DNA from: Pontiella desulfatans
Lineage (GTDB): Bacteria; Verrucomicrobiota; Kiritimatiellia; Kiritimatiellales; Pontiellaceae
NCBI RefSeq assembly: GCF_900890425.1
Contig: NZ_CAAHFG010000002.1
Coordinates: 806,001 to 870,000, forward strand
Length of the DNA stretch: 64,000 bases
Reading direction: 5' to 3'
Shown: positions 1-64,000 of the stretch, piece by piece
Layout of the letters: every line of letters begins with the position of its first letter
Position numbering within the stretch: the first letter of the stretch is position 1
Program-made: the position numbers and the translations under genes
Notes under the pieces: generated by a model
What the model was told of the DNA's origin: nothing
Seen by the model: only the letters and a program-made list of their open reading frames with translations
Databases searched by the model: none

Positions 1-2154
1 CAGCGATTGGATGACGGCGGCCGGCCCGTGCGTGTCGGCGCCGTGCGATGGCGAGGTGCCGTCGGAGATGGACTTTCCGGCCAGTCGCCCGTTCGGTGTT
101 GCGCCCATCACCTTGCCGAAATAGATGTGGCAGGTGGTGGAGAGCATGTTGAGGTGGAACTTCCCGCCTTTGGTGTTGGGTTGTCCTTCGATCAAGCCCA
201 GCAGGTCGTTGTAGACCTTCAGGGCAATGCCGTCGGCTTCGTCGTCGTCGTTGCCGAAGAACGGGGTGCGGTTGAGGATCGTCTGGCGCATCACCTCGTT
301 GCCCTCGAAATTTTTCGCGACGGCATCGAGCAGGGCGTCCATTGCGTAGCGCTTGTCCTCGAAGACGTGCTTTTTGATGGCCGCGAGCGAATCGGTCACG
401 GTGCCGAGGCCGGTGCACTGGATATAGTTGGTGTTGTAGCGCGGCCCGGCATCGTAGTAGTCGCGCCCCTTGGCGATGCAATCCTCGATGACGACGGAGA
501 GGAACGGTGCCGGGGCATACTTTGCAAACATGCGGTCAATATAGTTGGAGACGCGGATTTTCTGGTCGATCACGAACGAGAGCTGCTTGTGGAAGGCTTC
601 GTAGAGTTCCTCGTAGTTCTTGAAGTCGCGCGGGTCGCCGGTCTGGATTCCGCAGCGCTTTCCGGTGCACGGATCCATCCCGTTGTTCAGGGTGACTTCC
701 AGGATTTTCGGTACGTTAAGGTAGCCGGTTAGGACATAGGCCTCCTTGCCGAATGCGCCGACTTCGATGCACCCGGAGCAGCCGCCTTCGCGGGCGTCGT
801 GCAGCGATTTTCCCTGGCGCATCAGTTCCATGATGTAGGTATCGGCATTGAAGACGGAAGGATAGCCGTGGCCCTGGCGGATGACGCGCGCGGCCGCCTT
901 GAGAAACTGTTCCGGCGTTTTGGTGCTGATGTGAACGGAGTTGCCCGGCTGCAGGATGTGGAGCTCTTCCACGATTTCGAGCATGATGTACGACACTTCG
1001 CTCACGGCGTTGCCGCCGTTGCGGTCGACGCCGCCTATGTTGAGGTTGGTGAAGTCGTTGTAGGTGCCGCTTTCGCGGGCGGTGATGCCGACCTTGGGCG
1101 GGGCGGTGTGGTTGTTCACCTTGATCCAGAAGCAGGAGAGCAGTTCCTTGGCCTGGTCGCGCGTTAGCGTGCCGGCGGCGGTTTCCGCGTTGTAGAACGG
1201 GGCGAGGTGCTGGTCGAAGTGGCCCGGGTTCATGGCATCCCATCCGTTGAGTTCGGTGATGGTGCCGAGATGGACGAACCAATACATCTGGATCGCTTCG
1301 TGGAACGTGCGCGGCGCGTTGGCCGGAACACGGCGGCACACCTCCGCCATCTTCCTGAGCTCGGCGGCGCGCTGCGGGTTCTTTTCGGTGAGGGCCCTCT
1401 GTTCGGCGAGCTCCGCATGGCGGTTCGCGAAGACGATTGCGGCATCGCAGGCGATGGCCATGGCCTTGAGTTCCTCGGCCTTGTCGGTCGCATCGGGGTC
1501 GGCCAGGTAGTCGAGGCGGTCGAGATGCGCTTCGATCTGTTTCTTGAAATCGAGCATGCCCATCCGATAGATTTTGCCGTCGAGGCTGGTGTGGCCGGGG
1601 GCGCGCTGCTCCATGAATTCGGTGAAGAGGCCCGCTTCGTAGGCCGCCTGCCACTCCGGCGGAACGTGGCTGAAGATGCGTTCGCGAACGGTGCGGCCTT
1701 TCCAGTAGGGGATGACTTCGCGCTCGTAGGTGTCGATATCCTCCTGGGAGATGGTGTAGCGCTGTTGCTCGCGTGTGTTGAGGACTTGGAAATCCTCGAC
1801 GGAATGGCAGGTCAGCTCCGGGAAGGTGGGTACGGCCTTGGGGGCCGGGCCGCGTTCGCCGACGATCAGTTCGTCGTCGCCGAGATAGATGGTGTGGTTG
1901 CGGCAGATTTCCAGGTAGGTCAGGGCGCGCATGACCGGGATGGAGTGCTTGCCGAGGTTTTCCTGGTAGAACCGCGTTTCGATCAGGGCGCGCTCGATGG
2001 AGAGGGACGGCTGCGTTTCGAACGTCTGCCGGCGCAGGCGCTGGACGCGTTCGTTCATGCCCGGGCCGATGGCGACCGGATCCGTGTTGTTGTAGAAGTT
2101 GCCTTCCGCCGCGGCCGGGCGTTCTGGATGGTTCAGCTGGGTTGTGTTGTGCAT
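1..2154 (-). CDS. Glycyl radical enzyme, PflD/HypD-like (3' end outside window)
   Basis: The reading frame is open from an ATG at 2154 to the left edge: 718 codons are visible where relatives have about 770-830, so the C-terminal glycyl radical loop is missing. The active-site segment GCSGCIEVGAFGKEAY is clear, placing the thiyl cysteine at residue 462 and the general-base glutamate at 464. A Cys-x-Glu pair is typical of dehydratase-type glycyl radical enzymes (trans-4-hydroxyproline, glycerol or propanediol dehydratases) rather than true pyruvate formate-lyase, which has Cys-Cys. The 'FGKEAYVLTGYLNVPK' context resembles the PflD/hydroxyproline dehydratase branch as I remember it. The start lies 15 bp after the stop of the S9 peptidase, suggesting one transcript. 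The substrate is inferred, not proven. A radical-SAM activase would be needed and is not seen here. Confidence 0.85.
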   Translation of the reverse strand, partial: MHNTTQLNHPERPAAAEGNFYNNTDPVAIGPGMNERVQRLRRQTFETQPSLSIERALIETRFYQENLGKHSIPVMRALTYLEICRNHTIYLGDDELIVGERGPAPKAVPTFPELTCHSVEDFQVLNTREQQRYTISQEDIDTYEREVIPYWKGRTVRERIFSHVPPEWQAAYEAGLFTEFMEQRAPGHTSLDGKIYRMGMLDFKKQIEAHLDRLDYLADPDATDKAEELKAMAIACDAAIVFANRHAELAEQRALTEKNPQRAAELRKMAEVCRRVPANAPRTFHEAIQMYWFVHLGTITELNGWDAMNPGHFDQHLAPFYNAETAAGTLTRDQAKELLSCFWIKVNNHTAPPKVGITARESGTYNDFTNLNIGGVDRNGGNAVSEVSYIMLEIVEELHILQPGNSVHISTKTPEQFLKAAARVIRQGHGYPSVFNADTYIMELMRQGKSLHDAREGGCSGCIEVGAFGKEAYVLTGYLNVPKILEVTLNNGMDPCTGKRCGIQTGDPRDFKNYEELYEAFHKQLSFVIDQKIRVSNYIDRMFAKYAPAPFLSVVIEDCIAKGRDYYDAGPRYNTNYIQCTGLGTVTDSLAAIKKHVFEDKRYAMDALLDAVAKNFEGNEVMRQTILNRTPFFGNDDDEADGIALKVYNDLLGLIEGQPNTKGGKFHLNMLSTTCHIYFGKVMGATPNGRLAGKSISDGTSPSHGADTHGPAAVIQSL

Positions 2155-2169
2155 ACAATCGTCCCGGGG

Positions 2170-4599
2170 TTATAGGCTTTCCTTGTTCAGCAGGTGGCGC
2201 ACGAAAAAGGCCCGGCGCCGGTGCTGGCCGTAGGGGGTGTCCAGCACGCAGTGCCCCCCGTTGGGGGCGGCATAGAGTTCGAAATCCTTGCCGGCCTGAA
2301 TGAGGGCATCAACCACCTGCATGGTGGAGGAGGGATCGACATTGGAGTCGAGCATGCCGACGGCGAGCAACAGCTTGCCGTTCAGTTTGTGGGCATCGAC
2401 CAGGTTGGAGCTTTTGCCGTAGCTTTCGTCGACGGGCCATCCCATCCAGGCTTCGTTCCACCAAAGCTTGTCCATCCGGTTGTCGTGGCAACCGCAGTCG
2501 GCGATGGCCACCTGGTAGAAGTCGGCGTGGTCGAGCACGGCGCGCATGGCGTTTTGTCCGCCGGCGGAACCGCCATGGATGCCCACCCGTGCAATATCCA
2601 TGCAGGGATGTTTTTGGGCGGCGGCCTTGATCCATGCGATGCGGTCGGGGAAGCCGGCATCCTTGATGTTTTTCCAGCAGACGTCGTGGAATTCCTTGGA
2701 GCGCCAGTTGGTGCCCATGCCATCGATCTGAACCACAATGAACCCGAGTTCCGCGAGTCCCTGCTGTTTGCTGTAGGGTTTGAAGGCCTTCTGGGTGAAA
2801 AAGCCGTGGGGCCCCGCATAGATGGATTCAATGACCGGATAGTTTTTCTTCGGGTCGAAATGGCTTGGGCGGTAGATTACGCCATGGATATCCGTTTTGC
2901 CATCGCGTCCCTTGGCAACGAACGGTTCCGGTAGGTGGGGGTGGATGCCCAGGAGCCTTGAAGCATCGGCCTTACCGAGGTCTGCGATTTTCTGGCCATC
3001 GGACGAACGGCGGAGCTCATGCACCGGCGGTTGATCGGCCCGCGACCAGGAGTCGGTGTAAAACCTCCGGTCCTTGGAGAAATGGACGGAATGGGTACCG
3101 TTGCCCTCGGTGAGCAGGACGAGTCCGGTTCCATCGAAATTGATTCGGGCGAAGTGGGAATAGTAGGGGTCCTGCCCCGGGAGGTGGCCGGCGAGCTCGA
3201 ACCAGACCTGCCGTTTTTCTTCGTCCACCTGCTCGATGCCGCGAACCACCCAGTGGCCGGAGGTGATCGGTTTGATCGATCCATTCCTGCGGTTGACGAG
3301 ATAGAGGTGGTTCCATCCGCTGCGTTCCGACATCCAGATCGTTTCGTCGGTTTCGTCGAGATGGTGGATGAGGGTTTTCTGGCTGTAGTCGATGAAGGTC
3401 GGGCTTTTTTCCTCGATGACCGTCGCGATTTTTCCGGTGGCGGCCTGGAGCGCCAGGAGGCGAAGGGTTTGGTGGCCGCGCTCGTTATAGAGGAAGAAGA
3501 GGCGGTCGCCCTCGGGCGTCCAGTGGAATTCCTTGATGTGGAACGGATGGGCATGGAGCGAATCGTCCAGCGGGATTTCCCGGCCCGCTTCCAAATCGAA
3601 AAGGTGGGGTTTCCTGATATCGAGGATGTCGCCGGGTTTCGCATAGGAAATGGTTTGGGTTTTCGGTTGAAGCTGGTCGCTCGGGGCCGCGCAGACGAGA
3701 TCGATGGTGCGCCGGGTTCCGGCCTTCTCCTTCGAAACAACGAGGTGCCGGCCGTTCGGCGACCAGCGCATGGGGCCGACGTAGTTCCAGTCCTTGGAGC
3801 CATCGGTGGTGAGCTGGAGCTCCTTTCCGGTCTCGTTGTTTTTGACAAAAAGGTTGTGGTCCCTGATTTCCGCCGACCATTTTGCGGGGGGCGTGTTGGG
3901 TGTCTTTGCCGGTCGCTTGCCGTTGTCTCGTTTTACGGGTTTGGCGCTCAGGAATGCAATGGCGGGTTGTTTTGCCGCGGTGTAGGCGAGGCCGCCTGCG
4001 GTAAACACATGGCCGGCATAGGTGTTTTGCACATGGGTTTCGCCCGGCTTGAGGGTGGCGTATTTCCTGCGGGTCCCCGAGGGGGCGATCCATTCGATCG
4101 CGTGCGTCTCCTCGGTGTCGTTGATGAAGTGGAGTTTGGTGCCGCCGTTTCCCTTGCCGCTGCGGGTGTTGGGGCCGACGGGTTTGGGTTGGAGGGCGAA
4201 CGGATTGTCCGCAGGTTCAACCACGGATAGATCCTGGCCGGATGCGCTGATGGTCCGGATCTGTTTTCCGGCCACGGCCAGGCAGACGAAGCCGCCTGTT
4301 TCCGTGATGGTGAAATGGGGGATGACGGGGGGCTTGCCGTCAAAAAACCGCGCAAGCGATTCCGGCGCGATGGCTTCTTTTTTTTGGCCGGTCGCCGTGG
4401 AGACTTCCCAAACGGTGCCGCCGGATTGGTGGAACAGCGCGGAATCATCCGGATTCCAGACCGGCGAGAGGGTGGCGTTTTCGACCGCTCCGGACATCTT
4501 GTTCTTCAACGCGCGTACCGCCGCATCGTCCACCGTGGCGAAGGCCGCGGTGGCGATGGAAAGGACAGCGAAAAGAAATGGATGATATTGTACACACAT
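2170..4599 (-). CDS. S9-family prolyl oligopeptidase / dipeptidyl peptidase IV-like, secreted
   Basis: An 809-residue protein with a hydrophobic N-terminus ending near FATVD (signal peptide), a beta-propeller-like central region (DPPIV_N type) and a C-terminal alpha/beta hydrolase domain. The catalytic triad can be placed: Ser678 in GIHGGSAGGQ, Asp751 in GMLDSNVDP and His783 in NGGHCVLD. Family members cleave peptide bonds after proline or alanine and release dipeptides from oligopeptides in the periplasm. The nucleophile loop has His-Gly-Gly-Ser rather than the commoner Gly-Trp-Ser. The glycyl radical enzyme gene follows after 15 bp, so the two may be co-transcribed; the GntR gene at 4708 diverges. 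No good ribosome-binding site precedes the start, but no other Met lies before the signal peptide. Confidence 0.88.
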   Translation of the reverse strand: MCVQYHPFLFAVLSIATAAFATVDDAAVRALKNKMSGAVENATLSPVWNPDDSALFHQSGGTVWEVSTATGQKKEAIAPESLARFFDGKPPVIPHFTITETGGFVCLAVAGKQIRTISASGQDLSVVEPADNPFALQPKPVGPNTRSGKGNGGTKLHFINDTEETHAIEWIAPSGTRRKYATLKPGETHVQNTYAGHVFTAGGLAYTAAKQPAIAFLSAKPVKRDNGKRPAKTPNTPPAKWSAEIRDHNLFVKNNETGKELQLTTDGSKDWNYVGPMRWSPNGRHLVVSKEKAGTRRTIDLVCAAPSDQLQPKTQTISYAKPGDILDIRKPHLFDLEAGREIPLDDSLHAHPFHIKEFHWTPEGDRLFFLYNERGHQTLRLLALQAATGKIATVIEEKSPTFIDYSQKTLIHHLDETDETIWMSERSGWNHLYLVNRRNGSIKPITSGHWVVRGIEQVDEEKRQVWFELAGHLPGQDPYYSHFARINFDGTGLVLLTEGNGTHSVHFSKDRRFYTDSWSRADQPPVHELRRSSDGQKIADLGKADASRLLGIHPHLPEPFVAKGRDGKTDIHGVIYRPSHFDPKKNYPVIESIYAGPHGFFTQKAFKPYSKQQGLAELGFIVVQIDGMGTNWRSKEFHDVCWKNIKDAGFPDRIAWIKAAAQKHPCMDIARVGIHGGSAGGQNAMRAVLDHADFYQVAIADCGCHDNRMDKLWWNEAWMGWPVDESYGKSSNLVDAHKLNGKLLLAVGMLDSNVDPSSTMQVVDALIQAGKDFELYAAPNGGHCVLDTPYGQHRRRAFFVRHLLNKESL

Positions 4600-4707
4600 G
4601 CGGGAGGAGCTTTAGAACATGTTCCCCGGCGGGGCAAGCCATTTCGGGCCGGGCATTCACGGAACTTGAAATTGTGTCCCGACAGCGGTATGTATTCGCG
4701 CCGGGTT

Positions 4708-5586
4708 ATGAAACGGAATTTATCGCAACAGATTGAGTTGGAGCTGCGGGCCGCGGTGAACCGGGGAGGGCAACCGCCGTTCCGGCTGACCCTGCTCGCC
4801 CTGGCTGAACACTACGAAGTCAGCATCCAACCGGTCAGGATTGCCGTCGACCAGTTGCTCAAGGAGCAGTGGTTGTTGCGCAATACGCAAGGGCGCCTGA
4901 TTATGAATCCGGACAAAAAAGGGGCGTTGGCGGGGGCGTCGCCTTCGGCCAAGGCCCGGGCAAAGCCGGATATTGGCGCACGGCTTGAAGAAATCATCAT
5001 TCAACGCTCCCTGAAGGGGGAGGATGTCTTTTTGCGCGAGGAGGAGACGGCCGAACAGATGGGGGTTGGCCGGACGATCGTGCGGGCCGAGCTTACCCGC
5101 ATGCACGGGCGCGGCCTGGTGGAGCATGTGCCGCGCCGGGGTTGGCGCGTGGGCGGCTACAGCGAATCGCGCATGCTGGAATATCTCGAAATCCGGGAGA
5201 CGCTTGAGCTGAAGGCGTTGGAGCTTGCCCAGGAGCATCTGGAGGACAAGGTGCTGGAGCGGTTGCTGAAGCGGAATTCGCCGGATGCCAAGGGGAAACC
5301 CCGCATCGACGACAGCCTGCACGCCTATTTGATCAAGCGCTCGGGCAACCGTTTCATCATGGGATTCTTCGACCAGCATGGCGCATACCACGCCGCGTTG
5401 CTGAACTATGCCTCGCTGGCCGGCTCGTTCCTTGCGGAAATGTCGGAACAGCATCGGGATATTCTGCAGGCGCTGCTGGATCGGGATTTCGCCAAGGCCC
5501 GCCGCAACCTTCGCCGGCACATCCGTTCCCAGCGCCCGAACGTGGCCCATTTACTGAAACTGGCGGGGGTGGAAGCCAAGGCGTAA
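4708..5586 (+). CDS. GntR-family regulator with two winged-helix domains
   Basis: A 292-residue transcription factor. Residues about 1-70 resemble a first winged helix (ALAEHYEVSIQPVRIAVDQL), and residues about 90-150 form a second, more typical GntR head (EETAEQMGVGRTIVRAELTRM followed by a GLVEHVPRRGWRV wing). The remainder (YLEIRETLELKALELA and HRDILQALLDRDFAKARRNLRRHI) matches the helical FCD ligand-binding domain. An in-frame ATG at 4690 is an alternative start; neither has a strong ribosome-binding site. The gene diverges from the peptidase/glycyl-radical operon and so is a candidate regulator of it; FCD proteins usually bind small organic acids or amino acids. The tandem DNA-binding heads are unusual. 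Confidence 0.85.
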   Translation: MKRNLSQQIELELRAAVNRGGQPPFRLTLLALAEHYEVSIQPVRIAVDQLLKEQWLLRNTQGRLIMNPDKKGALAGASPSAKARAKPDIGARLEEIIIQRSLKGEDVFLREEETAEQMGVGRTIVRAELTRMHGRGLVEHVPRRGWRVGGYSESRMLEYLEIRETLELKALELAQEHLEDKVLERLLKRNSPDAKGKPRIDDSLHAYLIKRSGNRFIMGFFDQHGAYHAALLNYASLAGSFLAEMSEQHRDILQALLDRDFAKARRNLRRHIRSQRPNVAHLLKLAGVEAKA

Positions 5587-5657
5587 CCGAACGGACTGTT
5601 CCTCCGTTTGGCCTCCCGCTCCTGGGCTGAACTGCTCTGACGCAAAGCCGCTTTTGG

Positions 5658-5677
5658 GTTTCCATGATCCGGGAAAC
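5658..5677. promoter_or_regulatory. Inverted repeat before fni, possible operator
   Basis: The arms GTTTCC and GGAAAC are separated by 8 bases. The repeat sits between a weak -35-like TTGGGT (5654) and TTATAA (5679-5684), 20 bp before the fni start. The position fits a repressor site or a small hairpin; no regulator is assigned. Confidence 0.35.
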
Positions 5678-5697
5678 GTTATAAAGTCCTTCACATT

Positions 5698-6726
5698 ATG
5701 GAAGAAATAAACCAGCGAAAACGGGACCATATCAACATAGTCTCCGACGACCGGGCCATCGATCGTCGGAAGGCCTATTTCGATCGCATCCACCTGACGC
5801 ACCGCGCGCTACCGGAGCTGAACCTGGCGGACGTTGATCCATCCACCAAATTCCTGGGTAAGGATTTGGCGTTCCCGTTGCTGATTTCTTCGATGACGGG
5901 CGGCGCCGACGAAGAGTTGGTGAGGATCAACCGCAACCTGGCCATCGCCGCCGAGGCGGAGGGGGTTGCGCTGGCGGTCGGTTCGCAGCGGGTATTCCTT
6001 TCGGACGAGGCGGCGCGCGAAAGCTTCGAGCTGCGCGAGCATGCCCCCACCACGGTCTTGCTGGGCAACCTGGGAGCGGTGCAACTCAACTATGAACTGG
6101 GCTTCGCCGACTGCGAGGCCGCCGTGCAGGTGCTGGAGGCCGACGGTCTCTACCTCCACCTCAATCCGCTGCAGGAGGCCGTGCAACCGGAGGGCGATAC
6201 CGATTTCGGAGGACTCCGCAACAAGATCGCCGCGATTGTGCAGACGTTGAAAAAGCCCGTAATCATCAAGGAGGTCGGTGCGGGGATTTCGCCGGAGGAT
6301 GTGGAGCATCTGCTGGCCTCGGGCATCAAGCATATCGATGTCGCCGGAACCGGCGGCACCTCCTGGAGCATGGTGGAAAGCCGCCGGAGCGACGACCCGG
6401 CACTGGGCGAGCTGTTTGGCGACTGGGGAATCCCAACCCCGCTGGCCCTGCGGATGATGAAGCCCTACCGGCACGAGATGAACCTGATTGCCTCGGGCGG
6501 GATCCGCAACGGGATCGACATGGCCAAGAGCATGGTTCTCGGCGCTTCGCTGTGCGGCATGGCGCGGCCGTTCCTCGATCCGGCGCGGGAGTCGGCCGAT
6601 GCGGTACGGATTGTGCTTAGAAGAATTAAACGCGAATTTACAACGGCCATGTTCCTGCTGGGGGCTGGCGACCTTGACGGAATCAAGGATAGAGAGGAGC
6701 TCATCCTGGATGAACATTGGAATTGA
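5698..6726 (+). CDS. fni: Type II isopentenyl-diphosphate delta-isomerase
   Basis: A 342-residue FMN- and NAD(P)H-dependent enzyme that interconverts isopentenyl and dimethylallyl diphosphate in the cytosol. Family hallmarks are present: N-terminal QRKRDHINI, then FPLLISSMTGGA, the AVGSQR segment, LHLNPLQE, VIIKEVGAGIS and the FMN-phosphate region VAGTGGTSW with ASGGIRNG. The length fits the family (about 340-350). It overlaps the HMG-CoA synthase gene by 17 bp, so the two are translated from one message. It begins a mevalonate-pathway cluster. The ATG has little ribosome-binding site upstream. Confidence 0.95.
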   Translation: MEEINQRKRDHINIVSDDRAIDRRKAYFDRIHLTHRALPELNLADVDPSTKFLGKDLAFPLLISSMTGGADEELVRINRNLAIAAEAEGVALAVGSQRVFLSDEAARESFELREHAPTTVLLGNLGAVQLNYELGFADCEAAVQVLEADGLYLHLNPLQEAVQPEGDTDFGGLRNKIAAIVQTLKKPVIIKEVGAGISPEDVEHLLASGIKHIDVAGTGGTSWSMVESRRSDDPALGELFGDWGIPTPLALRMMKPYRHEMNLIASGGIRNGIDMAKSMVLGASLCGMARPFLDPARESADAVRIVLRRIKREFTTAMFLLGAGDLDGIKDREELILDEHWN

Positions 6727-7882
6727 TCGGCTAAGCTTCTATACGTCGCACTACTATGTCGACCTCAAGGAGCTCGCCCAGGCGCGCTCGGTCGACGCCG
6801 ATAAATACTATGTCGGCATCGGCCAGGAAAAGATGGCCATTCCATCGCCCGACGAAGATGTGGTGACCCTAGCGGCCAGCGCCGCCTATCCGCTGATGCA
6901 GGCGGGCGACCTGGCGGATGTCGAACTGTTGCTGTTTGCCACCGAAAGCGGGATCGACCAGTCGAAGGCGGCGGGCGTCTATGTCCACGGCCTGCTGGAA
7001 ATGGCGCCCCGCTGCCGATGCGTCGAGCTGAAACAGGCCTGCTACAGCGCCACGGCCGGCATCCAGCTCGCCATCGGGTTCGTGGCGCGCAATCCGACCA
7101 AGAAGGCGCTCGTGATTGCCTCCGACATTGCCCGCTATGAACTGGGCACCCCGGGCGAGGCGACGCAGGGCTGCGGCTCGGTCGCCATCCTGATCTCCGC
7201 TGACCCGCGCATCATGACCATCGATCCGGAGTGCGGCTACTACACCGAGGACGTGATGGATTTCTGGCGGCCGAACTACCGCTCCGAAGCACTGGTGGAC
7301 GGCAAATATTCCACCATGGTCTACATTCATGCGCTGGTCGAATCGTGGAAGCAGTATGCCGAACTGACCGGCCGTACGCTGGCCGACTTCGACCGCTTTT
7401 GCTACCACATCCCCTTCACCAAGATGGCCGAAAAGGCGCACCAGAAGCTTTGCCGCAAAACGAAGGTTGAGCTGGACAACCAGGCCATGCAGGCGCTGCT
7501 CGACGAATCGCTCCGCTACAGCCGGATCACGGGCAATTGCTATTCCGGCTCGATGTATGTTGGCCTCACCTCGCTGCTCGACCTCGCCGAAGAGGATCTG
7601 GCGGGCAAGCGCATCGGGCTCTATAGCTATGGGTCCGGCTGCGTCGGCGAGTTTTTCAGCGGGGTCATCCAGCCCGGATACCGCGCGGCGCTCTTTGCCG
7701 AACAGCACCGGAATTTGCTGGAGAACCGCACCGAACTGACGTATCAACAGTACGAAAATATTTTCAACTATGGCGTGCCGACCGATGGCGGGGACTATGT
7801 GTTCCCGCAATACAAGACCGGGGCTTTCCGGTTCTCGGGCATCAGTCAGCACAAGCGTGAATATGAATCGCTAGTGGAATGA
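6710..7882 (+). CDS. mvaS: Hydroxymethylglutaryl-CoA synthase
   Basis: A 390-residue thiolase-fold enzyme condensing acetyl-CoA with acetoacetyl-CoA to HMG-CoA, the entry step of the mevalonate pathway. The nucleophilic cysteine is Cys111 in KQACYSATAG, the position it has in characterised bacterial enzymes. Further support comes from NIGIDRLSFY at the N-terminus, YHIPFTKMAEKA and SYGSGCVGEFF near the C-terminus. The ATG at 6710 was chosen because an AGAGGAG ribosome-binding site precedes it; frame upstream of it belongs to fni, whose end it overlaps by 17 bp. Confidence 0.95.
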   Translation: MNIGIDRLSFYTSHYYVDLKELAQARSVDADKYYVGIGQEKMAIPSPDEDVVTLAASAAYPLMQAGDLADVELLLFATESGIDQSKAAGVYVHGLLEMAPRCRCVELKQACYSATAGIQLAIGFVARNPTKKALVIASDIARYELGTPGEATQGCGSVAILISADPRIMTIDPECGYYTEDVMDFWRPNYRSEALVDGKYSTMVYIHALVESWKQYAELTGRTLADFDRFCYHIPFTKMAEKAHQKLCRKTKVELDNQAMQALLDESLRYSRITGNCYSGSMYVGLTSLLDLAEEDLAGKRIGLYSYGSGCVGEFFSGVIQPGYRAALFAEQHRNLLENRTELTYQQYENIFNYGVPTDGGDYVFPQYKTGAFRFSGISQHKREYESLVE

Positions 7883-7994
7883 AGAATGAGGAATGTAGAG
7901 TGAAGAATGGTGGATCTCAGGCGGCGATGGCCTTTGTTATCAGCTGTCGGATACCGATAATTCTTCATTCTGAAATCTTAATTCTTAATTGATT
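7883..7994. repeat. Short-period inverted repeat between mvaS and mevalonate kinase
   Basis: The left part is built of GAATGAAGAATG-like words and the right part (about 7958-7991) of ATTCTTCATTC and TTAATTCTTAATT words, so the spacer can fold into an imperfect A+T-rich hairpin. It resembles in layout the repeat at 33927-34027. It looks like a small dispersed hairpin element rather than a promoter. It separates two genes that would otherwise be close in an operon. Confidence 0.5.
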
Positions 7995-8999
7995 ATGAAA
8001 GCAGTCGCCCCGGGAAAGTTGATTTTAAGCGGTGAGCATGCCGTGGTCTATGGCAAGCCTGCCATCGCCATGGCGATCGACCGCAATGCCGTTTTCGAGG
8101 TGACCCCGCAGGCCGGCAACCAGGTTTCGTTCGACCTCCCGGGCATCGCGCTCGGCGAATCCCACACCGTAAACGCCCTGCGCGACTTCAAGCGCCGGCT
8201 CGACCGCAAGTACCAGGAATTCGTCAATGGGCAGATTGGCATTGGCTATGTGCTTTCCGCGCCGGCCGACCTCTTCAAGTTTGCCTTCATCCACACCCTC
8301 GATGGACTCCATAGCAAGCTGGACTCCGGGTTGGTGATGAAACTGCGCTCCAGCATTCCGGTGGGCTGCGGCATGGGCTCGTCGGCCGCAACGGTACTCA
8401 GCGAAATCCGCGCAATGGGGCACTACCTGCGCGTCGATTTCAAGCCGGATTGGTATTACGAATATTCGCTCGAAACCGAAAAGCTCCAGCATGGAAGGCC
8501 GAGCGGGGTCGATTCCTATATCTCCCTCCACGGAGGCTGCGCCCGCTTCCAGAACGGAGAGGCCGTCCCGATGTCGTTGCCGCGAACGAAAATGTTCATG
8601 GTGCAAACCGGTATTCCCGAATCCACCACGGGCGAGTGCGTAATGGAAGTGGAGCGCAATTTCCGCAACAGCGAAATCTGGGGCGAGTTCGAGGCCGTCA
8701 CCAATGCGTTCGAAGAGGCCATCCGCGCCAACGACGAGCAGAAAATCCATTGGCTGGTGCGCGAAAACAACCGGCTACTTTCGGCCATCGGCGTCGTTCC
8801 CGAAATCGTCCAGCGCTTCATTGCCGAGGTTGAGCAATGGGGCGGTTCCGCCAAGGTGTGCGGCGCCGGTTCCGTGAGCGGCAGCAAGGGCGGCATCGTC
8901 CTCGTCTTCGCCGAGCGCCAGCCCAGCGAACTCTGCGCGAAATACGGCTATACCGTCTCGCCCGTCCGCGGCGATCCCCTTGGAACGCGTATCGTTTGA
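7995..8999 (+). CDS. mvk: Mevalonate kinase (GHMP kinase family)
   Basis: A 334-residue cytosolic GHMP kinase. Motif 1 is APGKLILSGEHAVVYGKPA, motif 2 the ATP-binding loop SSIPVGCGMGSSAAT, and HGRPSGVDSYISLHGG is the segment carrying the catalytic aspartate seen in mevalonate kinases and diphosphomevalonate decarboxylases; motif 3 is KVCGAGSVSGSKGG. Mevalonate phosphorylation is the likely reaction given its place after mvaS. The ATG at 7995 fits alignment to the family; a TTG six bases earlier is less likely. Confidence 0.85.
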   Translation: MKAVAPGKLILSGEHAVVYGKPAIAMAIDRNAVFEVTPQAGNQVSFDLPGIALGESHTVNALRDFKRRLDRKYQEFVNGQIGIGYVLSAPADLFKFAFIHTLDGLHSKLDSGLVMKLRSSIPVGCGMGSSAATVLSEIRAMGHYLRVDFKPDWYYEYSLETEKLQHGRPSGVDSYISLHGGCARFQNGEAVPMSLPRTKMFMVQTGIPESTTGECVMEVERNFRNSEIWGEFEAVTNAFEEAIRANDEQKIHWLVRENNRLLSAIGVVPEIVQRFIAEVEQWGGSAKVCGAGSVSGSKGGIVLVFAERQPSELCAKYGYTVSPVRGDPLGTRIV

Positions 9000-9105
9000 C
9001 GTTTATCCGTTGGAGGTTGGGTTTGGGTGGAAAACTAAAGCTAAGTAAATCGGTGATAATCGAAGAACTGGCCAATCGACACAAAGATCAAAGGACCGAC
9101 CCCTA

Positions 9106-10041
9106 ATGATGGATGATACTGTTGTCATCACAACATCGGCACCCGGTAGCCTGATGCTGCTAGGGGAGCATGCGGTTCTCCATGGATACCATGCCCTTGT
9201 GGGTGCGATCAATCGCCGCATCACGGTGCAGCTCACCCAAACCGAGACGGACTTCGTGCGGATTTTTTCCATCCTCGGGGAATACCAGGCGCCATTGAAC
9301 GATTTGGTTGACCATTCCTCATTCGGTTTTGTGATCCAGGCGATCCGCCAGCAGGCGGAGCATATCCCGACGGGCTTTGATCTGAAGATCGATTCCGATT
9401 TTTCGTCCACCATCGGTTTCGGTTCGTCGGCTGCCGTGACGGTGGCAACGCACGCGGCGCTGATGGCTTGGATCATGGGCGAGGAACCGCATCGGGAAAC
9501 CCTATTCAATCAGTCGCTCAAAACGGTGCATGAAGTACAGAAGAGCGGATCGGGATCGGATGTGGCGGCCAGCGTGTTTGGCGGTATGGTGGGTTACACC
9601 ACAGCACCTGAATTCCACCCGTTGGAACTTTCCGTTCCGCTGACCGCTGTCTACTGCGGATATAAGACCCCGACGCCGGAGGTCATCCTCAAGGTTGAAC
9701 AGATGCGCAACGAGGACCCAGCGAAGTATGAGCGCATCTATGCAACCATCGATGCCAGCGTTATGGAAGCGATCGACGGTCTGCGCAACCACGATTTCCC
9801 GGCCTTCGGCGAGGTGCTCAACCGCAACCAGGAATTGATGGACGAGATAGGGGTGAACACACCCGAGTTGCAGGAAATAGTTTCCGCACTGCAGGCGGCG
9901 CCGGATGTGTTCGGGGCCAAGATTTCCGGTTCCGGACTGGGCGACTGCGCGATCGGCGTTGGCTATGCCGACCTGGCCGGTCTCGCCTATCCGGTTCATC
10001 GTCTGGAAATCACATCGGCAGGGATCCTCTACCATGGATAG
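9106..10041 (+). CDS. Second GHMP kinase, probable phosphomevalonate kinase
   Basis: A 311-residue GHMP kinase with N-terminal SAPGSLMLLGEHAVLHGYHA, ATP loop STIGFGSSAAVTVAT, the segment KSGSGSDVAASVFGG and C-terminal AKISGSGLGDCA. The GSGSDVAAS stretch is more like phosphomevalonate kinases than the PSGVD form in the preceding gene, and a second kinase is the expected partner. It could instead be a mevalonate kinase paralogue or mevalonate-3-kinase. The start overlaps a second ATG (9109). Its end overlaps the potassium-channel gene by 8 bp. Confidence 0.75.
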   Translation: MMDDTVVITTSAPGSLMLLGEHAVLHGYHALVGAINRRITVQLTQTETDFVRIFSILGEYQAPLNDLVDHSSFGFVIQAIRQQAEHIPTGFDLKIDSDFSSTIGFGSSAAVTVATHAALMAWIMGEEPHRETLFNQSLKTVHEVQKSGSGSDVAASVFGGMVGYTTAPEFHPLELSVPLTAVYCGYKTPTPEVILKVEQMRNEDPAKYERIYATIDASVMEAIDGLRNHDFPAFGEVLNRNQELMDEIGVNTPELQEIVSALQAAPDVFGAKISGSGLGDCAIGVGYADLAGLAYPVHRLEITSAGILYHG

Positions 10042-10834
10042 CGGCGAGATGAAAAAGCGGTTGCGAAGGGTGTTGTTCGAGAACAACACGCCGGGTGGGC
10101 GCGCATTCGACATCCTGTTGTTCATTGCCATTGTGGTGAGTGTCGGATTGACGATGCTCGACAGCGTGAAATCCATCCATGCGGCGCATGGTGCGCTGTT
10201 GTTTGCGCTCAACTCGCTGTTTTCCATCCTGTTCACCATCGAGTATGCCCTCAGGCTCTATTCAGCCCCCAAGCGGACTCGCTATGCGCACAGCTTTTTC
10301 GGGGTGGTCGACCTCCTCGCCATTCTCCCGTTCTATGTCGGGATGATTATTCCCGGCACCCGTGTGCTCGATGTGATCCGGGTGCTGCGGGTGCTGCGTA
10401 TTTTCCGCGTCCTCAAGATGGCGCAGTATGTCAACGAGTCCGACCTGCTGCTGAACGCGCTCGTGGCCAGCCGCCGCAAGATCGGCATCTTTTTCGTGGC
10501 GGTTCTCACCATCGTCACGATCATCGGATCGCTGATGTACATTATCGAGGGCGAGGCCAACGGCTTCACGAGCATTCCCAAGTCGGTTTATTGGGCCATC
10601 GTGACGCTCACCACGGTCGGCTATGGCGACATTTCGCCGCAGACCAACCTGGGCCAGTTTCTCTCTTCGCTGATCATGGTGGTCGGCTACAGCATTATCG
10701 CCGTTCCGACGGGAATCATTACCGCCGACATCGTCATAGCCCGCTCCAGGCAGGAACGCACCTGCCAGGCCTGCGGCCAGGGTGGGAACGAAAACGACGC
10801 GCGCCACTGCAAGCATTGCGGCGCTAGGTTGTAG
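10034..10834 (+). CDS. Voltage-gated potassium channel with C-terminal zinc ribbon
   Basis: A 266-residue inner-membrane channel of the six-helix Kv type. S1 starts near residue 25 (FDILLFIAIVVSVGLTML), S4 carries the regularly spaced arginines of RVLRVLRIFRVLK, and the pore helix leads to the selectivity filter TTVGYGD at about residues 193-199, followed by S6. The tail holds two Cys pairs (CQACG and CKHCG, 16 residues apart), a zinc-ribbon layout not usual for these channels. The start overlaps the preceding kinase gene by 8 bp, implying translational coupling. The gene converges on, and overlaps by 11 bp, the M48 peptidase gene. Confidence 0.9.
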   Translation: MDSGEMKKRLRRVLFENNTPGGRAFDILLFIAIVVSVGLTMLDSVKSIHAAHGALLFALNSLFSILFTIEYALRLYSAPKRTRYAHSFFGVVDLLAILPFYVGMIIPGTRVLDVIRVLRVLRIFRVLKMAQYVNESDLLLNALVASRRKIGIFFVAVLTIVTIIGSLMYIIEGEANGFTSIPKSVYWAIVTLTTVGYGDISPQTNLGQFLSSLIMVVGYSIIAVPTGIITADIVIARSRQERTCQACGQGGNENDARHCKHCGARL

Positions 10835-11558
10835 GCGAACTCTCTTCGATCCGCTTATCGATGCGACGGATCCGGTCGGACATCGCAGGGTGCGAGGAAA
10901 AGTAGGCCCCTATCGTAGATGCGACGCCCTCGTCGCATTTCCCAAGCAGAGTAAACAGCCTGCACCCTCCCTGCGGATCGAATCCCGCGGCTTTCACCAG
11001 CGCAACGGCGAAACGGTCTGCGCGGAATTCCTGTTCGCGGGAATAGCCCTGCTGCACGAGGTGGCCGAGTAGCTGCTGCACCGCCGGATTGATGCCGCGG
11101 GTGCGCAGGCGCAACAGGCTGTTGATCACTGTCTTCGTCAGGAAGCGCTTGTTGGCGTCGCCATGGATTCCATGGGCAATCTCGTGGGCGAGTACGAACG
11201 CGATGGCATCCACATCCTCGCCGCAGCAATCGAATAGTTTTTCGGAAATATAGATGAAGCCGCCGGGAATGGCGCAAGCATTGAGTTCGTTCGAGCGGTC
11301 GAGTTTGAAGCGATGGTTCCGCTCCTTGTTGCGCAGGCGCCCGGTCAGCTTTGCCGCAATTTCCGAAAGCCGGTTGTTTTCGATGCACTCGACCTTCTCC
11401 TCGTAGATCTGCGCTAGCAGATAGCCCATCTGGAACTCGGTCTCGATCTTTTCCGAGTCGGTGCCCGCGAGCGATTTCATCACCCAGTTCGCCTTCAGGA
11501 ACAACGGCGCCGTCTTGCGGCCGAGCAGGTAGGGCAGGGATTGTGAATTTGGAGGCAT
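10824..11558 (-). CDS. M48-family zinc metallopeptidase
   Basis: A 244-residue protein with the HEIAH zinc site in FVLAHEIAHGIHGDAN and the downstream glutamate ligand in REQEFRADRFAV, as in M48 peptidases (HtpX/Ste24/LoiP group). NACAIPGGFIYIS just upstream is the usual edge strand. No membrane helix or clear signal peptide is seen with the ATG at 11558; a longer frame to 11642 adds 28 residues without improving this. These enzymes usually act in protein quality control. It stands alone after the rnfGCD genes. Confidence 0.85.
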   Translation of the reverse strand: MPPNSQSLPYLLGRKTAPLFLKANWVMKSLAGTDSEKIETEFQMGYLLAQIYEEKVECIENNRLSEIAAKLTGRLRNKERNHRFKLDRSNELNACAIPGGFIYISEKLFDCCGEDVDAIAFVLAHEIAHGIHGDANKRFLTKTVINSLLRLRTRGINPAVQQLLGHLVQQGYSREQEFRADRFAVALVKAAGFDPQGGCRLFTLLGKCDEGVASTIGAYFSSHPAMSDRIRRIDKRIEESSPTT

Positions 11559-11714
11559 ACGGATATTTATAAGGACAGGAGCATGGAATGACAGGATTAT
11601 TTTTTGGCCGAGGTCATGATCCGGGAATTCCGGATCGTTCAATGCGCAATTGTAGGCGAGATCCTCGAACTCGCTTCCGCGATCCCGGATCGCGGCTACA
11701 CGGATGGAACGCGG

Positions 11715-12659
11715 TCATACGGATCGTTTGGCCAGTTTTCTCCCCTGCACCTCGAACGCGATGCGATCGAGGAGGGGGGTGCACAGGTTGCCGAGCAGGA
11801 CGGCGTAGACGATGGCTTCGGTGTAGAAGGTGAAATGGCGAATGAGCGCATTGCTGGCGCCGATGATGATGCCGCAGGCGAGTTGCCCGCTCTTGGACAT
11901 GGGGGTGGAGACGGGGTCGGAGACAATGAAGACGGCGCTGGATAGGGTGGCGGCGGAAAAAAGGTTGATCAGGGGCGAGTGTCCGCACAGGGCGGTGGAT
12001 ACCGTAAACGACAGCAGGAAGGCGGCCGGTGTGCGCCAGGCGGTGATGCCTTTCCAGCAGAGCAGGCCGCCGAGCAGCAAAAGGATCAGCGGGTAGGTTT
12101 CGCCGGGGCTGCCGGGCACGAGCAAAAAGAGCCCCTCCCAAACGCCCTCGATTTTGCCGATCAGCAGTTGGGGCCAGTCGAGGGCGAAGCCTTCGGACCG
12201 GTAGAGCTCCTGCGGCGTGGCGGTGGAAATGACATCGGCGGTGGGCGTGCCCCAGTTGACCACGTGGTTCGGGTAGGCCAGCATCAGGAAGAGGCGCCCA
12301 ACCATGGCAGCGTTGAAGCGGAGCGGTAGGCCGACCATCGGCAGCTTCACGATCCAGACAGCAATGAGGATCGCAAGGAGCATGGGCAAAAACGGCATGC
12401 TGGGTGGAACGCTGGCGGCGAGGAGGGCGGCACTCAGGGCGGCTCCCGTGCAGACGAGCCGGCGTTTGCGTTTGACGATCAGGGTGTAGAGGGTCTCGGC
12501 AAACGCACCGAGGAAGGCGTATCCGATCAGCTTCCAGATGAAGGTTGGATCGTAAAGAATGCTGTAGATGGCGCAGGGCACCATCAGCGCGAGCAGGGCC
12601 CAGGCGGCCATGGGGGCGCTACGCGATCCTACGCGCAGGAAGGGGCTGGCTATCGGCAT
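11715..12659 (-). CDS. rnfD: RnfD/NqrB-like membrane subunit with flavinylation motif
   Basis: A 314-residue polytopic membrane protein of the RnfD/NqrB family, with about eight to ten hydrophobic segments. STATPQELY is a candidate site for covalent FMN attachment to threonine, and SDPVSTPMSKSGQ matches the conserved cytoplasmic-side motif of the family. Rnf and Nqr complexes couple electron transfer to Na+ or H+ transport. The start overlaps the end of rnfC by 10 bp, so the two are coupled. The subunits RnfA, RnfB and RnfE are not found nearby. Confidence 0.88.
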   Translation of the reverse strand: MPIASPFLRVGSRSAPMAAWALLALMVPCAIYSILYDPTFIWKLIGYAFLGAFAETLYTLIVKRKRRLVCTGAALSAALLAASVPPSMPFLPMLLAILIAVWIVKLPMVGLPLRFNAAMVGRLFLMLAYPNHVVNWGTPTADVISTATPQELYRSEGFALDWPQLLIGKIEGVWEGLFLLVPGSPGETYPLILLLLGGLLCWKGITAWRTPAAFLLSFTVSTALCGHSPLINLFSAATLSSAVFIVSDPVSTPMSKSGQLACGIIIGASNALIRHFTFYTEAIVYAVLLGNLCTPLLDRIAFEVQGRKLAKRSV

Positions 12660-13678
12660 TGCTTTCCCTCTTTCAGCAGATGCACCAGCGGGATGTCGGA
12701 CGGGCATGCGGCGGAGCAGACGCCGCAAAGGAAGCACTCGGCCATCTGGGCCTTGAAGGCTGTGGAGGTGGTCTTTCTTGTTCGAATCCGTTCGGTCAGC
12801 GAGAATGGGTGCAGGCCGAGTGGGCAGGCGGTGTTGCATGCTCCGCAACGGATGCAGGGGCGCTCTTCCTTCCAGGCTTTTTCCCGCTGGATGACCAGTA
12901 GGGAGAGCGTGGTTTTCTCAACCGGATCGTTCGGTTCCACCTCGCGTCCCATCATCAGGCCGGAATCAACCAGCAGGTGGAGGGAGGGGTCGTAGGGCAG
13001 GTGGTAGGCGGCAAGAACCTCTTGGACGGTTTGGCCGACGGGAACAATGATGTTCTTGTAGAAGCCGGTCGAGGGCATCGCGAGGGTCAGCGGGCGTTCG
13101 ACAACGGGGATTCCGTCGATGAGGGCGCGGCCGATGGCCCTGAGCGAAACCACGTTCAGCACGAGATAGCCCAACTGGAAGGGCCGTACGTCCGGCGGCG
13201 GCATGTTTCCGGTCAGTTTTTCCAGAATCAGTCGCTCGGCTCCAGCGGGATAGCGCCCGGAAAAAAGGACGATGTCGTATTCGGCGTTGCGTTTCCTGAT
13301 CTCGGCGACCAAGGGATCGTCCCGTTTGACGGCCAGGACGATGCGTTTGGCCCCAATGGCCTTGGCGCAGGCATTGGCTCCGGCGGACACCCACAGGGAA
13401 TCGTGCAGGAGGATGGATTGGTCGATCGTGATGCCCGGTTCGCATTCCACTCCGTTGATGACCAGCGTATGGGCACCCATGCTCGCCCGTACTTTTTTCG
13501 AGGTTTGAAAGCCGCCGCCACCCATGCCAATCAGGCCGATCTCGTCGAGGAACTCCGGAAAGGTTTCGGGATCGATTTCGTCCATACCGGGGAAAATCCG
13601 CTCCGGTCCGGGAAAGGGCCTTTCCAGCGAGTGGGGATCCGCCAGGTTGGCCCAATCGATCTTGATGGGGCGCGGCAT
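12650..13678 (-). CDS. rnfC: RnfC-like iron-sulfur/flavin electron-transfer subunit
   Basis: A 342-residue protein related to RnfC and NuoF. GLIGMGGGGFQTSKK and VINGVECEPGITIDQ are the NADH/FMN-binding region; SLBB-like sequence follows (VGQTVQEVLAAYHLP). Near the C-terminus two cysteine clusters, CIRCGACNTACP and CFLCGVCSAACP, hold two [4Fe-4S] centres. It lacks the long repetitive tail of enterobacterial RnfC. It lies 3 bp after the FMN-binding subunit gene and overlaps rnfD, so the three form an operon. Confidence 0.92.
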   Translation of the reverse strand: MPRPIKIDWANLADPHSLERPFPGPERIFPGMDEIDPETFPEFLDEIGLIGMGGGGFQTSKKVRASMGAHTLVINGVECEPGITIDQSILLHDSLWVSAGANACAKAIGAKRIVLAVKRDDPLVAEIRKRNAEYDIVLFSGRYPAGAERLILEKLTGNMPPPDVRPFQLGYLVLNVVSLRAIGRALIDGIPVVERPLTLAMPSTGFYKNIIVPVGQTVQEVLAAYHLPYDPSLHLLVDSGLMMGREVEPNDPVEKTTLSLLVIQREKAWKEERPCIRCGACNTACPLGLHPFSLTERIRTRKTTSTAFKAQMAECFLCGVCSAACPSDIPLVHLLKEGKQCR

Positions 13679-13681
13679 GGG

Positions 13682-14185
13682 CTATTTTTTCTTCGACCAG
13701 TCCGGCGGGTTTTCCATTTGGAGCGCCACGTGGCGCGCCAGGTAGTTGAGGAACCCCGACATTTTGATGCCGTAGCGTGTGGCGCTCGAGAGGGCATCGA
13801 CGGCCGATTTTTCGGCGTGGGGATCGAATGGAACGCCCTTGAATTGCTGCAGTATGGAGAGGACCTGCTGGCGGTCCTTGGCGTTCTTGATTTTGGAAAT
13901 GTCCGGGAAAACCGCTTCGCGCAGGACATAGCCCGTTGCGGTTTTGTCGACGACCACCATTCCCGTGATGGTCTTGAACGAATCGATTTCGCGGTAGGCA
14001 ATGCCGGTTTTGGGGTTCCCCGCGTTGTCCCATCCGATGTACATCTGTTTAATGGTGCGCGAATAGGGGGCGTCGGAGGTCGCCACCTCCAGGCCGGCCA
14101 TCGCCGCCTTGACCACGCCTTGCACCTCTTCGGCGGCGGCCGAAAAGGCGAACAGAAACCCTATGAATAGCAGTCTGGATAGCAT
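13682..14185 (-). CDS. RnfG-like FMN-binding extracytoplasmic subunit
   Basis: A 167-residue protein with an N-terminal hydrophobic segment (MLSRLLFIGFLFAFSAAA) that is a signal peptide or anchor, followed by an FMN_bind-like domain. DALSSATRYG contains the Ser-x-Ala-Thr type signature in which threonine (about residue 136) receives FMN from an ApbE transferase. The ATG at 14185 has a GGAG ribosome-binding site; a GTG 15 bp upstream is less likely. It is first in the rnfGCD operon and probably passes electrons on the periplasmic side. No ApbE gene is in the window. Confidence 0.8.
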   Translation of the reverse strand: MLSRLLFIGFLFAFSAAAEEVQGVVKAAMAGLEVATSDAPYSRTIKQMYIGWDNAGNPKTGIAYREIDSFKTITGMVVVDKTATGYVLREAVFPDISKIKNAKDRQQVLSILQQFKGVPFDPHAEKSAVDALSSATRYGIKMSGFLNYLARHVALQMENPPDWSKKK

Positions 14186-14247
14186 AATTGAACTCCACAC
14201 AATGAACGGCGCAGGTTACGTTTTTTAGACGCGCCTGCGCAAGGGTG

Positions 14248-14281
14248 AAAAAAACGCTCCGGACATCGGTTGCCCGGAGCG
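14248..14281 (-). terminator. Rho-independent terminator after the porin gene
   Basis: An 8-bp perfect stem (CGCTCCGG with CCGGAGCG, 11-base loop) is followed on the minus strand by seven T. It ends the porin transcript and separates it from the rnfGCD genes, which must have their own promoter or depend on read-through. Confidence 0.9.
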
Positions 14282-14304
14282 GCGCAAACGGGCGTGTTGG
14301 TGGT

Positions 14305-15558
14305 TTAGTTGATTACCCAGCCCATGCCGAGGTTGTATTTGGTGGTGCTGCCGGATGCCGCCGTGTCGCAAAACTGCACATCGCCCTTGAGCACGAGGTT
14401 CCGGGTCAGGAGCCAACTGGCGCCGAGCGTGATTTCCGATCGGTCGTATTTTGCGTCCGCCGCGTCCCCGTCCGCCATGCTGTGCTGGGTGTCGTATTCT
14501 TCATAGCGGACAAAGGGAATGAGCGAGGAATCCTTGAGCTTGCCTGTTTTCCAGGCGGCCGGGAGCACATCTGCACCGGCCTCAAGATACCAGCCGAAGA
14601 TTTGTTCGCCGATTGCTCCATCCGTTGGCTCATAGGCCGCGTTCAAGTTGCTGGAGTCGGAGTTTTCGCCGAGGGCAACGACACCGCGGAGGTGGACGCG
14701 TGAAAGGTTATACTCAAAATCAGCGGAGACCATGGTGAAGGTGTTGTCCGTGGAAACATTGTTGGTGTTGGAGTTCGAGCCGCCTTTGTTCTTGTTGTCG
14801 GTCCCTCCGTAATACCCCGAAAACCCGAGGCGCAAGTCCTGGCTTTCGGACATCAGCGGGAATACGTCGATCCGGCCGGAGAGGGCTCCTTCGTTCAGGC
14901 CGGGGCGTCCTTTCATGCGTCCGCCGCGCACGCCTTCCTTCCCGTTGAAGCCGGATTCATTCAGGCCGGCAGTGGCGTAGATTTCGTAGTTTAGCCAGCT
15001 TAGCGGGGAGCCGAACAGGCCGACTCCATCGAGCATCCAGGTCGATGGAATAATGTATTTTTCAACATTCGGACGTTCAACGCCGTTGAACAACGTTGGT
15101 TCATGGTTCTGGTTCACAATGCCCAGCGGGGCGAGCACACGACCGGCACGGATGTTGACCGAATCGGCAAAAAGGAAATCGACATAGAGCTGTTCGATCA
15201 AGAGATATTCTTCATCGGTGGAGGCGTGTTCGAGTTCGATTTCCGAGCTGAGTTTGATCCAATCGTTAAAATCAAGGCCCATGTACATTACGAGTCGGTG
15301 GATATCGAGCAGGTCGTTGCCGCCTTCGACCCAGTTGGCGTGGATTTCGCCGTAGCCGCCGAAGCGGAGTTTGCTTTCTTCCTGGGTAACGGCGGCAAGA
15401 TCGTTTCGCTCCCCTTTCAGGGCGGCCAGTTCGGCCTGGGTGTTCGCCATCTCGGCTTCGAGGGCCTTGAGACGCTCTTCGTTCTGGGCGAGGGCGGAAC
15501 CCGCAAGGATTGCGACCGTGGCGATAACGCCGATGTGTTTGACTGCCTGATGTTTCAT
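14305..15558 (-). CDS. Outer-membrane porin with N-terminal coiled coil
   Basis: A 417-residue protein with a signal peptide ending at GSALAQ, then a short coiled coil (RLKALEAEMANTQAELAALKGE) and a long beta-rich region with alternating hydrophobic residues and aromatic girdles, ending GMGWVIN. This layout fits phosphate-selective porin O/P-like or related trimeric porins, in which the coiled coil reaches the peptidoglycan. The solute is not predictable from sequence. The ATG at 15558 has an AGGAG ribosome-binding site. It has its own promoter, a long structured leader and its own terminator. Confidence 0.8.
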   Translation of the reverse strand: MKHQAVKHIGVIATVAILAGSALAQNEERLKALEAEMANTQAELAALKGERNDLAAVTQEESKLRFGGYGEIHANWVEGGNDLLDIHRLVMYMGLDFNDWIKLSSEIELEHASTDEEYLLIEQLYVDFLFADSVNIRAGRVLAPLGIVNQNHEPTLFNGVERPNVEKYIIPSTWMLDGVGLFGSPLSWLNYEIYATAGLNESGFNGKEGVRGGRMKGRPGLNEGALSGRIDVFPLMSESQDLRLGFSGYYGGTDNKNKGGSNSNTNNVSTDNTFTMVSADFEYNLSRVHLRGVVALGENSDSSNLNAAYEPTDGAIGEQIFGWYLEAGADVLPAAWKTGKLKDSSLIPFVRYEEYDTQHSMADGDAADAKYDRSEITLGASWLLTRNLVLKGDVQFCDTAASGSTTKYNLGMGWVIN

Positions 15559-15590
15559 TTCTATCTCCTTTGTTGAGCGCCGGGAGGCGT

Positions 15591-15738
15591 ATGCCGGATG
15601 CAAAGGAGGGTGGGCAACTTCGTCAAACGAAGGGGAACGGCCAACGTGGAAAGGGAGATGCTTGATTCCCTGCGAGACCCGTCCCGGTGGTTTGAATCGT
15701 TGGTAAGGTTGCCTAAACCCAATTCCTGCATCCGGCAT
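15591..15738 (-). ncRNA. Candidate structured 5' leader (possible riboswitch) of the porin gene
   Basis: Read on the minus strand, 12-base perfectly complementary ends (15738-15727 with 15602-15591) close a domain. Inside are a second helix (GGGT and GGCAA pairing with TTGCC and ACCC), a third (CCAACG with CGTTGG) and hairpins CTTCGT/ACGAAG and GGGA/TCCC. The 3' strand of the closing helix lies about 20 bases before the AGGAG of the porin. I could not match it to a known riboswitch class by eye. The nested helices support a real RNA; the function is inference. Confidence 0.6.
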
Positions 15739-15843
15739 CCGGTTCATCCACAGAACCCGCATTCCGGCAAAATTTAGTTTAAACAACCTTCAGGATCATC
15801 CTGACAGGACGGTGATTTTCGTTATGGGAACGAAAAGGCCGCT

Positions 15844-15871
15844 AACTTAGGCGCGCCAAAAAAAATGTCAA
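15844..15871 (-). promoter_or_regulatory. Sigma-70-type promoter for the porin
   Basis: On the minus strand a perfect TTGACA (15871-15866) is followed after 16 bases by TAAGTT (15849-15844). Transcription would begin near 15837, giving a leader of about 280 bases that contains the structured element. Confidence 0.6.
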
Positions 15872-15949
15872 AGCCTAAATAGAATTAAATCTAAATAAAC
15901 CCGCGTAAGGCTATCGGTATTTTAAGAGCGAAAAAGCGGGTCATCATGG

Positions 15950-15978
15950 TTGACGGCATAAAACGCGTTGGGTAATGT
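15950..15978 (+). promoter_or_regulatory. Sigma-70-type promoter for gap
   Basis: TTGACG at 15950-15955, a 17-base spacer and TAATGT at 15973-15978. The predicted transcript starts near 15985, about 50 bases before the gene. Confidence 0.65.
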
Positions 15979-16019
15979 TCGCGCTCATTTTTAACAGAAA
16001 CGGCAGTTTCTAAACCTAA

Positions 16020-17033
<1,014 letters not shown>

Positions 17034-17060
17034 GTCCTCGATTCACTTCGATTCCAGAAA

Positions 17061-17086
17061 GCGTCCCGTTCGCGGGGCGCTTTTTT
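17061..17086 (+). terminator. Rho-independent terminator after gap
   Basis: An 8-bp stem (GCGTCCCG with CGGGGCGC, one G-T pair), a stable TTCG tetraloop and six T follow the gap stop codon by 27 bases. Confidence 0.95.
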
Positions 17087-17163
17087 GTTTTTCCGGCAAA
17101 GCCGCCGAACCCGGTCACCGGCCCAGTGGCCTTCATTCGCCGAAGGGGGAATCGGTGCTTTCG

Positions 17164-17203
17164 TATTAAATCCAAAGTGACGATCGTCACTTTGGATTTA
17201 ATA
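17164..17203. repeat. Perfect 40-bp palindrome without spacer
   Basis: Two 20-base arms are exact reverse complements and meet at the central CGATCG; the outer bases are TATTAAATCC and GGATTTAATA. It lies between the gap terminator and the regulator gene. It has no T-run, so it is not a typical terminator. It may be a protein-binding site or the trace of a mobile element. Confidence 0.8.
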
Positions 17204-17336
17204 TGCCTGCGCCCGGCCTGCCAGGGCCCTATGTCGAACGGATGGTTTGCGCTTCATCGGATAAGGATCAATAAGATGCCCTGCTTGGAAATTAAATTGT
17301 TATATATCTTCCGGTTGTTTGGTGTTTTGTTACTAT

Positions 17337-17353
17337 ATCAATTGTCGATTGAT
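17337..17353. promoter_or_regulatory. Candidate operator before the GntR/LacI-type regulator
   Basis: The inverted repeat ATCAAT-TGTCG-ATTGAT (6-5-6) lies 43 bases before the regulator start. It matches the repeat at 18644-18660 in 12 of 17 positions, which suggests autoregulation. Confidence 0.55.
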
Positions 17354-17395
17354 CGATAGGTAATTATCAAAGCACTAACAGCCCGAGGCCGGACA

Positions 17396-18580
17396 ATGAA
17401 AGAACTGGATACGACTCCCCATAAATACCAGGAGATTTGCGACAACATCCTGGCGCGCATCGAAAGCGGCGAGTTGGAGCCGGGGACCCGGTTGCCGGGG
17501 GTGCGGGCGCTGGGTGAGCAATATGGTTGCAACTACCACACCGTTCGCCATGCCTTCGAAACCTTGGCCGAGCAGGGCTATGTGGAGCTCAAGCGCGGCA
17601 GCGGCACCTTCGTGACCGAACGGGCGACCGATTTCAAGAAGCGCAAGGTTTCCACCGAAAAGCTGCTGCGCACCACCGACAAGCTCGGCGTGCTGCTGCC
17701 GCTCAAGCAGTGGGGGCACTATGTCACCAGCCTGATCGACCAGCTGCACCACTCCTCCGAGGAGATGGGGATCAAGCTCAACATCCGCACGGTGACGGAG
17801 ATCGACATTAATTCCGCGGCGCTGGCCCGCGAGTTCATCGACCAAGGGTGCTGCGCCATCATTCTGCCCTGGATCGGGGAGGACCAGAACCCGGCCGGGC
17901 TGCACGATTTCATCCGTGCCAGCGAGCTTCCGGTGGTGATTGCCAATCCGGCGCATGGTTTGGAGGAGAGCTGCTATTGGGATCCGCGCGCCGAAACCGA
18001 GGCGCGGCATTCGGACACCTATCTGCAGTGCAATTATTTCAGGAAACTCGGTTTCAGCAACATTGCGCTGTTGGGGCCGGATGCCGAGGGGACGGAATAT
18101 TTCCAGCGCAAGCTCCTCCAGTATAGCCGCTGGTGCGACCGCGCGGATATGCCGAACCTCATCGGAATGGTTGATCGTTCCCCCAAGGACTACAGGCGGA
18201 TCGTAAAGCGATGGGCGCCCTACAAGGGCGAGCTGGCCGTCATTGCCTATCACGATGAGATTGCACTCGAATTCATGGATGTTGCCCTCGACAAGGGGTT
18301 TTCCATTCCGCAGGACTTTGCCGTCCTGGGGCACAACAATAATCCGAACGGCCTCCGCTCGAATCCGCCGCTGAGCACCATGCTGCTGCCCTACGACTAT
18401 GTGGCCAAGGGCATGATTGGCCACGCGCTGGCGCTCAGCAGCGGCGAGTCCGCGCAGCTCAAGGGCCACGAACCCCAGGCGTTCTACATCCGCGAATCCT
18501 GCGGCGGCCGCGTCCGGTTGGGGCAGGACGGCGTCGATGCCGTGGTGGCCGAACTCATGGCCGAATTCAACGCGAAGTAG
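17396..18580 (+). CDS. GntR-headed sugar-binding transcription regulator (AraR-like layout)
   Basis: A 394-residue regulator with an N-terminal GntR winged helix (residues 1-75: KYQEICDNILARIESGELEPGTRLP, with ALGEQYGCNYHTVRHAFETL as recognition region and GYVELKRGSGTFV as wing) and a C-terminal periplasmic-binding-protein-like domain of the LacI type (LGVLLPLKQWG to LSTMLLPYDYVAKGMIGHAL). This pairing is known from AraR, where a sugar releases the protein from DNA. It stands first in the sulfatase/glycosidase locus and is the obvious local regulator. The sugar is unknown. Confidence 0.88.
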   Translation: MKELDTTPHKYQEICDNILARIESGELEPGTRLPGVRALGEQYGCNYHTVRHAFETLAEQGYVELKRGSGTFVTERATDFKKRKVSTEKLLRTTDKLGVLLPLKQWGHYVTSLIDQLHHSSEEMGIKLNIRTVTEIDINSAALAREFIDQGCCAIILPWIGEDQNPAGLHDFIRASELPVVIANPAHGLEESCYWDPRAETEARHSDTYLQCNYFRKLGFSNIALLGPDAEGTEYFQRKLLQYSRWCDRADMPNLIGMVDRSPKDYRRIVKRWAPYKGELAVIAYHDEIALEFMDVALDKGFSIPQDFAVLGHNNNPNGLRSNPPLSTMLLPYDYVAKGMIGHALALSSGESAQLKGHEPQAFYIRESCGGRVRLGQDGVDAVVAELMAEFNAK

Positions 18581-18611
18581 CCGAATCCTTCTGAAAGATT
18601 GGAAACCGGTC

Positions 18612-18639
18612 TTGACAGGCGCTCCATCATAGATATAAA
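18612..18639 (+). promoter_or_regulatory. Sigma-70-type promoter of the sulfatase locus
   Basis: TTGACA at 18612-18617, a 16-base spacer and TATAAA at 18634-18639. Transcription would start about 18646, inside the inverted repeat at 18644-18660, so a bound repressor would block it. Confidence 0.7.
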
Positions 18640-18643
18640 AGTG

Positions 18644-18660
18644 ATCTATATGCGATAGAT
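18644..18660. promoter_or_regulatory. Candidate operator over the sulfatase start site
   Basis: The inverted repeat ATCTAT-ATGCG-ATAGAT (6-5-6) begins 4 bases after the -10 box. It has the same arm and spacer lengths as the repeat before the regulator gene at 17337-17353. Confidence 0.6.
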
Positions 18661-18691
18661 AACATTAATGGGTCTAATTGAGGAGCAGGTG

Positions 18692-21600
18692 ATGGGTCGG
18701 TGGATTTTGGTTATTGTTACAGTAGCACTCTGCCTTGGAGTGGAAGCGGGCATCTCGATTGTAGATTCCGCAACGGACGGTTATTCCGAAGGCACCGGCT
18801 CGGTTACGGGGGTGTTCAGTTCCGTTTCCGCGCAGGCGGGCGATATGATTGTGGTGGCTTCGGCCACCAACAAGAAGGGGGCGGTTTCTCCCATAACATT
18901 GACGCAGGCCGGCGGAACAGGGTTAACCGGTTCGCAGACCTTGCTAACCAACGACATGGAAACCTATCCGACGAGCTGGGGCTGGTATATGCCGGTCGCG
19001 AGTGGCGGAACCTTCGACTATGAGCTGCGCTCGGCGAGCATCACGGGGGTTGGCGCGGTTTATGTGCTACGTGCCGACAGCGGATCGATTGTCTTGGCTG
19101 ATTCAGCCACGTGGGACGACACCGACAACGCGGACAACGGCACCGCCTATTCGCTGGACTACATCTTCTCGTCAAATATCACGGATGGCGTGCTGATCGA
19201 GGCCGTCAGCGCCCGCACCGATCTCATTGGCGAACCCGCTGCGTACACCGAAGACATCAACGGTTCCGACAAACGGGTGGTTGCCTCATACCCAAGCATC
19301 GCGGGATCCGTCTGGAGTTCGGCCTACACGCTCGCCGGCGGCGACGTGGGGAAGCAGACCTCCGGCGCGCTCGGAATGGTTTTCATGGAAGGGGAGGGCG
19401 CACCGCCCGAACCGCCGCCGGCCGCCGTGTCGCCCTATGCCGGTACCAACGTGCTGTTTATCGCGATCGACGACATGAAACCGCTGCTCGGCTGCTATGG
19501 CGACACCAACGCCATCTCTCCGAACATCGATTCGTTGGCCGATGCCGGCATTGCCTTCATGAACGCGCAGTGCCAGTGGGCGGTGTGCGGCCCCTCGCGC
19601 GCCAGCCTGATGACCGGCCTCTATCCCGAGGAAACCGGCGTGCAGGGCTTCAAGAAAATGCGTGGCCTCTCCGCCGATGGATCGCGCGACAACGCCGTCG
19701 TCCGCCCGAACGTGGTGACCCTGCAGCAATGGTTCCGATACAACAACTACACCACCGCCGCCACCGGAAAAATCAACGATCCGCGTTGCGTCGGTTCGCT
19801 CGACACCGCCACCGGAAAGGTGGCCGAGGATGGATCTGCCGTCGATGACCCGCCGTCGTGGGGCGCTCCGGTCGATCCCGGCAACCTGCCTGCGGACTTT
19901 TTTTCGAACTCCGCCTTCGTGCAGGCCGCCGCCGGCTGGTCTCCGTCCGGCAAGCCCGCCACGGCCTCGACCAACCTGCCGGACTCCGCCTTCGCCGACG
20001 GCATCATTTGCGACGAGGGCATTGCGCTGATGCAGTCGCTCGCGGCGGGCAACAACCAATTCTTCCTCGGCGTCGGTTTCAAGAAACCGCACCTGGGCTT
20101 CTACGCGCCGCAGCACTATTGGGATCTGTACGAACGCGACGGTTTTGAGATCCACCCGTTCCAGGATCATCCCGCCAACGAGGTTTCCTACACCTGGAAC
20201 TATGCCGCCGAGTTGGCAAGCTACGACGATTTTAATCCGGCCATTTCCGGCTACATTCCCGCCACCGACATTCCGGCGGCAAAGCAGCAGGAATTGCTCC
20301 ACGGCTACTATGCCTGCGTCTCGTTCATCGACGCGCAGGTCGGCCGCCTGCTCGACGAACTCGAAACGCTCAACCTGCACACCAACACGATCGTTGTGCT
20401 GTGGGGCGACCACGGCTTCCACCTCGGCGACCACGCCGAATGGGCAAAGCACACCAACCTCGAGCAGGCCGCCCGGGTGCCGCTGATCATCCATAACCCG
20501 TTCGATGGGGTGGCCGGCGCCAAGCCGACGGCCCCCGCCAACTTCACCGATATCTATCCAACCGTCTGCGAGCTGGCCGGCCTGCCTGTGCCGCAGCAAC
20601 CGCTGGCCGAGAACGAGGCGCCCGATGCGACCGCCGCCGGCAGGGCCATCAAGGGGCGTAGCCTGGTGCCGGTCATGAACAATCCCGAAGCCTCCGTGCA
20701 GACCGGCGGGCTGACGCTCTTTAGTCGCAACGGGGCCTTCGGCTATTCCTACCGCACCGCCCGCTATCGCTACATCGAGTGGATCAACAAGACAACCGAC
20801 TCCATCGTTGCGCGCGAACTCTATGACTATGAAACCGATCCACTGGAGACGATCAACCAGGCCGACCAGCCCGGCTACTATTCCCTGGTCTATGATCTTT
20901 CGACGGCCATGCGCGCCGAGCTGGACGCGCTTAAAATGAGCGAAACCGATTGGGCCTGCCCGGAACTCCAAACGCTGGCGCTTCCCCCGCCGACGCCCCA
21001 GACCGCGCAGACCAACCTTGTGCTGGTGGTCGTCGACGACCTCGGCTGGATGGATCTTTCCATCCAGGGCTCGCTGTTCTACGAAACGCCCCGTATCGAC
21101 GAGCTCGCGCAAAACGGCATGCGTTTCACCCAGGGCTATGCCGCGCATCCGCGCTGCCTGCCCTCGCGCTACGGGCTGATGACCGGCCGCTTCCCCGGCG
21201 CAAACGGCGTGCCGGGCGGCTGGCCGGAAAACAACCTGCGCCCGTCGGAAACCACCGTTGCCGAGGCGCTGCGCGATGGCGGCTACGCCACCTGCTTTGC
21301 CGGCAAGTGGCACCTCATCGGTACGCACGGGGCCGACAACCTGCCGCAGAACCAGGGCTTCGATGTCAACTTCAGCGGGGGGGCGGCCGGGTCGCCTCCA
21401 ACCTATTTCTTCCCCTACCGCTTGGCCGGAACGCCCGCGCCGACCGACGAGCTCGACAAGGCCGCGCTCTATTTCGAGCAGGAAGGCGCCGAGGGGGAAT
21501 ATGTGACCGATCGCCTGACCGACGAATCGCTCGATTGGATGACGTGGAACGCGCACAAACCGATGTTCCTGAGCCTGTGGCACTATGGCGTGCATACCCC

Positions 21601-22633
21601 GTTCGAGGCGCCCAGCAACCTGGTTGCCAAATACGAAGCCAAGCTCGCGACGATGGACTACGGCGATCTGCCCGAATACATCAACGCCGGGGTGGGGGAA
21701 CAAAAGATGCGGCAGGACCACCCGGTGTATGCCGCCATGATCGAAAGCGTGGACGCCAACATTGGCCGCCTGATGGACCGGATCGAGGCGATGGGCATTG
21801 CCGGCAACACGGTGATCATCTTCACGTCCGACAACGGGGGACTTTCGAACCGCGGCGGCTACAACACCCGCGAACTGGCGACGGCCAACTGGCCGCTGCG
21901 CACCGGCAAGGGCTGGCTCTATGAAGGCGGCATCCGCGAGGCGTTCATTGTGTCAGGCGCAGGCGTTGCGCCCATGGTCAACTCCAATGCCGTCGTCACG
22001 GGGACCGACATCTTTCCAACCTGCCTGGAGCTGGCGGGGATTCCGCTTCAGCCAACCAACCACCAGGACGGCGTCAGCTTTGCCGCCGCGCTCGAGGGCT
22101 CGGCCTTCGATCGCGGCGAGCCGATCTTTTGGCACTCCCCGCAGGCGCGGCCCTATTCGACGGGCGACTTCAACTCGTCGGCCGTGCGCGACGGCGACTA
22201 CAAGTTGATCTGGTTCTTCGACACGCCCGGCCAGCCGTTCGAACTCTACAACGTCGTGATCGATCCCGGCGAAAACAACGATCTGTCCGGAAGCATGCCG
22301 GCCAAGGCGGCCGAGCTGCTCGGCAAGATCCAGGCGTGGCATGCCGGTGCGCACGAGGGTTCCGGCGTGGTTTTCCGACCGGACGAGGACGACGTTTCCA
22401 GGCCGCCGCAAGCTTGGCTCGACGACCCGACGGTGCCAACGACGCTGAATGCGCCCGAACTTTCGTGGGGCGACTACCTCGGCTTCAACTACAACCTCTA
22501 CAGTAAAACCAACCTGATGGATGCAATCTGGACGACAGAAAACACGGGATTGGCAACCGCGAATCAAACGTTGCCAATGGTTGATAATGAGGCCTTTTAC
22601 AAGGTTGAACTGGTGCTACAACCTGAAAGCTAG
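18692..22633 (+). CDS. Fused double sulfatase (two S1 domains), secreted
   Basis: A 1313-residue protein with a signal peptide (MGRWILVIVTVALCLGVEAG), a beta-rich domain to about residue 245, then two complete type I sulfatase domains. The first (about 255-755) has IAIDDMKPLLGCYGD and formylglycine Cys299 in CGPSR and resembles iduronate-2-sulfatases (probably S1_7). The second (about 775-1240) has VVDDLGWMDLSIQGS and Cys822 in CLPSR (probably S1_16). A short tail (GFNYNLYSKTNLMDAIWTT) looks like a small C-terminal module. Sulfatases hydrolyse sulfate esters after cysteine is converted to formylglycine. The ATG at 18692 was chosen for its GAGGAG site. It is the first enzyme gene after the regulator. 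Confidence 0.93.
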   Translation: MGRWILVIVTVALCLGVEAGISIVDSATDGYSEGTGSVTGVFSSVSAQAGDMIVVASATNKKGAVSPITLTQAGGTGLTGSQTLLTNDMETYPTSWGWYMPVASGGTFDYELRSASITGVGAVYVLRADSGSIVLADSATWDDTDNADNGTAYSLDYIFSSNITDGVLIEAVSARTDLIGEPAAYTEDINGSDKRVVASYPSIAGSVWSSAYTLAGGDVGKQTSGALGMVFMEGEGAPPEPPPAAVSPYAGTNVLFIAIDDMKPLLGCYGDTNAISPNIDSLADAGIAFMNAQCQWAVCGPSRASLMTGLYPEETGVQGFKKMRGLSADGSRDNAVVRPNVVTLQQWFRYNNYTTAATGKINDPRCVGSLDTATGKVAEDGSAVDDPPSWGAPVDPGNLPADFFSNSAFVQAAAGWSPSGKPATASTNLPDSAFADGIICDEGIALMQSLAAGNNQFFLGVGFKKPHLGFYAPQHYWDLYERDGFEIHPFQDHPANEVSYTWNYAAELASYDDFNPAISGYIPATDIPAAKQQELLHGYYACVSFIDAQVGRLLDELETLNLHTNTIVVLWGDHGFHLGDHAEWAKHTNLEQAARVPLIIHNPFDGVAGAKPTAPANFTDIYPTVCELAGLPVPQQPLAENEAPDATAAGRAIKGRSLVPVMNNPEASVQTGGLTLFSRNGAFGYSYRTARYRYIEWINKTTDSIVARELYDYETDPLETINQADQPGYYSLVYDLSTAMRAELDALKMSETDWACPELQTLALPPPTPQTAQTNLVLVVVDDLGWMDLSIQGSLFYETPRIDELAQNGMRFTQGYAAHPRCLPSRYGLMTGRFPGANGVPGGWPENNLRPSETTVAEALRDGGYATCFAGKWHLIGTHGADNLPQNQGFDVNFSGGAAGSPPTYFFPYRLAGTPAPTDELDKAALYFEQEGAEGEYVTDRLTDESLDWMTWNAHKPMFLSLWHYGVHTPFEAPSNLVAKYEAKLATMDYGDLPEYINAGVGEQKMRQDHPVYAAMIESVDANIGRLMDRIEAMGIAGNTVIIFTSDNGGLSNRGGYNTRELATANWPLRTGKGWLYEGGIREAFIVSGAGVAPMVNSNAVVTGTDIFPTCLELAGIPLQPTNHQDGVSFAAALEGSAFDRGEPIFWHSPQARPYSTGDFNSSAVRDGDYKLIWFFDTPGQPFELYNVVIDPGENNDLSGSMPAKAAELLGKIQAWHAGAHEGSGVVFRPDEDDVSRPPQAWLDDPTVPTTLNAPELSWGDYLGFNYNLYSKTNLMDAIWTTENTGLATANQTLPMVDNEAFYKVELVLQPES

Positions 22634-22644
22634 AGGAAATGTTC

Positions 22645-24030
22645 ATGCTCCGATTGACTACGGCATTCTGTTGCTTTTACTTAAGTTTACAGGCGATAGC
22701 TGGTAAGCCCAATGTGGTGTTTATTCTTGCCGATGATTTGGGCATCGGCGGGTTGCATTGTTATGGAACGGACTGGCTGGAAACGCCGAACATTGACCGG
22801 CTCGCGCAGGAGGGGATGAAGTTTGAAAACGGCTATGCATCGCATCCGACCTGCCAACCGTCACGCATCGCGATCCTGAGTGGGCAGTATGCGCCGCGCA
22901 CCGGCGGCTACCGGGTGAAGGATCATCATAAGGGCCAGGAGCACCTGATTAAATATCAGGTGCCGGAACTCACCGGGTTGGCGCTGGAAAAAACCACCGT
23001 GGCAGAATGTTTTCAGAGCGCCGGTTATGCGACGGCGATGTTTGGCAAGTGGCATGCGGGAAACTATCGCAAGGAGCTGCATCCACGGTTCCATGGTTTC
23101 GACGAAGCCTACGAGTGCAATAGCCACTACGATGCTTTGCGTTCGGATCCTCCAGTGAAGCTGCCGGAGGGGATGGACTTTTCCGAATACTATACCGGCG
23201 AGGCCATCAAGTTTATGACAAAGGCTAAGGCGAACGGGCAGCCGTTCTTCCTCTACATGCCATACTACCTAGTCCACGCCCCGTTTGAGACGCGCCAGGA
23301 CTATATCGATCATTTCGAAGATAAGCTGAAGGACATGGAGTTTGTGGATCGGAATGCGGAGCGTATTCCGACCGTTGCTGCGATGACCAGGCATCTGGAT
23401 GATTGCGTCGGACGATTGCTGGCGGTACTGAAGGAGTCGGGTCTGGAGGAGAACACACTCGTCGTCTTTACTTCCGATAACGGGTCCTACTGTCAGGATC
23501 TCGTTGGCGACTACCGTGGAACGAAAGGCGATGTGTATGACGGCGGCCTCCGGGTTCCGTATATTTTTAAGTGGCCGGGCAGGTTCGATGCCGGAAGTGA
23601 GTGCGCAGAACGGATCACACACATTGATCTGTATCCGACCTTCCTGGAATTTGCCGGAATAGCTGAACCTGAAAACCACGTATTGGATGGAGTGAATTTG
23701 AAGCCGTTGCTGTCGGGGGATATTAAAAATCTACCGGAACGGGAAATCGTCTGCTACTACCCGAAGTATGCGCAGTATAATGAAACGTCGAAACGCTGGA
23801 GCAAACCATGGCGCAATGTGATTTTTTCCAGGGATTGGAAACTGCGCGAGGTGGTGGAATACGGGACCTATGAACTCTACAACCTGAAGGAAGATCCGGC
23901 GGAAGAAAATGATCTGTCGGAAAGCCACCCTGAAAAGATGCAGGAACTGATCGGCGAACTGCGCCGTTGGGAAAAAGAAGTTGGCGCGCCGGAACAAAAA
24001 TTGAATCCCGACTATGTGCTGGATAAGTAG
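22645..24030 (+). CDS. Type I sulfatase, secreted
   Basis: A 461-residue sulfatase with signal peptide (LTTAFCCFYLSLQAIAG), metal-binding start PNVVFILADDLG, and the formylglycine motif CQPSR at Cys70. FTSDNGSY supplies the C-terminal metal ligands of the active site, and FGKWHAG the substrate-side lysine/histidine. It follows the fused sulfatase by 11 bp; AGAGGA fits the ATG at 22645 better than the ATG six bases before. It is more A+T-rich in places than the fused gene. The exact substrate cannot be read from sequence. Confidence 0.93.
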   Translation: MLRLTTAFCCFYLSLQAIAGKPNVVFILADDLGIGGLHCYGTDWLETPNIDRLAQEGMKFENGYASHPTCQPSRIAILSGQYAPRTGGYRVKDHHKGQEHLIKYQVPELTGLALEKTTVAECFQSAGYATAMFGKWHAGNYRKELHPRFHGFDEAYECNSHYDALRSDPPVKLPEGMDFSEYYTGEAIKFMTKAKANGQPFFLYMPYYLVHAPFETRQDYIDHFEDKLKDMEFVDRNAERIPTVAAMTRHLDDCVGRLLAVLKESGLEENTLVVFTSDNGSYCQDLVGDYRGTKGDVYDGGLRVPYIFKWPGRFDAGSECAERITHIDLYPTFLEFAGIAEPENHVLDGVNLKPLLSGDIKNLPEREIVCYYPKYAQYNETSKRWSKPWRNVIFSRDWKLREVVEYGTYELYNLKEDPAEENDLSESHPEKMQELIGELRRWEKEVGAPEQKLNPDYVLDK

Positions 24031-24043
24031 AACTCCACTCGTT

Positions 24044-26761
24044 ATGGAACTGAAACGCAAAAATCCCTTTATCATTGGAATCACCGAGAGCCTGATGCTA
24101 TTAGCAGTTTTGTTGAGCCCCGCTATGGCTATTGAGCCGGTTGATCTTAATATCGCGCACGTGGCCGAACCTGCCGGCATTGATGATCCGGTGCCGACCT
24201 TGAGATGGTCGATCAACGCGGAAGGCAGTGACGTTCGGCAGGGAGCATATTCTGTCCGTATCGCATCGCGGCCTGATCGTCTGCCGACGGCGGATGTATG
24301 GGAGAGTGGGAAGGTTAAATCCGGCCAACCGGAGATAACGATCCCGGAGTCGGTGCGGCTGCTCAGCGGCGCACGCTATTTCTGGCAGGTCAAGGTATGG
24401 GATGGGCGCGGCGAAGCCAGCGACTGGAGCGAGGCCTCTGCATTTTCAATGGGACTCGGTGAGGACGATTGGAACGCCGATTGGATGACGCCGCCTGCTG
24501 TCCAAGGTAAAGGAGAGCAACCGACCTGGTGGATGCGGCGAACGGTCAATCTGGATGCCGTGCCCGATCGCGTGGCGCTGGGGATTGTCTGCCTCGGGTA
24601 CTATGAACTTTATGTGAACGGCAAGCGCGTGGGGGATGAGCCGTTGGCTCCGTCCGTGACCAAACTCGACAAGCGCGGCCTCAGTGTGACGCACGAGATC
24701 GGCGACCTCCTGCGCCCCGGTGAGAACTGCATCGCCCTAGCGTGTGCGAGCGGCTGGTACCTTCCGCATCAGTTCAAGGTTCACGAAAAAAGCACACCAC
24801 TGATCCGACTGCAGGCAACTACTCGCAATGGGGGAAAACTACAGACCCTCTTCGGCAGCGATGCGGAGTGGCAAGTCCGCGAAGCGAACCGGAGCATTAT
24901 CGATAAATGGGGATGGAACCACTTTGGCGGCGAGGCCGTTGACGGGCGGTTGGCGTCTTCGCAATGGAAAGAACTTGAATGCCCCACGGAAGGGTGGTGC
25001 CCGGTACGGGTTGTGTCGCCGCCGCCGATTGAGGTGTCGGCCCGGACCTGCCCGCCCAACCGCATTGGTGCAACCTACAAAGCCGAGAAGGTGCGTGAAT
25101 TGAGCGAGGGAGTTTACGAGGTCGATTTTGGCCGCTGTCTCGCGGGCATGGTGCGCCTGCGCTTTCCGGATGTTCCGCGCGACCGGAAGATCACGATGCG
25201 TTTCTTTGATCTTCCTGCAGACTACGAGAGCAAGAAGGATCAAAGCTACAATCAGCTGTCCACCTACATTGCGCGGGGTGACGGTACGGACGTCTTCGAG
25301 AACAAATTTAACTATGCGGGGTTCCGCTATGTCACGTTTGAGGGACTGGATGCACCGCCCGAGTTGGAGAATCTCGAAGCGATGCTTGTGGAGACGGCGT
25401 TGGATCCGGTCGGCTCGTTTCATTGCTCCAATGAACTCTTCAATCGGATTCATGAGCTCAACGCGCACACGATACGCTGCCTGAATCTGGGCGGGTATCA
25501 CGTCGATTGTCCGCAACGCGAGCGCAACGGTTATGGCGCGGACGGCCAGACCGCCATGCCGGCCTATCCGTATCTGTTTGATTCGGAGGCGTACCTGCAC
25601 AAGTGGCTGATGGACTGGCTCGATGTCTTCGAGCCTGAAACGGGGCGGATTCCGCATACGGCTCCGATCCAGCATAAGGCCGAGAGTCCCGCCTGGGGCG
25701 GCATTGTGGGGCCGCTCGCCTGGCAGCAGTATCTTTTCTATGGCGACCGGCGCGCGTTGGAACTGGCCTTCCCGGCTGTCGGGGCCAACCTGCAGCGCTT
25801 GCAGTCCTGGGTGCGCGATGGCGTGTTGCTGAAGGAGTTGGCGGCGCCTAAGTTTCATGGGGACTGGGTTGCGGCCGGGCGCGGTATGGGTAGTGGGAAC
25901 GGGCCGACGTGGGAGATGAAGGAGCTGTTCAATACCGCTTATCTCATCTATCTCTGGCAGACCTATGCCAACATGGGGCGTGTTCTTGGCGAGAACGTAG
26001 AGGTGACGAAGGCCGAGGCGGTCATTGCCTTGTTGCAGGAAAGCTATCATGGCAATTTTTTCAATGAGAAGTCGGGCTACTATCTCATCCCGGAGCAGGC
26101 CTACCAGGCGATGCCGCTTTGGGTCGGGGCAGTACCGGCAGACAGGCGCGACGAGATGCATGCGCGGCTGATCGATCTCATCGAGAACAAGTGTAATGGA
26201 CATCTGGACACCGGACTGCCGGCAACAACCTTCCTGCTCGACTATCTCGAAGAGAGCGACAGCCACGAAACGATCTATACAATCATGAACAAAAAAACCT
26301 ACCCGGGCTGGGGCTACATGCTTGAACAGGGCGCGACGACCATCTGGGAGCAGTGGGATGGATACTGGTCGCAGATCCACTCCTGTTTCGCTGGACCGGC
26401 AAGCTGGTTCTATACGGGGCTTGCGGGTATCCGTCCGGATCCTGAACACCCGGGGTTTGAGCAATTTGATCTAAAGCCCGCCTTTGTGGAAGGACTCGAT
26501 TTTGTCGAAACAACCTATGATTCTCTGCGCGGTCCCATCGGCAGTTCATGGCGACGGGATGGCGAACGCATGGAGTGGACGGTTACCATTCCGGCCAACA
26601 GCTCGGCTATGGTGTATGTGCCATGTTCGGACCCGAAGGCGATTCGACTCGACGGTGGGCCGCTGTCACGGAAAATAGAAGCGGTCAGGAACAGCAAAGG
26701 GGCCGAGCTGCAGCGCTTCCGTTTGCCGAGCGGCACCTGGAAGCTGGATTGGAATAGATAA
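24044..26761 (+). CDS. Alpha-L-rhamnosidase (GH78-like), secreted
   Basis: A 905-residue protein with a hydrophobic N-terminus ending at SPAMA, an N-terminal fibronectin-like region (PTLRWSINAEG), the Bac_rhamnosid_N beta domain (YYELYVNGKRVGDEPLAP), then an (alpha/alpha)6 barrel and C-terminal beta domain. GGYHVDCPQRERNGYGADGQ is the conserved active-site segment and GATTIWEQWDGYW carries the other catalytic glutamate. It would release terminal L-rhamnose from glycans exposed by the sulfatases. It begins 13 bp after the preceding sulfatase gene, and the next gene begins 13 bp after it. Confidence 0.9.
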   Translation: MELKRKNPFIIGITESLMLLAVLLSPAMAIEPVDLNIAHVAEPAGIDDPVPTLRWSINAEGSDVRQGAYSVRIASRPDRLPTADVWESGKVKSGQPEITIPESVRLLSGARYFWQVKVWDGRGEASDWSEASAFSMGLGEDDWNADWMTPPAVQGKGEQPTWWMRRTVNLDAVPDRVALGIVCLGYYELYVNGKRVGDEPLAPSVTKLDKRGLSVTHEIGDLLRPGENCIALACASGWYLPHQFKVHEKSTPLIRLQATTRNGGKLQTLFGSDAEWQVREANRSIIDKWGWNHFGGEAVDGRLASSQWKELECPTEGWCPVRVVSPPPIEVSARTCPPNRIGATYKAEKVRELSEGVYEVDFGRCLAGMVRLRFPDVPRDRKITMRFFDLPADYESKKDQSYNQLSTYIARGDGTDVFENKFNYAGFRYVTFEGLDAPPELENLEAMLVETALDPVGSFHCSNELFNRIHELNAHTIRCLNLGGYHVDCPQRERNGYGADGQTAMPAYPYLFDSEAYLHKWLMDWLDVFEPETGRIPHTAPIQHKAESPAWGGIVGPLAWQQYLFYGDRRALELAFPAVGANLQRLQSWVRDGVLLKELAAPKFHGDWVAAGRGMGSGNGPTWEMKELFNTAYLIYLWQTYANMGRVLGENVEVTKAEAVIALLQESYHGNFFNEKSGYYLIPEQAYQAMPLWVGAVPADRRDEMHARLIDLIENKCNGHLDTGLPATTFLLDYLEESDSHETIYTIMNKKTYPGWGYMLEQGATTIWEQWDGYWSQIHSCFAGPASWFYTGLAGIRPDPEHPGFEQFDLKPAFVEGLDFVETTYDSLRGPIGSSWRRDGERMEWTVTIPANSSAMVYVPCSDPKAIRLDGGPLSRKIEAVRNSKGAELQRFRLPSGTWKLDWNR

Positions 26762-26774
26762 GGAGACGAATACG

Positions 26775-28301
26775 ATGAATACACGACCTAAAATATTGTT
26801 CGCATGGGTCTGCGCGGCTGCGCTTTTGCCCGGAGCTCTTTTCGCAGAGGTAAAAACGCCGACTCACGCGCATGTCTCGTATGGGCCGGAGGAGCGGCAA
26901 TGGCTGAACCTCTATTTGCCGTCCGGCAGCAAACCCGCCCCGGTATTTATCTATGCCCACCATAACGGCTCGACGGCGGATGATGTTCAAACATCCTGGG
27001 CGAACCCTACCGTGGCGGAAGGAACGGCGATCGTGAGTTGGGAATCCATTGCAAAGGTTAAAGGGCTTGCCGATTTTCAACTCTGCGCGGCGGATGCCAA
27101 GCTGATGTTCGCATGGGTGAAAGAACATGCTGCGACCTATAATTTTGATATCGATAAGATATTTATCGGAGGACAATCACGGGGAAGCTTTGTGAGCTGG
27201 GAACTCGCCCTCACTCCGGATGTAGGCATTGTCGGGATTTATATGGGGCAGGCGTTGCCGGGGGAATCGTTTAACGAGCGATTGTTAGAGCCGATCACAA
27301 AAAACGCGCCTCCTATCTTTCTGGCCTACCGCAAAGAACCGGGATGCGAGGGGGATATCCACGATCCGGCACATGGCCTGAGGGTTGTGGAGCGATATAA
27401 AGAACTGGGCATTGGGGATCGAGCTGAGTTGGTGCACAGCCTGAACGACACGAAGGATAATCAAGTCATGCAATTCCTTCCTAAATTCGTGCGCTCGGTA
27501 GTGAATCCAAAGGCCATTCCGGCGGATGAAATAGATTGGGGGTGGCCAAATATAGAGCCGACCTTCCCAAATGAAGCCTATGGTCCGAGAACCGATGTGA
27601 ACCCTGAGCTTACCGGAGACAATCACCTGTTTGATGTCTGGTGCCCCGATGGGGAGGGACCCTTTCCGGTCATGATCTATGCACATGGTGGTGGATTCGG
27701 ATCAGGGGACAAGATCAAGGCGCTTGGTTCTATGCCGAACATCGCCAAAGAGAACGTCGTTTTTATCAGCATCAATTATACCTTAAAGCAGGGGCCCAGG
27801 ATCGCTATTCAAGAGGGTGCTGATGCGATTGAGTATATTGTAGCCAACCACTCAAAGTATAAAATCGATCCTGAGAAGGTTTTTCTGAATGGGAACTCCG
27901 CCGGCGGGATCATGATGAATTACATCATCTATAATCTGAAGATGCCGAATATCATGGGCGTTTGGCATGGGTCCTATCACAAATCCCAGGGTGCTGATCT
28001 CAGTGTGGAGAATCTCAGGGAGGTGGGGATTCCGATCGCAATATCTATGGGTCACTTGTATCCCGAAGATAAAGGCCATAGCGCACTGGCCGCCGTGACG
28101 CTGCTGGAAAAAAATGGAACCGCCGGAAACTCCGGGCTGTGGATTGGTAAAGAGGACAATGAGGTGAAACAGGTATGGTTAAACGGAAAATGGATTAAGA
28201 ATATGAGTGAGGGCATCGATACCGGGGAACGTTATCCTACGATGGCAGAATGGATACATGCTGTCGTCGACGAGCAAGCAGGAAAGAAGAACTGGAAATA
28301 A
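26775..28301 (+). CDS. Tandem alpha/beta-hydrolase, probable carbohydrate esterase
   Basis: A 508-residue secreted protein (signal ending at ALFAEV) with two alpha/beta-hydrolase-like halves. The first, about residues 35-240, has [11 protein letters not shown] and a nucleophile elbow GGQSRGS; the second, about 275-500, has [14 protein letters not shown] (oxyanion HGGG) and elbow GNSAGG. An AGGAGA ribosome-binding site precedes the ATG. By context it may remove acyl groups from the sulfated polysaccharide. I do not recognise a defined family; one half may be catalytically weak. Confidence 0.8.
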
Positions 28302-28305
28302 TTTT

Positions 28306-28590
28306 ATGCTCAAAAGTAATGCATTTTTGATGGCGCACCCCAATGTGTTGCTGATTGCGGTTGATGACCTCAATGATTGGGTCGGTTGCACGGGTGGTCA
28401 TCCGCAGGTGCGATATCATGGAAAGGACACCGCCAACTATAAGAATACCCACATCTGGGACACGGCACCGGTACGGCTGTACAATTTGAAAGACGATCCC
28501 CACGAAGAAAATGAACTCTCTGCCCGGTACCCCGAGCTCGTGATGCGGTTGAAGGCTGAAATCGAAGCATGGCACCCCGTGCAACCCTAA
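28306..28590 (+). pseudogene. Sulfatase relic with large internal deletion
   Basis: The 94 codons start like a sulfatase ([24 protein letters not shown]) and end like a sulfatase C-terminus ([21 protein letters not shown] and [11 protein letters not shown]), but the roughly 350-400 residues between them, including the Cys-x-Pro-x-Arg motif, are absent. A short stretch ([18 protein letters not shown]) bridges them and the frame is kept. There is no signal peptide. It cannot be an active sulfatase. It sits 4 bp after the esterase gene and 12 bp before the GH95 gene. Confidence 0.85.
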
Positions 28591-28602
28591 GGATTTACAA
28601 CC

Positions 28603-30999
28603 ATGAAAAGACTATTGATTGCTCCTTTATGCCTGGTTGCCTGCGTCGCATTTGCAGAGCCGCGGGTCTATGAACTTTGGGAGTCCAATCCCGCACCGGT
28701 GGGTCCGGTGGAAACGGAGCCGCGCAAGAATGGAACGTTTCCATATGACCAGGCCTGGGAGTATTGGTCGTATCCGATCGGTAACGGCTACATGGGCGCC
28801 AATGTATTCGGTTACACCGATGTCGAGCGGGTGCAGCTGACCGAAAAAACATTGTTTAACTCGGGGCTCTATGGTTTGGGCGGCCTGACCAGCTTTGCGG
28901 AGATCAAGCTGCGCTTCGGCCATGATGCCGTGAAGAATTACCGCCGTTCGCTCAACCTGAATGAGGGTATTGCGGTTGTGACCTATGAAGTTGATGGGGT
29001 CACGTACACGCGCGAATATTTCATCAGCTATCCGGATCAGGTATTGGTTATGCGGATCAGTGCGGATCAACCGGCGTCGGTTTCGTTCACGCTCGCACCG
29101 GAGATCCCGTATCTCTCAAGTCTGCGCGAGCAGGACAAGCGCACCGGCAGTGTTGTGGCCAAGGATAACCGGATCATTCTGTCCGGCAGTCTGCCGAACG
29201 AGAACAACAATTATGAGGCGCAATTCCGGGTGCTGCACGAAGGTGGACAGCTGAAGGCCGGAGCGGATACGATCACCGTTTCGAAGGTCGACCGCGCAAC
29301 GGTGGTGATAGCTGCGGGAACTAACTATGAGTTGAGCTCCGATGTATTCCTCCTGCCGCCAAATGAAAAACTGGACCCTGCCAAGTTTCCGCATGACCGG
29401 TTGAATGCAATTCTGGACGCGGCGGTTGCCAAGGGGCCGGATGCGCTGAAACAACGTCATCTTGATGACCACGGCGAACTATTCGGGCGCGTTGCGCTCA
29501 AATTCGATTCAGAAGTTTCGCCGTTGCCGACGCACCAGCTTCTTGAGGAATACAAGAACGGGAAAACGGATATTTATCTCGAGGAACTGATGTTCCATTA
29601 TGGCCGCTATCTCCTGATCGCGAGCTCGCGCGAAAACACCTTGCCGGCGGGTTTGCAGGGCAGCTGGAGCAACTATGAAATCACGCCATGGACTGGCGGT
29701 TACTGGCACAACGTCAATGTGCAGATGAACTATTGGGGTGCTTGCGCCGTCAATCTGGCGGAAACGTTTGAGGCCTACATCAACTATTTCAAGGCCTATC
29801 ATCCCGAGGCGCAGAAGAAGGCCGCTGAATTCCTGACAGAGCACCACCCTGACCGGGTTTCGGAAGAGCCGGGCGGCAATGGCTGGACGATCGGCACGGG
29901 CGCGACCCCCTACAAGATCAATAAACCGGGCGGTCACTCCGGGCCCGGAACCGGCGGCTTCACGACCAAGCTCCTCATGGATTATTACGACTACACCCTG
30001 AATCGGGAATACCTCGAGGAAGTGGCCTATCCCGCACTGCTCGGCATGAGCCGCCTGTTCTCGAAAACGCTCATCGAGGAAGGGGACCACCTGTTGGTGC
30101 AGCCTTCCGCCTCTCCCGAGAACCCGGTTACACTGGAACAGATTGAAGGACATCCCGGCCGGTTGGATGCAAAGGGTCGCCACTGGATAACGGTGGGCAC
30201 AACGTTCGATCAGGGCTTTGTTTGGGAAAACCACAACGATGTGTTAAAGGTTGCCGACCTACTCGGAAAAAATGACCCATATCTCAACCAGGTACGCGCT
30301 GAACTCCCGCGTCTCGATCCGATCATCATCGGGGAGTCCGGGCAGATCAAGGAGTGGCGGCAGGAGACCACATATGGATCGATTGGTGAGCGGCACCATC
30401 GCCATATCTCACACCTTTGTTCGCTGTATCCCGGCATCTTGATCAATTCATCCAACCCGGAGTGGATGGATGCGGCAAGCAACACCCTCGACCTGCGAGG
30501 CGACCTGACCACCGGCTGGGCCATGGCGCATCGTATGAACTGCCGGGCCCGTTTGAAGGAAGGCGACAAAGCGCACCAGGTCTATAGTTTGTTTATTGCC
30601 GAAAAGACGGTTCCGAATTTGTGGACGCTCCACCCTCCGTTCCAGATCGATGGCAACTTCGGCGTCATGGCCGGCGTCAGCGAAATGCTGCTGCAAAGCC
30701 ATGAGGCTGCCATCGAGCTCCTGCCGGCACTGCCGGCAGCCTGGAGCAAAGGCGCATTTGACGGTCTGGTCGCCCGGGGCAACTTTGTAGTTTCAGCAGA
30801 GTGGTCAGATAACAAGTTGATCGGCGCAGGGGTCACCGCACGCAGCGGTGGATTGTGCCGCCTGAAGATTACTTCGGCCAAGGATGCGCGGGTCGTGGAC
30901 GCTTCGGGCAATAAGATTTCGGCGCGGGTCGTTGGTGATGATGTTATGGAATTTAATACGGTGGCCGGGCAGAAGGTCGGTATTCAATTCGGGAAATAA
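28603..30999 (+). CDS. GH95-family alpha-L-fucosidase/galactosidase, secreted
   Basis: A 798-residue protein with signal peptide (LLIAPLCLVACVAFA), an N-terminal beta domain (YPIGNGYMGANVFGY) and an (alpha/alpha)6 barrel. WHNVNVQMNYWGACAVNLAE is the characteristic GH95 active-site region and HPPFQIDGNFGVMAGV the C-terminal signature; ALPAAWSKGAFDGLVARG lies in the last domain. Family members cleave alpha-L-fucose or alpha-L-galactose by inversion. Together with the rhamnosidase and sulfatases this points to a branched deoxysugar-rich sulfated polymer such as a fucan or rhamnan. Confidence 0.92.
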   Translation: MKRLLIAPLCLVACVAFAEPRVYELWESNPAPVGPVETEPRKNGTFPYDQAWEYWSYPIGNGYMGANVFGYTDVERVQLTEKTLFNSGLYGLGGLTSFAEIKLRFGHDAVKNYRRSLNLNEGIAVVTYEVDGVTYTREYFISYPDQVLVMRISADQPASVSFTLAPEIPYLSSLREQDKRTGSVVAKDNRIILSGSLPNENNNYEAQFRVLHEGGQLKAGADTITVSKVDRATVVIAAGTNYELSSDVFLLPPNEKLDPAKFPHDRLNAILDAAVAKGPDALKQRHLDDHGELFGRVALKFDSEVSPLPTHQLLEEYKNGKTDIYLEELMFHYGRYLLIASSRENTLPAGLQGSWSNYEITPWTGGYWHNVNVQMNYWGACAVNLAETFEAYINYFKAYHPEAQKKAAEFLTEHHPDRVSEEPGGNGWTIGTGATPYKINKPGGHSGPGTGGFTTKLLMDYYDYTLNREYLEEVAYPALLGMSRLFSKTLIEEGDHLLVQPSASPENPVTLEQIEGHPGRLDAKGRHWITVGTTFDQGFVWENHNDVLKVADLLGKNDPYLNQVRAELPRLDPIIIGESGQIKEWRQETTYGSIGERHHRHISHLCSLYPGILINSSNPEWMDAASNTLDLRGDLTTGWAMAHRMNCRARLKEGDKAHQVYSLFIAEKTVPNLWTLHPPFQIDGNFGVMAGVSEMLLQSHEAAIELLPALPAAWSKGAFDGLVARGNFVVSAEWSDNKLIGAGVTARSGGLCRLKITSAKDARVVDASGNKISARVVGDDVMEFNTVAGQKVGIQFGK

Positions 31000-31016
31000 G
31001 CAATGAATTGGCGAGC

Positions 31017-32423
31017 ATGATGAAAAGAATAACAGCTTTGGTGGCGGTGCTTTTGTCGGCACCCTGTATTCATGCAGAGACGGATGACGGATCCGTGATC
31101 GGTAGCGTGGGGTATATTCATGTGGAAAAGTTGGATGGCGTTTGGTGGCTTGTGAACGCCGAAGGGGAGCGGTTTGTGGCCACGGGCATGAACCATGTAA
31201 GCCCGAGAATCCGTTTTGCTTCGTATAATAAAGAACACTGGATCAAAGAGTTTGGGGAAGGGATTCTCCGCGGGAAGGGGGTGGACTGGAAGGCGCCGGA
31301 GGTCAACACCTGGATGGAACAGGTTGCAAAAGACCATCGGGATTATGGGTTCAATACGATCGCTTTTCATCATCCCCGCGAGATGCCGACTGAATATTTT
31401 GAAGAACTGGGTATCCACTATTTCGGCAAGCTGAAGCTCGGTGAGATCAACCACAAGCATACGCACTGGCACGGCGGTTTTCCGGATGTGTTCAGTCCGG
31501 AATGGAAAACCAAGGCGGAAGTGAAGGTGAAGGCCTTTGCCGCGAAACACAAAAACAACAAGCATCTGCTGGGCTATTCATTCAACGACCTGCCGGACTA
31601 TTCCCTCGAGGCCTACCTGCGCATACGTGAGTGGGAGATGAAACGGGAGGTCTATGAACTCCACCCCTGGATCAAGGACATCATTTCAAAGCCCGGTTCG
31701 ACCGAAGGCAAAAAGCTTTGGGTCGATATGTTAAAACGAAACCATGCATCAGCCGAGGAAGCCGGTGCGAACTATGGCGTCGATGCTGTGAGCTGGGAGG
31801 AACTCGCCGCTTCCAGTGATTGGAAAACGCCGGAGGATCGAAATAAAGGAACGGCAGACCAGCGCGAAATGTGCATGCGCATTACCGAAGCCTGGCTGAA
31901 AACCCATCATGACCTGATCCGGAAATATGATCCGAACCACCTGATCCTCGGCGATAAGATTTCAGCCCACGGCTTGGGACAGCCGGACTGGGTCTGGGAC
32001 ATCGTCAAAAAATATGTCGATGTGGTCCTCATACAGGACTACGACTTTTACACTCGGGAGCACGAAGAGAAACTCAAGGGCATCCACCGGAAAACCGGAC
32101 TGCCAATCATTAACGGTGACCATGCCTATGGATGCCTGCGTCCCAATATGAAGAAGAACAAAGGCATCCCCGTCGAGAACCTCTGCCGGGTGGGCGAGGA
32201 ATATGCCCGCTACCTACAAGGTATTATGGGGCTTCCATTCATGCTGGGCTGGCAGAACTGCGGCTACCTCGAACAATGGTCTGGTGGTGAAAACGACAAC
32301 ACCGGAGCCGAACAGTGCGGGTTGTTCGACCCGTTCGGCAAGCCGTTGATGGATGCCCTTAGGCATGTGAAACAGGCAAATAGAAATGCAGTAAAATGGC
32401 ATGAAGGAACTATGGAGAAGTAA
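31017..32423 (+). CDS. Putative secreted glycoside hydrolase, TIM-barrel type (family uncertain)
   Basis: A 468-residue protein with signal peptide (ITALVAVLLSAPCIHA). The opening VEKLDGVWWLVNAEGERFVATGMNHV is like agarases and related clan-A glycosidases, in which a small N-terminal strand is followed by the barrel; HLLGYSFNDLP, DPNHLILGDKI and PIINGDHAYG match the order of barrel strands. A Glu pair for catalysis is not certain: LGYSFND has Asn-Asp where agarases often have Asn-Glu. It is flanked by the GH95 gene and a sulfatase gene and is likely an enzyme of the same pathway. An ATG at 31020 is an equal alternative start. Confidence 0.7.
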   Translation: MMKRITALVAVLLSAPCIHAETDDGSVIGSVGYIHVEKLDGVWWLVNAEGERFVATGMNHVSPRIRFASYNKEHWIKEFGEGILRGKGVDWKAPEVNTWMEQVAKDHRDYGFNTIAFHHPREMPTEYFEELGIHYFGKLKLGEINHKHTHWHGGFPDVFSPEWKTKAEVKVKAFAAKHKNNKHLLGYSFNDLPDYSLEAYLRIREWEMKREVYELHPWIKDIISKPGSTEGKKLWVDMLKRNHASAEEAGANYGVDAVSWEELAASSDWKTPEDRNKGTADQREMCMRITEAWLKTHHDLIRKYDPNHLILGDKISAHGLGQPDWVWDIVKKYVDVVLIQDYDFYTREHEEKLKGIHRKTGLPIINGDHAYGCLRPNMKKNKGIPVENLCRVGEEYARYLQGIMGLPFMLGWQNCGYLEQWSGGENDNTGAEQCGLFDPFGKPLMDALRHVKQANRNAVKWHEGTMEK

Positions 32424-32426
32424 ACG

Positions 32427-33929
32427 ATGAAAAGAAGACGTTTTATGCAGGTGAGTGCAGCGGCAACCGTGGCGCAGGCTTTCCTGCCTGTGCGGGCAGA
32501 CAAGAATGTCCGCCCCACAAATCCCAACATCATCCTGTTCTATGTCGATGATCTCGGCTGGATGGATCTGGGTTGCCAGGGGTCGACGTTCTACGAGACG
32601 CCGAACATTGACCGGTTGGCAAAGGAGGGTGTGCGCTATACGCAGGGCTACACACCGCATCCGCGCTGCCTGCCTGCCCGCTACGGCGTAATCACCGGCC
32701 GCTTCCCGGCGCGCGGCGGCGTGCCGGGCGGCAAGGGGCACCTGCAACCGACCGACCGTACCATGGCGCACGCCTTGCGCGATGGGGGATACAAAACCTG
32801 CTTTGCGGGCAAGTGGCACTTGACCGGGCCGTATGGCGAAAAGAACCTGCCACAGAACATGGGCTTCGATGTCAACATTGCCGCCGGTGCGGCCGGCGCG
32901 CCTTCGACCTATTTCTATCCCTACCGAACGAAGGACACTTCGAAGCTGAAACCGGGCTGGGAGATCGGGCTGGACAAGGATTATATCGCCGGCATGGAGG
33001 ACGGCCGGGAGGGCGACTACATTACCGAAACCATGACGGCCAAGTGCCTGGATTTCATTGAAGCCCATGCCGCGAACCCGTTCTTCCTCTACCTCTCGCA
33101 CTATGGCGTCCACACACCGTTCGAGGCACCGGAACGCTTGGTGAAAAAATATGAAGCCAAACTGAAGACGATGAAGTTCGACGGCCCGGAATATGTGGAA
33201 GTCGACCGGACCACGGGGCGGGGCGATCGGCTGACCCGCCAGAACAACGCGGTGTATGCCGCGATGATCGAGAGCGTCGACGAGAGCCTCGGCCGTGTTT
33301 TCCAGACGTTGGAAAAACTCGGCATTGCCGACAACACCATCATCGTTTTCACGGCCGACAACGGCGGGCTTTCGAACCGCGGCGAAAAGAACGGCAAGAT
33401 CAGCGGGCGTCCACTGGCGACTTCCAACCTGCCGCTAAAGACCGGCAAGGGCTGGCTCTACGAAGGCGGCATCCGCGAGGCATTCATGGTCAAGTGGCCG
33501 GGCGTCACGCAGCCGGGCTTCGTGAACGAGACCGATGTGGTTGTTGGCTCCGACCTGTTTCCGACGTTCCTGGAAATGGCGGGGCTTCCGCTTGAGCCAC
33601 AGCACCACAACGATGGGGTCAGCATGGTGCCGTCGTTGAAAGGAAAGACGTTCGAGCGCGGCAGTCCGCTGTTCTGGCATTCACCGACGAGCCGACCCTA
33701 CAGCACGGGCGATACCGATGGGAGTGCCGTGCGCATGGGTGACTACAAGTTGTTGGAATGGTATAACGCGAACCACGTCGAGCTGTATGATCTCTCGAAG
33801 GATATCGGCGAACAGAACGACCTTTCGAAAACGATGCCGGAAAAGACGGCGGAGATGCTGGCCGTGCTGCACGACTGGCGCAAGGAAATCGACGCGCATA
33901 CGCGGGAGCAGGACTGGGGAAATAAGTAA
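32427..33929 (+). CDS. Type I sulfatase with twin-arginine-like signal
   Basis: A 500-residue sulfatase. The N-terminus MKRRRFMQVSAAATVAQAFLP resembles a Tat signal. FYVDDLGWMDLGCQGS gives the first metal ligands, and the formylglycine motif is CLPAR at Cys81 (Cys-x-Pro-x-Arg; Ala replaces the usual Ser). FAGKWHLTGPYG and FTADNGGLSNRG complete the active site. It is strikingly similar along its length to the second half of the fused sulfatase at 18692-22633 (YETPNIDRLAKEG, GYTPHPRCLP, GWLYEGGIREAF). It starts 3 bp after the hydrolase gene. Confidence 0.94.
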   Translation: MKRRRFMQVSAAATVAQAFLPVRADKNVRPTNPNIILFYVDDLGWMDLGCQGSTFYETPNIDRLAKEGVRYTQGYTPHPRCLPARYGVITGRFPARGGVPGGKGHLQPTDRTMAHALRDGGYKTCFAGKWHLTGPYGEKNLPQNMGFDVNIAAGAAGAPSTYFYPYRTKDTSKLKPGWEIGLDKDYIAGMEDGREGDYITETMTAKCLDFIEAHAANPFFLYLSHYGVHTPFEAPERLVKKYEAKLKTMKFDGPEYVEVDRTTGRGDRLTRQNNAVYAAMIESVDESLGRVFQTLEKLGIADNTIIVFTADNGGLSNRGEKNGKISGRPLATSNLPLKTGKGWLYEGGIREAFMVKWPGVTQPGFVNETDVVVGSDLFPTFLEMAGLPLEPQHHNDGVSMVPSLKGKTFERGSPLFWHSPTSRPYSTGDTDGSAVRMGDYKLLEWYNANHVELYDLSKDIGEQNDLSKTMPEKTAEMLAVLHDWRKEIDAHTREQDWGNK

Positions 33930-34027
33930 TGCGTAATGCGTAATGCGTAATGCGTAATGCGTAATGCGTAAGAATTTTTTACGATTAAACGAGGTGATCA
34001 ATTACGAATTACGGATTACTCGTTACG
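33927..34027. repeat. 7-bp tandem repeat and facing inverted arm
   Basis: Six exact tandem copies of TAATGCG (33927-33968), beginning in the stop codon of the sulfatase gene, are followed by a T-rich loop. A right arm (ATTACGAATTACGGATTACTCGTTACG, 34001-34027) is their imperfect reverse complement, so the spacer can fold into a long hairpin just before the ribosome-binding site of the next sulfatase. Confidence 0.8.
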
Positions 34028-34041
34028 ATATGGAGATATTT

Positions 34042-35580
34042 ATGAAACGATTCGTACTCTTAATGGCTGTTGCCGGACTGACGGCCTCGGCTCCTGCCAC
34101 GAAACCCAACATCCTGTTCATTGCGGTGGACGACCTGAAGCCGATGCTCGGGTGCTATGGCGATGCGGAGATCCTTTCGCCGAACATCGACCGTTTGGCG
34201 GCGCGGGGGACGGTGTTCCTGAACAACGCCTGCCAGCAGTCGGTCTGCGGGCCTTCGCGGGCAAGCCTGATGACCGGAACCTACACGGATACCACGAAGG
34301 TCTTCGACCTGAAGACGCTGATGCGCGAGGCGAATCCCGATACGCTGACGCTGCCGGAATATTTGCGGAAGCAGGGCTACGAAACCACGGGCACCGGAAA
34401 GATCTTCGACCCGCGCAGTGTCGATGATCAGTTCGATGCCGCGTCCTGGTCGCAGCCGTTCCTACAGAACGGGTCCGATGAATATTTTGCCAAGGGGTAC
34501 GAAAAGCCGAAGGGCGGTTTCCATAATCCGGTGGTTGCCAAACAGAACAAGGAACTGAAGGCCTTCATGAAGAAGGAAGGGATCAAGAAGAGCGATGAGG
34601 ATGCCTACGTCGATGCCCTGCTGAAGTATCCGATGGTGAAGCCGCTGACGGAATGCCTGGAGGTGCCGGACGATGCCTACGATGACGGGGCCTTCGCCAA
34701 CTGCGCGGTGCAACAGATGGAGCGGTTGGCTCGTGGCGGCAAGCCGTTTTTCCTGGCGGTCGGCTTCAAGAAACCGCACCTGCCATTTGTGGCGCCGAAG
34801 AAATATTGGGATCTTTACGATCGTTCGGAAATCAAACTGGCTCCATTCCAGGAAATGCCGAAGGGCGCGCCGGAGTATGCCGGTCAGGACTGCTGGGAAC
34901 TGCGCGGCAGCTATTCCGGTGTTGCGCCGGGGCCGATCCCCGAGGCGCAGCAGCGGGAGATGATCCACGGTTACCGCGCGTGCGTGAGTTACACCGACGC
35001 GCAGATCGGCAAGGTGCTCGACCAGCTTGCGGCGCTGGGGCTGGAAAACAACACCATCGTGGTGCTGTGGGGCGACCATGGCTGGCATCTCGGCGACCAC
35101 GGCATGTTTTGCAAGCACACCAACTATGAGCAGGCCGTCCGCTCGCCGCTGATCTTCGCTGCGCCGCAGCAGAAGGCAAAGGGAACCAGGACGGAGTCGC
35201 CGTCCGAATTCGTCGATGTTTTCCCGACGCTGTGCGAGCTGGCCGGACTTCCTGTTCCGGGTAGTGTGGAAGGCCTATCGCTCGTGCCGGTTCTTGACGA
35301 TCCCGCGGCGATGGTGCATGAGGCGGCGCTGGAGCAATATCCGCGCAACAGTAGGTTCATGGGCTACAGTCTGCGGGATAAGCGCTACCGCTACGTGAAA
35401 TGGGTCAAGATGGATTATTACGGCGGCGAGCGCTCCGGGCCGATGGATGCGAACGAACTCTATGACTATGAAAAGGATCCGAACGAAACGGTCAACCTGG
35501 CCGGCGATCCAGGATACAAGGATGTGGTTGCCAACTTCGAGCGCATCCTGAAGAAGCGCGGCATCGCGCAGGAGCAATGA
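34042..35580 (+). CDS. Type I sulfatase, iduronate-2-sulfatase-like, secreted
   Basis: A 512-residue sulfatase with signal peptide (RFVLLMAVAGLTASAPA), start motif ILFIAVDDLKPMLGCYGD and formylglycine Cys69 in CGPSR. VGFKKPHLPFVAPKKYWDLY and VLWGDHGWHLGDHG are the substrate and metal regions typical of iduronate-2-sulfatase-like S1 enzymes (probably S1_7). The ATG at 34042 follows a GGAG site; the frame upstream runs through the repeat and is not coding. It resembles the first half of the fused sulfatase and the sulfatase at 36614. It overlaps the GH5 gene by 4 bp. Confidence 0.94.
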   Translation: MKRFVLLMAVAGLTASAPATKPNILFIAVDDLKPMLGCYGDAEILSPNIDRLAARGTVFLNNACQQSVCGPSRASLMTGTYTDTTKVFDLKTLMREANPDTLTLPEYLRKQGYETTGTGKIFDPRSVDDQFDAASWSQPFLQNGSDEYFAKGYEKPKGGFHNPVVAKQNKELKAFMKKEGIKKSDEDAYVDALLKYPMVKPLTECLEVPDDAYDDGAFANCAVQQMERLARGGKPFFLAVGFKKPHLPFVAPKKYWDLYDRSEIKLAPFQEMPKGAPEYAGQDCWELRGSYSGVAPGPIPEAQQREMIHGYRACVSYTDAQIGKVLDQLAALGLENNTIVVLWGDHGWHLGDHGMFCKHTNYEQAVRSPLIFAAPQQKAKGTRTESPSEFVDVFPTLCELAGLPVPGSVEGLSLVPVLDDPAAMVHEAALEQYPRNSRFMGYSLRDKRYRYVKWVKMDYYGGERSGPMDANELYDYEKDPNETVNLAGDPGYKDVVANFERILKKRGIAQEQ

Positions 35581-36587
35581 TGATTAAACCGTTGGTTGGA
35601 ATTTTAATGTTGGGGGTGCTTATGTCGATGGTTGCAACGGGTAGGCAGGACGATGCGTGGAGCGTGAACGCGCGGCTGGGGCGGGGCATAAACATGGGCA
35701 ATATGCTGGAGGCCCCGAGGGAGGGGGCCTGGTTTGCCCGTTTGAAGGAACCCTATTTCGATCTCGTCAAGGAGGCCGGGTTCACGTCCGTGCGCATTCC
35801 GGTGCGCTGGTCGGCGCACGCTTTGGACGAGGCTCCATACACCATTGATGCAAAGTTCCTGAAGCGGGTTGACCTGGCTGTCGAACAGGCGCTTGCCCGG
35901 GGGCTGCTGGTGGTGCTCAATGTCCACCACTACAACGGATTCATGGAGGATCCGGCGGCGCATGAGGAACGCTTGCTTGGGATCTGGGAACAGCTTTCCA
36001 GGCACTACCGCAACCAACCGCGCGCGCTTTGCTTCGAGGTGTTGAACGAACCCTCCGACAAGGTAACTCCAGAAATCTGGAACCGGGTTCAGAACAAGGC
36101 TCTCAAGCTGATCCGGAAAAGCAATCCCGACCGGATCATCTTTGCTGCCCCGCTGGGTTGGAACCGGATCGGCCATCTAAAGTCGCTGGAACTGCCGTTC
36201 GATGATCCGAACCTGATCGCCTCGGTTCATTTCTACGAACCGTTTTGGTTCACGCATCAAGGCGCCGGTTGGGTGAAGCGCGATATCCCGGTCGGGAAGG
36301 AATGGTTGGGCACGGACGGGCAGAAGGCCGAACTCCTGGCCGATCTGGACGAGGCCGCACGCTGGTCGAAGGAGCATGGCATCCCGATCAACGTCGGGGA
36401 GTTCGGCGCCTATGAAAAGGCGGGCATGGAATCGCGCGCCCGATGGACGGCCTTCCTGACGCGCGAGATGGAAAAGCGGGGCATGTCGTGGAACTATTGG
36501 GAATTTTGCTCCGGCTTCGGAGTCTATGACCCCGATGAAAAGATATGGCGCACGGAACTGCTGAACGCGTTGATTCCCAATGGGTGA
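35577..36587 (+). CDS. GH5-family glycoside hydrolase (endoglucanase-like), secreted
   Basis: A 336-residue protein with an N-terminal hydrophobic segment and a (beta/alpha)8 barrel. LGRGINMGNMLEAP and GFTSVRIPVRW open the barrel; the acid/base is Glu158 in EVLNEPSD and the nucleophile Glu275 in NVGEFGAYE; VHFYEPFWFTHQGA and SWNYWEFCSGFGVYD are family features. GH5 enzymes cut beta-linked glucans, mannans and related polymers. The start overlaps the sulfatase stop (ATGA), so the two are translationally coupled. Its presence between two paralogous sulfatases suggests action on the backbone. Confidence 0.92.
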   Translation: MMIKPLVGILMLGVLMSMVATGRQDDAWSVNARLGRGINMGNMLEAPREGAWFARLKEPYFDLVKEAGFTSVRIPVRWSAHALDEAPYTIDAKFLKRVDLAVEQALARGLLVVLNVHHYNGFMEDPAAHEERLLGIWEQLSRHYRNQPRALCFEVLNEPSDKVTPEIWNRVQNKALKLIRKSNPDRIIFAAPLGWNRIGHLKSLELPFDDPNLIASVHFYEPFWFTHQGAGWVKRDIPVGKEWLGTDGQKAELLADLDEAARWSKEHGIPINVGEFGAYEKAGMESRARWTAFLTREMEKRGMSWNYWEFCSGFGVYDPDEKIWRTELLNALIPNG

Positions 36588-36613
36588 CTTTTTTTAACCA
36601 CAGGACACGAAGG

Positions 36614-38155
36614 ATGAAATATAAAACGGTGCAAACGGTAGGTTGGTTGGTCAGGCTTCGGGTACTTGGTGCCTTGGTGGTTTATCCGATCGTTTTGTGG
36701 TCGGCCCAGGCGGCGGGACCCAACATACTTTTCTTTTCAATGGATGACCTGAAGCCGGAGCTGGGTTGCTATGGCTCGGAACACGTTAAAACCCCGAACA
36801 TTGACCGGTTGGCAAAAAACGGAATGCTGTTCGAACGCCACTATATCCAACAGGCGGTGTGCGGGCCGTCGCGCGCAAGCATGTTCAGCGGCTTGAGGCC
36901 CGATACCACCCGGGTTTGGGACTTGCAGCATACCTGCCGCGAGGAGTGCCCGAAGGCGTTCACCATGCAGGAATATTTCAAGAAGGCCGGTTATGCAACC
37001 GCCGGGGCCGGCAAGATCATGCATGGCTTCAAGAACGATGATCCGCCATCGTGGTCGATCCCGTATGTTCATTCGGAGGCATTGCCCTATGCGGACGGAC
37101 GGCTGCCGGCGCTCGACAAGTATCAGGGCGAACAGATCCATGCCGCGTTCCAGGCGCTCGAGGAAAAGAAGATCAAGGGCTACAAGCAGCGCAACCAGTT
37201 CATGGCCGGGCTGGGGGCCATGCCGGCCACCGAGTGCATCGACCGGCCGGACGATGCCTATCCCGATGGCGCGATGACGGAGTGGGCGTTGGGCATGCTC
37301 GACCGGTTGGCCCGGGCCGACGGGCCGTTCTACCTGACGCTGGGCTACCGCAAGCCGCATTTGCCGTTTGTTGCCCCGAAGAAATATTGGGATCTGTTCG
37401 ATCGCGCCGCGATCGATGTGGCGGAGTTCCAAAAGCTGCCGAAGGGCGCGCCGGAATATGCCGGCCATTCGTGGGGCGAGCTGAAAAACTATTCGGATGT
37501 CGATAAGGATGAAAACCTTTCCAAGGCGCGCCAGCGTGAACTGATCCATGGCTACTATGCTTGTGTGGCCTATGTGGATGCCCAGATCGGCAAGGTGCTT
37601 GCGAAGCTGAAGGAGACCGGCCTCGATGGGAACACCGTCGTTGTGCTGTGGGGCGATCACGGCTGGCACCTCGGCGACCACGGCATCTGGTGCAAGCATT
37701 CGAACTATGAGCAGGCCACCCATTCGCCGCTGATCATTTCCGCTCCATGGCTGTCGCAGACGGGCCGGGCGGCTTCCCCGGTCGAGTCGGTGGATATTTT
37801 CCCGACGCTGTGCGAGCTGGCCGGCCTTCCGGTTCCGGAGCAGCTGGAAGGGACCAGCCTGGTTCCAATCCTCAAAAACCCGAAAGCCAGGGTGAAGGAT
37901 TTTGCCATGAGCCAGTATCCGCGCAGCCACAAGAAAAACATGGGCTATGCCATGCGCACCGAACGCTACCGCATGGTCACCTGGGTTCCGGAAGATGTTG
38001 CCCAAACCGGGACGTTCAACCCCTCGCAAATCGACGCGATCGAACTCTATGACTACCAGACCGACCCGCTCGAAACGGTTAACCTCGCCAACCATCCGGA
38101 ATACAAGGCCGTGGTGTTGGAGCTCTCCAAAAAACTAGAAGGATTTTTTGAATAA
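36614..38155 (+). CDS. Type I sulfatase, iduronate-2-sulfatase-like, secreted
   Basis: A 513-residue sulfatase with a hydrophobic signal segment ending near WSAQAA, start motif ILFFSMDDLKPELGCYGS and formylglycine Cys83 in CGPSR. GYRKPHLPFVAPKKYWDLF and VLWGDHGWHLGDHG mirror the gene at 34042, so the two are paralogues from an older duplication with the GH5 gene between them. The ATG at 36614 follows CGAAGG. It is the last enzyme gene of the locus; no clear terminator follows. Confidence 0.94.
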   Translation: MKYKTVQTVGWLVRLRVLGALVVYPIVLWSAQAAGPNILFFSMDDLKPELGCYGSEHVKTPNIDRLAKNGMLFERHYIQQAVCGPSRASMFSGLRPDTTRVWDLQHTCREECPKAFTMQEYFKKAGYATAGAGKIMHGFKNDDPPSWSIPYVHSEALPYADGRLPALDKYQGEQIHAAFQALEEKKIKGYKQRNQFMAGLGAMPATECIDRPDDAYPDGAMTEWALGMLDRLARADGPFYLTLGYRKPHLPFVAPKKYWDLFDRAAIDVAEFQKLPKGAPEYAGHSWGELKNYSDVDKDENLSKARQRELIHGYYACVAYVDAQIGKVLAKLKETGLDGNTVVVLWGDHGWHLGDHGIWCKHSNYEQATHSPLIISAPWLSQTGRAASPVESVDIFPTLCELAGLPVPEQLEGTSLVPILKNPKARVKDFAMSQYPRSHKKNMGYAMRTERYRMVTWVPEDVAQTGTFNPSQIDAIELYDYQTDPLETVNLANHPEYKAVVLELSKKLEGFFE

Positions 38156-38348
38156 CGGAGGCGGGGAATAATCCTTAACTCGGGAATGGAACCACGGATG
38201 ACCACAGTTGGACGCTGATCTTCAAGAAGGTGCGAAATTTGTCCCACCCTCCCAGTGGGTTGGATATAGGTTATGCATCTCCTGTTTTGGGTTCTGTGTT
38301 TATCTGCGTTCATCTGTGGTTCATTTGCGTTTCTAAGTTCCTGAATCT

Positions 38349-38386
38349 TGAGCCTCTGTGTGGAGGGCGAGGTTCCATCCGAGCCG
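38349..38386 (+). repeat. 38-bp direct repeat, copy 1
   Basis: Exact copy of 38669-38706, exactly 320 bp away. It contains GGAGGGCGAGGTTCCATCC, a word resembling short dispersed repeats of PVC genomes. Not coding. Confidence 0.85.
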
Positions 38387-38668
38387 CCGTAAGGTTATTT
38401 CGTAGAGGGGCGGACGCTGTCCGCCCGTGCGCTCGCCGTGCGCCTACATCGAATTTTTCCTGTTATGTTCGGGCGGTTGAGGAGTCAAAAGACGGTCTGC
38501 CATGGGAGTCGAAAGCCGAAATGACGAATTAGGCGTCCTGACCCTTGTTCCGGATCGTTATTCGCCGCAAAAGCACGCAGGGAAACACAAAGACGGTGCG
38601 GACGGTTTTAGTTGGCCACGAAGAAGCGCAAAAAACACAAAGACCACCGCCGGGCTCTTCATGAATCG

Positions 38669-38706
38669 TGAGCCTCTGTGTGGAGGGCGAGGTTCCATCC
38701 GAGCCG
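38669..38706 (+). repeat. 38-bp direct repeat, copy 2
   Basis: Exact copy of 38349-38386. The flanks differ (GGTGC after this copy, CCGTA after the first), so the homology stops at both ends. Confidence 0.85.
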
Positions 38707-39014
38707 GTGCGGGCCTACAGGAAATCCAGCGGGCTCTTCACGGCCATGAGCAGGCAAGAAAGCCCGCTCCACATTTGGAGGGACTGGTTCCAACCCTTGG
38801 AAAGAAACATGAATAATAACATGGCGGCGGGGGCTCGCGCTCCATACAATCCCCATAGATAGGCCGGACGTGCCGGGGTGGCTCAGTCCAACATCAAGAT
38901 GGCACCTTTTGGGTGCCCTCATATCCTCCTGCTTTTTAACCTGCTTCAGCAGAGAGGACGTTTGGGGAAGCAGGAGGGATAAATCCTAATCGTTGGGCAA
39001 ACAAAGGAAAACAT

Positions 39015-39098
39015 ATGAAATATACCCATTGTCATCCCATAGATATTGAAAAAAAAGGCTGGCATGTGCCGTTGAAATCCTCCACTCGGAGGGTATGA
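39015..39098 (+). pseudogene. Severed 5' end of the secreted-protein gene, reading into the IS
   Basis: The native start of the gene now at 40475 lies here: AAAGGA, then ATG AAA TAT ACC CA, after which the IS4-family element begins. Reading continues into the element for 27 codons and stops at TGA 39096-39098, which overlaps the transposase ATG at 39095. Translation from the host gene's ribosome-binding site could therefore be coupled to the transposase. Confidence 0.8.
39016..39028 (+). repeat. Target-site duplication, left copy
   Basis: The 13-bp TGAAATATACCCA directly abuts the left end of the IS4-family element and recurs at 40482-40494 beyond its right end. Confidence 0.85.
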
Positions 39099-40481
39099 AA
39101 AAACAACATAAACACAAGCCAGCCGGACATAGGTATACAACCTTGAAACAATTGTGCAATCTGATTCCCGGACACATGGTGTCGAGCCTTGCGCAGAAGC
39201 ATGGCGTGGACATTCAAAGCCGGACGTACACGCCGTGGAGCCATGTGGTTTCTTTGCTGTACGCCCACTTCTCCCATGCACTCGGACTCAACGATGTGTG
39301 CGACGCGCTCCAGATGAACGCGGCGGCGCTCTCTACCATCCGCGGCGCGGTTCCTCCGTCGCGTAACAACCTGAGCCACGCGAACAAGATCCGCAACGCG
39401 GACATGGCCGAAGAGCTCTACTGGTGCATGATGAAGCATCTGATGGATACAGTCCCGGGCTTCGCGAAGGGCAAGGTTCGGCGCGGATACCTCCGGCGCT
39501 TCAGCAAGACGATCCATGCGCTGGACTCGACCACGATCCAGCTCGTCGCCAACTGCATGGACTGGGCGAAGCATCGCCGCCGCAAGGCTGCGGCCAAGTG
39601 CCACCTGCGCCTCGACCTGCAAAGCTTCCTGCCCCGGTGCGCCATCATCGACACGGCGAAGCACCATGACAGCACGATGACCCAAAGCCTGTGCGCCGAG
39701 CTCAAACCCGGTGAAATCGCCGTGTTCGACAAGGCCTACAACAAGTTCAAGCATCTTTTCGAGCTGACGGTGCGCGGTGTCTGGTGGGTTGGCCGGGCGA
39801 AGGACAACATGCAGTACAAGGTGGTGCGCACCCTCGAAACCACCGGGCACAAGCGCATCCTGCGCGACGAGGTCATCGAGATGGTGGTCGAAGCATCGAA
39901 GAAAGCCTATCCGTGCGAGTTGCGCCGGGTCGTGGCGCTGGTCGAGATTAACGGCAAGGATGTCGAAATCGCCTTCATCACCAATCACCTGGAGTGGAGC
40001 GCGTGGACGGTCGCCGAACTCTACCGTTGCCGCTGGGACATCGAGGTGTTCTTCAAGGAGATCAAGCAGACGCTCCAACTCTCCGACTTCCTGGGCTACA
40101 GCGCCAACGCCGTGCGCTGGCAGATCTGGATGGGGCTGCTGGTCCACCTGCTGATGCGCTGCCTCGCGTTCATGCACGGATGGGAGCACAGCTTCAAGCG
40201 GCAGTTCACTGTTGTGCGCGCGGTGCTTTGGCGCCGGTGGAACCTGCCCGCCTTGCTGGATTCCTATGGGACAGCCAAACCGCCCGGCCGCATACGGGGT
40301 GCGCCGGAACAGGCGTATCTGCCGGGGTTTGTCTAAGAGCTGTGGGACAGCCATATGCACAAAGCGCGGAACCATGGTTAACCTTCAACAAAAAATCGGA
40401 ATTGACTAAATGAATCGGACATCAGAAACCTTAACAAAAACGGGGTTTTACTCTCCGTCAGCACCACCTATGGGATGAATG
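39029..40481 (+). mobile_element. IS4-family insertion sequence
   Basis: A 1453-bp element bounded by imperfect 20-bp terminal inverted repeats (left end TTGTCATCCCATAGATATTG; right end, read inward, CATTCATCCCATAGGTGGTG; 15 of 20 match) and a 13-bp target duplication. It carries one intact transposase gene. The intact ends and duplication imply a fairly recent insertion. It split a gene for a secreted protein just after its start codon. Confidence 0.88.
39095..40336 (+). CDS. IS4-family transposase
   Basis: A 413-residue DDE transposase that cuts and pastes its element. The N-terminal DUF4372-like region (HMVSSLAQKHGVDIQSRTYTPWSHVVSLLYAHFSHA) is followed by the catalytic core: first Asp in IHALDSTTIQLV, second in IAVFDKAYNKFKHL, and the Y-R-E-K signature YRCRWDIEVFFKEIKQTL with the catalytic Glu. 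No frameshift or stop interrupts it, so it is probably active. The start overlaps the stop of the short frame entering from the left flank. Confidence 0.93.
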   Translation: MKKQHKHKPAGHRYTTLKQLCNLIPGHMVSSLAQKHGVDIQSRTYTPWSHVVSLLYAHFSHALGLNDVCDALQMNAAALSTIRGAVPPSRNNLSHANKIRNADMAEELYWCMMKHLMDTVPGFAKGKVRRGYLRRFSKTIHALDSTTIQLVANCMDWAKHRRRKAAAKCHLRLDLQSFLPRCAIIDTAKHHDSTMTQSLCAELKPGEIAVFDKAYNKFKHLFELTVRGVWWVGRAKDNMQYKVVRTLETTGHKRILRDEVIEMVVEASKKAYPCELRRVVALVEINGKDVEIAFITNHLEWSAWTVAELYRCRWDIEVFFKEIKQTLQLSDFLGYSANAVRWQIWMGLLVHLLMRCLAFMHGWEHSFKRQFTVVRAVLWRRWNLPALLDSYGTAKPPGRIRGAPEQAYLPGFV

Positions 40482-41185
40482 TGAAATATACCCACACTTT
40501 ATTAATGACTTTTATATTTTTCGCGATAACAAGTGTTCATGCATTTCAGCCCGGCAATACTGTTATAAAAGAATGCCCACAGTGCAAAGCGGAGCTACAA
40601 CAAGACACAACACTTTCTGGAAATACATTTGGTGCTAAATTTTGGACTGATGGAAAAAGGGAGGCACCAATGCTGCCTGATCGCCCACGTATCGTTAAAT
40701 GTCCGAAGTGCTCCACGTTTGTTTGGATTTATGACGCAAAAAAATTAGGACAAATAGAGTCTCGCAGGCGTAATGAAGGTAAAGCAGAGAATTCATGGTC
40801 AAACTCCGTATCGACTCTTGAGCTGACAGAAAAGGAATTCCTCAAGTATGCTGAATCAAAGAGTCTATCTAAAGACAAGGAATTATATGTAAGACAAAAT
40901 GCTTGGTGGATGGTAAACGACGCTGTTCGCCGGAATGGTGAGCCAATAACGCTTTCATCAGAACAAAAAGCCAATATGGTTAGCCTTTTAGATGTATTAA
41001 ACACAGAAGATCCTGATCAACGTATAACGAAAGCAGAACTCTATCGAGAGCTGGGAAGGTTCGAAGATTGCATTTCCATGCTTAATCATCAGTTTAAGCA
41101 ACCCAACTACACTAAAGTGGCAGAGTTTATCCAACAACTTGCAGAACAAAAAAACACTCAAGTCAAAGAAATAAAATTTGACTAA
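40475..41185 (+). CDS. Secreted protein of unknown function with two CxxC pairs; start rebuilt by IS
   Basis: A 236-residue protein with a signal peptide (LLMTFIFFAITSVHA). The mature part begins with a zinc-ribbon-like pair of Cys motifs (CPQC near residue 31, CPKC near 74) and ends in a helical, TPR-like stretch (RITKAELYRELGRFEDCISML). I do not recognise the family. The IS4-family element sits between the native ATG (39015) and this copy; the element's right end supplies a new ATG followed by AAT GTG, joining the original AAA TAT ACC CAC in frame. The native ribosome-binding site is lost, so expression may be low. Base composition is much more A+T-rich than neighbouring genes. Confidence 0.75.
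   Translation: MNVKYTHTLLMTFIFFAITSVHAFQPGNTVIKECPQCKAELQQDTTLSGNTFGAKFWTDGKREAPMLPDRPRIVKCPKCSTFVWIYDAKKLGQIESRRRNEGKAENSWSNSVSTLELTEKEFLKYAESKSLSKDKELYVRQNAWWMVNDAVRRNGEPITLSSEQKANMVSLLDVLNTEDPDQRITKAELYRELGRFEDCISMLNHQFKQPNYTKVAEFIQQLAEQKNTQVKEIKFD
40482..40494 (+). repeat. Target-site duplication, right copy
   Basis: Second copy of TGAAATATACCCA, lying inside the first codons of the rebuilt gene. Confidence 0.85.
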
Positions 41186-41289
41186 AAGCCCAACAAGAAA
41201 GTAGAGCCTACTTGGACAACGCCCGTTGATTAAGTCAAAGTTGGTTTCCCAAGCGGCTCACTTTGAACGTTCGATACGGAAAGGATAAT

Positions 41290-42000
41290 ATGAAGCCATT
41301 ATTAATCTTATTCATCTCTTACCTCGCAATTGGAATCTGCTTTGCAGGGAAGCGAAACACCCCCTCCAGCAGCGAAGTCAAAGCTGCTATGAATAAAGCC
41401 GGGCCAGAGCACGTTTTCGCTAACAGAGATGGTTCTCCAAGAAAAACGGATGTGAAGCAGATAGGCTCGATTGAGATTGAGGATTCCTATCTTCATGTTT
41501 TCTCAGTCCGGCTTGCTGAAGTTAAAAATAGGTATCGCACAGCGATTTTCGACAATGATGGAAACTATTTGGGTCATTACGAAGTAAAACCTACTGATGT
41601 AGATGGGAAATTTATCGCATTTCAATTCGGCCCACACTCCGGTCTAATGGATCCTCCGCTAATGTTTTCCGTCTCCATTCCAGTAACCGAAGAGGCTTTA
41701 TGGGATACCGTAAAACACGGATATATTGGAAGCGGTGCCGATTCCCGAAGCTTGTCTTTTGAGCGGGCTCCGGGATACACGAACCAACCAATATTTATGC
41801 CCGGTAAAATCCGGGAGTGGACATTGAAGCACCCGGGAAACAATGCTGAGGAAAAAATCAGAGCTTACTATATCATGCATGACAGGTCTGCAAAACTTGT
41901 AGCGTTTCTGAGCGAAGACAAGAACTCGGTCTTTTGCGTTGGTTTTGGTGCTTTGATCCGCGAAGAGCAGAACTATTTGAGAAAGCTAGAAAAAAAATGA
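41290..42000 (+). CDS. Secreted protein of unknown function
   Basis: A 236-residue protein with signal peptide (LLILFISYLAIGICFAG). The mature part is mixed alpha/beta without motifs I recognise. An AAGGATA site precedes the ATG at 41290. Like the gene before it, it is A+T-rich, with codon use unlike the housekeeping genes after it, which suggests the two arrived together by transfer. It is 104 bp from its neighbour and may share its transcript. Confidence 0.7.
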   Translation: MKPLLILFISYLAIGICFAGKRNTPSSSEVKAAMNKAGPEHVFANRDGSPRKTDVKQIGSIEIEDSYLHVFSVRLAEVKNRYRTAIFDNDGNYLGHYEVKPTDVDGKFIAFQFGPHSGLMDPPLMFSVSIPVTEEALWDTVKHGYIGSGADSRSLSFERAPGYTNQPIFMPGKIREWTLKHPGNNAEEKIRAYYIMHDRSAKLVAFLSEDKNSVFCVGFGALIREEQNYLRKLEKK

Positions 42001-42335
42001 TGATCGAGCCAGCGGCGTCAGCCTACCCGGCGAAGGGGTCGGCGAAGGCGGCTTAACTAAGCGCCATTCTACTCTGACCCCTCGTGTTCTACACGTCCAT
42101 CCTGAAAAACCAGCCGGGATGGACAAGGTACGTTCGTTCACCGTTTATGCTCTCGTCAAATAGGTGTTCAATTCTCCCGAGTCGCCTTGCGGCGGGATGG
42201 CAGTGATTTTTCCTTCCCCTTTTCCTCTATTTGCCTGCTTGACTTCCAAACGCCTGCTTTCTATGGTCTCCCGCTCTTTTGAACTTGGGAAAGGAAGAGA
42301 GATGCCGTGTAATACGGCGTTTTCCCATAATTTGT
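42001..42335. other. Intergenic region with REP-like words
   Basis: I see no gene here. GGCGAAGGCGGCTTAACTAAGCGCCATTCTACTCTGACCCC-like text (about 42040-42081) resembles short repeats left near mobile elements in related genomes. A small hairpin, GCCGT/ACGGC followed by TTTT (42304-42322), precedes the tRNA. Confidence 0.5.
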
Positions 42336-42409
42336 TGCCTGATAGTGTAATGGAAGCACATGTGACTTTGACTCACAGGGTCCAGGTTCGAACCCTGGTC
42401 GGGCAACCA
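42336..42409 (+). tRNA. tRNA-Gln (anticodon TTG)
   Basis: Cloverleaf of 74 bases with encoded CCA. The acceptor TGCCTGA pairs with TCGGGCA; the anticodon stem TGTGA/TCACA holds loop CTTTGAC with TTG at 42368-42370; the T arm is CCAGG-TTCGAAC-CCTGG. It lies 22 bp before prs and may mark the boundary where the accessory DNA to its left was acquired. Confidence 0.95.
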
Positions 42410-42431
42410 TCTTTTTTAAAGTGACGGCGGA

Positions 42432-43364
42432 ATGAAGATAATATCGGGTACAGGACATCGGGCATTGGCCGAGCGCATTGCAAGCGCGGCGGGCGTTGAC
42501 TTGTGCGAAGTCGACATCACGCGGTTCCCCGACGGGGAGATCTTCGTGAAGATCGTGGACAATGTCCGCGGCGACGACCTGTTCATTGTCCAGTCGGTCT
42601 CGATCGAGCCGAACAACTACCTGATGGAGCTGCTGATCATGATCGATGCCGCCAAGCGTGCATCGGCCGACCGGATTACGGCGGTTCTTCCTTATTATGG
42701 CTATGCCCGCCAAGACCGCAAAGACCAGCCGCGCGTACCGATTACGGCCAAGCTGGTGGCCACGTTGCTTGAAGCGGCCGGTGCCGACCGCGTACTCTGC
42801 TGCGACCTGCACGCCCAGCAGATCCAGGGCTTTTTCGAAGTTCCGGTGGATCATCTCTATGCTTCGCCCGTCATCGTTAAATACCTTCGTTCGCTGGAGC
42901 TGGACGACCTGGTCGTGGTTTCGCCGGATGCCGGCGGCCTGAAAATGGCGGACGCCTATTCCAAGCTGCTCGGGGCCGGCATTGCGCTGGTGGGCAAGCA
43001 GCGCAAGAGCGCCGAGGACGTCGAGGCCAACCATCTGGTCGGCGAGGTCGAAGGCCGAAACACATTGCTCGTCGATGATATGACTTCGACGGCCGGCACG
43101 CTTACCGCGGCCGCAAAACTCTTGAAAAAGGCCGGAGCGAAATCGATCCGCGCCGCAGTGAGCCATTCGCTGCTGACGCAGAAGGGGATCGACCGCCTGA
43201 TTAATTCGCCGATCGACGAGCTGGTGACCACCGATACGGTTCCCCAGCGCGAGTGGTCGGATTTCAATGTTACCGTACTGTCGGTGGCTGACATATTGGC
43301 GGAGGCCATCTGCCGCATCCACAACGACCAATCCGTCAGCTCGCTGTTCAGGGTTGATAATTAG
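42432..43364 (+). CDS. prs: Ribose-phosphate pyrophosphokinase
   Basis: A 310-residue cytosolic enzyme making PRPP from ribose 5-phosphate and ATP for nucleotide, histidine and tryptophan synthesis. ITRFPDGEIFVKI, LPYYGYARQDRKDQPRVPITAK, the CCDLHAQQIQGFF metal-binding histidine region and LLVDDMTSTAGTL (PRPP-binding loop) are all family signatures. The length is standard. It is followed closely by the L25 gene, as in many bacteria. Confidence 0.97.
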   Translation: MKIISGTGHRALAERIASAAGVDLCEVDITRFPDGEIFVKIVDNVRGDDLFIVQSVSIEPNNYLMELLIMIDAAKRASADRITAVLPYYGYARQDRKDQPRVPITAKLVATLLEAAGADRVLCCDLHAQQIQGFFEVPVDHLYASPVIVKYLRSLELDDLVVVSPDAGGLKMADAYSKLLGAGIALVGKQRKSAEDVEANHLVGEVEGRNTLLVDDMTSTAGTLTAAAKLLKKAGAKSIRAAVSHSLLTQKGIDRLINSPIDELVTTDTVPQREWSDFNVTVLSVADILAEAICRIHNDQSVSSLFRVDN

Positions 43365-43373
43365 GAGAGAATC

Positions 43374-44006
43374 ATGGAAGACACAAAACTGATTGCAAAG
43401 AAGAGAGACCTCGAAGGTTCGAGCAACGTACGCCGCATGCGCAACGCCGGCTCGTTGCCGGCTGTGATCTATGGCGATGACAAGGAATCCGTTTCCGTTG
43501 AACTCAACATGCACGAGTTCGAGCAGGTGCTGCACCATTCCGCCAGCGAAAGCATCATTATCGATGTCGAAGTTGAAGGCGAAGGCGTCACGTCCGTCCT
43601 GATCAAGGACGTTCAGCACCATCCGGTGACCAGCGACCTGATGCACGTGGATCTGTTCCGCGTAACCGCAGGCCAGGTGCTGGCCGTCGATATCCAGCTG
43701 GAGCTGGTGGGCGAAGCGGCCGGTGTGAAGGCCGGCGGCACACTCGACCATGTCATGCACAGCATTGAGGTCGAATGTCTGCCCAAGGATCTCGTCGAGA
43801 AGATCGAGATCGATGTTTCCGAAATGGGCATCGGCGATGCGTTGCACGTTTCCGACCTCCAACTGGGCGCCAAGTTCAAGGCCTTGGTTGATGAAGACGC
43901 CATTGTTGCCGCGGTTGCGGCGCCGCGCGTCGAGGAAGAGGAAGACGAAGACGGGTCTGCCGCTTCCGAGCCGGAAGTGATCACCGAGAAGAAGGACGAA
44001 GAGTAG
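43374..44006 (+). CDS. rplY: 50S ribosomal protein L25 / Ctc family
   Basis: A 210-residue 5S rRNA-binding ribosomal protein of the long Ctc/TL5 type: an N-terminal L25 beta barrel (RDLEGSSNVRRMRNAGSLPAVIYG) and a C-terminal TL5 domain (VECLPKDLVEKIEIDVSEMGIGDALHVSDL), ending in an acidic tail. AGGAGAG precedes the ATG. It lies 9 bp after prs and before pth, the usual order. Confidence 0.95.
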   Translation: MEDTKLIAKKRDLEGSSNVRRMRNAGSLPAVIYGDDKESVSVELNMHEFEQVLHHSASESIIIDVEVEGEGVTSVLIKDVQHHPVTSDLMHVDLFRVTAGQVLAVDIQLELVGEAAGVKAGGTLDHVMHSIEVECLPKDLVEKIEIDVSEMGIGDALHVSDLQLGAKFKALVDEDAIVAAVAAPRVEEEEDEDGSAASEPEVITEKKDEE

Positions 44007-44064
44007 CCCGCATCGTTGATGCGGGAAATTCGGAATCCGGATATCTAATTTGGGGATTTTACTG

Positions 44065-44640
44065 TTGAAGCTGGTCGTTGGACTGGGGAATCCCGGAAAA
44101 GAATACGAGCGCACGCGCCACAACATTGGATTCATGGTTGTGGAGGAACTTGCCCGAAGGCAGGGCGTGGTGTTCAGGAAAATGTTTTGGTTCCCCGCCC
44201 GGCAGGCGAAATGCCGGATCGGGGAGCACGAGGTGCGGTTGGTACTGCCGACCACCTACATGAACCGCAGCGGCAAGGCCGTTTGGGGCGCCATGAAAAA
44301 ATGGCGCGCCGAAGCGGCCGACACCGTGGTGATATACGACGATGTCGATCTGGAGTTCGGCGGCATCCGCGTCCGGGCAAAGGGTTCGGGCGGAAGCCAC
44401 AACGGCATGAAGTCGGTGCTGGAGTGGCTGCAGACCAAGGCGTTCCCGCGGGTGCGGGTGGGCATTGGCCCCAAGCCGGACGGGGCCGACATGATCGGGT
44501 TCGTGCTCGGCGGCTTTGCCGAGGAAGAGCTTTTGAAGTTGGAAAAGGTTGTCGAACGTGCCGCCGATGCGGTAGAAACCATCTTTTCCGTCGGGACTGA
44601 GCGAACCATGAACGAGTTCAACCAGTTGCAGATAGGTTAA
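44065..44640 (+). CDS. pth: Peptidyl-tRNA hydrolase
   Basis: A 191-residue cytosolic enzyme that recycles stalled peptidyl-tRNAs. LVVGLGNPGKEYERTRHNIGF includes the catalytic histidine and the Asn-Pro-Gly region; LVLPTTYMNRSGKAV and VIYDDVDLEFGGIRVRAKGSGGSHNG contain the other conserved Asn, Asp and His positions. The TTG at 44065 gives the standard MKLVVGLGNPG start, with GGGGA 8 bases upstream; a TTG at 44050 would add five residues. Confidence 0.95.
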   Translation: MKLVVGLGNPGKEYERTRHNIGFMVVEELARRQGVVFRKMFWFPARQAKCRIGEHEVRLVLPTTYMNRSGKAVWGAMKKWRAEAADTVVIYDDVDLEFGGIRVRAKGSGGSHNGMKSVLEWLQTKAFPRVRVGIGPKPDGADMIGFVLGGFAEEELLKLEKVVERAADAVETIFSVGTERTMNEFNQLQIG

Positions 44641-44658
44641 GTTAAGGAGTAAAACATT

Positions 44659-44970
44659 ATGTTGTACGAAGGATTGTTCATCTTTCCGGAGGTGTTGGAC
44701 GAGGAAGGTCTCGACCAGGCTATCACCCGGGTGAAGGAAGAACTGGAAAAGCTGGGTGGCTCGATCGAGAGCACAACCCGCATGGGAAAGAAGACCTTTG
44801 CCCGTCCGCTCAAGAAGCAGAAGGCCGGTCTCTACGTGGTTGCGATGTTCAACATCGATGGCACCAAACTCGACGCGTTCAAAGCGCGCCTGAAGCTGGC
44901 GACCAACGTGTTCCGCCACCAGTTTGTGCAGGCCAGCGAAATTGTGGAAGAGGTCGCCCAGGAGGCGTAG
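44659..44970 (+). CDS. rpsF: 30S ribosomal protein S6
   Basis: A 103-residue ribosomal protein that binds S18 and 16S rRNA. YEGLFIFPEVLDEEGLDQAI, the RMGKKTFARPLKKQKAGLYV strand and KLATNVFRHQFV fit S6. AGGAG lies before the ATG. It starts the rpsF-ssb-rpsR-rplI-dnaB run common in bacteria. Confidence 0.96.
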   Translation: MLYEGLFIFPEVLDEEGLDQAITRVKEELEKLGGSIESTTRMGKKTFARPLKKQKAGLYVVAMFNIDGTKLDAFKARLKLATNVFRHQFVQASEIVEEVAQEA

Positions 44971-44974
44971 GACG

Positions 44975-45397
44975 ATGGCCAGCTACAACCGGGTCTTGTT
45001 GATGGGGAATCTTACGCGTAATCCGGAAATCCGGTATACGCCGTCGGGAACTGCGGTTGCCGATTTGGGATTGGCCATTAACGAAAACTTCAAAAACAAG
45101 GCGGGGGAAATGGTTGAACAGACCTGCTTTGTGGATGTGGTGGTGTGGGGACGACAGGCCGAGACCTCGTCCGAATATCTCCACAAGGGATCCTCGGTGT
45201 TTGTGGAAGGCCGGCTTCAGCTGGACCAGTGGGAAAACCAACAGGGCGAGAAGCGCAGCAAGTTGCGCGTTCGCGCCGACCGCGTCCAGTTTTTGGGAAC
45301 CCCGGGAAAAGGAACCGAATTTTCGGCGGCACCCGTCGATTCCGTCCCGCCGCCGGCCCCGCCGGCGGAAGATGACGATGATGATGTGCCGTTTTAA
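44975..45397 (+). CDS. ssb: Single-stranded DNA-binding protein
   Basis: A 140-residue OB-fold protein coating single-stranded DNA in replication and repair. YNRVLLMGNLTRNPEIRYTPSGTAVA opens the fold, and the acidic tail ends DDDDDVPF, the tip that docks partner proteins. It begins 4 bp after rpsF, in the canonical place between rpsF and rpsR. The ATG at 44975 follows GGAGGCG. Confidence 0.96.
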   Translation: MASYNRVLLMGNLTRNPEIRYTPSGTAVADLGLAINENFKNKAGEMVEQTCFVDVVVWGRQAETSSEYLHKGSSVFVEGRLQLDQWENQQGEKRSKLRVRADRVQFLGTPGKGTEFSAAPVDSVPPPAPPAEDDDDDVPF

Positions 45398-45412
45398 GAA
45401 AGGGATATAACT

Positions 45413-45631
45413 ATGATGCGTCGTAGCAGAGATAGAGATGATTACAAGCGCGATCCGGAGCTCCTCCGCGGGGTTACCTCGATCGATTACAAAGATGCCG
45501 AGCTTCTCAAGAAGTTCATGACCGACCGGGGCAAGATTCTTCCCGGCCGCATCACCGGTGCCAATGCCCAGCAGCAGCGCCAAATCAAGAAGGCCATCCG
45601 CCGTGCGCGGGTTATGGGCCTCGTTCGCTAA
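45413..45631 (+). CDS. rpsR: 30S ribosomal protein S18
   Basis: A 72-residue basic protein that pairs with S6 on the small subunit. [44 protein letters not shown] is the full S18 signature. It lacks the N-terminal zinc cysteines of some S18 forms. Confidence 0.96.
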
Positions 45632-45647
45632 AAAAGGAGTTGGCAAA

Positions 45648-46100
45648 ATGGCTACAGAAGTTTTGTTGATGGATCAGGTCGAAGGCCTGGGTATTGAAGG
45701 GGATATTGTGAAGGTTGCCGACGGCTACGCCCGCAACTTCCTTTTCCCGCGGGGCATTGCCACCGAAGTTACCGAGGGCAAGAAGCGCCAGATTGAAAAG
45801 AAGCGTGCCGAACGCCTCGTTCAACTCGAGAAGGAAAAAGGCGCGGCCGAAGAGCTCGCCAAGAAGATCGCGGGCATCGAATGCACCATTTCCGCCAAGG
45901 TGGGCGAAACGGGCAAGATGTTCGGTTCGATCGGCATTCCGCAGATCCTCGAAAAGTTGACCGAAGCCGGGCTCGAGATCGATCGCCATAAGATCGTGCT
46001 CGCCACACCGCTTCACGAGCTTGGTGTTTTCGATGTCGAAATCAAGCTGCACCCCGAAGTCTCCGGTACCCTCAAGGTTTGGATCGTAGAAGATAAATGA
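45648..46100 (+). CDS. rplI: 50S ribosomal protein L9
   Basis: A 150-residue two-domain protein with a long connecting helix: N-terminal VEGLGIEGDIVKVADGYARNFLFPRGIA, a charged helix (KKRQIEKKRAERLVQLEKEKG) and the C-terminal domain (FGSIGIPQILEKLTEAGLEIDR). An AAGGAG site precedes the ATG. Its last bases overlap dnaB by 4 bp. Confidence 0.97.
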   Translation: MATEVLLMDQVEGLGIEGDIVKVADGYARNFLFPRGIATEVTEGKKRQIEKKRAERLVQLEKEKGAAEELAKKIAGIECTISAKVGETGKMFGSIGIPQILEKLTEAGLEIDRHKIVLATPLHELGVFDVEIKLHPEVSGTLKVWIVEDK

Positions 46101-47479
46101 TCCCAGGGGATCCAGGTGGTCTGAGAATCCCCCCGCACAGCGATGAAGCCGAGCGGGGGGTTTTAGGTTCCATTCTGCTCGATCCTCAAGGTGCTCTTGA
46201 CAAGTGCTTGGCAAAGCGTCTAGGCCCCGATAGTTTTTTCGATCGGCGGCACCAGGCGCTTTTCGAGAATCTGGTGGACATGAGCCAGGCCAATATGGCG
46301 ATGGATGCCATCACCATCGGCGAGTGGCTCAAGGACAAGAAAGCCCTCGACAAGGTCGGGGGCTACGATTATCTCGTCCAGCTCCAGGACAGCACCCTTG
46401 TTCCCGCCCACGTCGAGTTCTATTGCGACATCGTGATGGAAAAGCGGCTTTATCGGATGCTGATTGAAAAATCGTCCGAAATCATCGATTCCGCCTACCA
46501 GGGCGAAGAGGATGCCAGCACGCTGGTCAGCGAAGCCGAAGCCAACCTCTTCAAACTCAGCGAGCACGGCGCCGAACAGATTCCCGATTGGAAAGACTCG
46601 GTGCTCCATGCCTTCAAGGAGGTCGAGAATGCCGATCCCAACCAGCTCGTCACCGGCGTAACCACCGGTTTCATCGGCCTGAACGAACGACTCGGTGGTT
46701 TGAACAAGACCGACATGATCGTGCTCGCCGCCCGTCCCGCCATGGGCAAGACCTCGCTGGCGTTGAACATTGCCGAAAACGCCGCGCTCGGCCTGCATGG
46801 CGATCCGGTTCCGGTGGCGGTGTTCAGCTTGGAAATGTCGCGCGAGCAGTTGGTGAAACGTATGCTGTTCTGCAACGCCCGCCTGCCGATGCACCGCGCC
46901 AAGGGGCGTGGCCTCACGCCGGACGAGCACGCCAAGCTGACCTCGGCGGTCGACCGCCTCTCCAAGGCCCAGATCTATATCGACGACACCCCCGGCCTCG
47001 AGGCGGTCGAAATGCGCTCGCGGGCGCGCCGCCTGAAAAGCCGCTATGGGATCAAGCTGATCGTGATCGACTACCTGCAGCTGATGAACTATTCGAAGTT
47101 CGCCAAGGATGGCCGCCAGCGCGAAACGATGGCCATTTCGGGGGCTGTCAAAGGCATGGCCAAGGAGCTCGATGTTCCGGTCATCGTGCTTTCGCAGCTC
47201 AGCCGTGCCGCGGAAAGCACCGGCGACAACATTCCCAAGCTCTCCCACCTTCGCGACTCGGGGGCGATCGAGCAGGACGCCGACATGGTTTGGCTACTGT
47301 ACCGTCCCAGCTACTATGAAAAAGGCGACAACCGCAACAGCGACAACCTCGCGGTGCTCGATGTGGCGAAGTTCCGCCATGGCGCCACCGGCGAAGTGAA
47401 GCTGTCGTTCATACGCGAATACACCCGTTTCGAAGACCGCGCCGAGTTTGAGGACGACTATTCCCACGACGAAGAATGA
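46097..47479 (+). CDS. dnaB: Replicative DNA helicase
   Basis: A 460-residue hexameric helicase unwinding DNA at the replication fork. The N-terminal domain (PPHSDEAERGVLGSILLDPQ) binds primase; the RecA-like domain has Walker A ARPAMGKTSLAL at about residues 212-223, Walker B LIVIDYLQLM and FSLEMSREQLVKRM. No intein interrupts it. The start overlaps the stop of rplI (ATGA). Confidence 0.97.
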   Translation: MIPGDPGGLRIPPHSDEAERGVLGSILLDPQGALDKCLAKRLGPDSFFDRRHQALFENLVDMSQANMAMDAITIGEWLKDKKALDKVGGYDYLVQLQDSTLVPAHVEFYCDIVMEKRLYRMLIEKSSEIIDSAYQGEEDASTLVSEAEANLFKLSEHGAEQIPDWKDSVLHAFKEVENADPNQLVTGVTTGFIGLNERLGGLNKTDMIVLAARPAMGKTSLALNIAENAALGLHGDPVPVAVFSLEMSREQLVKRMLFCNARLPMHRAKGRGLTPDEHAKLTSAVDRLSKAQIYIDDTPGLEAVEMRSRARRLKSRYGIKLIVIDYLQLMNYSKFAKDGRQRETMAISGAVKGMAKELDVPVIVLSQLSRAAESTGDNIPKLSHLRDSGAIEQDADMVWLLYRPSYYEKGDNRNSDNLAVLDVAKFRHGATGEVKLSFIREYTRFEDRAEFEDDYSHDEE

Positions 47480-47502
47480 TTTCCCATAGTATGGAACCTT
47501 TC

Positions 47503-49824
47503 ATGAAAAAAGCCCTAGTCCTGTTCACCGCCTTCCTGGTTGCCGCATCGTTGCAGGCGGAAACCATCAAGGATATCCGCATCGTCAACCAGTCCGGCGA
47601 ATCCTACACCATGAGCTCGGTCGCGGCCTTCACCTCGTTCCAGGTGGGCGAGCAAGTGCCCGACCGCGAAACCATTCTTTCCGAGATCGCAATCGATGTG
47701 AACCGGATGCGCAAGTCCGGGCGCTATTCCTTCGTGAATGCCCGCATGGATGTGGAGGCCGATGGCGTGGTCTTGGTCTACACCGTGGTGTCGAAGCACC
47801 GCCTGCGCCGCATGGAGATCGTCGGCGGGCCGAAAAGCGGCGGAAGAATCCGCAAGAAATCCGAACTCGAAATCGGGCAGTTCGCCGACGACGCAACCTT
47901 CGAGCTGGCCGCCGCGAAAATCAAGGAGGCCTACCGCGACTATTGGTATCCGGACGTCGAGGTCTCCTGGAAATCCAAAACCAACGACGAACTCGGAACC
48001 GTTGACGTCACCTTCAAGATTGAAGAGGGCGACAAGCTCGCCATCAAGAAGATCGAGTTCGAGGGTAACGACATCATCGAGGACAAGAAGCTGAAGAAAG
48101 TGATTCAGCAAAAGCAAAAGTCCTGGTTTGCGCCCTGGTCGTGGATCACCGGTTCGGGCAAATACAAGGAGGAGGTGGTCGATGCCGATGTCTTCGCCCT
48201 CAAGTCGTTCTACATGAACAACGGCTTCCTCGACATCAGCGTTTCCGAGCCGGAGCTCGACGTCTCCAAACCGAAAAAGTCGCGGCTGGTGTTCAAGATC
48301 GACGAAGGGCAACGCTACCGCATCGGGAAAATTTCGCTTTCCGGCATGGAAAAGTATGGGGAGCGGGAGCTCCGCCGGACGGTCCGGTTGCGGCAGGGCG
48401 ACATCGCCGCCTATGAAAACATCGAGGCCGGCAGCGAAGGCATCCGCTCCTACTATGGCAACCGGGGCTATGTGCGCACCGTCGTTCGCCCGGTCTACGA
48501 CGCCAACGCCCAAACCGCCGTTGTCGACATCACCTACGAAATCACCGAGGGCGAGATCGGCTACATCAACGCCGTCAACATTGGCGGAAACGAACGAACG
48601 ATCGACAAGGTGATCCGCCGCGAACTGGTGATCTATCCCGGCGAAAAGTATAACCGCAGCCGCGTGCTCACCTCCGAAAACCGCCTGCGCAACCTGCAGT
48701 ATTTCGAAATCGTCACCATCAACCCGGAACAGGCGGGCGAGGGGAATAAATACGACCTCAATGTGCAGGTGAAGGAAAAGGCAACCGGCTCGTTCACCGC
48801 CGGCGTCGGCTTCTCGAGCGTGGAATCGCTGATGGGCTACGTTGAATTGTCGCAAGGCAACTTTAACTGGAAGACCTGGCCGCCGATCGGGGCCGGCCAA
48901 AAGTTCAAGATCCGCGCCACGCTCGGTACGGAGCGCAACGATATCGACATCTCCTTCATCGAGCCGTGGTTCCTCGACCGCCAGCTCTCGTTCGGCATCG
49001 ACCTGTTCCACCGCGAAGTGAACTACTTCTCCGATTCATACGACCAGAAGAACGACGGCATGCGCCTCTCGCTCGGCAAATCCCTCTCGCGCTTCACCCG
49101 CGGAAACCTTTCCTACAGCCTCGAACAGTTCAATGTGTTCGATGTGGCCGATACCGCCTCGCAGGCCATCCAGGACGAGGAGGGCCGCCGCCTGAAAAGC
49201 GGACTTCAATATGCGTGGTCGTTCGACTCGCGCGACCGCTTCTTCGATGCCACCCGGGGCAACAAAACCATCGTCACCCCCTTCATGGCCGGCGGCCCGC
49301 TGGGCGCCGAAACCGATATTTTCGGATTGCGCGTCAAGTCGACCCATCACTGGCCGCTCATCTGGGATATGATCCTCAATGTCCGCGGGGAGATCGAATC
49401 GGTCGAGGCCTATGGCGACAGCAAGGCCAATGCCGGAACCTATGGCGACGGCGTGCCGATTTTCGACCGTCTCTTCCTTGGCGGTTCCTATAACCTGCGC
49501 GGCTATGAATACCGCGACGTCGGCCCCACCGACCCCGACACGGAGGATCCGGTCGGCGGCAACAGCAAGGGCTACTGGACTGCCGAGGTAACCTATCCCA
49601 TCTGGAACAAGATCCGTGGCGCCGTCTTCTACGACTGGGGCTTCGTGAATGTCGATTCCTGGGATTTCGACCCCTCGAACTACGCCGACGACTGGGGCAT
49701 CGGCCTGCGGTTGCAGATTCCCGGCTTCCCGCTGCAGCTCGACTATGCCTGGCCGATCACCTTCGACGAGCGCTACCTCGACGACAAGGGACGCTTCAAC
49801 TTCCTCATCGGCCACACGTTCTAA
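47503..49824 (+). CDS. bamA: Outer-membrane protein assembly factor BamA
   Basis: A 773-residue Omp85 protein that inserts beta-barrel proteins in the outer membrane. A signal peptide (MKKALVLFTAFLVAASLQA) is followed by POTRA repeats (about residues 20-420) and a C-terminal 16-strand barrel with the lid motif near LFLGGSYNLRGYEYRDVGP and final strand GRFNFLIGHTF ending in Phe. An upstream ATG (47476) overlapping the dnaB stop would give a nine-residue extension before the signal. It proves a diderm envelope. Confidence 0.94.
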   Translation: MKKALVLFTAFLVAASLQAETIKDIRIVNQSGESYTMSSVAAFTSFQVGEQVPDRETILSEIAIDVNRMRKSGRYSFVNARMDVEADGVVLVYTVVSKHRLRRMEIVGGPKSGGRIRKKSELEIGQFADDATFELAAAKIKEAYRDYWYPDVEVSWKSKTNDELGTVDVTFKIEEGDKLAIKKIEFEGNDIIEDKKLKKVIQQKQKSWFAPWSWITGSGKYKEEVVDADVFALKSFYMNNGFLDISVSEPELDVSKPKKSRLVFKIDEGQRYRIGKISLSGMEKYGERELRRTVRLRQGDIAAYENIEAGSEGIRSYYGNRGYVRTVVRPVYDANAQTAVVDITYEITEGEIGYINAVNIGGNERTIDKVIRRELVIYPGEKYNRSRVLTSENRLRNLQYFEIVTINPEQAGEGNKYDLNVQVKEKATGSFTAGVGFSSVESLMGYVELSQGNFNWKTWPPIGAGQKFKIRATLGTERNDIDISFIEPWFLDRQLSFGIDLFHREVNYFSDSYDQKNDGMRLSLGKSLSRFTRGNLSYSLEQFNVFDVADTASQAIQDEEGRRLKSGLQYAWSFDSRDRFFDATRGNKTIVTPFMAGGPLGAETDIFGLRVKSTHHWPLIWDMILNVRGEIESVEAYGDSKANAGTYGDGVPIFDRLFLGGSYNLRGYEYRDVGPTDPDTEDPVGGNSKGYWTAEVTYPIWNKIRGAVFYDWGFVNVDSWDFDPSNYADDWGIGLRLQIPGFPLQLDYAWPITFDERYLDDKGRFNFLIGHTF

Positions 49825-49831
49825 GGAACGT

Positions 49832-50278
49832 TCAGTCCACCGCCACCTTCACCACCACCTTGTGGATCGGGCCTTTGCCGATGCAGGGCAGGTGCGCATC
49901 GGTGGGCAGGAAAACCGCGAACGAGCCCGGCGGCACCTGCACGATGCTCTCCGGCGAACCCTCAAAAAACTCGAGGTCTTTTTCCGCGTCGTAGTTTTCG
50001 GAAGGGGCGACGTCGGAGCGCGGGCTCCAACCCATCGATTCATCGCCGCTGATCACATATTGGATATCGATGTATTTGCGGTGGCCTTCCAGTTTGCCTT
50101 CCTCCACGGCGCGCCCGTCGCAACGCTGGACGATGGCAAAGACCAGCTCATCCGAAATTTCATATGTCCCGTCGGCGAGCTCGGCAATGCCCGGTTGGTC
50201 GAGAAAGCCGAAGCCCTCGGAGATTCCTTTTTTCAATCCAGTATATTTCGCGGCGTTGTCGAGTGTGTCCAGTATCAT
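49832..50278 (-). CDS. YhcH/YjgK/YiaL-family protein
   Basis: A 148-residue cupin-like protein of the DUF386 family, with GTYEISDELVFAIVQRCDGR, EGHRKYIDIQYVISGDE and VPPGSFAVFLPTDAHLPCI containing the metal-binding Glu/His set. Family members are linked to sialic acid or other sugar catabolism and biofilm formation. The ATG at 50278 has a strong AGGAGG seven bases upstream. It converges with bamA, with 7 bp between their stops. It is alone; no sugar genes adjoin it. Confidence 0.9.
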   Translation of the reverse strand: MILDTLDNAAKYTGLKKGISEGFGFLDQPGIAELADGTYEISDELVFAIVQRCDGRAVEEGKLEGHRKYIDIQYVISGDESMGWSPRSDVAPSENYDAEKDLEFFEGSPESIVQVPPGSFAVFLPTDAHLPCIGKGPIHKVVVKVAVD

Positions 50279-51045
50279 GCCCATTCCTCCTGTTAAATTT
50301 ATATTTAGTTTTGCATGAGCCAATGCCAATTCCAAGTTTAAGAAATAAAAAGGGATGCGGGTCATCAATTTTGCCGGGGCAACGGCACCTACTCGTGCGA
50401 TGTCTGCGTCAATCGCACCAACATGATCCGCACTGTTGGAGGGGCGAGTTCCACCTCGACCTACACCTGCGACGATGACAACCGATTAACTGGTATCAGT
50501 GTTCAGGTGTGAACACGTTTGCGTATGATTACAGGAGTCGACGATACTTCCGCTCCAAGCCCTCCGATTTGACCTGCCAAAAAGGGGTCAAAAAAGGTCA
50601 GCCGAAGAATCTTAGAATCAAGGATTATTGAAAGGACAAGTGGTCAGGCCGCCTAATTCGTCATATTGAATCGAAGCTCAGCATTTCCCTGCTTCTCTTC
50701 GTTCAAGACACGAAAGCCCCGCTCCGTTGGAACCGCCCATCGATCCTGTCCATCCGGTGATTCAGGCAGACACATTTTGAGGCAGAAAGATGCGGTGCCG
50801 GGGATAGGGTCGCTCGGGGAACGGCCGGGCGGACGGTCGACAGAACCGGGGCGGCGATGGATGGTTGCCCGTTCGGCGGGGAGGCGGGCCGCCTGCGGTA
50901 CAGTAAGCGGGGGCGCCAGCAATACCGTTGCTGGGAGGTTCTGGCGTTCCACCCTGTTGGTCGTCCGCGAACCTTTCGTGATGTGTGGTGCGTATCCCGA
51001 TTCATTGACTGCATCGACATTGTCCTCTGCAGCTTCCTGCGCTTA
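50279..51045. other. Intergenic region with gene relics
   Basis: No intact gene. It holds the RHS relic at 50372-50572. On the plus strand about 50855-50990, DGCPFGGEAGRLRYSKRGRQ and then QYRCW recall the zinc-ribbon head of an IS1595/IS1-type transposase, apparently degraded. A minus-strand frame (50653-50952) has a plausible C-terminal stretch but no recognisable family. Confidence 0.5.
50372..50572 (+). pseudogene. RHS/YD-repeat protein relic
   Basis: The frame from 50372 reads GNGTYSCDVCVNRTNMIRTV and STYTCDDDNRLTGISVQ before a stop at 50510; a second frame from 50512 continues NTFAYDYRSRRYFRS. These are remnants of Tyr-Asp repeats and of the RHS core, broken by a frameshift and point changes (Cys in place of Tyr in the repeats). 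Nothing of the toxin tip or N-terminus remains nearby. Confidence 0.7.
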
Positions 51046-51109
51046 ACCCCGATTTTCGGACCACCGGCTTAAGTGGAACCTGCGTCCTCAACATGGTACA
51101 AAAGGACGC

Positions 51110-51394
51110 ATGGAAATGGGAAGAAAACGAAGAACATTCACGGACAAGTTCAAGGCCAAGGTGGCGATTGAGGCCATCAAGGGCGTGAAGACATTGGCGG
51201 AGCTGGCATCGGAATATCAGGTCCATCCGAACCAGATTTCGGATTGGAAGAAGCAGTTGCTTTCGAATGCGCCGGATCTTTTTGCATCGGGGAAAAAGAA
51301 GCAGGCTCAAACGGAAGAAGAGCTTACGGCTCCACTTTACGAAGAGATCGGGCGTCTGAAGATGGACGTGAAGTGGCTCGAAAAAAAGCTATGA
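51110..51394 (+). CDS. IS3-family transposase OrfA
   Basis: A 94-residue DNA-binding subunit: a helix-turn-helix (FTDKFKAKVAIEAIKGVKTLAELASEYQVHPNQISDWKKQLL) and a C-terminal leucine-rich helix. Near its end the codons GAA AAA AAG form the slippery A-AAA-AAG (51382-51388), at which ribosomes can shift -1 to make the OrfAB transposase. It overlaps OrfB by 4 bp. Confidence 0.92.
   Translation: MEMGRKRRTFTDKFKAKVAIEAIKGVKTLAELASEYQVHPNQISDWKKQLLSNAPDLFASGKKKQAQTEEELTAPLYEEIGRLKMDVKWLEKKL
51382..51388 (+). promoter_or_regulatory. Programmed -1 frameshift site of the IS3-family element
   Basis: A-AAA-AAG in the OrfA frame, two codons before the OrfA stop; a -1 slip enters the OrfB frame directly before its ATG. 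OrfB is in the -1 frame relative to OrfA, as required. Confidence 0.8.
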
Positions 51395-52236
51395 GCCTGC
51401 CGCTTTCAACGCGCCGCAGCTGGGTGGAGCCCGGCACCGATTATTCGGTTCGGCGGCAGTGTAGGCTCGCAGGCGTCCCCAGATCGGGCTTCTACTACGA
51501 CCCCGCCCCGGAAACGCCGGAGAACCTGCTTCTGATGCGTTTGATCGACGAGCAGTATCTCCGGCATCCGGAGTTCGGCTATCCACGCATGACGGACTGG
51601 TTGCGTGATCAAGACTATGATGTCAATCACAAGCGGGTCGCCCGCCTCATGCAGCTGATGGGGATTCAGGCCATCACGCCCGGTCCGCACACGAGCAAGC
51701 CCGCCCCGAGGCACAAGATCTACCCTTATTTGCTGCGCAATGTGGACATCGAACGGGTGAACCAGGTTTGGAGTACGGACATCACCTACATCCCGATGCG
51801 GCATGGATACATGTACCTGACCGCCGTAATCGACTGGTACAGCCGCTATGTGCTCGCCTGGGAGCTCTCAAGCACCATGGAGAGCACGTTCTGCGTTGAT
51901 GCGCTGGAGCGTGCGCTGACGCAGGGGAATCCGGAGATATTCAACACCGACCAAGGAAGCCAGTTCACCTCGAACGCCTTCACCGGTGTCCTGTTAAACG
52001 AGAACATCACCATCAGCATGGACGGGCGAGGCCGGGCGTTGGACAACGTATTCATCGAACGACTGTGGTGGTCGGTGAAGTATGAGAAAATCTATCCCGC
52101 ATGCTATGCCGACGGGCATGCGTTGCATCGGGGCCTTGACAGCTATTTTAAATATTACAACCACGAGAGGAAGCACAGCGCTCTGGACAAACGCACCCCC
52201 GCCGAGGTATTCATGGAAGGAGCAGTCAGAACATGA
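51391..52236 (+). CDS. IS3-family transposase OrfB (rve integrase core)
   Basis: A 281-residue catalytic subunit. The N-terminal helical part (RQCRLAGVPRSGFYYDP, then YGYPRMTDWLR-like) leads to the DDE core: VNQVWSTDITYIPM (first Asp), EIFNTDQGSQFTS (second Asp) and DNVFIERLWWSVKYEKIY (Glu). No disruption is seen. It is probably produced mostly as an OrfAB fusion by frameshifting at 51382. Confidence 0.93.
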   Translation: MSLPLSTRRSWVEPGTDYSVRRQCRLAGVPRSGFYYDPAPETPENLLLMRLIDEQYLRHPEFGYPRMTDWLRDQDYDVNHKRVARLMQLMGIQAITPGPHTSKPAPRHKIYPYLLRNVDIERVNQVWSTDITYIPMRHGYMYLTAVIDWYSRYVLAWELSSTMESTFCVDALERALTQGNPEIFNTDQGSQFTSNAFTGVLLNENITISMDGRGRALDNVFIERLWWSVKYEKIYPACYADGHALHRGLDSYFKYYNHERKHSALDKRTPAEVFMEGAVRT

Positions 52237-52244
52237 TCGCAAGT

Positions 52245-52319
52245 GATGCCGTCGCTGCGCTCCGCCCTCGGCCCTCCGGGCCGCCCCTTCGGGGACGGGC
52301 TCCGCTCCGCGACGGCATC
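52245..52319. repeat. G+C-rich hairpin inside the IS3-family element
   Basis: Arms GATGCCGTCGC (52245-52255) and GCGACGGCATC (52309-52319) are exact complements and enclose further G+C-rich self-complementary sequence (GGCCCTCCGGGCC; CCCCTTCGGGG). It lies between OrfB and the right end. Confidence 0.75.
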
Positions 52320-52410
52320 ATGGAAGGGCGGCTCGTTGGCCGCCAGAACACGGAACAGGGAACCGCAGGTTCCACCTTAAGTTCACCGATCCGTGGTTTA
52401 AGATTGGGGG

Positions 52411-53010
52411 TAGGCGCATCCTGGCTGAAAAATAAATGAAAGAAAATGGGCGGCGATCGACTGAATTTAAAGGTTTATGGGTTTTTAACCGTTGGCCTGG
52501 GTGCACCGAATGGGCGCGCTTTTGGTTTTCATGGGGAAAAATATGAAGCTTAAAACGGTAATGAACCACTAAAATCACACAATTCACGAATCGCAATCTG
52601 CGTATCCCGCGAAGATGGCAACCGAATGAAAAAAACCACGTACTCACCTTGCAAGTAATAGTTCGGATAGCGAGTTGAGCTAATGTTTTCGTGTGTTTGG
52701 TGTGTTTCGCGGTGATTCCATTCCCGCATCTAGGATGAATGATTTGCGTAATGGGACGGGGCCTGGGGTGGGATGAAAATGTCTTAATAACCGTTGATTA
52801 TTGCGGGAAAAGGCCTAAATTGGGGTTGTAAATAAGATGTAAATTAAATTTGAGTGCCGGGCGGGTATGCCACCGGTTCTGGTTGGGTTGGAGGGATGCG
52901 CGGCAAACGTGCCCGTAACGCGCCGAGGTGGATTCTAAAGGGTTGATGCGGGGCAGGAGCGTTTGAGGCTAAATCTGTTGGCACCGAACAGGGGGAAAGA
53001 AGATGAACAC
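52411..53010. other. Intergenic region and leader of the symporter gene
   Basis: I see no gene. Around 52686-52713 a TTTTCGTGTGTTTGGTGTGTTTCGCGGTG word resembles dispersed junk repeats. A promoter for the following operon may lie near 52792 (TTGATT then TAAATT after about 17 bases); an AAGAAG stands before the ATG at 53011. Confidence 0.45.
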
Positions 53011-54780
53011 ATGACTATTTATGACTATATCGTGATCGGGGTTTATCTGGTCTTCATGCTTTCGCTGGGGCCGATCTATAAGAGCTTCAGCAAGACGGCC
53101 TCCGACTTTTTCCGCGGGGGCGGCGGCATGCTCTGGTGGGTAGTCGGCAGCAGTGCGTTCATGACCACGTTTTCGGCATGGTCGTTCACCGGCGGCGCGG
53201 CGAAGGCCTACGAGACCGGAACCTATTTCCTGATCCTGTTCGTCTGCAACATCGTTGCCCTGCTTTTCTGCTTTTTCCTCACGGCGGCCAAGTTCCGGCA
53301 AATGCGGGTGGTGACGGCGGTGGAGGGCATCCGGAAGCGCTATGGGCCGGTCAGTGAGCAGGTCTATACCTGGCTGCCGCTGGTTTTCCAAACCTTCATG
53401 GGCGGCGTCATGCTCTACACGATCTCCGTTTTCATGTCCGGCGTGTTTGGCCTGCCGATGGGGGGAATCATTGTGGTTATGGCGGTTGTTGTGATCGTCA
53501 TGACCCTGCTGGGTGGATCGTGGGCGGCCACCGCCGGCGACTTTGTCCAGATGCTGGTGGTACTGACGATTACGATCAGCATGGCGCTTTTGACCTTGAA
53601 GCATGAGCAAATCGGCGGCTTTGGCGGATTGATGCGCAATGTGCCGGATTATCATTTCGAATGGACGGCCTTGGCCCGTCCGTGGGTGATCGTCGCGTTC
53701 GCGGTGACGCTGATGATTAACCAGGTCACGATGATGAACAGCATGCTCACGGGCGCGGCGCGCTATCTGTTCGTGAAGGATGGCAAGGATGCGCGCAAGG
53801 CCGTGCTGATTTCGATTGCCGGCTTTCTGCTGCTGGCGCCGGTCTGGATGATTCCGGCCATGGGATCGGCGGTCATTTTCCCGGACTTGTCCGGGCTTGA
53901 GCAGTTTTCGCAGTTGAACAACGCGAATGAGGCGGCCTATGTGGCCATTGCGATGGAGCTGTTGCCGCAGGGTCTGCTCGGCCTGCTTGTTTGCGGGATT
54001 TTTGCGGCCAGCCTGACGTCCATGAACAGCCTGCTGAACGTCTATTCCGGCACCTTCGTGCGCAACTTCTATATCCGGGTCATCAACAAGGAGGCTTCGG
54101 AGCTGAAGCAGATTTTTGTGGGCCGCGTGTTTATCCTCATCTATGGGTTGATCTGGATGCTGGTTGCGTTGTGCTTCAAGGACATGAAGGAAATCAAACT
54201 CTTCGACCTGATTCTGAAAGCGACCGCCATGATCGGCCTGCCGACGGCCATGCCGCTGACCTACGGCATGTTTTTCAAGAAGACGCCGGAGTGGGCGGGC
54301 TGGGGCACCATGGTGGGCGGTTTCATCATGGCGGCCATCGCCAAGTTCGGCTTCACCCATGAGTGGATGCAGGGCATTTGGGGGCAGGAGGCGGCGCTTT
54401 CAAAATATGAGCTGGCCGACTTGAACCTTGCGCTGACCACGGGCTCGATCTTCATCGTTTGCAACATTATCTATTTCGCCTCGATGTTGTTCCATAAAAA
54501 CGTGAAGCCGGAATACAGCGAGCGCGTCGAAGCGTTCTTTGAAGAACTCAACACGCCGATCGACCGGTCCAAGGACCATGAACCGGATTACGAGAGCGAC
54601 AAGCGGCAGTACAGCGTGCTGGGCAATCTCTGCCTGGCCTATGGGCTGCTGACGTTGCTGCTGTTGGCGGTTCCCAACGAAATGCGCGACCGCCTGCTGA
54701 TTCTGGCCTGCGGTGGTTTCGTGGTGTTGGTCGGTGTGATCCTGCGGGCGGCAAGCCTGAAAACAAAAAGGACTGTTTGA
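53011..54780 (+). CDS. Sodium:solute symporter (SSS family), probable sugar transporter
   Basis: A 589-residue inner-membrane protein with about 13-14 hydrophobic helices. YDYIVIGVYLVFMLSLG, SDFFRGGGGMLWWVVGSSAFMTTFSAWSFTGGAAKAYETG and LLVCGIFAASLTSMNSLLN match Na+-coupled symporters, the last being the Na2-site region. Substrates in polysaccharide loci are usually monosaccharides or uronates. It leads the operon and is followed after 1 bp by the sulfatase gene. The ATG at 53011 is chosen because the longer frame lacks hydrophobic sequence. Confidence 0.92.
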   Translation: MTIYDYIVIGVYLVFMLSLGPIYKSFSKTASDFFRGGGGMLWWVVGSSAFMTTFSAWSFTGGAAKAYETGTYFLILFVCNIVALLFCFFLTAAKFRQMRVVTAVEGIRKRYGPVSEQVYTWLPLVFQTFMGGVMLYTISVFMSGVFGLPMGGIIVVMAVVVIVMTLLGGSWAATAGDFVQMLVVLTITISMALLTLKHEQIGGFGGLMRNVPDYHFEWTALARPWVIVAFAVTLMINQVTMMNSMLTGAARYLFVKDGKDARKAVLISIAGFLLLAPVWMIPAMGSAVIFPDLSGLEQFSQLNNANEAAYVAIAMELLPQGLLGLLVCGIFAASLTSMNSLLNVYSGTFVRNFYIRVINKEASELKQIFVGRVFILIYGLIWMLVALCFKDMKEIKLFDLILKATAMIGLPTAMPLTYGMFFKKTPEWAGWGTMVGGFIMAAIAKFGFTHEWMQGIWGQEAALSKYELADLNLALTTGSIFIVCNIIYFASMLFHKNVKPEYSERVEAFFEELNTPIDRSKDHEPDYESDKRQYSVLGNLCLAYGLLTLLLLAVPNEMRDRLLILACGGFVVLVGVILRAASLKTKRTV

Positions 54781-54781
54781 T

Positions 54782-56302
54782 ATGAACAGGAGAGATGGCC
54801 TGCGGACAGGCATGAACGTGGTGGTGATCAAGAGCGACCAACAGCGGGCGGATACGATTGCCGCGCTGGGAAACCCATGGATGATCACCCCCAATCTCGA
54901 CCGGTTGGCGCGGGAGTCGGTTGCCTTCGGCAACGCCTTTTGCTGCGGCGCCACCTGCGTGGCTTCGCGCGGCGCGTTCTATACCGGGCAATTTCCGCAC
55001 AACACCGGCTGCTATGCCTTCGAACCCTGGGCGCACAACCGCACCTGGCTGCATGAAATCCAGGAATCCGGCTACCGCACGGCGGCCATCGGCAAGGTGC
55101 ACCACTGGCCGGCCGAGGAAAAGATGGCCTTTGATGAGCGCGTCTATGCGGAAAACTTCCCGGAGATGAAGGGCAGCCACGACGACTATGCCAACTACCT
55201 GAAAGCCCACGGCTTGGAGAGTCCATGCAAGGTGCTCACGCAGGACGGCATGTGGCTGGAAAAGTGCACGTCCGATGTTTTCCCGTATGATGAGGAGCAC
55301 CATGTCGATCAATATGTCGGCCGCATGGCGACGCGCTGGATCAACGACTATGAGGGCGAGAAACCGTTCTATCTGCACATCGGCTTCCAGGGGCCGCACG
55401 ATCCGTATGATCCGCCGAAGCGTTTTCTGGATATGTACGAAGGGCGCGATGTTCCGCTACCACATTTCGACAAAGGCGGCCTCGATGCACGTCCGCCGCA
55501 GTATGCGCGCTTCATGGAGGCCACGCGCAATCCGAACAAGTTCGATGTTGCGCCGCCCTACGGCGTATGGGCCTGCGAGCTGCAGGATAAAAATGAAGAA
55601 GATCTCAAACGGATGCGTCGGCACTATTATGCCAAGATTACCGGGATCGACCATCAGGTTGGAAAGATCCTCGATGCGCTCGAAGCACAGGGGCTGATGG
55701 ACAACACGCTCATCCTCTTCACCTCCGACCACGGCGACAACCTCGGCGACCATGAAATGATCTACAAGTGGCTCATGACCGAACAGGCGCTGCATGTTCC
55801 CATGCTCGCGCGCCTGCCGGGCGGCGTGCGCGGCGGGGCGGTGGACGACGACTTGTTCACGCAAATGGATATAGGGCCGACGATTCTCACGGCATTGGGG
55901 CTGGAGGTGCCGCAGCGGCTGGATGGACGCAGCAACTGGAAACGCCTGGCCAACGGCGACGCCGGCGAAGCGCCGGAACGCGTCTATTGCGAAGACAACT
56001 ATCTGACGATGGTGCGCTCCAACGACCGTAAGCTGATCTATTATGCCGGGCAGGAGCATGAAGAATATTTTGATTTAAGCACTGATCCGTGGGAGGAGCA
56101 CAACCTGGCCGCCGACCCGGACTTTGCGCAGGAAATCCTACAGACCAAGGCCGACATGCTGGATTGGCTGACGGTGTCGCGCTATCTCGGATCGCTGCCG
56201 CACATCAACGACCCGTGTGGCAAGCGCGGCATCTGGCCGGCCAACCACCCGCACGATCCATACGTGCTGAGTACAGGGTCAAAAAAGCCGGGGAATCCAT
56301 GA
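54782..56302 (+). CDS. Sulfatase without signal peptide, motif C-x-A-S-R
   Basis: A 506-residue type I sulfatase. After MNRRDGLRTG it goes straight into NVVVIKSDQQRADTIAALGN; no signal peptide exists with this or the ATG at 54812, so it should act in the cytoplasm. The formylglycine motif is CVASR at Cys59: Ala replaces Pro, a form still accepted by anaerobic sulfatase-maturing enzymes. FTSDHGDNLGDHEMIYKW and AAIGKVHHWP are the other active-site segments. Coupling to the symporter gene suggests it desulfates imported sugars. It overlaps the next gene by 4 bp. Confidence 0.88.
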   Translation: MNRRDGLRTGMNVVVIKSDQQRADTIAALGNPWMITPNLDRLARESVAFGNAFCCGATCVASRGAFYTGQFPHNTGCYAFEPWAHNRTWLHEIQESGYRTAAIGKVHHWPAEEKMAFDERVYAENFPEMKGSHDDYANYLKAHGLESPCKVLTQDGMWLEKCTSDVFPYDEEHHVDQYVGRMATRWINDYEGEKPFYLHIGFQGPHDPYDPPKRFLDMYEGRDVPLPHFDKGGLDARPPQYARFMEATRNPNKFDVAPPYGVWACELQDKNEEDLKRMRRHYYAKITGIDHQVGKILDALEAQGLMDNTLILFTSDHGDNLGDHEMIYKWLMTEQALHVPMLARLPGGVRGGAVDDDLFTQMDIGPTILTALGLEVPQRLDGRSNWKRLANGDAGEAPERVYCEDNYLTMVRSNDRKLIYYAGQEHEEYFDLSTDPWEEHNLAADPDFAQEILQTKADMLDWLTVSRYLGSLPHINDPCGKRGIWPANHPHDPYVLSTGSKKPGNP

Positions 56303-59300
56303 GCCGGCCGGATCCATTCTTCGCAATGCTTGCCGCGCTGTTGGCCGTTGCGTCCGTCCATGCGGCTAACCAGGAATGGGACAGCGGGGGCGGCGCGGAT
56401 CAGGACTGGGCAACCGCCGCGAACTGGGGCGGCGACCTTCCGGACACGGTTCCTGCCGCGGCCGATGCGGTGGTCATCGGCGATGGCGGCACGGCCGTTT
56501 ATTCCGCCGCATCGGGAACGGAGTCCGTTCAGCGAACGCAGGTGAACGGAGGTTCCACGCTGAAGATCACCGGTGGCTCGTTGAGCCATACCCAGACGGG
56601 AAGCGCAACCAGGAACAACGTCGGTGCCGGCAGTGCCGGCACGGTCAACCAGTCCGGCGGTATCCATGTTGTTGCCCACCAACTCCGGGTGGGTTCCGGT
56701 AGCGGGGGCGATGGAACCTATGAGCTTTCGGGGGGCGACCTGCGGGTAACGCGTGGCGGCAGCTCCGGCGTGTCTGGTTCGTCCACTTCGATCGACATCG
56801 GTGTGGATGGAGGGGCTGGTCTGCTTAAGGTTTCCGGCGGTTCCTTGGAAACCCGCGTTGGCGTCGGCATCGGGGCCAACGGCACCTTCCGCATCGAAGG
56901 CGGGGCGGCTTCGTCGATCGCCATCGGAAGCAACGGTTCCGGCGATGGCCATTGGAAACAGGACTCCGGGGGCGTTCTCGACCTTCGGGTTGATGCCAAC
57001 GGGCTGACGCCCATCTTCATCGACCAGGTGGACGGAACGGGGGCCGGCGGAGACGTCGTCTTTGCCGAAGGTGCGCTGCTCGATGTCGGATTCCTTGGCG
57101 GATTGAATACGTTCGGTGTTTGGGATGCGATGCAGTGGGAAGGAATCCTGACGGATGGCGGCCTGGACTTCGCGGCGGGCGTTGATACCTCCCAATGGAG
57201 TTTTGCCTTTGTCGATACAACCGCATCGGGCCAAGCCGACACGCTGCGCATTCAATCGGTGGCCAGCAACGATGGAACCTGGATCGATGCCACCAACTCG
57301 GCGGTAAGCTGGACGGATCATTCGAAATGGAGCGACGGCACGGTGGCCTACGGTTCCGGCAAGACCGCGCTGTTCGAACTGAACCATACCACCGGTAAAG
57401 TTGTTGATCTGCCCACCGATATCGTGATCGGAACGATCCGCTACCGCGACAATGGGGAGGTCAACCGAAGCATGGTGATCGAATCAGCCAACGGGAGCAA
57501 ACTGATCATGGCCGCCACCAACAGCGCCCCGTTGATCTGGGCGCGCAACAAGGATATTACGGTGGATGTGGTGCTGGCCGGCACCAACGGGTTGGAGCTG
57601 GCCTCTTCCATCATCCTCAAGCAACGCAACACCTATTCGGGAACCACAACGATTCGCGATGCGTCCGGAACGGTAAAGACCACCTATCCCGGAGACTTCG
57701 GGGCAAGCGACCTGACGGTGCTGGGCTCGGTTTATGTCGACCACAGCCAGGTGCTCGTTCCTTCCGCAACGCTGATGCTCGAAACCGGTGCAACCATGGA
57801 ACTCGGTTTCGCCGGTGTGCTGCCCGCCGAAGCCGACTTTGCCGACCTGTTTGTCAGTGGCCTGACGCTGGATGGCGTTGCGCAACCGGATGGCGTCTAC
57901 AGCGCTTCGACCCATCCCGCTTACTTTGCGGGAACCGGCGAAATCGTGGTGCGGCCTTTTCGCGACGGCTTTCCGCTGGCGCTGAACGAAACGAATGCGC
58001 TCGTTTGGCCAAGCCAGGCGGCAAACCTCTACGAAGTCCATGAAGCCTCCAATTTGGGTTCCAACGATTGGACGAATCTCGCGACCGTGGCCGCCACGCC
58101 GCCGACGAATGTTTTCGGCACGGGAGCAACGGGGGATGCGGCCGGGTTCTTCCGGGTGGTGGAGCGCCCGGATTATTTGCCGACCGTCCGCGCCGGTGTG
58201 ATGGCGAAGCTGGACAGCTTGGTCTCCAACAATTATCTGGTGGACCAAAACCTGAACACGGCCACGAACCGGCATGGGCAGTTCCACAATAGCGACAACA
58301 TGCGGATGTCGGAATGCACGCCGGTGCTGGTGTGGTGCTACATGCAACCCGACAGCGCCCACTACCAGAATCCCGAAGTGTTGAACCGCGCCATCTGGTC
58401 GGTCGACTACATGTGCCGCGCCCAGGGCATCAATGGCGGCTTCAATGAATACCACGGGTGGTGCGGCGTACCGGACCGGACCAATGGAAAAAGCTCGGTG
58501 CTGGGCTTCACGATGCACGCCATCGGCAACGCGGTTGAGCGGATGTGCAACCTGCCTGAAATGAACGCGCGGCTCTCCGAACCGATGGATCCGAACGGCA
58601 CCGGTAGCAACGACACCGAGCGCCGCGTTGCCTGGAAAACCATGCTGGCCGCCGCCATGGAAAATCAGTTTTCCGGATCGGGCAGGGGGCATGCGCCGAA
58701 CCAGGACCTGTGCGCGTTGATGGGGGTTTATGCCATCAACGGTGCGTATGCCGCGCTCGATGGAGGAACGTCGCTTAAGACGCAGGCCGAGATCGATGCG
58801 CTTTCGAACGAAATCTTTTATGGGTATCCTTCGGCCGCTTCAAGTAATCCGAACGGACAGTGGTTCAGCAGCACGGGCATGCTGGGCGAGCATGGCCACG
58901 CGGATTATGGCTACGATGGAAACTATGGCGTGAAGGTTTGCTTCCGCTACCTCGGCGTGCTGGCGCCGCACGATCCAACCGCCGCCACATTCCTGTCCAC
59001 TAAATTCGCCGATGCCATGCAATATTTTTTCGTGGCGGACGCCGCCGCTCCGCTGGGCGTGTTTGCCGAAAACGGCATTGCGCGCCGCTCCACCGGTGAC
59101 CCGATGGATCCGACGATGAGCGTGATCGGTTGTGCGGCGGGATACCATCCATCGCTCGACCGGCTCTACGACATCATGCTGCCGCACTTTGCTTCCGCAC
59201 CGGTCGCCAACATGAAATTCACCTCCCCGCATCATCTCCAGATCGGGGTCTGGGCCTATTGCGAATGGCTCGACAAAATCAGCGAACCGGCCAACACGGG

Positions 59301-59487
59301 CTATCGCCTGCCGGCGGAGCAAAGCGCCGCGTGGGAGTTCCGCGACACCACCATGAAGCTGCTGGCCACCAAGCCGGTTGACGGCGTGCCGACCTACTAC
59401 ACCGAAATCTGGGACACCGCCGACCAGGCCCGCCGCCACGTCACCGGCCAGGCCGCCGAAACGATCGATAGCCTGTATGAATTCTAA
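56299..59487 (+). CDS. Large secreted protein: beta-repeat region plus helical-barrel domain
   Basis: A 1062-residue protein with signal peptide (FAMLAALLAVASVHA). Residues about 25-560 are Gly/Ser/Thr-rich strands with autotransporter-associated repeats (NTYSGTTTIRDASGTVKT is PATR-like). About 560-620 forms a small C-terminal-type module (LVWPSQAANLYEVHEASNL). From about 630 to the end a helical region (HAIGNAVERM, GHAPNQDLCALMGVYAINGAY, LGEHGHADYGYDGNYG) resembles the alpha/alpha toroid of polysaccharide lyases, though I cannot name the family. No autotransporter barrel is present. It is probably a surface lyase or glycan-binding enzyme. Confidence 0.75.
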   Translation: MSRPDPFFAMLAALLAVASVHAANQEWDSGGGADQDWATAANWGGDLPDTVPAAADAVVIGDGGTAVYSAASGTESVQRTQVNGGSTLKITGGSLSHTQTGSATRNNVGAGSAGTVNQSGGIHVVAHQLRVGSGSGGDGTYELSGGDLRVTRGGSSGVSGSSTSIDIGVDGGAGLLKVSGGSLETRVGVGIGANGTFRIEGGAASSIAIGSNGSGDGHWKQDSGGVLDLRVDANGLTPIFIDQVDGTGAGGDVVFAEGALLDVGFLGGLNTFGVWDAMQWEGILTDGGLDFAAGVDTSQWSFAFVDTTASGQADTLRIQSVASNDGTWIDATNSAVSWTDHSKWSDGTVAYGSGKTALFELNHTTGKVVDLPTDIVIGTIRYRDNGEVNRSMVIESANGSKLIMAATNSAPLIWARNKDITVDVVLAGTNGLELASSIILKQRNTYSGTTTIRDASGTVKTTYPGDFGASDLTVLGSVYVDHSQVLVPSATLMLETGATMELGFAGVLPAEADFADLFVSGLTLDGVAQPDGVYSASTHPAYFAGTGEIVVRPFRDGFPLALNETNALVWPSQAANLYEVHEASNLGSNDWTNLATVAATPPTNVFGTGATGDAAGFFRVVERPDYLPTVRAGVMAKLDSLVSNNYLVDQNLNTATNRHGQFHNSDNMRMSECTPVLVWCYMQPDSAHYQNPEVLNRAIWSVDYMCRAQGINGGFNEYHGWCGVPDRTNGKSSVLGFTMHAIGNAVERMCNLPEMNARLSEPMDPNGTGSNDTERRVAWKTMLAAAMENQFSGSGRGHAPNQDLCALMGVYAINGAYAALDGGTSLKTQAEIDALSNEIFYGYPSAASSNPNGQWFSSTGMLGEHGHADYGYDGNYGVKVCFRYLGVLAPHDPTAATFLSTKFADAMQYFFVADAAAPLGVFAENGIARRSTGDPMDPTMSVIGCAAGYHPSLDRLYDIMLPHFASAPVANMKFTSPHHLQIGVWAYCEWLDKISEPANTGYRLPAEQSAAWEFRDTTMKLLATKPVDGVPTYYTEIWDTADQARRHVTGQAAETIDSLYEF

Positions 59488-59500
59488 TGAAAGACGGAAG

Positions 59501-60913
59501 ATGAATGTCAGAACCATCTTGGTGGCGGCCGGGCTGTTGCTTGCGGGAGTGTGCGTGCAGGCCGCGCCGGTGGAAATCGATTCCCTGGAAGAGCTGGCGG
59601 ACTATGCGCGGCGGGACAACGTCTCCGTGCGGCTGAAGCCGGGCGTCTATGAATTGAATGATGCTTCATTGGGCCGGGAGCTGGACCTGAAGCTCTACAA
59701 GGGCGACACCCCCACGCGGGACTATCCCGCTGCGGCCTTGCTGCTGTTTTCCGGAAACCACAGCACCTACGATCTATCCGGAGCTGAGATCCGGTTGGAT
59801 ACCAAACTGCATCAGGCCTTTTGGAAACGGAAGCTCTTCGAAGTATTCGTAACGGGGAACCGGAATACGATTGAAGGGCTGACCGTGCGGGATGTCGGCG
59901 AGGAGGTGCCATCGGATAGCGCCATCATGTTGACGGTGATGGGCGACGACAACACGATCTCAAAGGCGGATCTTTTCATCCACGGCTCATCGCCCTACGG
60001 CTACGGCCATTTGCTGGGCAAGGGCGGTGGAGCGCTCGTTCCGCTGCATAAACATTCTTCGTTTCTGATCGCAGGAAAAAACACGAAGGTGCTCGGCTGC
60101 AAGGTGGTGACGCACGGTTTCGGGCACGGCATCGTGATGCAGGGCGCCGTCGATACGCTGATCAAGGATTGTTACGTTGAAGGTGAAATGCGCACCACCG
60201 ATGAAATGCTCGCGGAGACCAGCGGGCTCGCTTTCGATGTCGGATTTAAAAGCGACTATCCGCCGGGGACAATTGTTCCGGGCCAGATCAAATGCCTGGC
60301 GGAAGACGGCATCCGCACCTATGCCTATGGTTCTCTGGTGGGCCGCAGCACCGAGCGTGTGATCGTGGAAAACTGCGTGATCAAGCATATGCGCTCCGGG
60401 GTTGCGCTGGGTGCTGAGCGCGGGCCGTCAACAGTTACGGGAACCACGGTCATCGGTTGTCAGGAGCGCGGCTATTCCATTGGGTCGAACGGCGTGATTG
60501 AACATTGCAAAGGCGACGCCATGTACGGCCCATTGCTGACCTTTCTCGGAGCACGCACCAAAAACTGTACGATTGATTTGGAACTGATGCCGGAAACCAA
60601 TGCCTTCCCGGTGACGCGCTTGCTGGAAGTCAACGGAACCGGCCACACGATCACCGTGCGGAACCATGAAGGCAAACGGCGACGGAAGGAGACTCCGTTT
60701 GTTTTTGGCGAGTCGGATTGGGGCGATATCCATCTGTTCCGTGCGCCGGATTCCGATCCCTCCAACTATTCCGGGGCCTACAGTTGCACACTCACCAACC
60801 AGACCGGCATGCCGATTGTTTTCAGCGAACTCTCTGAAAACTGCACGGTGGTGACCGATGGCCGGATTCAGAAAAAAGGAGGCAAAAACAACAAGGTGGT
60901 CAAGGTCCGATGA
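59501..60913 (+). CDS. Secreted right-handed beta-helix protein, possible polysaccharide lyase
   Basis: A 470-residue protein with signal peptide (TILVAAGLLLAGVCVQA). SLEELADYARRDNVSVRLKPGVYEL is the usual entry to a parallel beta-helix, followed by coil repeats such as GNRNTIEGLTVRDVG, GKNTKVLGCKVVTHGFGHGI and STVTGTTVIGCQERGYSIGSNG. Such folds serve pectate, alginate and chondroitinase B-type lyases and some glycosidases; no family signature is decisive. The ATG at 59501 begins the signal peptide; an ATG at 59477 would overlap the preceding gene. It overlaps the next gene by 4 bp. Confidence 0.8.
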   Translation: MNVRTILVAAGLLLAGVCVQAAPVEIDSLEELADYARRDNVSVRLKPGVYELNDASLGRELDLKLYKGDTPTRDYPAAALLLFSGNHSTYDLSGAEIRLDTKLHQAFWKRKLFEVFVTGNRNTIEGLTVRDVGEEVPSDSAIMLTVMGDDNTISKADLFIHGSSPYGYGHLLGKGGGALVPLHKHSSFLIAGKNTKVLGCKVVTHGFGHGIVMQGAVDTLIKDCYVEGEMRTTDEMLAETSGLAFDVGFKSDYPPGTIVPGQIKCLAEDGIRTYAYGSLVGRSTERVIVENCVIKHMRSGVALGAERGPSTVTGTTVIGCQERGYSIGSNGVIEHCKGDAMYGPLLTFLGARTKNCTIDLELMPETNAFPVTRLLEVNGTGHTITVRNHEGKRRRKETPFVFGESDWGDIHLFRAPDSDPSNYSGAYSCTLTNQTGMPIVFSELSENCTVVTDGRIQKKGGKNNKVVKVR

Positions 60914-63900
60914 TGCCGTTGAAACAAGCCGTTGCAGTTGGTTGCGCACTGATGTTTTTTTCGGTCGCGCGCGGCGGGGTTTCCTGCCTGGAGGAGTGGA
61001 GCGGTGTTTCGGTGAAGCGCGGCGTCGCGCGCTTGGCGGTGCCCGGCGAGGCGTCGTTCACCTATCCCGACGGAGAGCGGGGCTGGCACCGCGTTGGGCT
61101 CTCTTTTGTGCATGACGGATCGGCGAACTGGCGGGACATGCATGGCATCCGGTTCGAGGTTTTCCTGCCGGCGGATAAGGCGCTGAAGGCGCAGGCCACG
61201 ATGCAGAACGCACCCTACAAGCTGAACAAGGGCAGCACGGATGTGGTGGATACCTTGTCGGCCTCGTTTGGGTTGGCCGGGAAAGGCTGGCACACGGTCA
61301 CGCTGCCGCTGGAATCGTTCAATCTTCCGCGGGCCAAGCCGTTTGCATTGGAGAGCATTAAGAGCTTTTCAATCAAGGCCGGGTTCGCGGATGGAAGCGA
61401 AGGGGAGCTCAAGCTGCGCAACCTGCAGGTGGTGAAAGCGGATCGCATCAATTTGGAGAGTGGCATCCGTTCCCGCTCCGCCAAGGGCGGCGAAACCGTG
61501 GTCTATGAATTGCTGGTTTCCAACTGCACCGATGAACCGCAGGCGGTTGTGTTGTCGCAGTCGGCGAAAGGCCGGGAGGTGATGGGCACCACCGTCGAGC
61601 CATCTGAATGGGTCTTGCAACCCGGCGAAAGAAAAACCTGCACCGTGTCGGTGACGGTTTCCGGGCGCGTCGCGTCGGGTGGGCACGAAACGCAGACCAT
61701 CATCGCTTCGGCCAACGGTCATCCGGCAGGGAAGATTGAATATCTCACGGCGGCGCGGCTGCCGCATCCTTACCTGATTCACACGCAGGCGCGGTGGGAC
61801 GCGGTGCGCGAAAAAGCAAAGACGGTGGAGTGGGCGAAAAAGGAAGCGGCGAAAATAATCAAGGCTTCCAATGGTTGGAACGTGCCGGAAGTCAACTCGA
61901 CCAAAATATCGAAGGCGAGCAACAGCATCTATCTCATTCAAAAGGGGGCGGTGAAGGAGGCCTGGAATGCGGCGATCGCCTGGCAGCTGACCGGCGATAA
62001 GGCGCATGCCGAAAAGGTCGCGCTGTTCCTTCGTCGTCTCTCCGATCCGGAAACCGGCTATCCAAAAACCTTGCAGGCGAGCAGCGGCAGCCTCGTGCAG
62101 GAAGGGGTGTTCTTCCAGCATGCGGCGTGGGCCTACGACACGATCCATAATGCGGCGGTTTTGACCGGTGAAGACCATGCGAACATCGAGCAGACGTTCC
62201 GGCTCTATTTCAAGGTAATCGACCAGAGCATCAGCCAGGGCATTACCGGCAACTGGGAGGTGGCGCAGCTGTGCGGCGCGGTCTATTGCGCGCTGGCGAT
62301 CCAGGATCTGGCGGCGGTCGAACGGTTCATCGAAGGCCCCGGCGGGTTCTACGACCAGGTCAGCAACGGCATCATGGCCGATGGCTGGTGGTATGAATGC
62401 GCGATCGGCTACAATGGTTGGGTGACCAGCGAGTTCACGCAGCTGGCGTTGGCGCTCCAGCCCTGGGGCATCGACTATCTGCATGCCTCATTCCCGGCGG
62501 CCTACTCAAAGGAATACAGCATCTTTCCGGTCGATGCCGCCGCGCGTCGCCAATATATCTACGGCAAGCCGTTCCAGAAGTGGGGCCCCATCCATAAGCC
62601 CTATGTGAAGATACAGGATATGTGGAACGCCATGCTGCCGTATATCGATTACGACGGCGTCATGTTTGCCAACAACGATGCGGTCGAAAACCGTTTTGAT
62701 GCCAACTATTACGAGATTGCCTACTTTGCCTATGGCGACCCGAAATATGCCTCCGTCATTAAGGGCTCCGGCCATCGGGATCTGGTTTATGGCGTGGCGG
62801 AGCTGCCGGAGCAAACGCCTGCGTTTGGAAACGGGTCGGCCTTTTCGGATAATGTGGGCGCGGCCATGCTGCGCTCCACGCAGGAAGAACCACGGGAGCG
62901 GATCCAGGCGGTGCTCAAGTATGGCACGCACGGCGGCTACCATGGCCACTTCGACCGCACGGCTCTCAACTCGCTAATGCGCTATGGGCGCAGTTTCTAC
63001 AACCCGGAACATGTCTGGTACAGCTATCCAAACTTCATGTACGCCTACTTCGTGCAGAGCTCGCTTCCCCACAATATGGTGGTGGTCGATATGAAACAGC
63101 AGGAGGCGGTGGAGAGCCACAAGCTGCTGTTCAGCACGAATGAGTTGATGCAGGTGACGGCGGTGGAGACCCTGGCGCGCTGGTCGTCTCCCCCCTACGG
63201 CGGCATTAACTATCCCTGGTTCACCGGCGATACCTTCCAGGAAAAATGCTGGGACGAGGGGCGCCATATGCCCGTTCCCGAAAACGAGCCGAAGTGGGGT
63301 GTGCTCGGGTCGTTCACGGATCGCGTAACCCAGCGCCGACTCATGGCCGTGACGGATGATTATGTCGTGCTCGCGGACTACCTTGAAGCTCCGGAGGAAC
63401 ACACCTTCGACTGCCTCTTCAACATTAAGGGCTTCCAAGGGATCGAAGGTGCGAGACCGGTTCGCCACACCGAGCAGATGAATCCCGATCCGGTGCTGGC
63501 GGCGCAGCTCATCACCGATTGCAACTGGTACAGTGCGGATGGTACCACCAAGGTCAGCTTCGAAACGCAGTATGGAAAAGGGGCCGACAACGCCGGCACC
63601 CGCATCCATGGCGCCGATGGCGTGCTGAAGATGGATGTCTATTCCGCCTGGCCTCGTGAACGCGAAGTGATGATCGGCACGCTGCCCGAAGCGCATGGGG
63701 TCAACCGTAAGTTTTGGTATGCCGTGAAGGGCGATGGAAAAACGCTGGCCGATGGAAAATTCGGCGCCTGGATTCTCGGGCGCGATGAAATCGATGTTTC
63801 GCTTGAAGGGATCAAAACGCTGACGCTTACCACCAAGGCCGAGTTTAAACCGGATGCCCCGAAAACCCTCTTCTGGGCAAATCCTGTGATTGTGACGGCG

Positions 63901-64000
63901 GATGGGAAGGAACTGAATCTCAGCGACTTCAAACTTGCTTTCAGCCAAATCGACGACCAACCGGAAAGTGGTTCCGATTATTATGGCGGCCCCATCAAGA
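60910..64000 (+). CDS. Heparinase II/III-like polysaccharide lyase (3' end outside window)
   Basis: The frame is open from ATG 60910 to the right edge (1030 codons). A signal peptide (VAVGCALMFFSVARGG) is followed by a beta-sandwich carbohydrate-binding-like domain (about 25-190), an alpha/alpha toroid (about 280-620) and a heparinase II/III-type beta domain. KYGTHGGYHGHFDRTALNSLMRYGR is the metal/active-site signature of PF07940 enzymes, and SLPHNMVVVDMKQQEA follows as expected. Such lyases cleave uronic-acid-containing polymers (alginate, ulvan, heparin-like). The start overlaps the beta-helix gene stop. Confidence 0.88.
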   Translation, partial: MMPLKQAVAVGCALMFFSVARGGVSCLEEWSGVSVKRGVARLAVPGEASFTYPDGERGWHRVGLSFVHDGSANWRDMHGIRFEVFLPADKALKAQATMQNAPYKLNKGSTDVVDTLSASFGLAGKGWHTVTLPLESFNLPRAKPFALESIKSFSIKAGFADGSEGELKLRNLQVVKADRINLESGIRSRSAKGGETVVYELLVSNCTDEPQAVVLSQSAKGREVMGTTVEPSEWVLQPGERKTCTVSVTVSGRVASGGHETQTIIASANGHPAGKIEYLTAARLPHPYLIHTQARWDAVREKAKTVEWAKKEAAKIIKASNGWNVPEVNSTKISKASNSIYLIQKGAVKEAWNAAIAWQLTGDKAHAEKVALFLRRLSDPETGYPKTLQASSGSLVQEGVFFQHAAWAYDTIHNAAVLTGEDHANIEQTFRLYFKVIDQSISQGITGNWEVAQLCGAVYCALAIQDLAAVERFIEGPGGFYDQVSNGIMADGWWYECAIGYNGWVTSEFTQLALALQPWGIDYLHASFPAAYSKEYSIFPVDAAARRQYIYGKPFQKWGPIHKPYVKIQDMWNAMLPYIDYDGVMFANNDAVENRFDANYYEIAYFAYGDPKYASVIKGSGHRDLVYGVAELPEQTPAFGNGSAFSDNVGAAMLRSTQEEPRERIQAVLKYGTHGGYHGHFDRTALNSLMRYGRSFYNPEHVWYSYPNFMYAYFVQSSLPHNMVVVDMKQQEAVESHKLLFSTNELMQVTAVETLARWSSPPYGGINYPWFTGDTFQEKCWDEGRHMPVPENEPKWGVLGSFTDRVTQRRLMAVTDDYVVLADYLEAPEEHTFDCLFNIKGFQGIEGARPVRHTEQMNPDPVLAAQLITDCNWYSADGTTKVSFETQYGKGADNAGTRIHGADGVLKMDVYSAWPREREVMIGTLPEAHGVNRKFWYAVKGDGKTLADGKFGAWILGRDEIDVSLEGIKTLTLTTKAEFKPDAPKTLFWANPVIVTADGKELNLSDFKLAFSQIDDQPESGSDYYGGPIK

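Follow-up and report, generated by a model that had tools for sequence, protein, structure and literature searches.

A putative cis-regulatory RNA element with twin hairpins in leaders of iron-acquisition genes of Pontiella and its linkage to a gene for a small basic protein

The leader of a porin gene of Pontiella desulfatans contains a conserved and covarying RNA element, which also precedes several kinds of iron-acquisition genes in related genomes. With a probability of about one half, this leader is a member of a hitherto undescribed family of cis-regulatory RNAs that would control iron-acquisition genes at the level of translation, with a small protein of approximately 62 amino acids as the putative reader. 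The leader is located in a stretch of 64,000 nt (contig NZ_CAAHFG010000002.1, positions 806,001 to 870,000), which is referred to as the window and to which all coordinates apply.

A conserved RNA element in the porin leader

The element and its helices were assigned as follows:

15707–15809, minus strand: conserved RNA element comprising Pa, P1, P2 and P3 (covariance model R2, conservation by blastn)
15787–15808, minus strand: Pa, first twin hairpin, CCU-G-UCAGG-AUGAU-CCUGA-AGG, with bulged G and pentaloop (alignment of 38 sequences)
15777–15788, minus strand: 5' arm of P1, GGTTGTTTAAAC, the GG of which may instead close Pa (arm-swap test)
15764–15767, minus strand: 5' arm of P2, CCGG, pairing with 15735–15732 (double-sided changes in the model-fitted alignment)
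15741–15757, minus strand: P3, second twin hairpin, GGTTC-U-GUGGA-U-GAACC (covariation)
15732–15735, minus strand: 3' arm of P2, CCGG, within the 5' arm of the 12-bp stem described below (model-fitted alignment, forced fold)
15707–15718, minus strand: 3' arm of P1, GTTTAGGCAACC (arm-swap test, forced fold)

The stretch conserved according to blastn (15800–15705; 78–86% in the best matches within the genus) overlaps the 5' arm of the 12-bp stem and lies mostly upstream of the 148-nt domain at 15591–15738, not within it. This domain had been delimited as a structured RNA in the first-pass annotation; it does fold, but these borders exclude 15809–15739, two thirds of the conserved element on its 5' side. 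The element is the sole match of the covariance model R2 in the window (91.7 bits, E = 3.6e-24; the training set included this element). A genomic repeat or mobile element was rejected, since blastn finds one copy only in the genome.

Orthologs of the porin occur in 19 of the 29 genomes of the family, and their leaders have a promoter, a 5' hairpin and an element of 102–107 nt in common. In alignment A2, generated with MAFFT and without use of structure, 91.5% of the pair cells are standard and 8 pairs are changed on both sides, whereas slid controls are paired to at most 55%; none of 500 shuffles reached the values of A2 in four of five measures. This alignment supports the predicted helices Pa, P1, P2 and P3. 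In the model-fitted alignment (n = 38), which is biased towards the structure of the model, 22 of 25 pairs show double-sided changes (125 cells in comparison to 40.4 after shuffling). Many of the loci are related, and the counts given here and below are thus not independent. The own arms of P1 pair better than swapped arms (p = 5e-5); for P2 the arm-swap test was uninformative, as P2 was not detected by it (p = 0.41). Covariation across orthologous porin leaders, the lack of which would speak against an RNA structure according to the first-pass annotation, was found in about 20 leaders.

The two hairpins Pa and P3 resemble each other in their loops. The lettered pairs of Pa are all standard in 38 sequences, and compensatory changes occur at five of six pairs. 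Its loop consists of 5 nt in 38/38 sequences, mostly GUGGC or GUGGU, and the bulge five pairs below the loop is a G in 31 and an A in 7 of the 38. The loop of P3 comprises 7 nt (NGYGRNN), with G at positions 2 and 4 in 29 of the 31 loops tallied. Loop nucleotides 1 and 7 are often complementary in the relatives (A-U, C-G, G-C, U-A). Read from this tally, their pairing would leave a GYGRN pentaloop, the same as that of Pa; in P3 of the window, the pentaloop would be GUGGA.

The 12-bp stem and access to the Shine-Dalgarno sequence

Four further features lie between the element and the start of the porin gene or overlap the end of the element:

15727–15738, minus strand: 5' arm of the 12-bp stem, alternative partner of the 3' arm of P2 (sequence, fold)
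15591–15602, minus strand: 3' arm of the 12-bp stem, termed pre-SD box (coevolution with the 3' arm of P2)
15601–15608, minus strand: candidate anti-SD CTCCTTTG, perfect 8-bp complement of the SD sequence
15565–15572, minus strand: CAAAGGAG, containing the SD sequence of the porin gene (sequence)

The perfect pairing of twelve bases noticed at first inspection is present on the minus strand (ATGCCGGATGCA, 15738–15727, with TGCATCCGGCAT, 15602–15591), and the gap to the ribosome-binding site, given there as about 20 bases, amounts to 19 nt between the end of the 3' arm and AAAGGAG. The 148-nt domain folds with -59.6 kcal/mol (minus strand), and in the unconstrained fold the arm 15727–15738 has a mean pair probability of 0.955. 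The fold of the plus strand (z = -4.60) was set aside, because the porin gene is encoded on the minus strand. As the interior (15603–15726) alone shows a z-score of -1.46 in comparison to -4.48 for the whole domain, the unusual part of the domain is the long stem; the nested helices and hairpins that had been proposed inside it fold at chance level. A structured, covarying regulatory leader is thus retained from the first description, whereas the stem is not the outer helix of an aptamer but one of two mutually exclusive conformations.

In 16 porin leaders, the 3' arm of P2 pairs with the box, whose end is mostly located 18–28 nt before the SD sequence. The pairing score of the own partners (20.9) exceeds that of swapped partners (17.2; p = 1e-4), and the control with reversed boxes gave p = 0.12. 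The comparison of the 5' arm of P2 with the box, intended as a control, likewise reached significance (p = 1e-4); more than one partner may exist for the box, or its composition may resemble that of P2. In the RNA of the window the 12-bp stem excludes P1–P2, and the two folds amount to -96.8 and -89.6 kcal/mol. If P1 and P3 are enforced in this RNA, an 8-bp helix between anti-SD and SD (CUCCUUUG with CAAAGGAG) forms unforced. Furthermore, the mean accessibility of the SD sequence in the 16 leaders is 0.17 with P1 and P3 forced and 0.44 with the box pairing forced (Wilcoxon p = 0.003), though a forced helix near the SD sequence may free it for geometric reasons alone.

Across the porin leaders as a whole, the complementarity of anti-SD and SD is weak (p = 0.08), and the SD sequence is no better hidden by native pre-SD regions than by shuffled ones (p = 0.17). 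The switch in the porin leaders rests more on some leaders (G000, G008, G026 and G006) than on others. Because the shuffle tests fall short of significance, the switch is considered the likeliest mechanism and not a demonstrated one. In most of the 11 feo leaders, inspected by eye, the 3' arm of P2 abuts or overlaps the SD sequence.

Genes preceded by the element within the genus

Model R1 detects further copies before other genes in the same genomes. With R2, 45 sites were found at E ≤ 3e-4 in 24 of the 29 family genomes. These are 20 porin leaders and 11 leaders of LbtU/OprB-FeoA-FeoB genes, six sites before AraC genes (five of them with flavodoxin), four before divergent DUF3450 genes, three before TonB receptor genes and one before a paralog of the small protein. 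The targets were read from the sequence, and representatives were identified with Pfam and NCBIfam (FeoA, FeoB, LbtU siderophore porin, OprB porin, TonB receptor, DUF3450, and flavodoxin behind an AraC regulator); the porin in G021 is presumed, since the contig ends there. Judged by these annotations, the targets appear to serve mostly iron acquisition. That an RNA leader precedes the porin gene was rightly noticed in the first-pass annotation, but a porin-specific control does not apply, as the element also precedes the other kinds of iron-acquisition genes. A second copy in the genome of the window (G000:C3:113239-113338) is located before an LbtU-like gene and feoAB. The element is internal to the feo operons, where it directly follows the stop codon of the gene of a basic protein of approximately 62 amino acids.

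In 387 genomes of the phylum and 288 of the class, strong matches of R1 and R2 under strict filters are confined to the genus; the scan of the phylum with R1 under these filters missed members such as L186 and L187, which were later found via the small protein. Class-wide matches of R2 outside the genus with E-values of 0.006–0.1 were taken as noise. When 84,980 species genomes were scanned for the pattern, credible matches appeared only in Pontiellaceae/Kiritimatiellales; the matches elsewhere are isolated, occur in scattered phyla and look like chance.

The small protein and its linkage to the element

The small basic protein is encoded in 26 of the 29 family genomes, including all 24 genomes with the element. 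Three genomes (G022, G025 and G028) possess feoB and have neither the small protein nor the element. No family of Pfam or NCBIfam matches the protein. Its AlphaFold model is of mediocre quality (pLDDT 68) and consists of a helix and three strands, and a fold search with this model gave no significant match; weak matches to dsRBD-like folds were not counted as evidence. A divergent paralog (L191/G014:C240; 55% identical amino acids) has the element in its own leader, which suggests a feedback control. The relation of this candidate cognate protein to the element is one of co-occurrence, and since both share an operon, their linkage need not imply binding.

Outside the genus, relatives of the small protein were detected in 20 further genomes among the 387 sampled, at 21 sites. 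R2, although trained on the genus only, matches 12 of these 21 sites with E ≤ 0.02 (families f42, f48, f58 and f60); every match lies on the coding strand of the small gene, at most about 125 nt downstream of it. A descriptor of twin hairpins with a G in the middle of both loops was applied to 21 genes (20 outside the genus and that of G005), and it was found after 13 of them in comparison to 5.4% of the control windows (p = 2e-11). With A, C or T as central base, 1, 0 and 0 of the 21 were found, and the descriptor occurred on the coding strand at 13/21 and on the reverse strand at 1/21. The initial strict descriptor had found 3/21 only and was relaxed after the data had been seen; the search with R2 is therefore the cleaner test. 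Exact matches to the sequence of the first hairpin are confined to the small-protein genes in 8 of 10 such genomes, where they occur once, or twice if two small genes are present.

The genes that follow the element outside the genus mostly encode pseudopilins and not proteins of iron metabolism; feoB lies within the fetched stretch in five loci. In genomes of f42 and f48 (L190 and L197–L205), the small gene and the twin hairpins precede prepilin-type genes. Since the downstream genes vary but the small gene remains next to the RNA, the small protein is ranked above a metal as ligand. Binding of a protein to the leader, which had been named beside a riboswitch when the structure was first noticed, is at least as likely as the latter on account of this linkage.

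Comparison with known RNA classes

No family of Rfam 15 matches the element, up to E = 10 for the stretch in the window and up to E = 5 for 31 related loci, which agrees with the original impression that no known class applies. The main texts of two surveys for the discovery of non-coding RNAs, in 26 and 50 genomes, contain neither feo nor Kiritimatiellota.

Guanidine-II (mini-ykkC) RNAs possess ACGR tetraloops, whereas a GYGRN pentaloop occurs here. The element differs from them further by the bulged G, the extra helices P1 and P2 and the iron genes, and neither ACGR loops nor a match to the Rfam model of guanidine-II were found. For guanidine-II, an excerpt of PMC5486947 describes twin similar stem-loops which dimerise through their loops.

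The NiCo (czcD) and Mn2+ (yybP-ykoY) riboswitches are, like the element, metal-related mRNA leaders, and their Rfam models gave no match at E = 10 in the window stretch and E = 5 in the related loci. Both mostly control genes of export or homeostasis, whereas uptake genes are found here. According to an excerpt of PMC10043782 (reference 193 therein), czcD was reported to respond to iron(II).

The likeness to the iron-responsive elements (IRE) and their binding proteins (IRP) lies in bulged hairpins in mRNAs of iron genes, which an excerpt of PMC8466369 describes together with translational control. IREs carry a CAGUGN loop, the element a GYGRN pentaloop; moreover, the element has twin hairpins and is bacterial, and its candidate partner is the protein of approximately 62 amino acids, which belongs to no known family. 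The combination of a bulged C, five pairs and a CAGUGN hexaloop closed by C-G was not found in the element. Its bulge is a G or an A, and its loops are either pentaloops or 7-nt loops whose ends are often complementary.

In autogenous ribosomal-protein leaders and at CsrA sites, an RNA-binding protein occupies hairpins near the ribosome-binding site. In contrast to these systems, the candidate protein lies outside the families of Pfam and NCBIfam, and GGA is not a conserved element of the loops.

Proposed mechanism and alternative explanations

In the off state of the porin leader, the folded helices P1, P2 and P3 would leave the pre-SD box and the anti-SD free to cover the ribosome-binding site. 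In the on state, the 3' arm of P2 would pair with the box and thereby form the 12-bp stem, and the ribosome-binding site would be released. In the feo operons, the folded P2 might directly block the SD sequence, as its 3' arm ends at or beside it. The small protein would bind the twin hairpins and stabilise one of the states, so that the uptake genes are switched off when iron is plentiful; of all parts of the mechanism, this step and the direction of the response carry the greatest uncertainty. Possibly, though with slightly less confidence than for the leader itself, this is a post-transcriptional regulon of iron acquisition, in which a new family of RNA-binding proteins of approximately 62 amino acids and the twin-hairpin element form an analogue of IRP/IRE that arose independently, lie next to each other in genomes across the phylum and, in several genomes of Pontiella, have extended to two to five transcripts.

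The twin hairpins might instead be the direct binding site of a small ligand, with Fe2+ or another iron signal as the most likely candidate, and the protein would then merely be a product of the same operon. The iron-acquisition targets, the exact loop sizes with the conserved bulged G, the two exclusive folds with a platform linked to the SD sequence and the precedent of guanidine-II, whose stem-loops dimerise via their loops, are all consistent with such a riboswitch. We nevertheless regard it as rather unlikely, though as the leading alternative: a riboswitch needs no partner, but across the phylum the element accompanies the gene of the small protein, and it is the downstream genes that vary; the twin loops would equally suit a dimeric protein or one with two binding sites. 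Binding of another factor, for example an aconitase-type iron-regulatory protein, CsrA or a small RNA, seems improbable. Hairpins with a small loop and, about five pairs beneath it, a 5' bulge do recall iron-responsive elements, and some loops of P3 read CAGUGA, but the closing pairs are unlike those of the IRE hexaloop; GGA occurs in only some P3 loops, so CsrA would not explain the conservation.

A DNA operator for an iron repressor, palindromic by coincidence, is a highly improbable reading of the sequence. Pa does form an imperfect inverted repeat, palindromes of DtxR type were seen by eye in the promoters, and a DtxR-family gene lies upstream of one copy; P1, P2 and P3, however, covary, the element is intra-operonic in the feo operons, right after a stop codon, and outside the genus the hairpins prefer the coding strand (13/21 against 1/21). 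A chance fold of a GC-rich leader is an adequate reading for the hairpins of the domain interior with their z-score of -1.46. For the element, which is conserved and covarying and whose stem coevolves, chance is excluded, and its probability as a general explanation is close to nil.

For the preferred reading, a leader under translational control with the small protein as reader, the RNA class and the small protein, both orphans, would form a testable pair for the iron-linked control of translation in a poorly studied group of bacteria. Searches for additional members can draw on a consensus and a covariance model. Should the protein bind the RNA, the pair would be a bacterial counterpart to the iron-responsive system of animals; should iron bind directly, a riboswitch class would be located before iron-uptake genes.

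The porin operon, its promoter and further observations

The following features were assigned around the porin gene, which is divergent from a GAPDH gene:

15844–15871, minus strand: probable sigma-70 promoter of the porin operon, TTGACA (15871–15866), 16-nt spacer, TAAGTT (15849–15844) (sequence)
15816–15836, minus strand: P0 hairpin TTTTCGTTCCCATAACGAAAA, located at the likely 5' end of the transcript (sequence)
14305–15558, minus strand: Porin_O_P-like porin, 417 amino acids (PF07396, E = 1.4e-5)
13682–14200, minus strand: small exported protein, RnfG-like by eye, no Pfam match (SSATRYG motif and neighbours)
12650–13678, minus strand: RnfC-like protein (TIGR01945, E = 2.9e-62, below the curated cut-off; PF01512)
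11715–12848, minus strand: RnfD-like membrane protein with uncertain coding start (PF03116, E = 1.2e-47)

The promoter motifs TTGAC(A) and TAnnTT occur at the same position in the orthologous porin leaders, and a hairpin of other sequence is seen by eye at the position of P0 in most of them. The porin gene and the RnfG-, RnfC- and RnfD-like genes behind it (11715–15558, minus strand) represent a partial Rnf set; the RnfG-like nature of the second product is inferred from its motif and neighbours. As a guess, this set passes electrons to the periplasm and perhaps reduces ferric iron.

The sequence GGCGCGCCTAAG overlaps the -10 region of the porin promoter and resembles, by eye, a half-site of a DtxR-type operator. 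Palindromes similar to TTTAGATAATATCTAAA are located between -35 and -10 in the promoters of the feo operons (L157–L176, upstream of the small gene), and sequences similar to TTAG-N6-CTAA lie over the -10 region of porin promoters. Both look like DtxR-type iron operators. A pattern search for the palindromic sites TTTAGAT...ATCTAAA and TTWRG...CYWAA found none in the porin promoter, and the DtxR reading of this promoter therefore rests on half-sites seen by eye. In G026, a gene of the DtxR family (Fe_dep_repress) lies upstream of one copy of the element.

In another genome of the family, an in-frame TAA splits the porin ortholog (G027:C2:2613862-2615119; L050 and L057), and the second part was matched separately. 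On the plus strand of the window, positions 18668–22633 encode a single protein of 1321 amino acids with two tandem matches to sulfatase domains.
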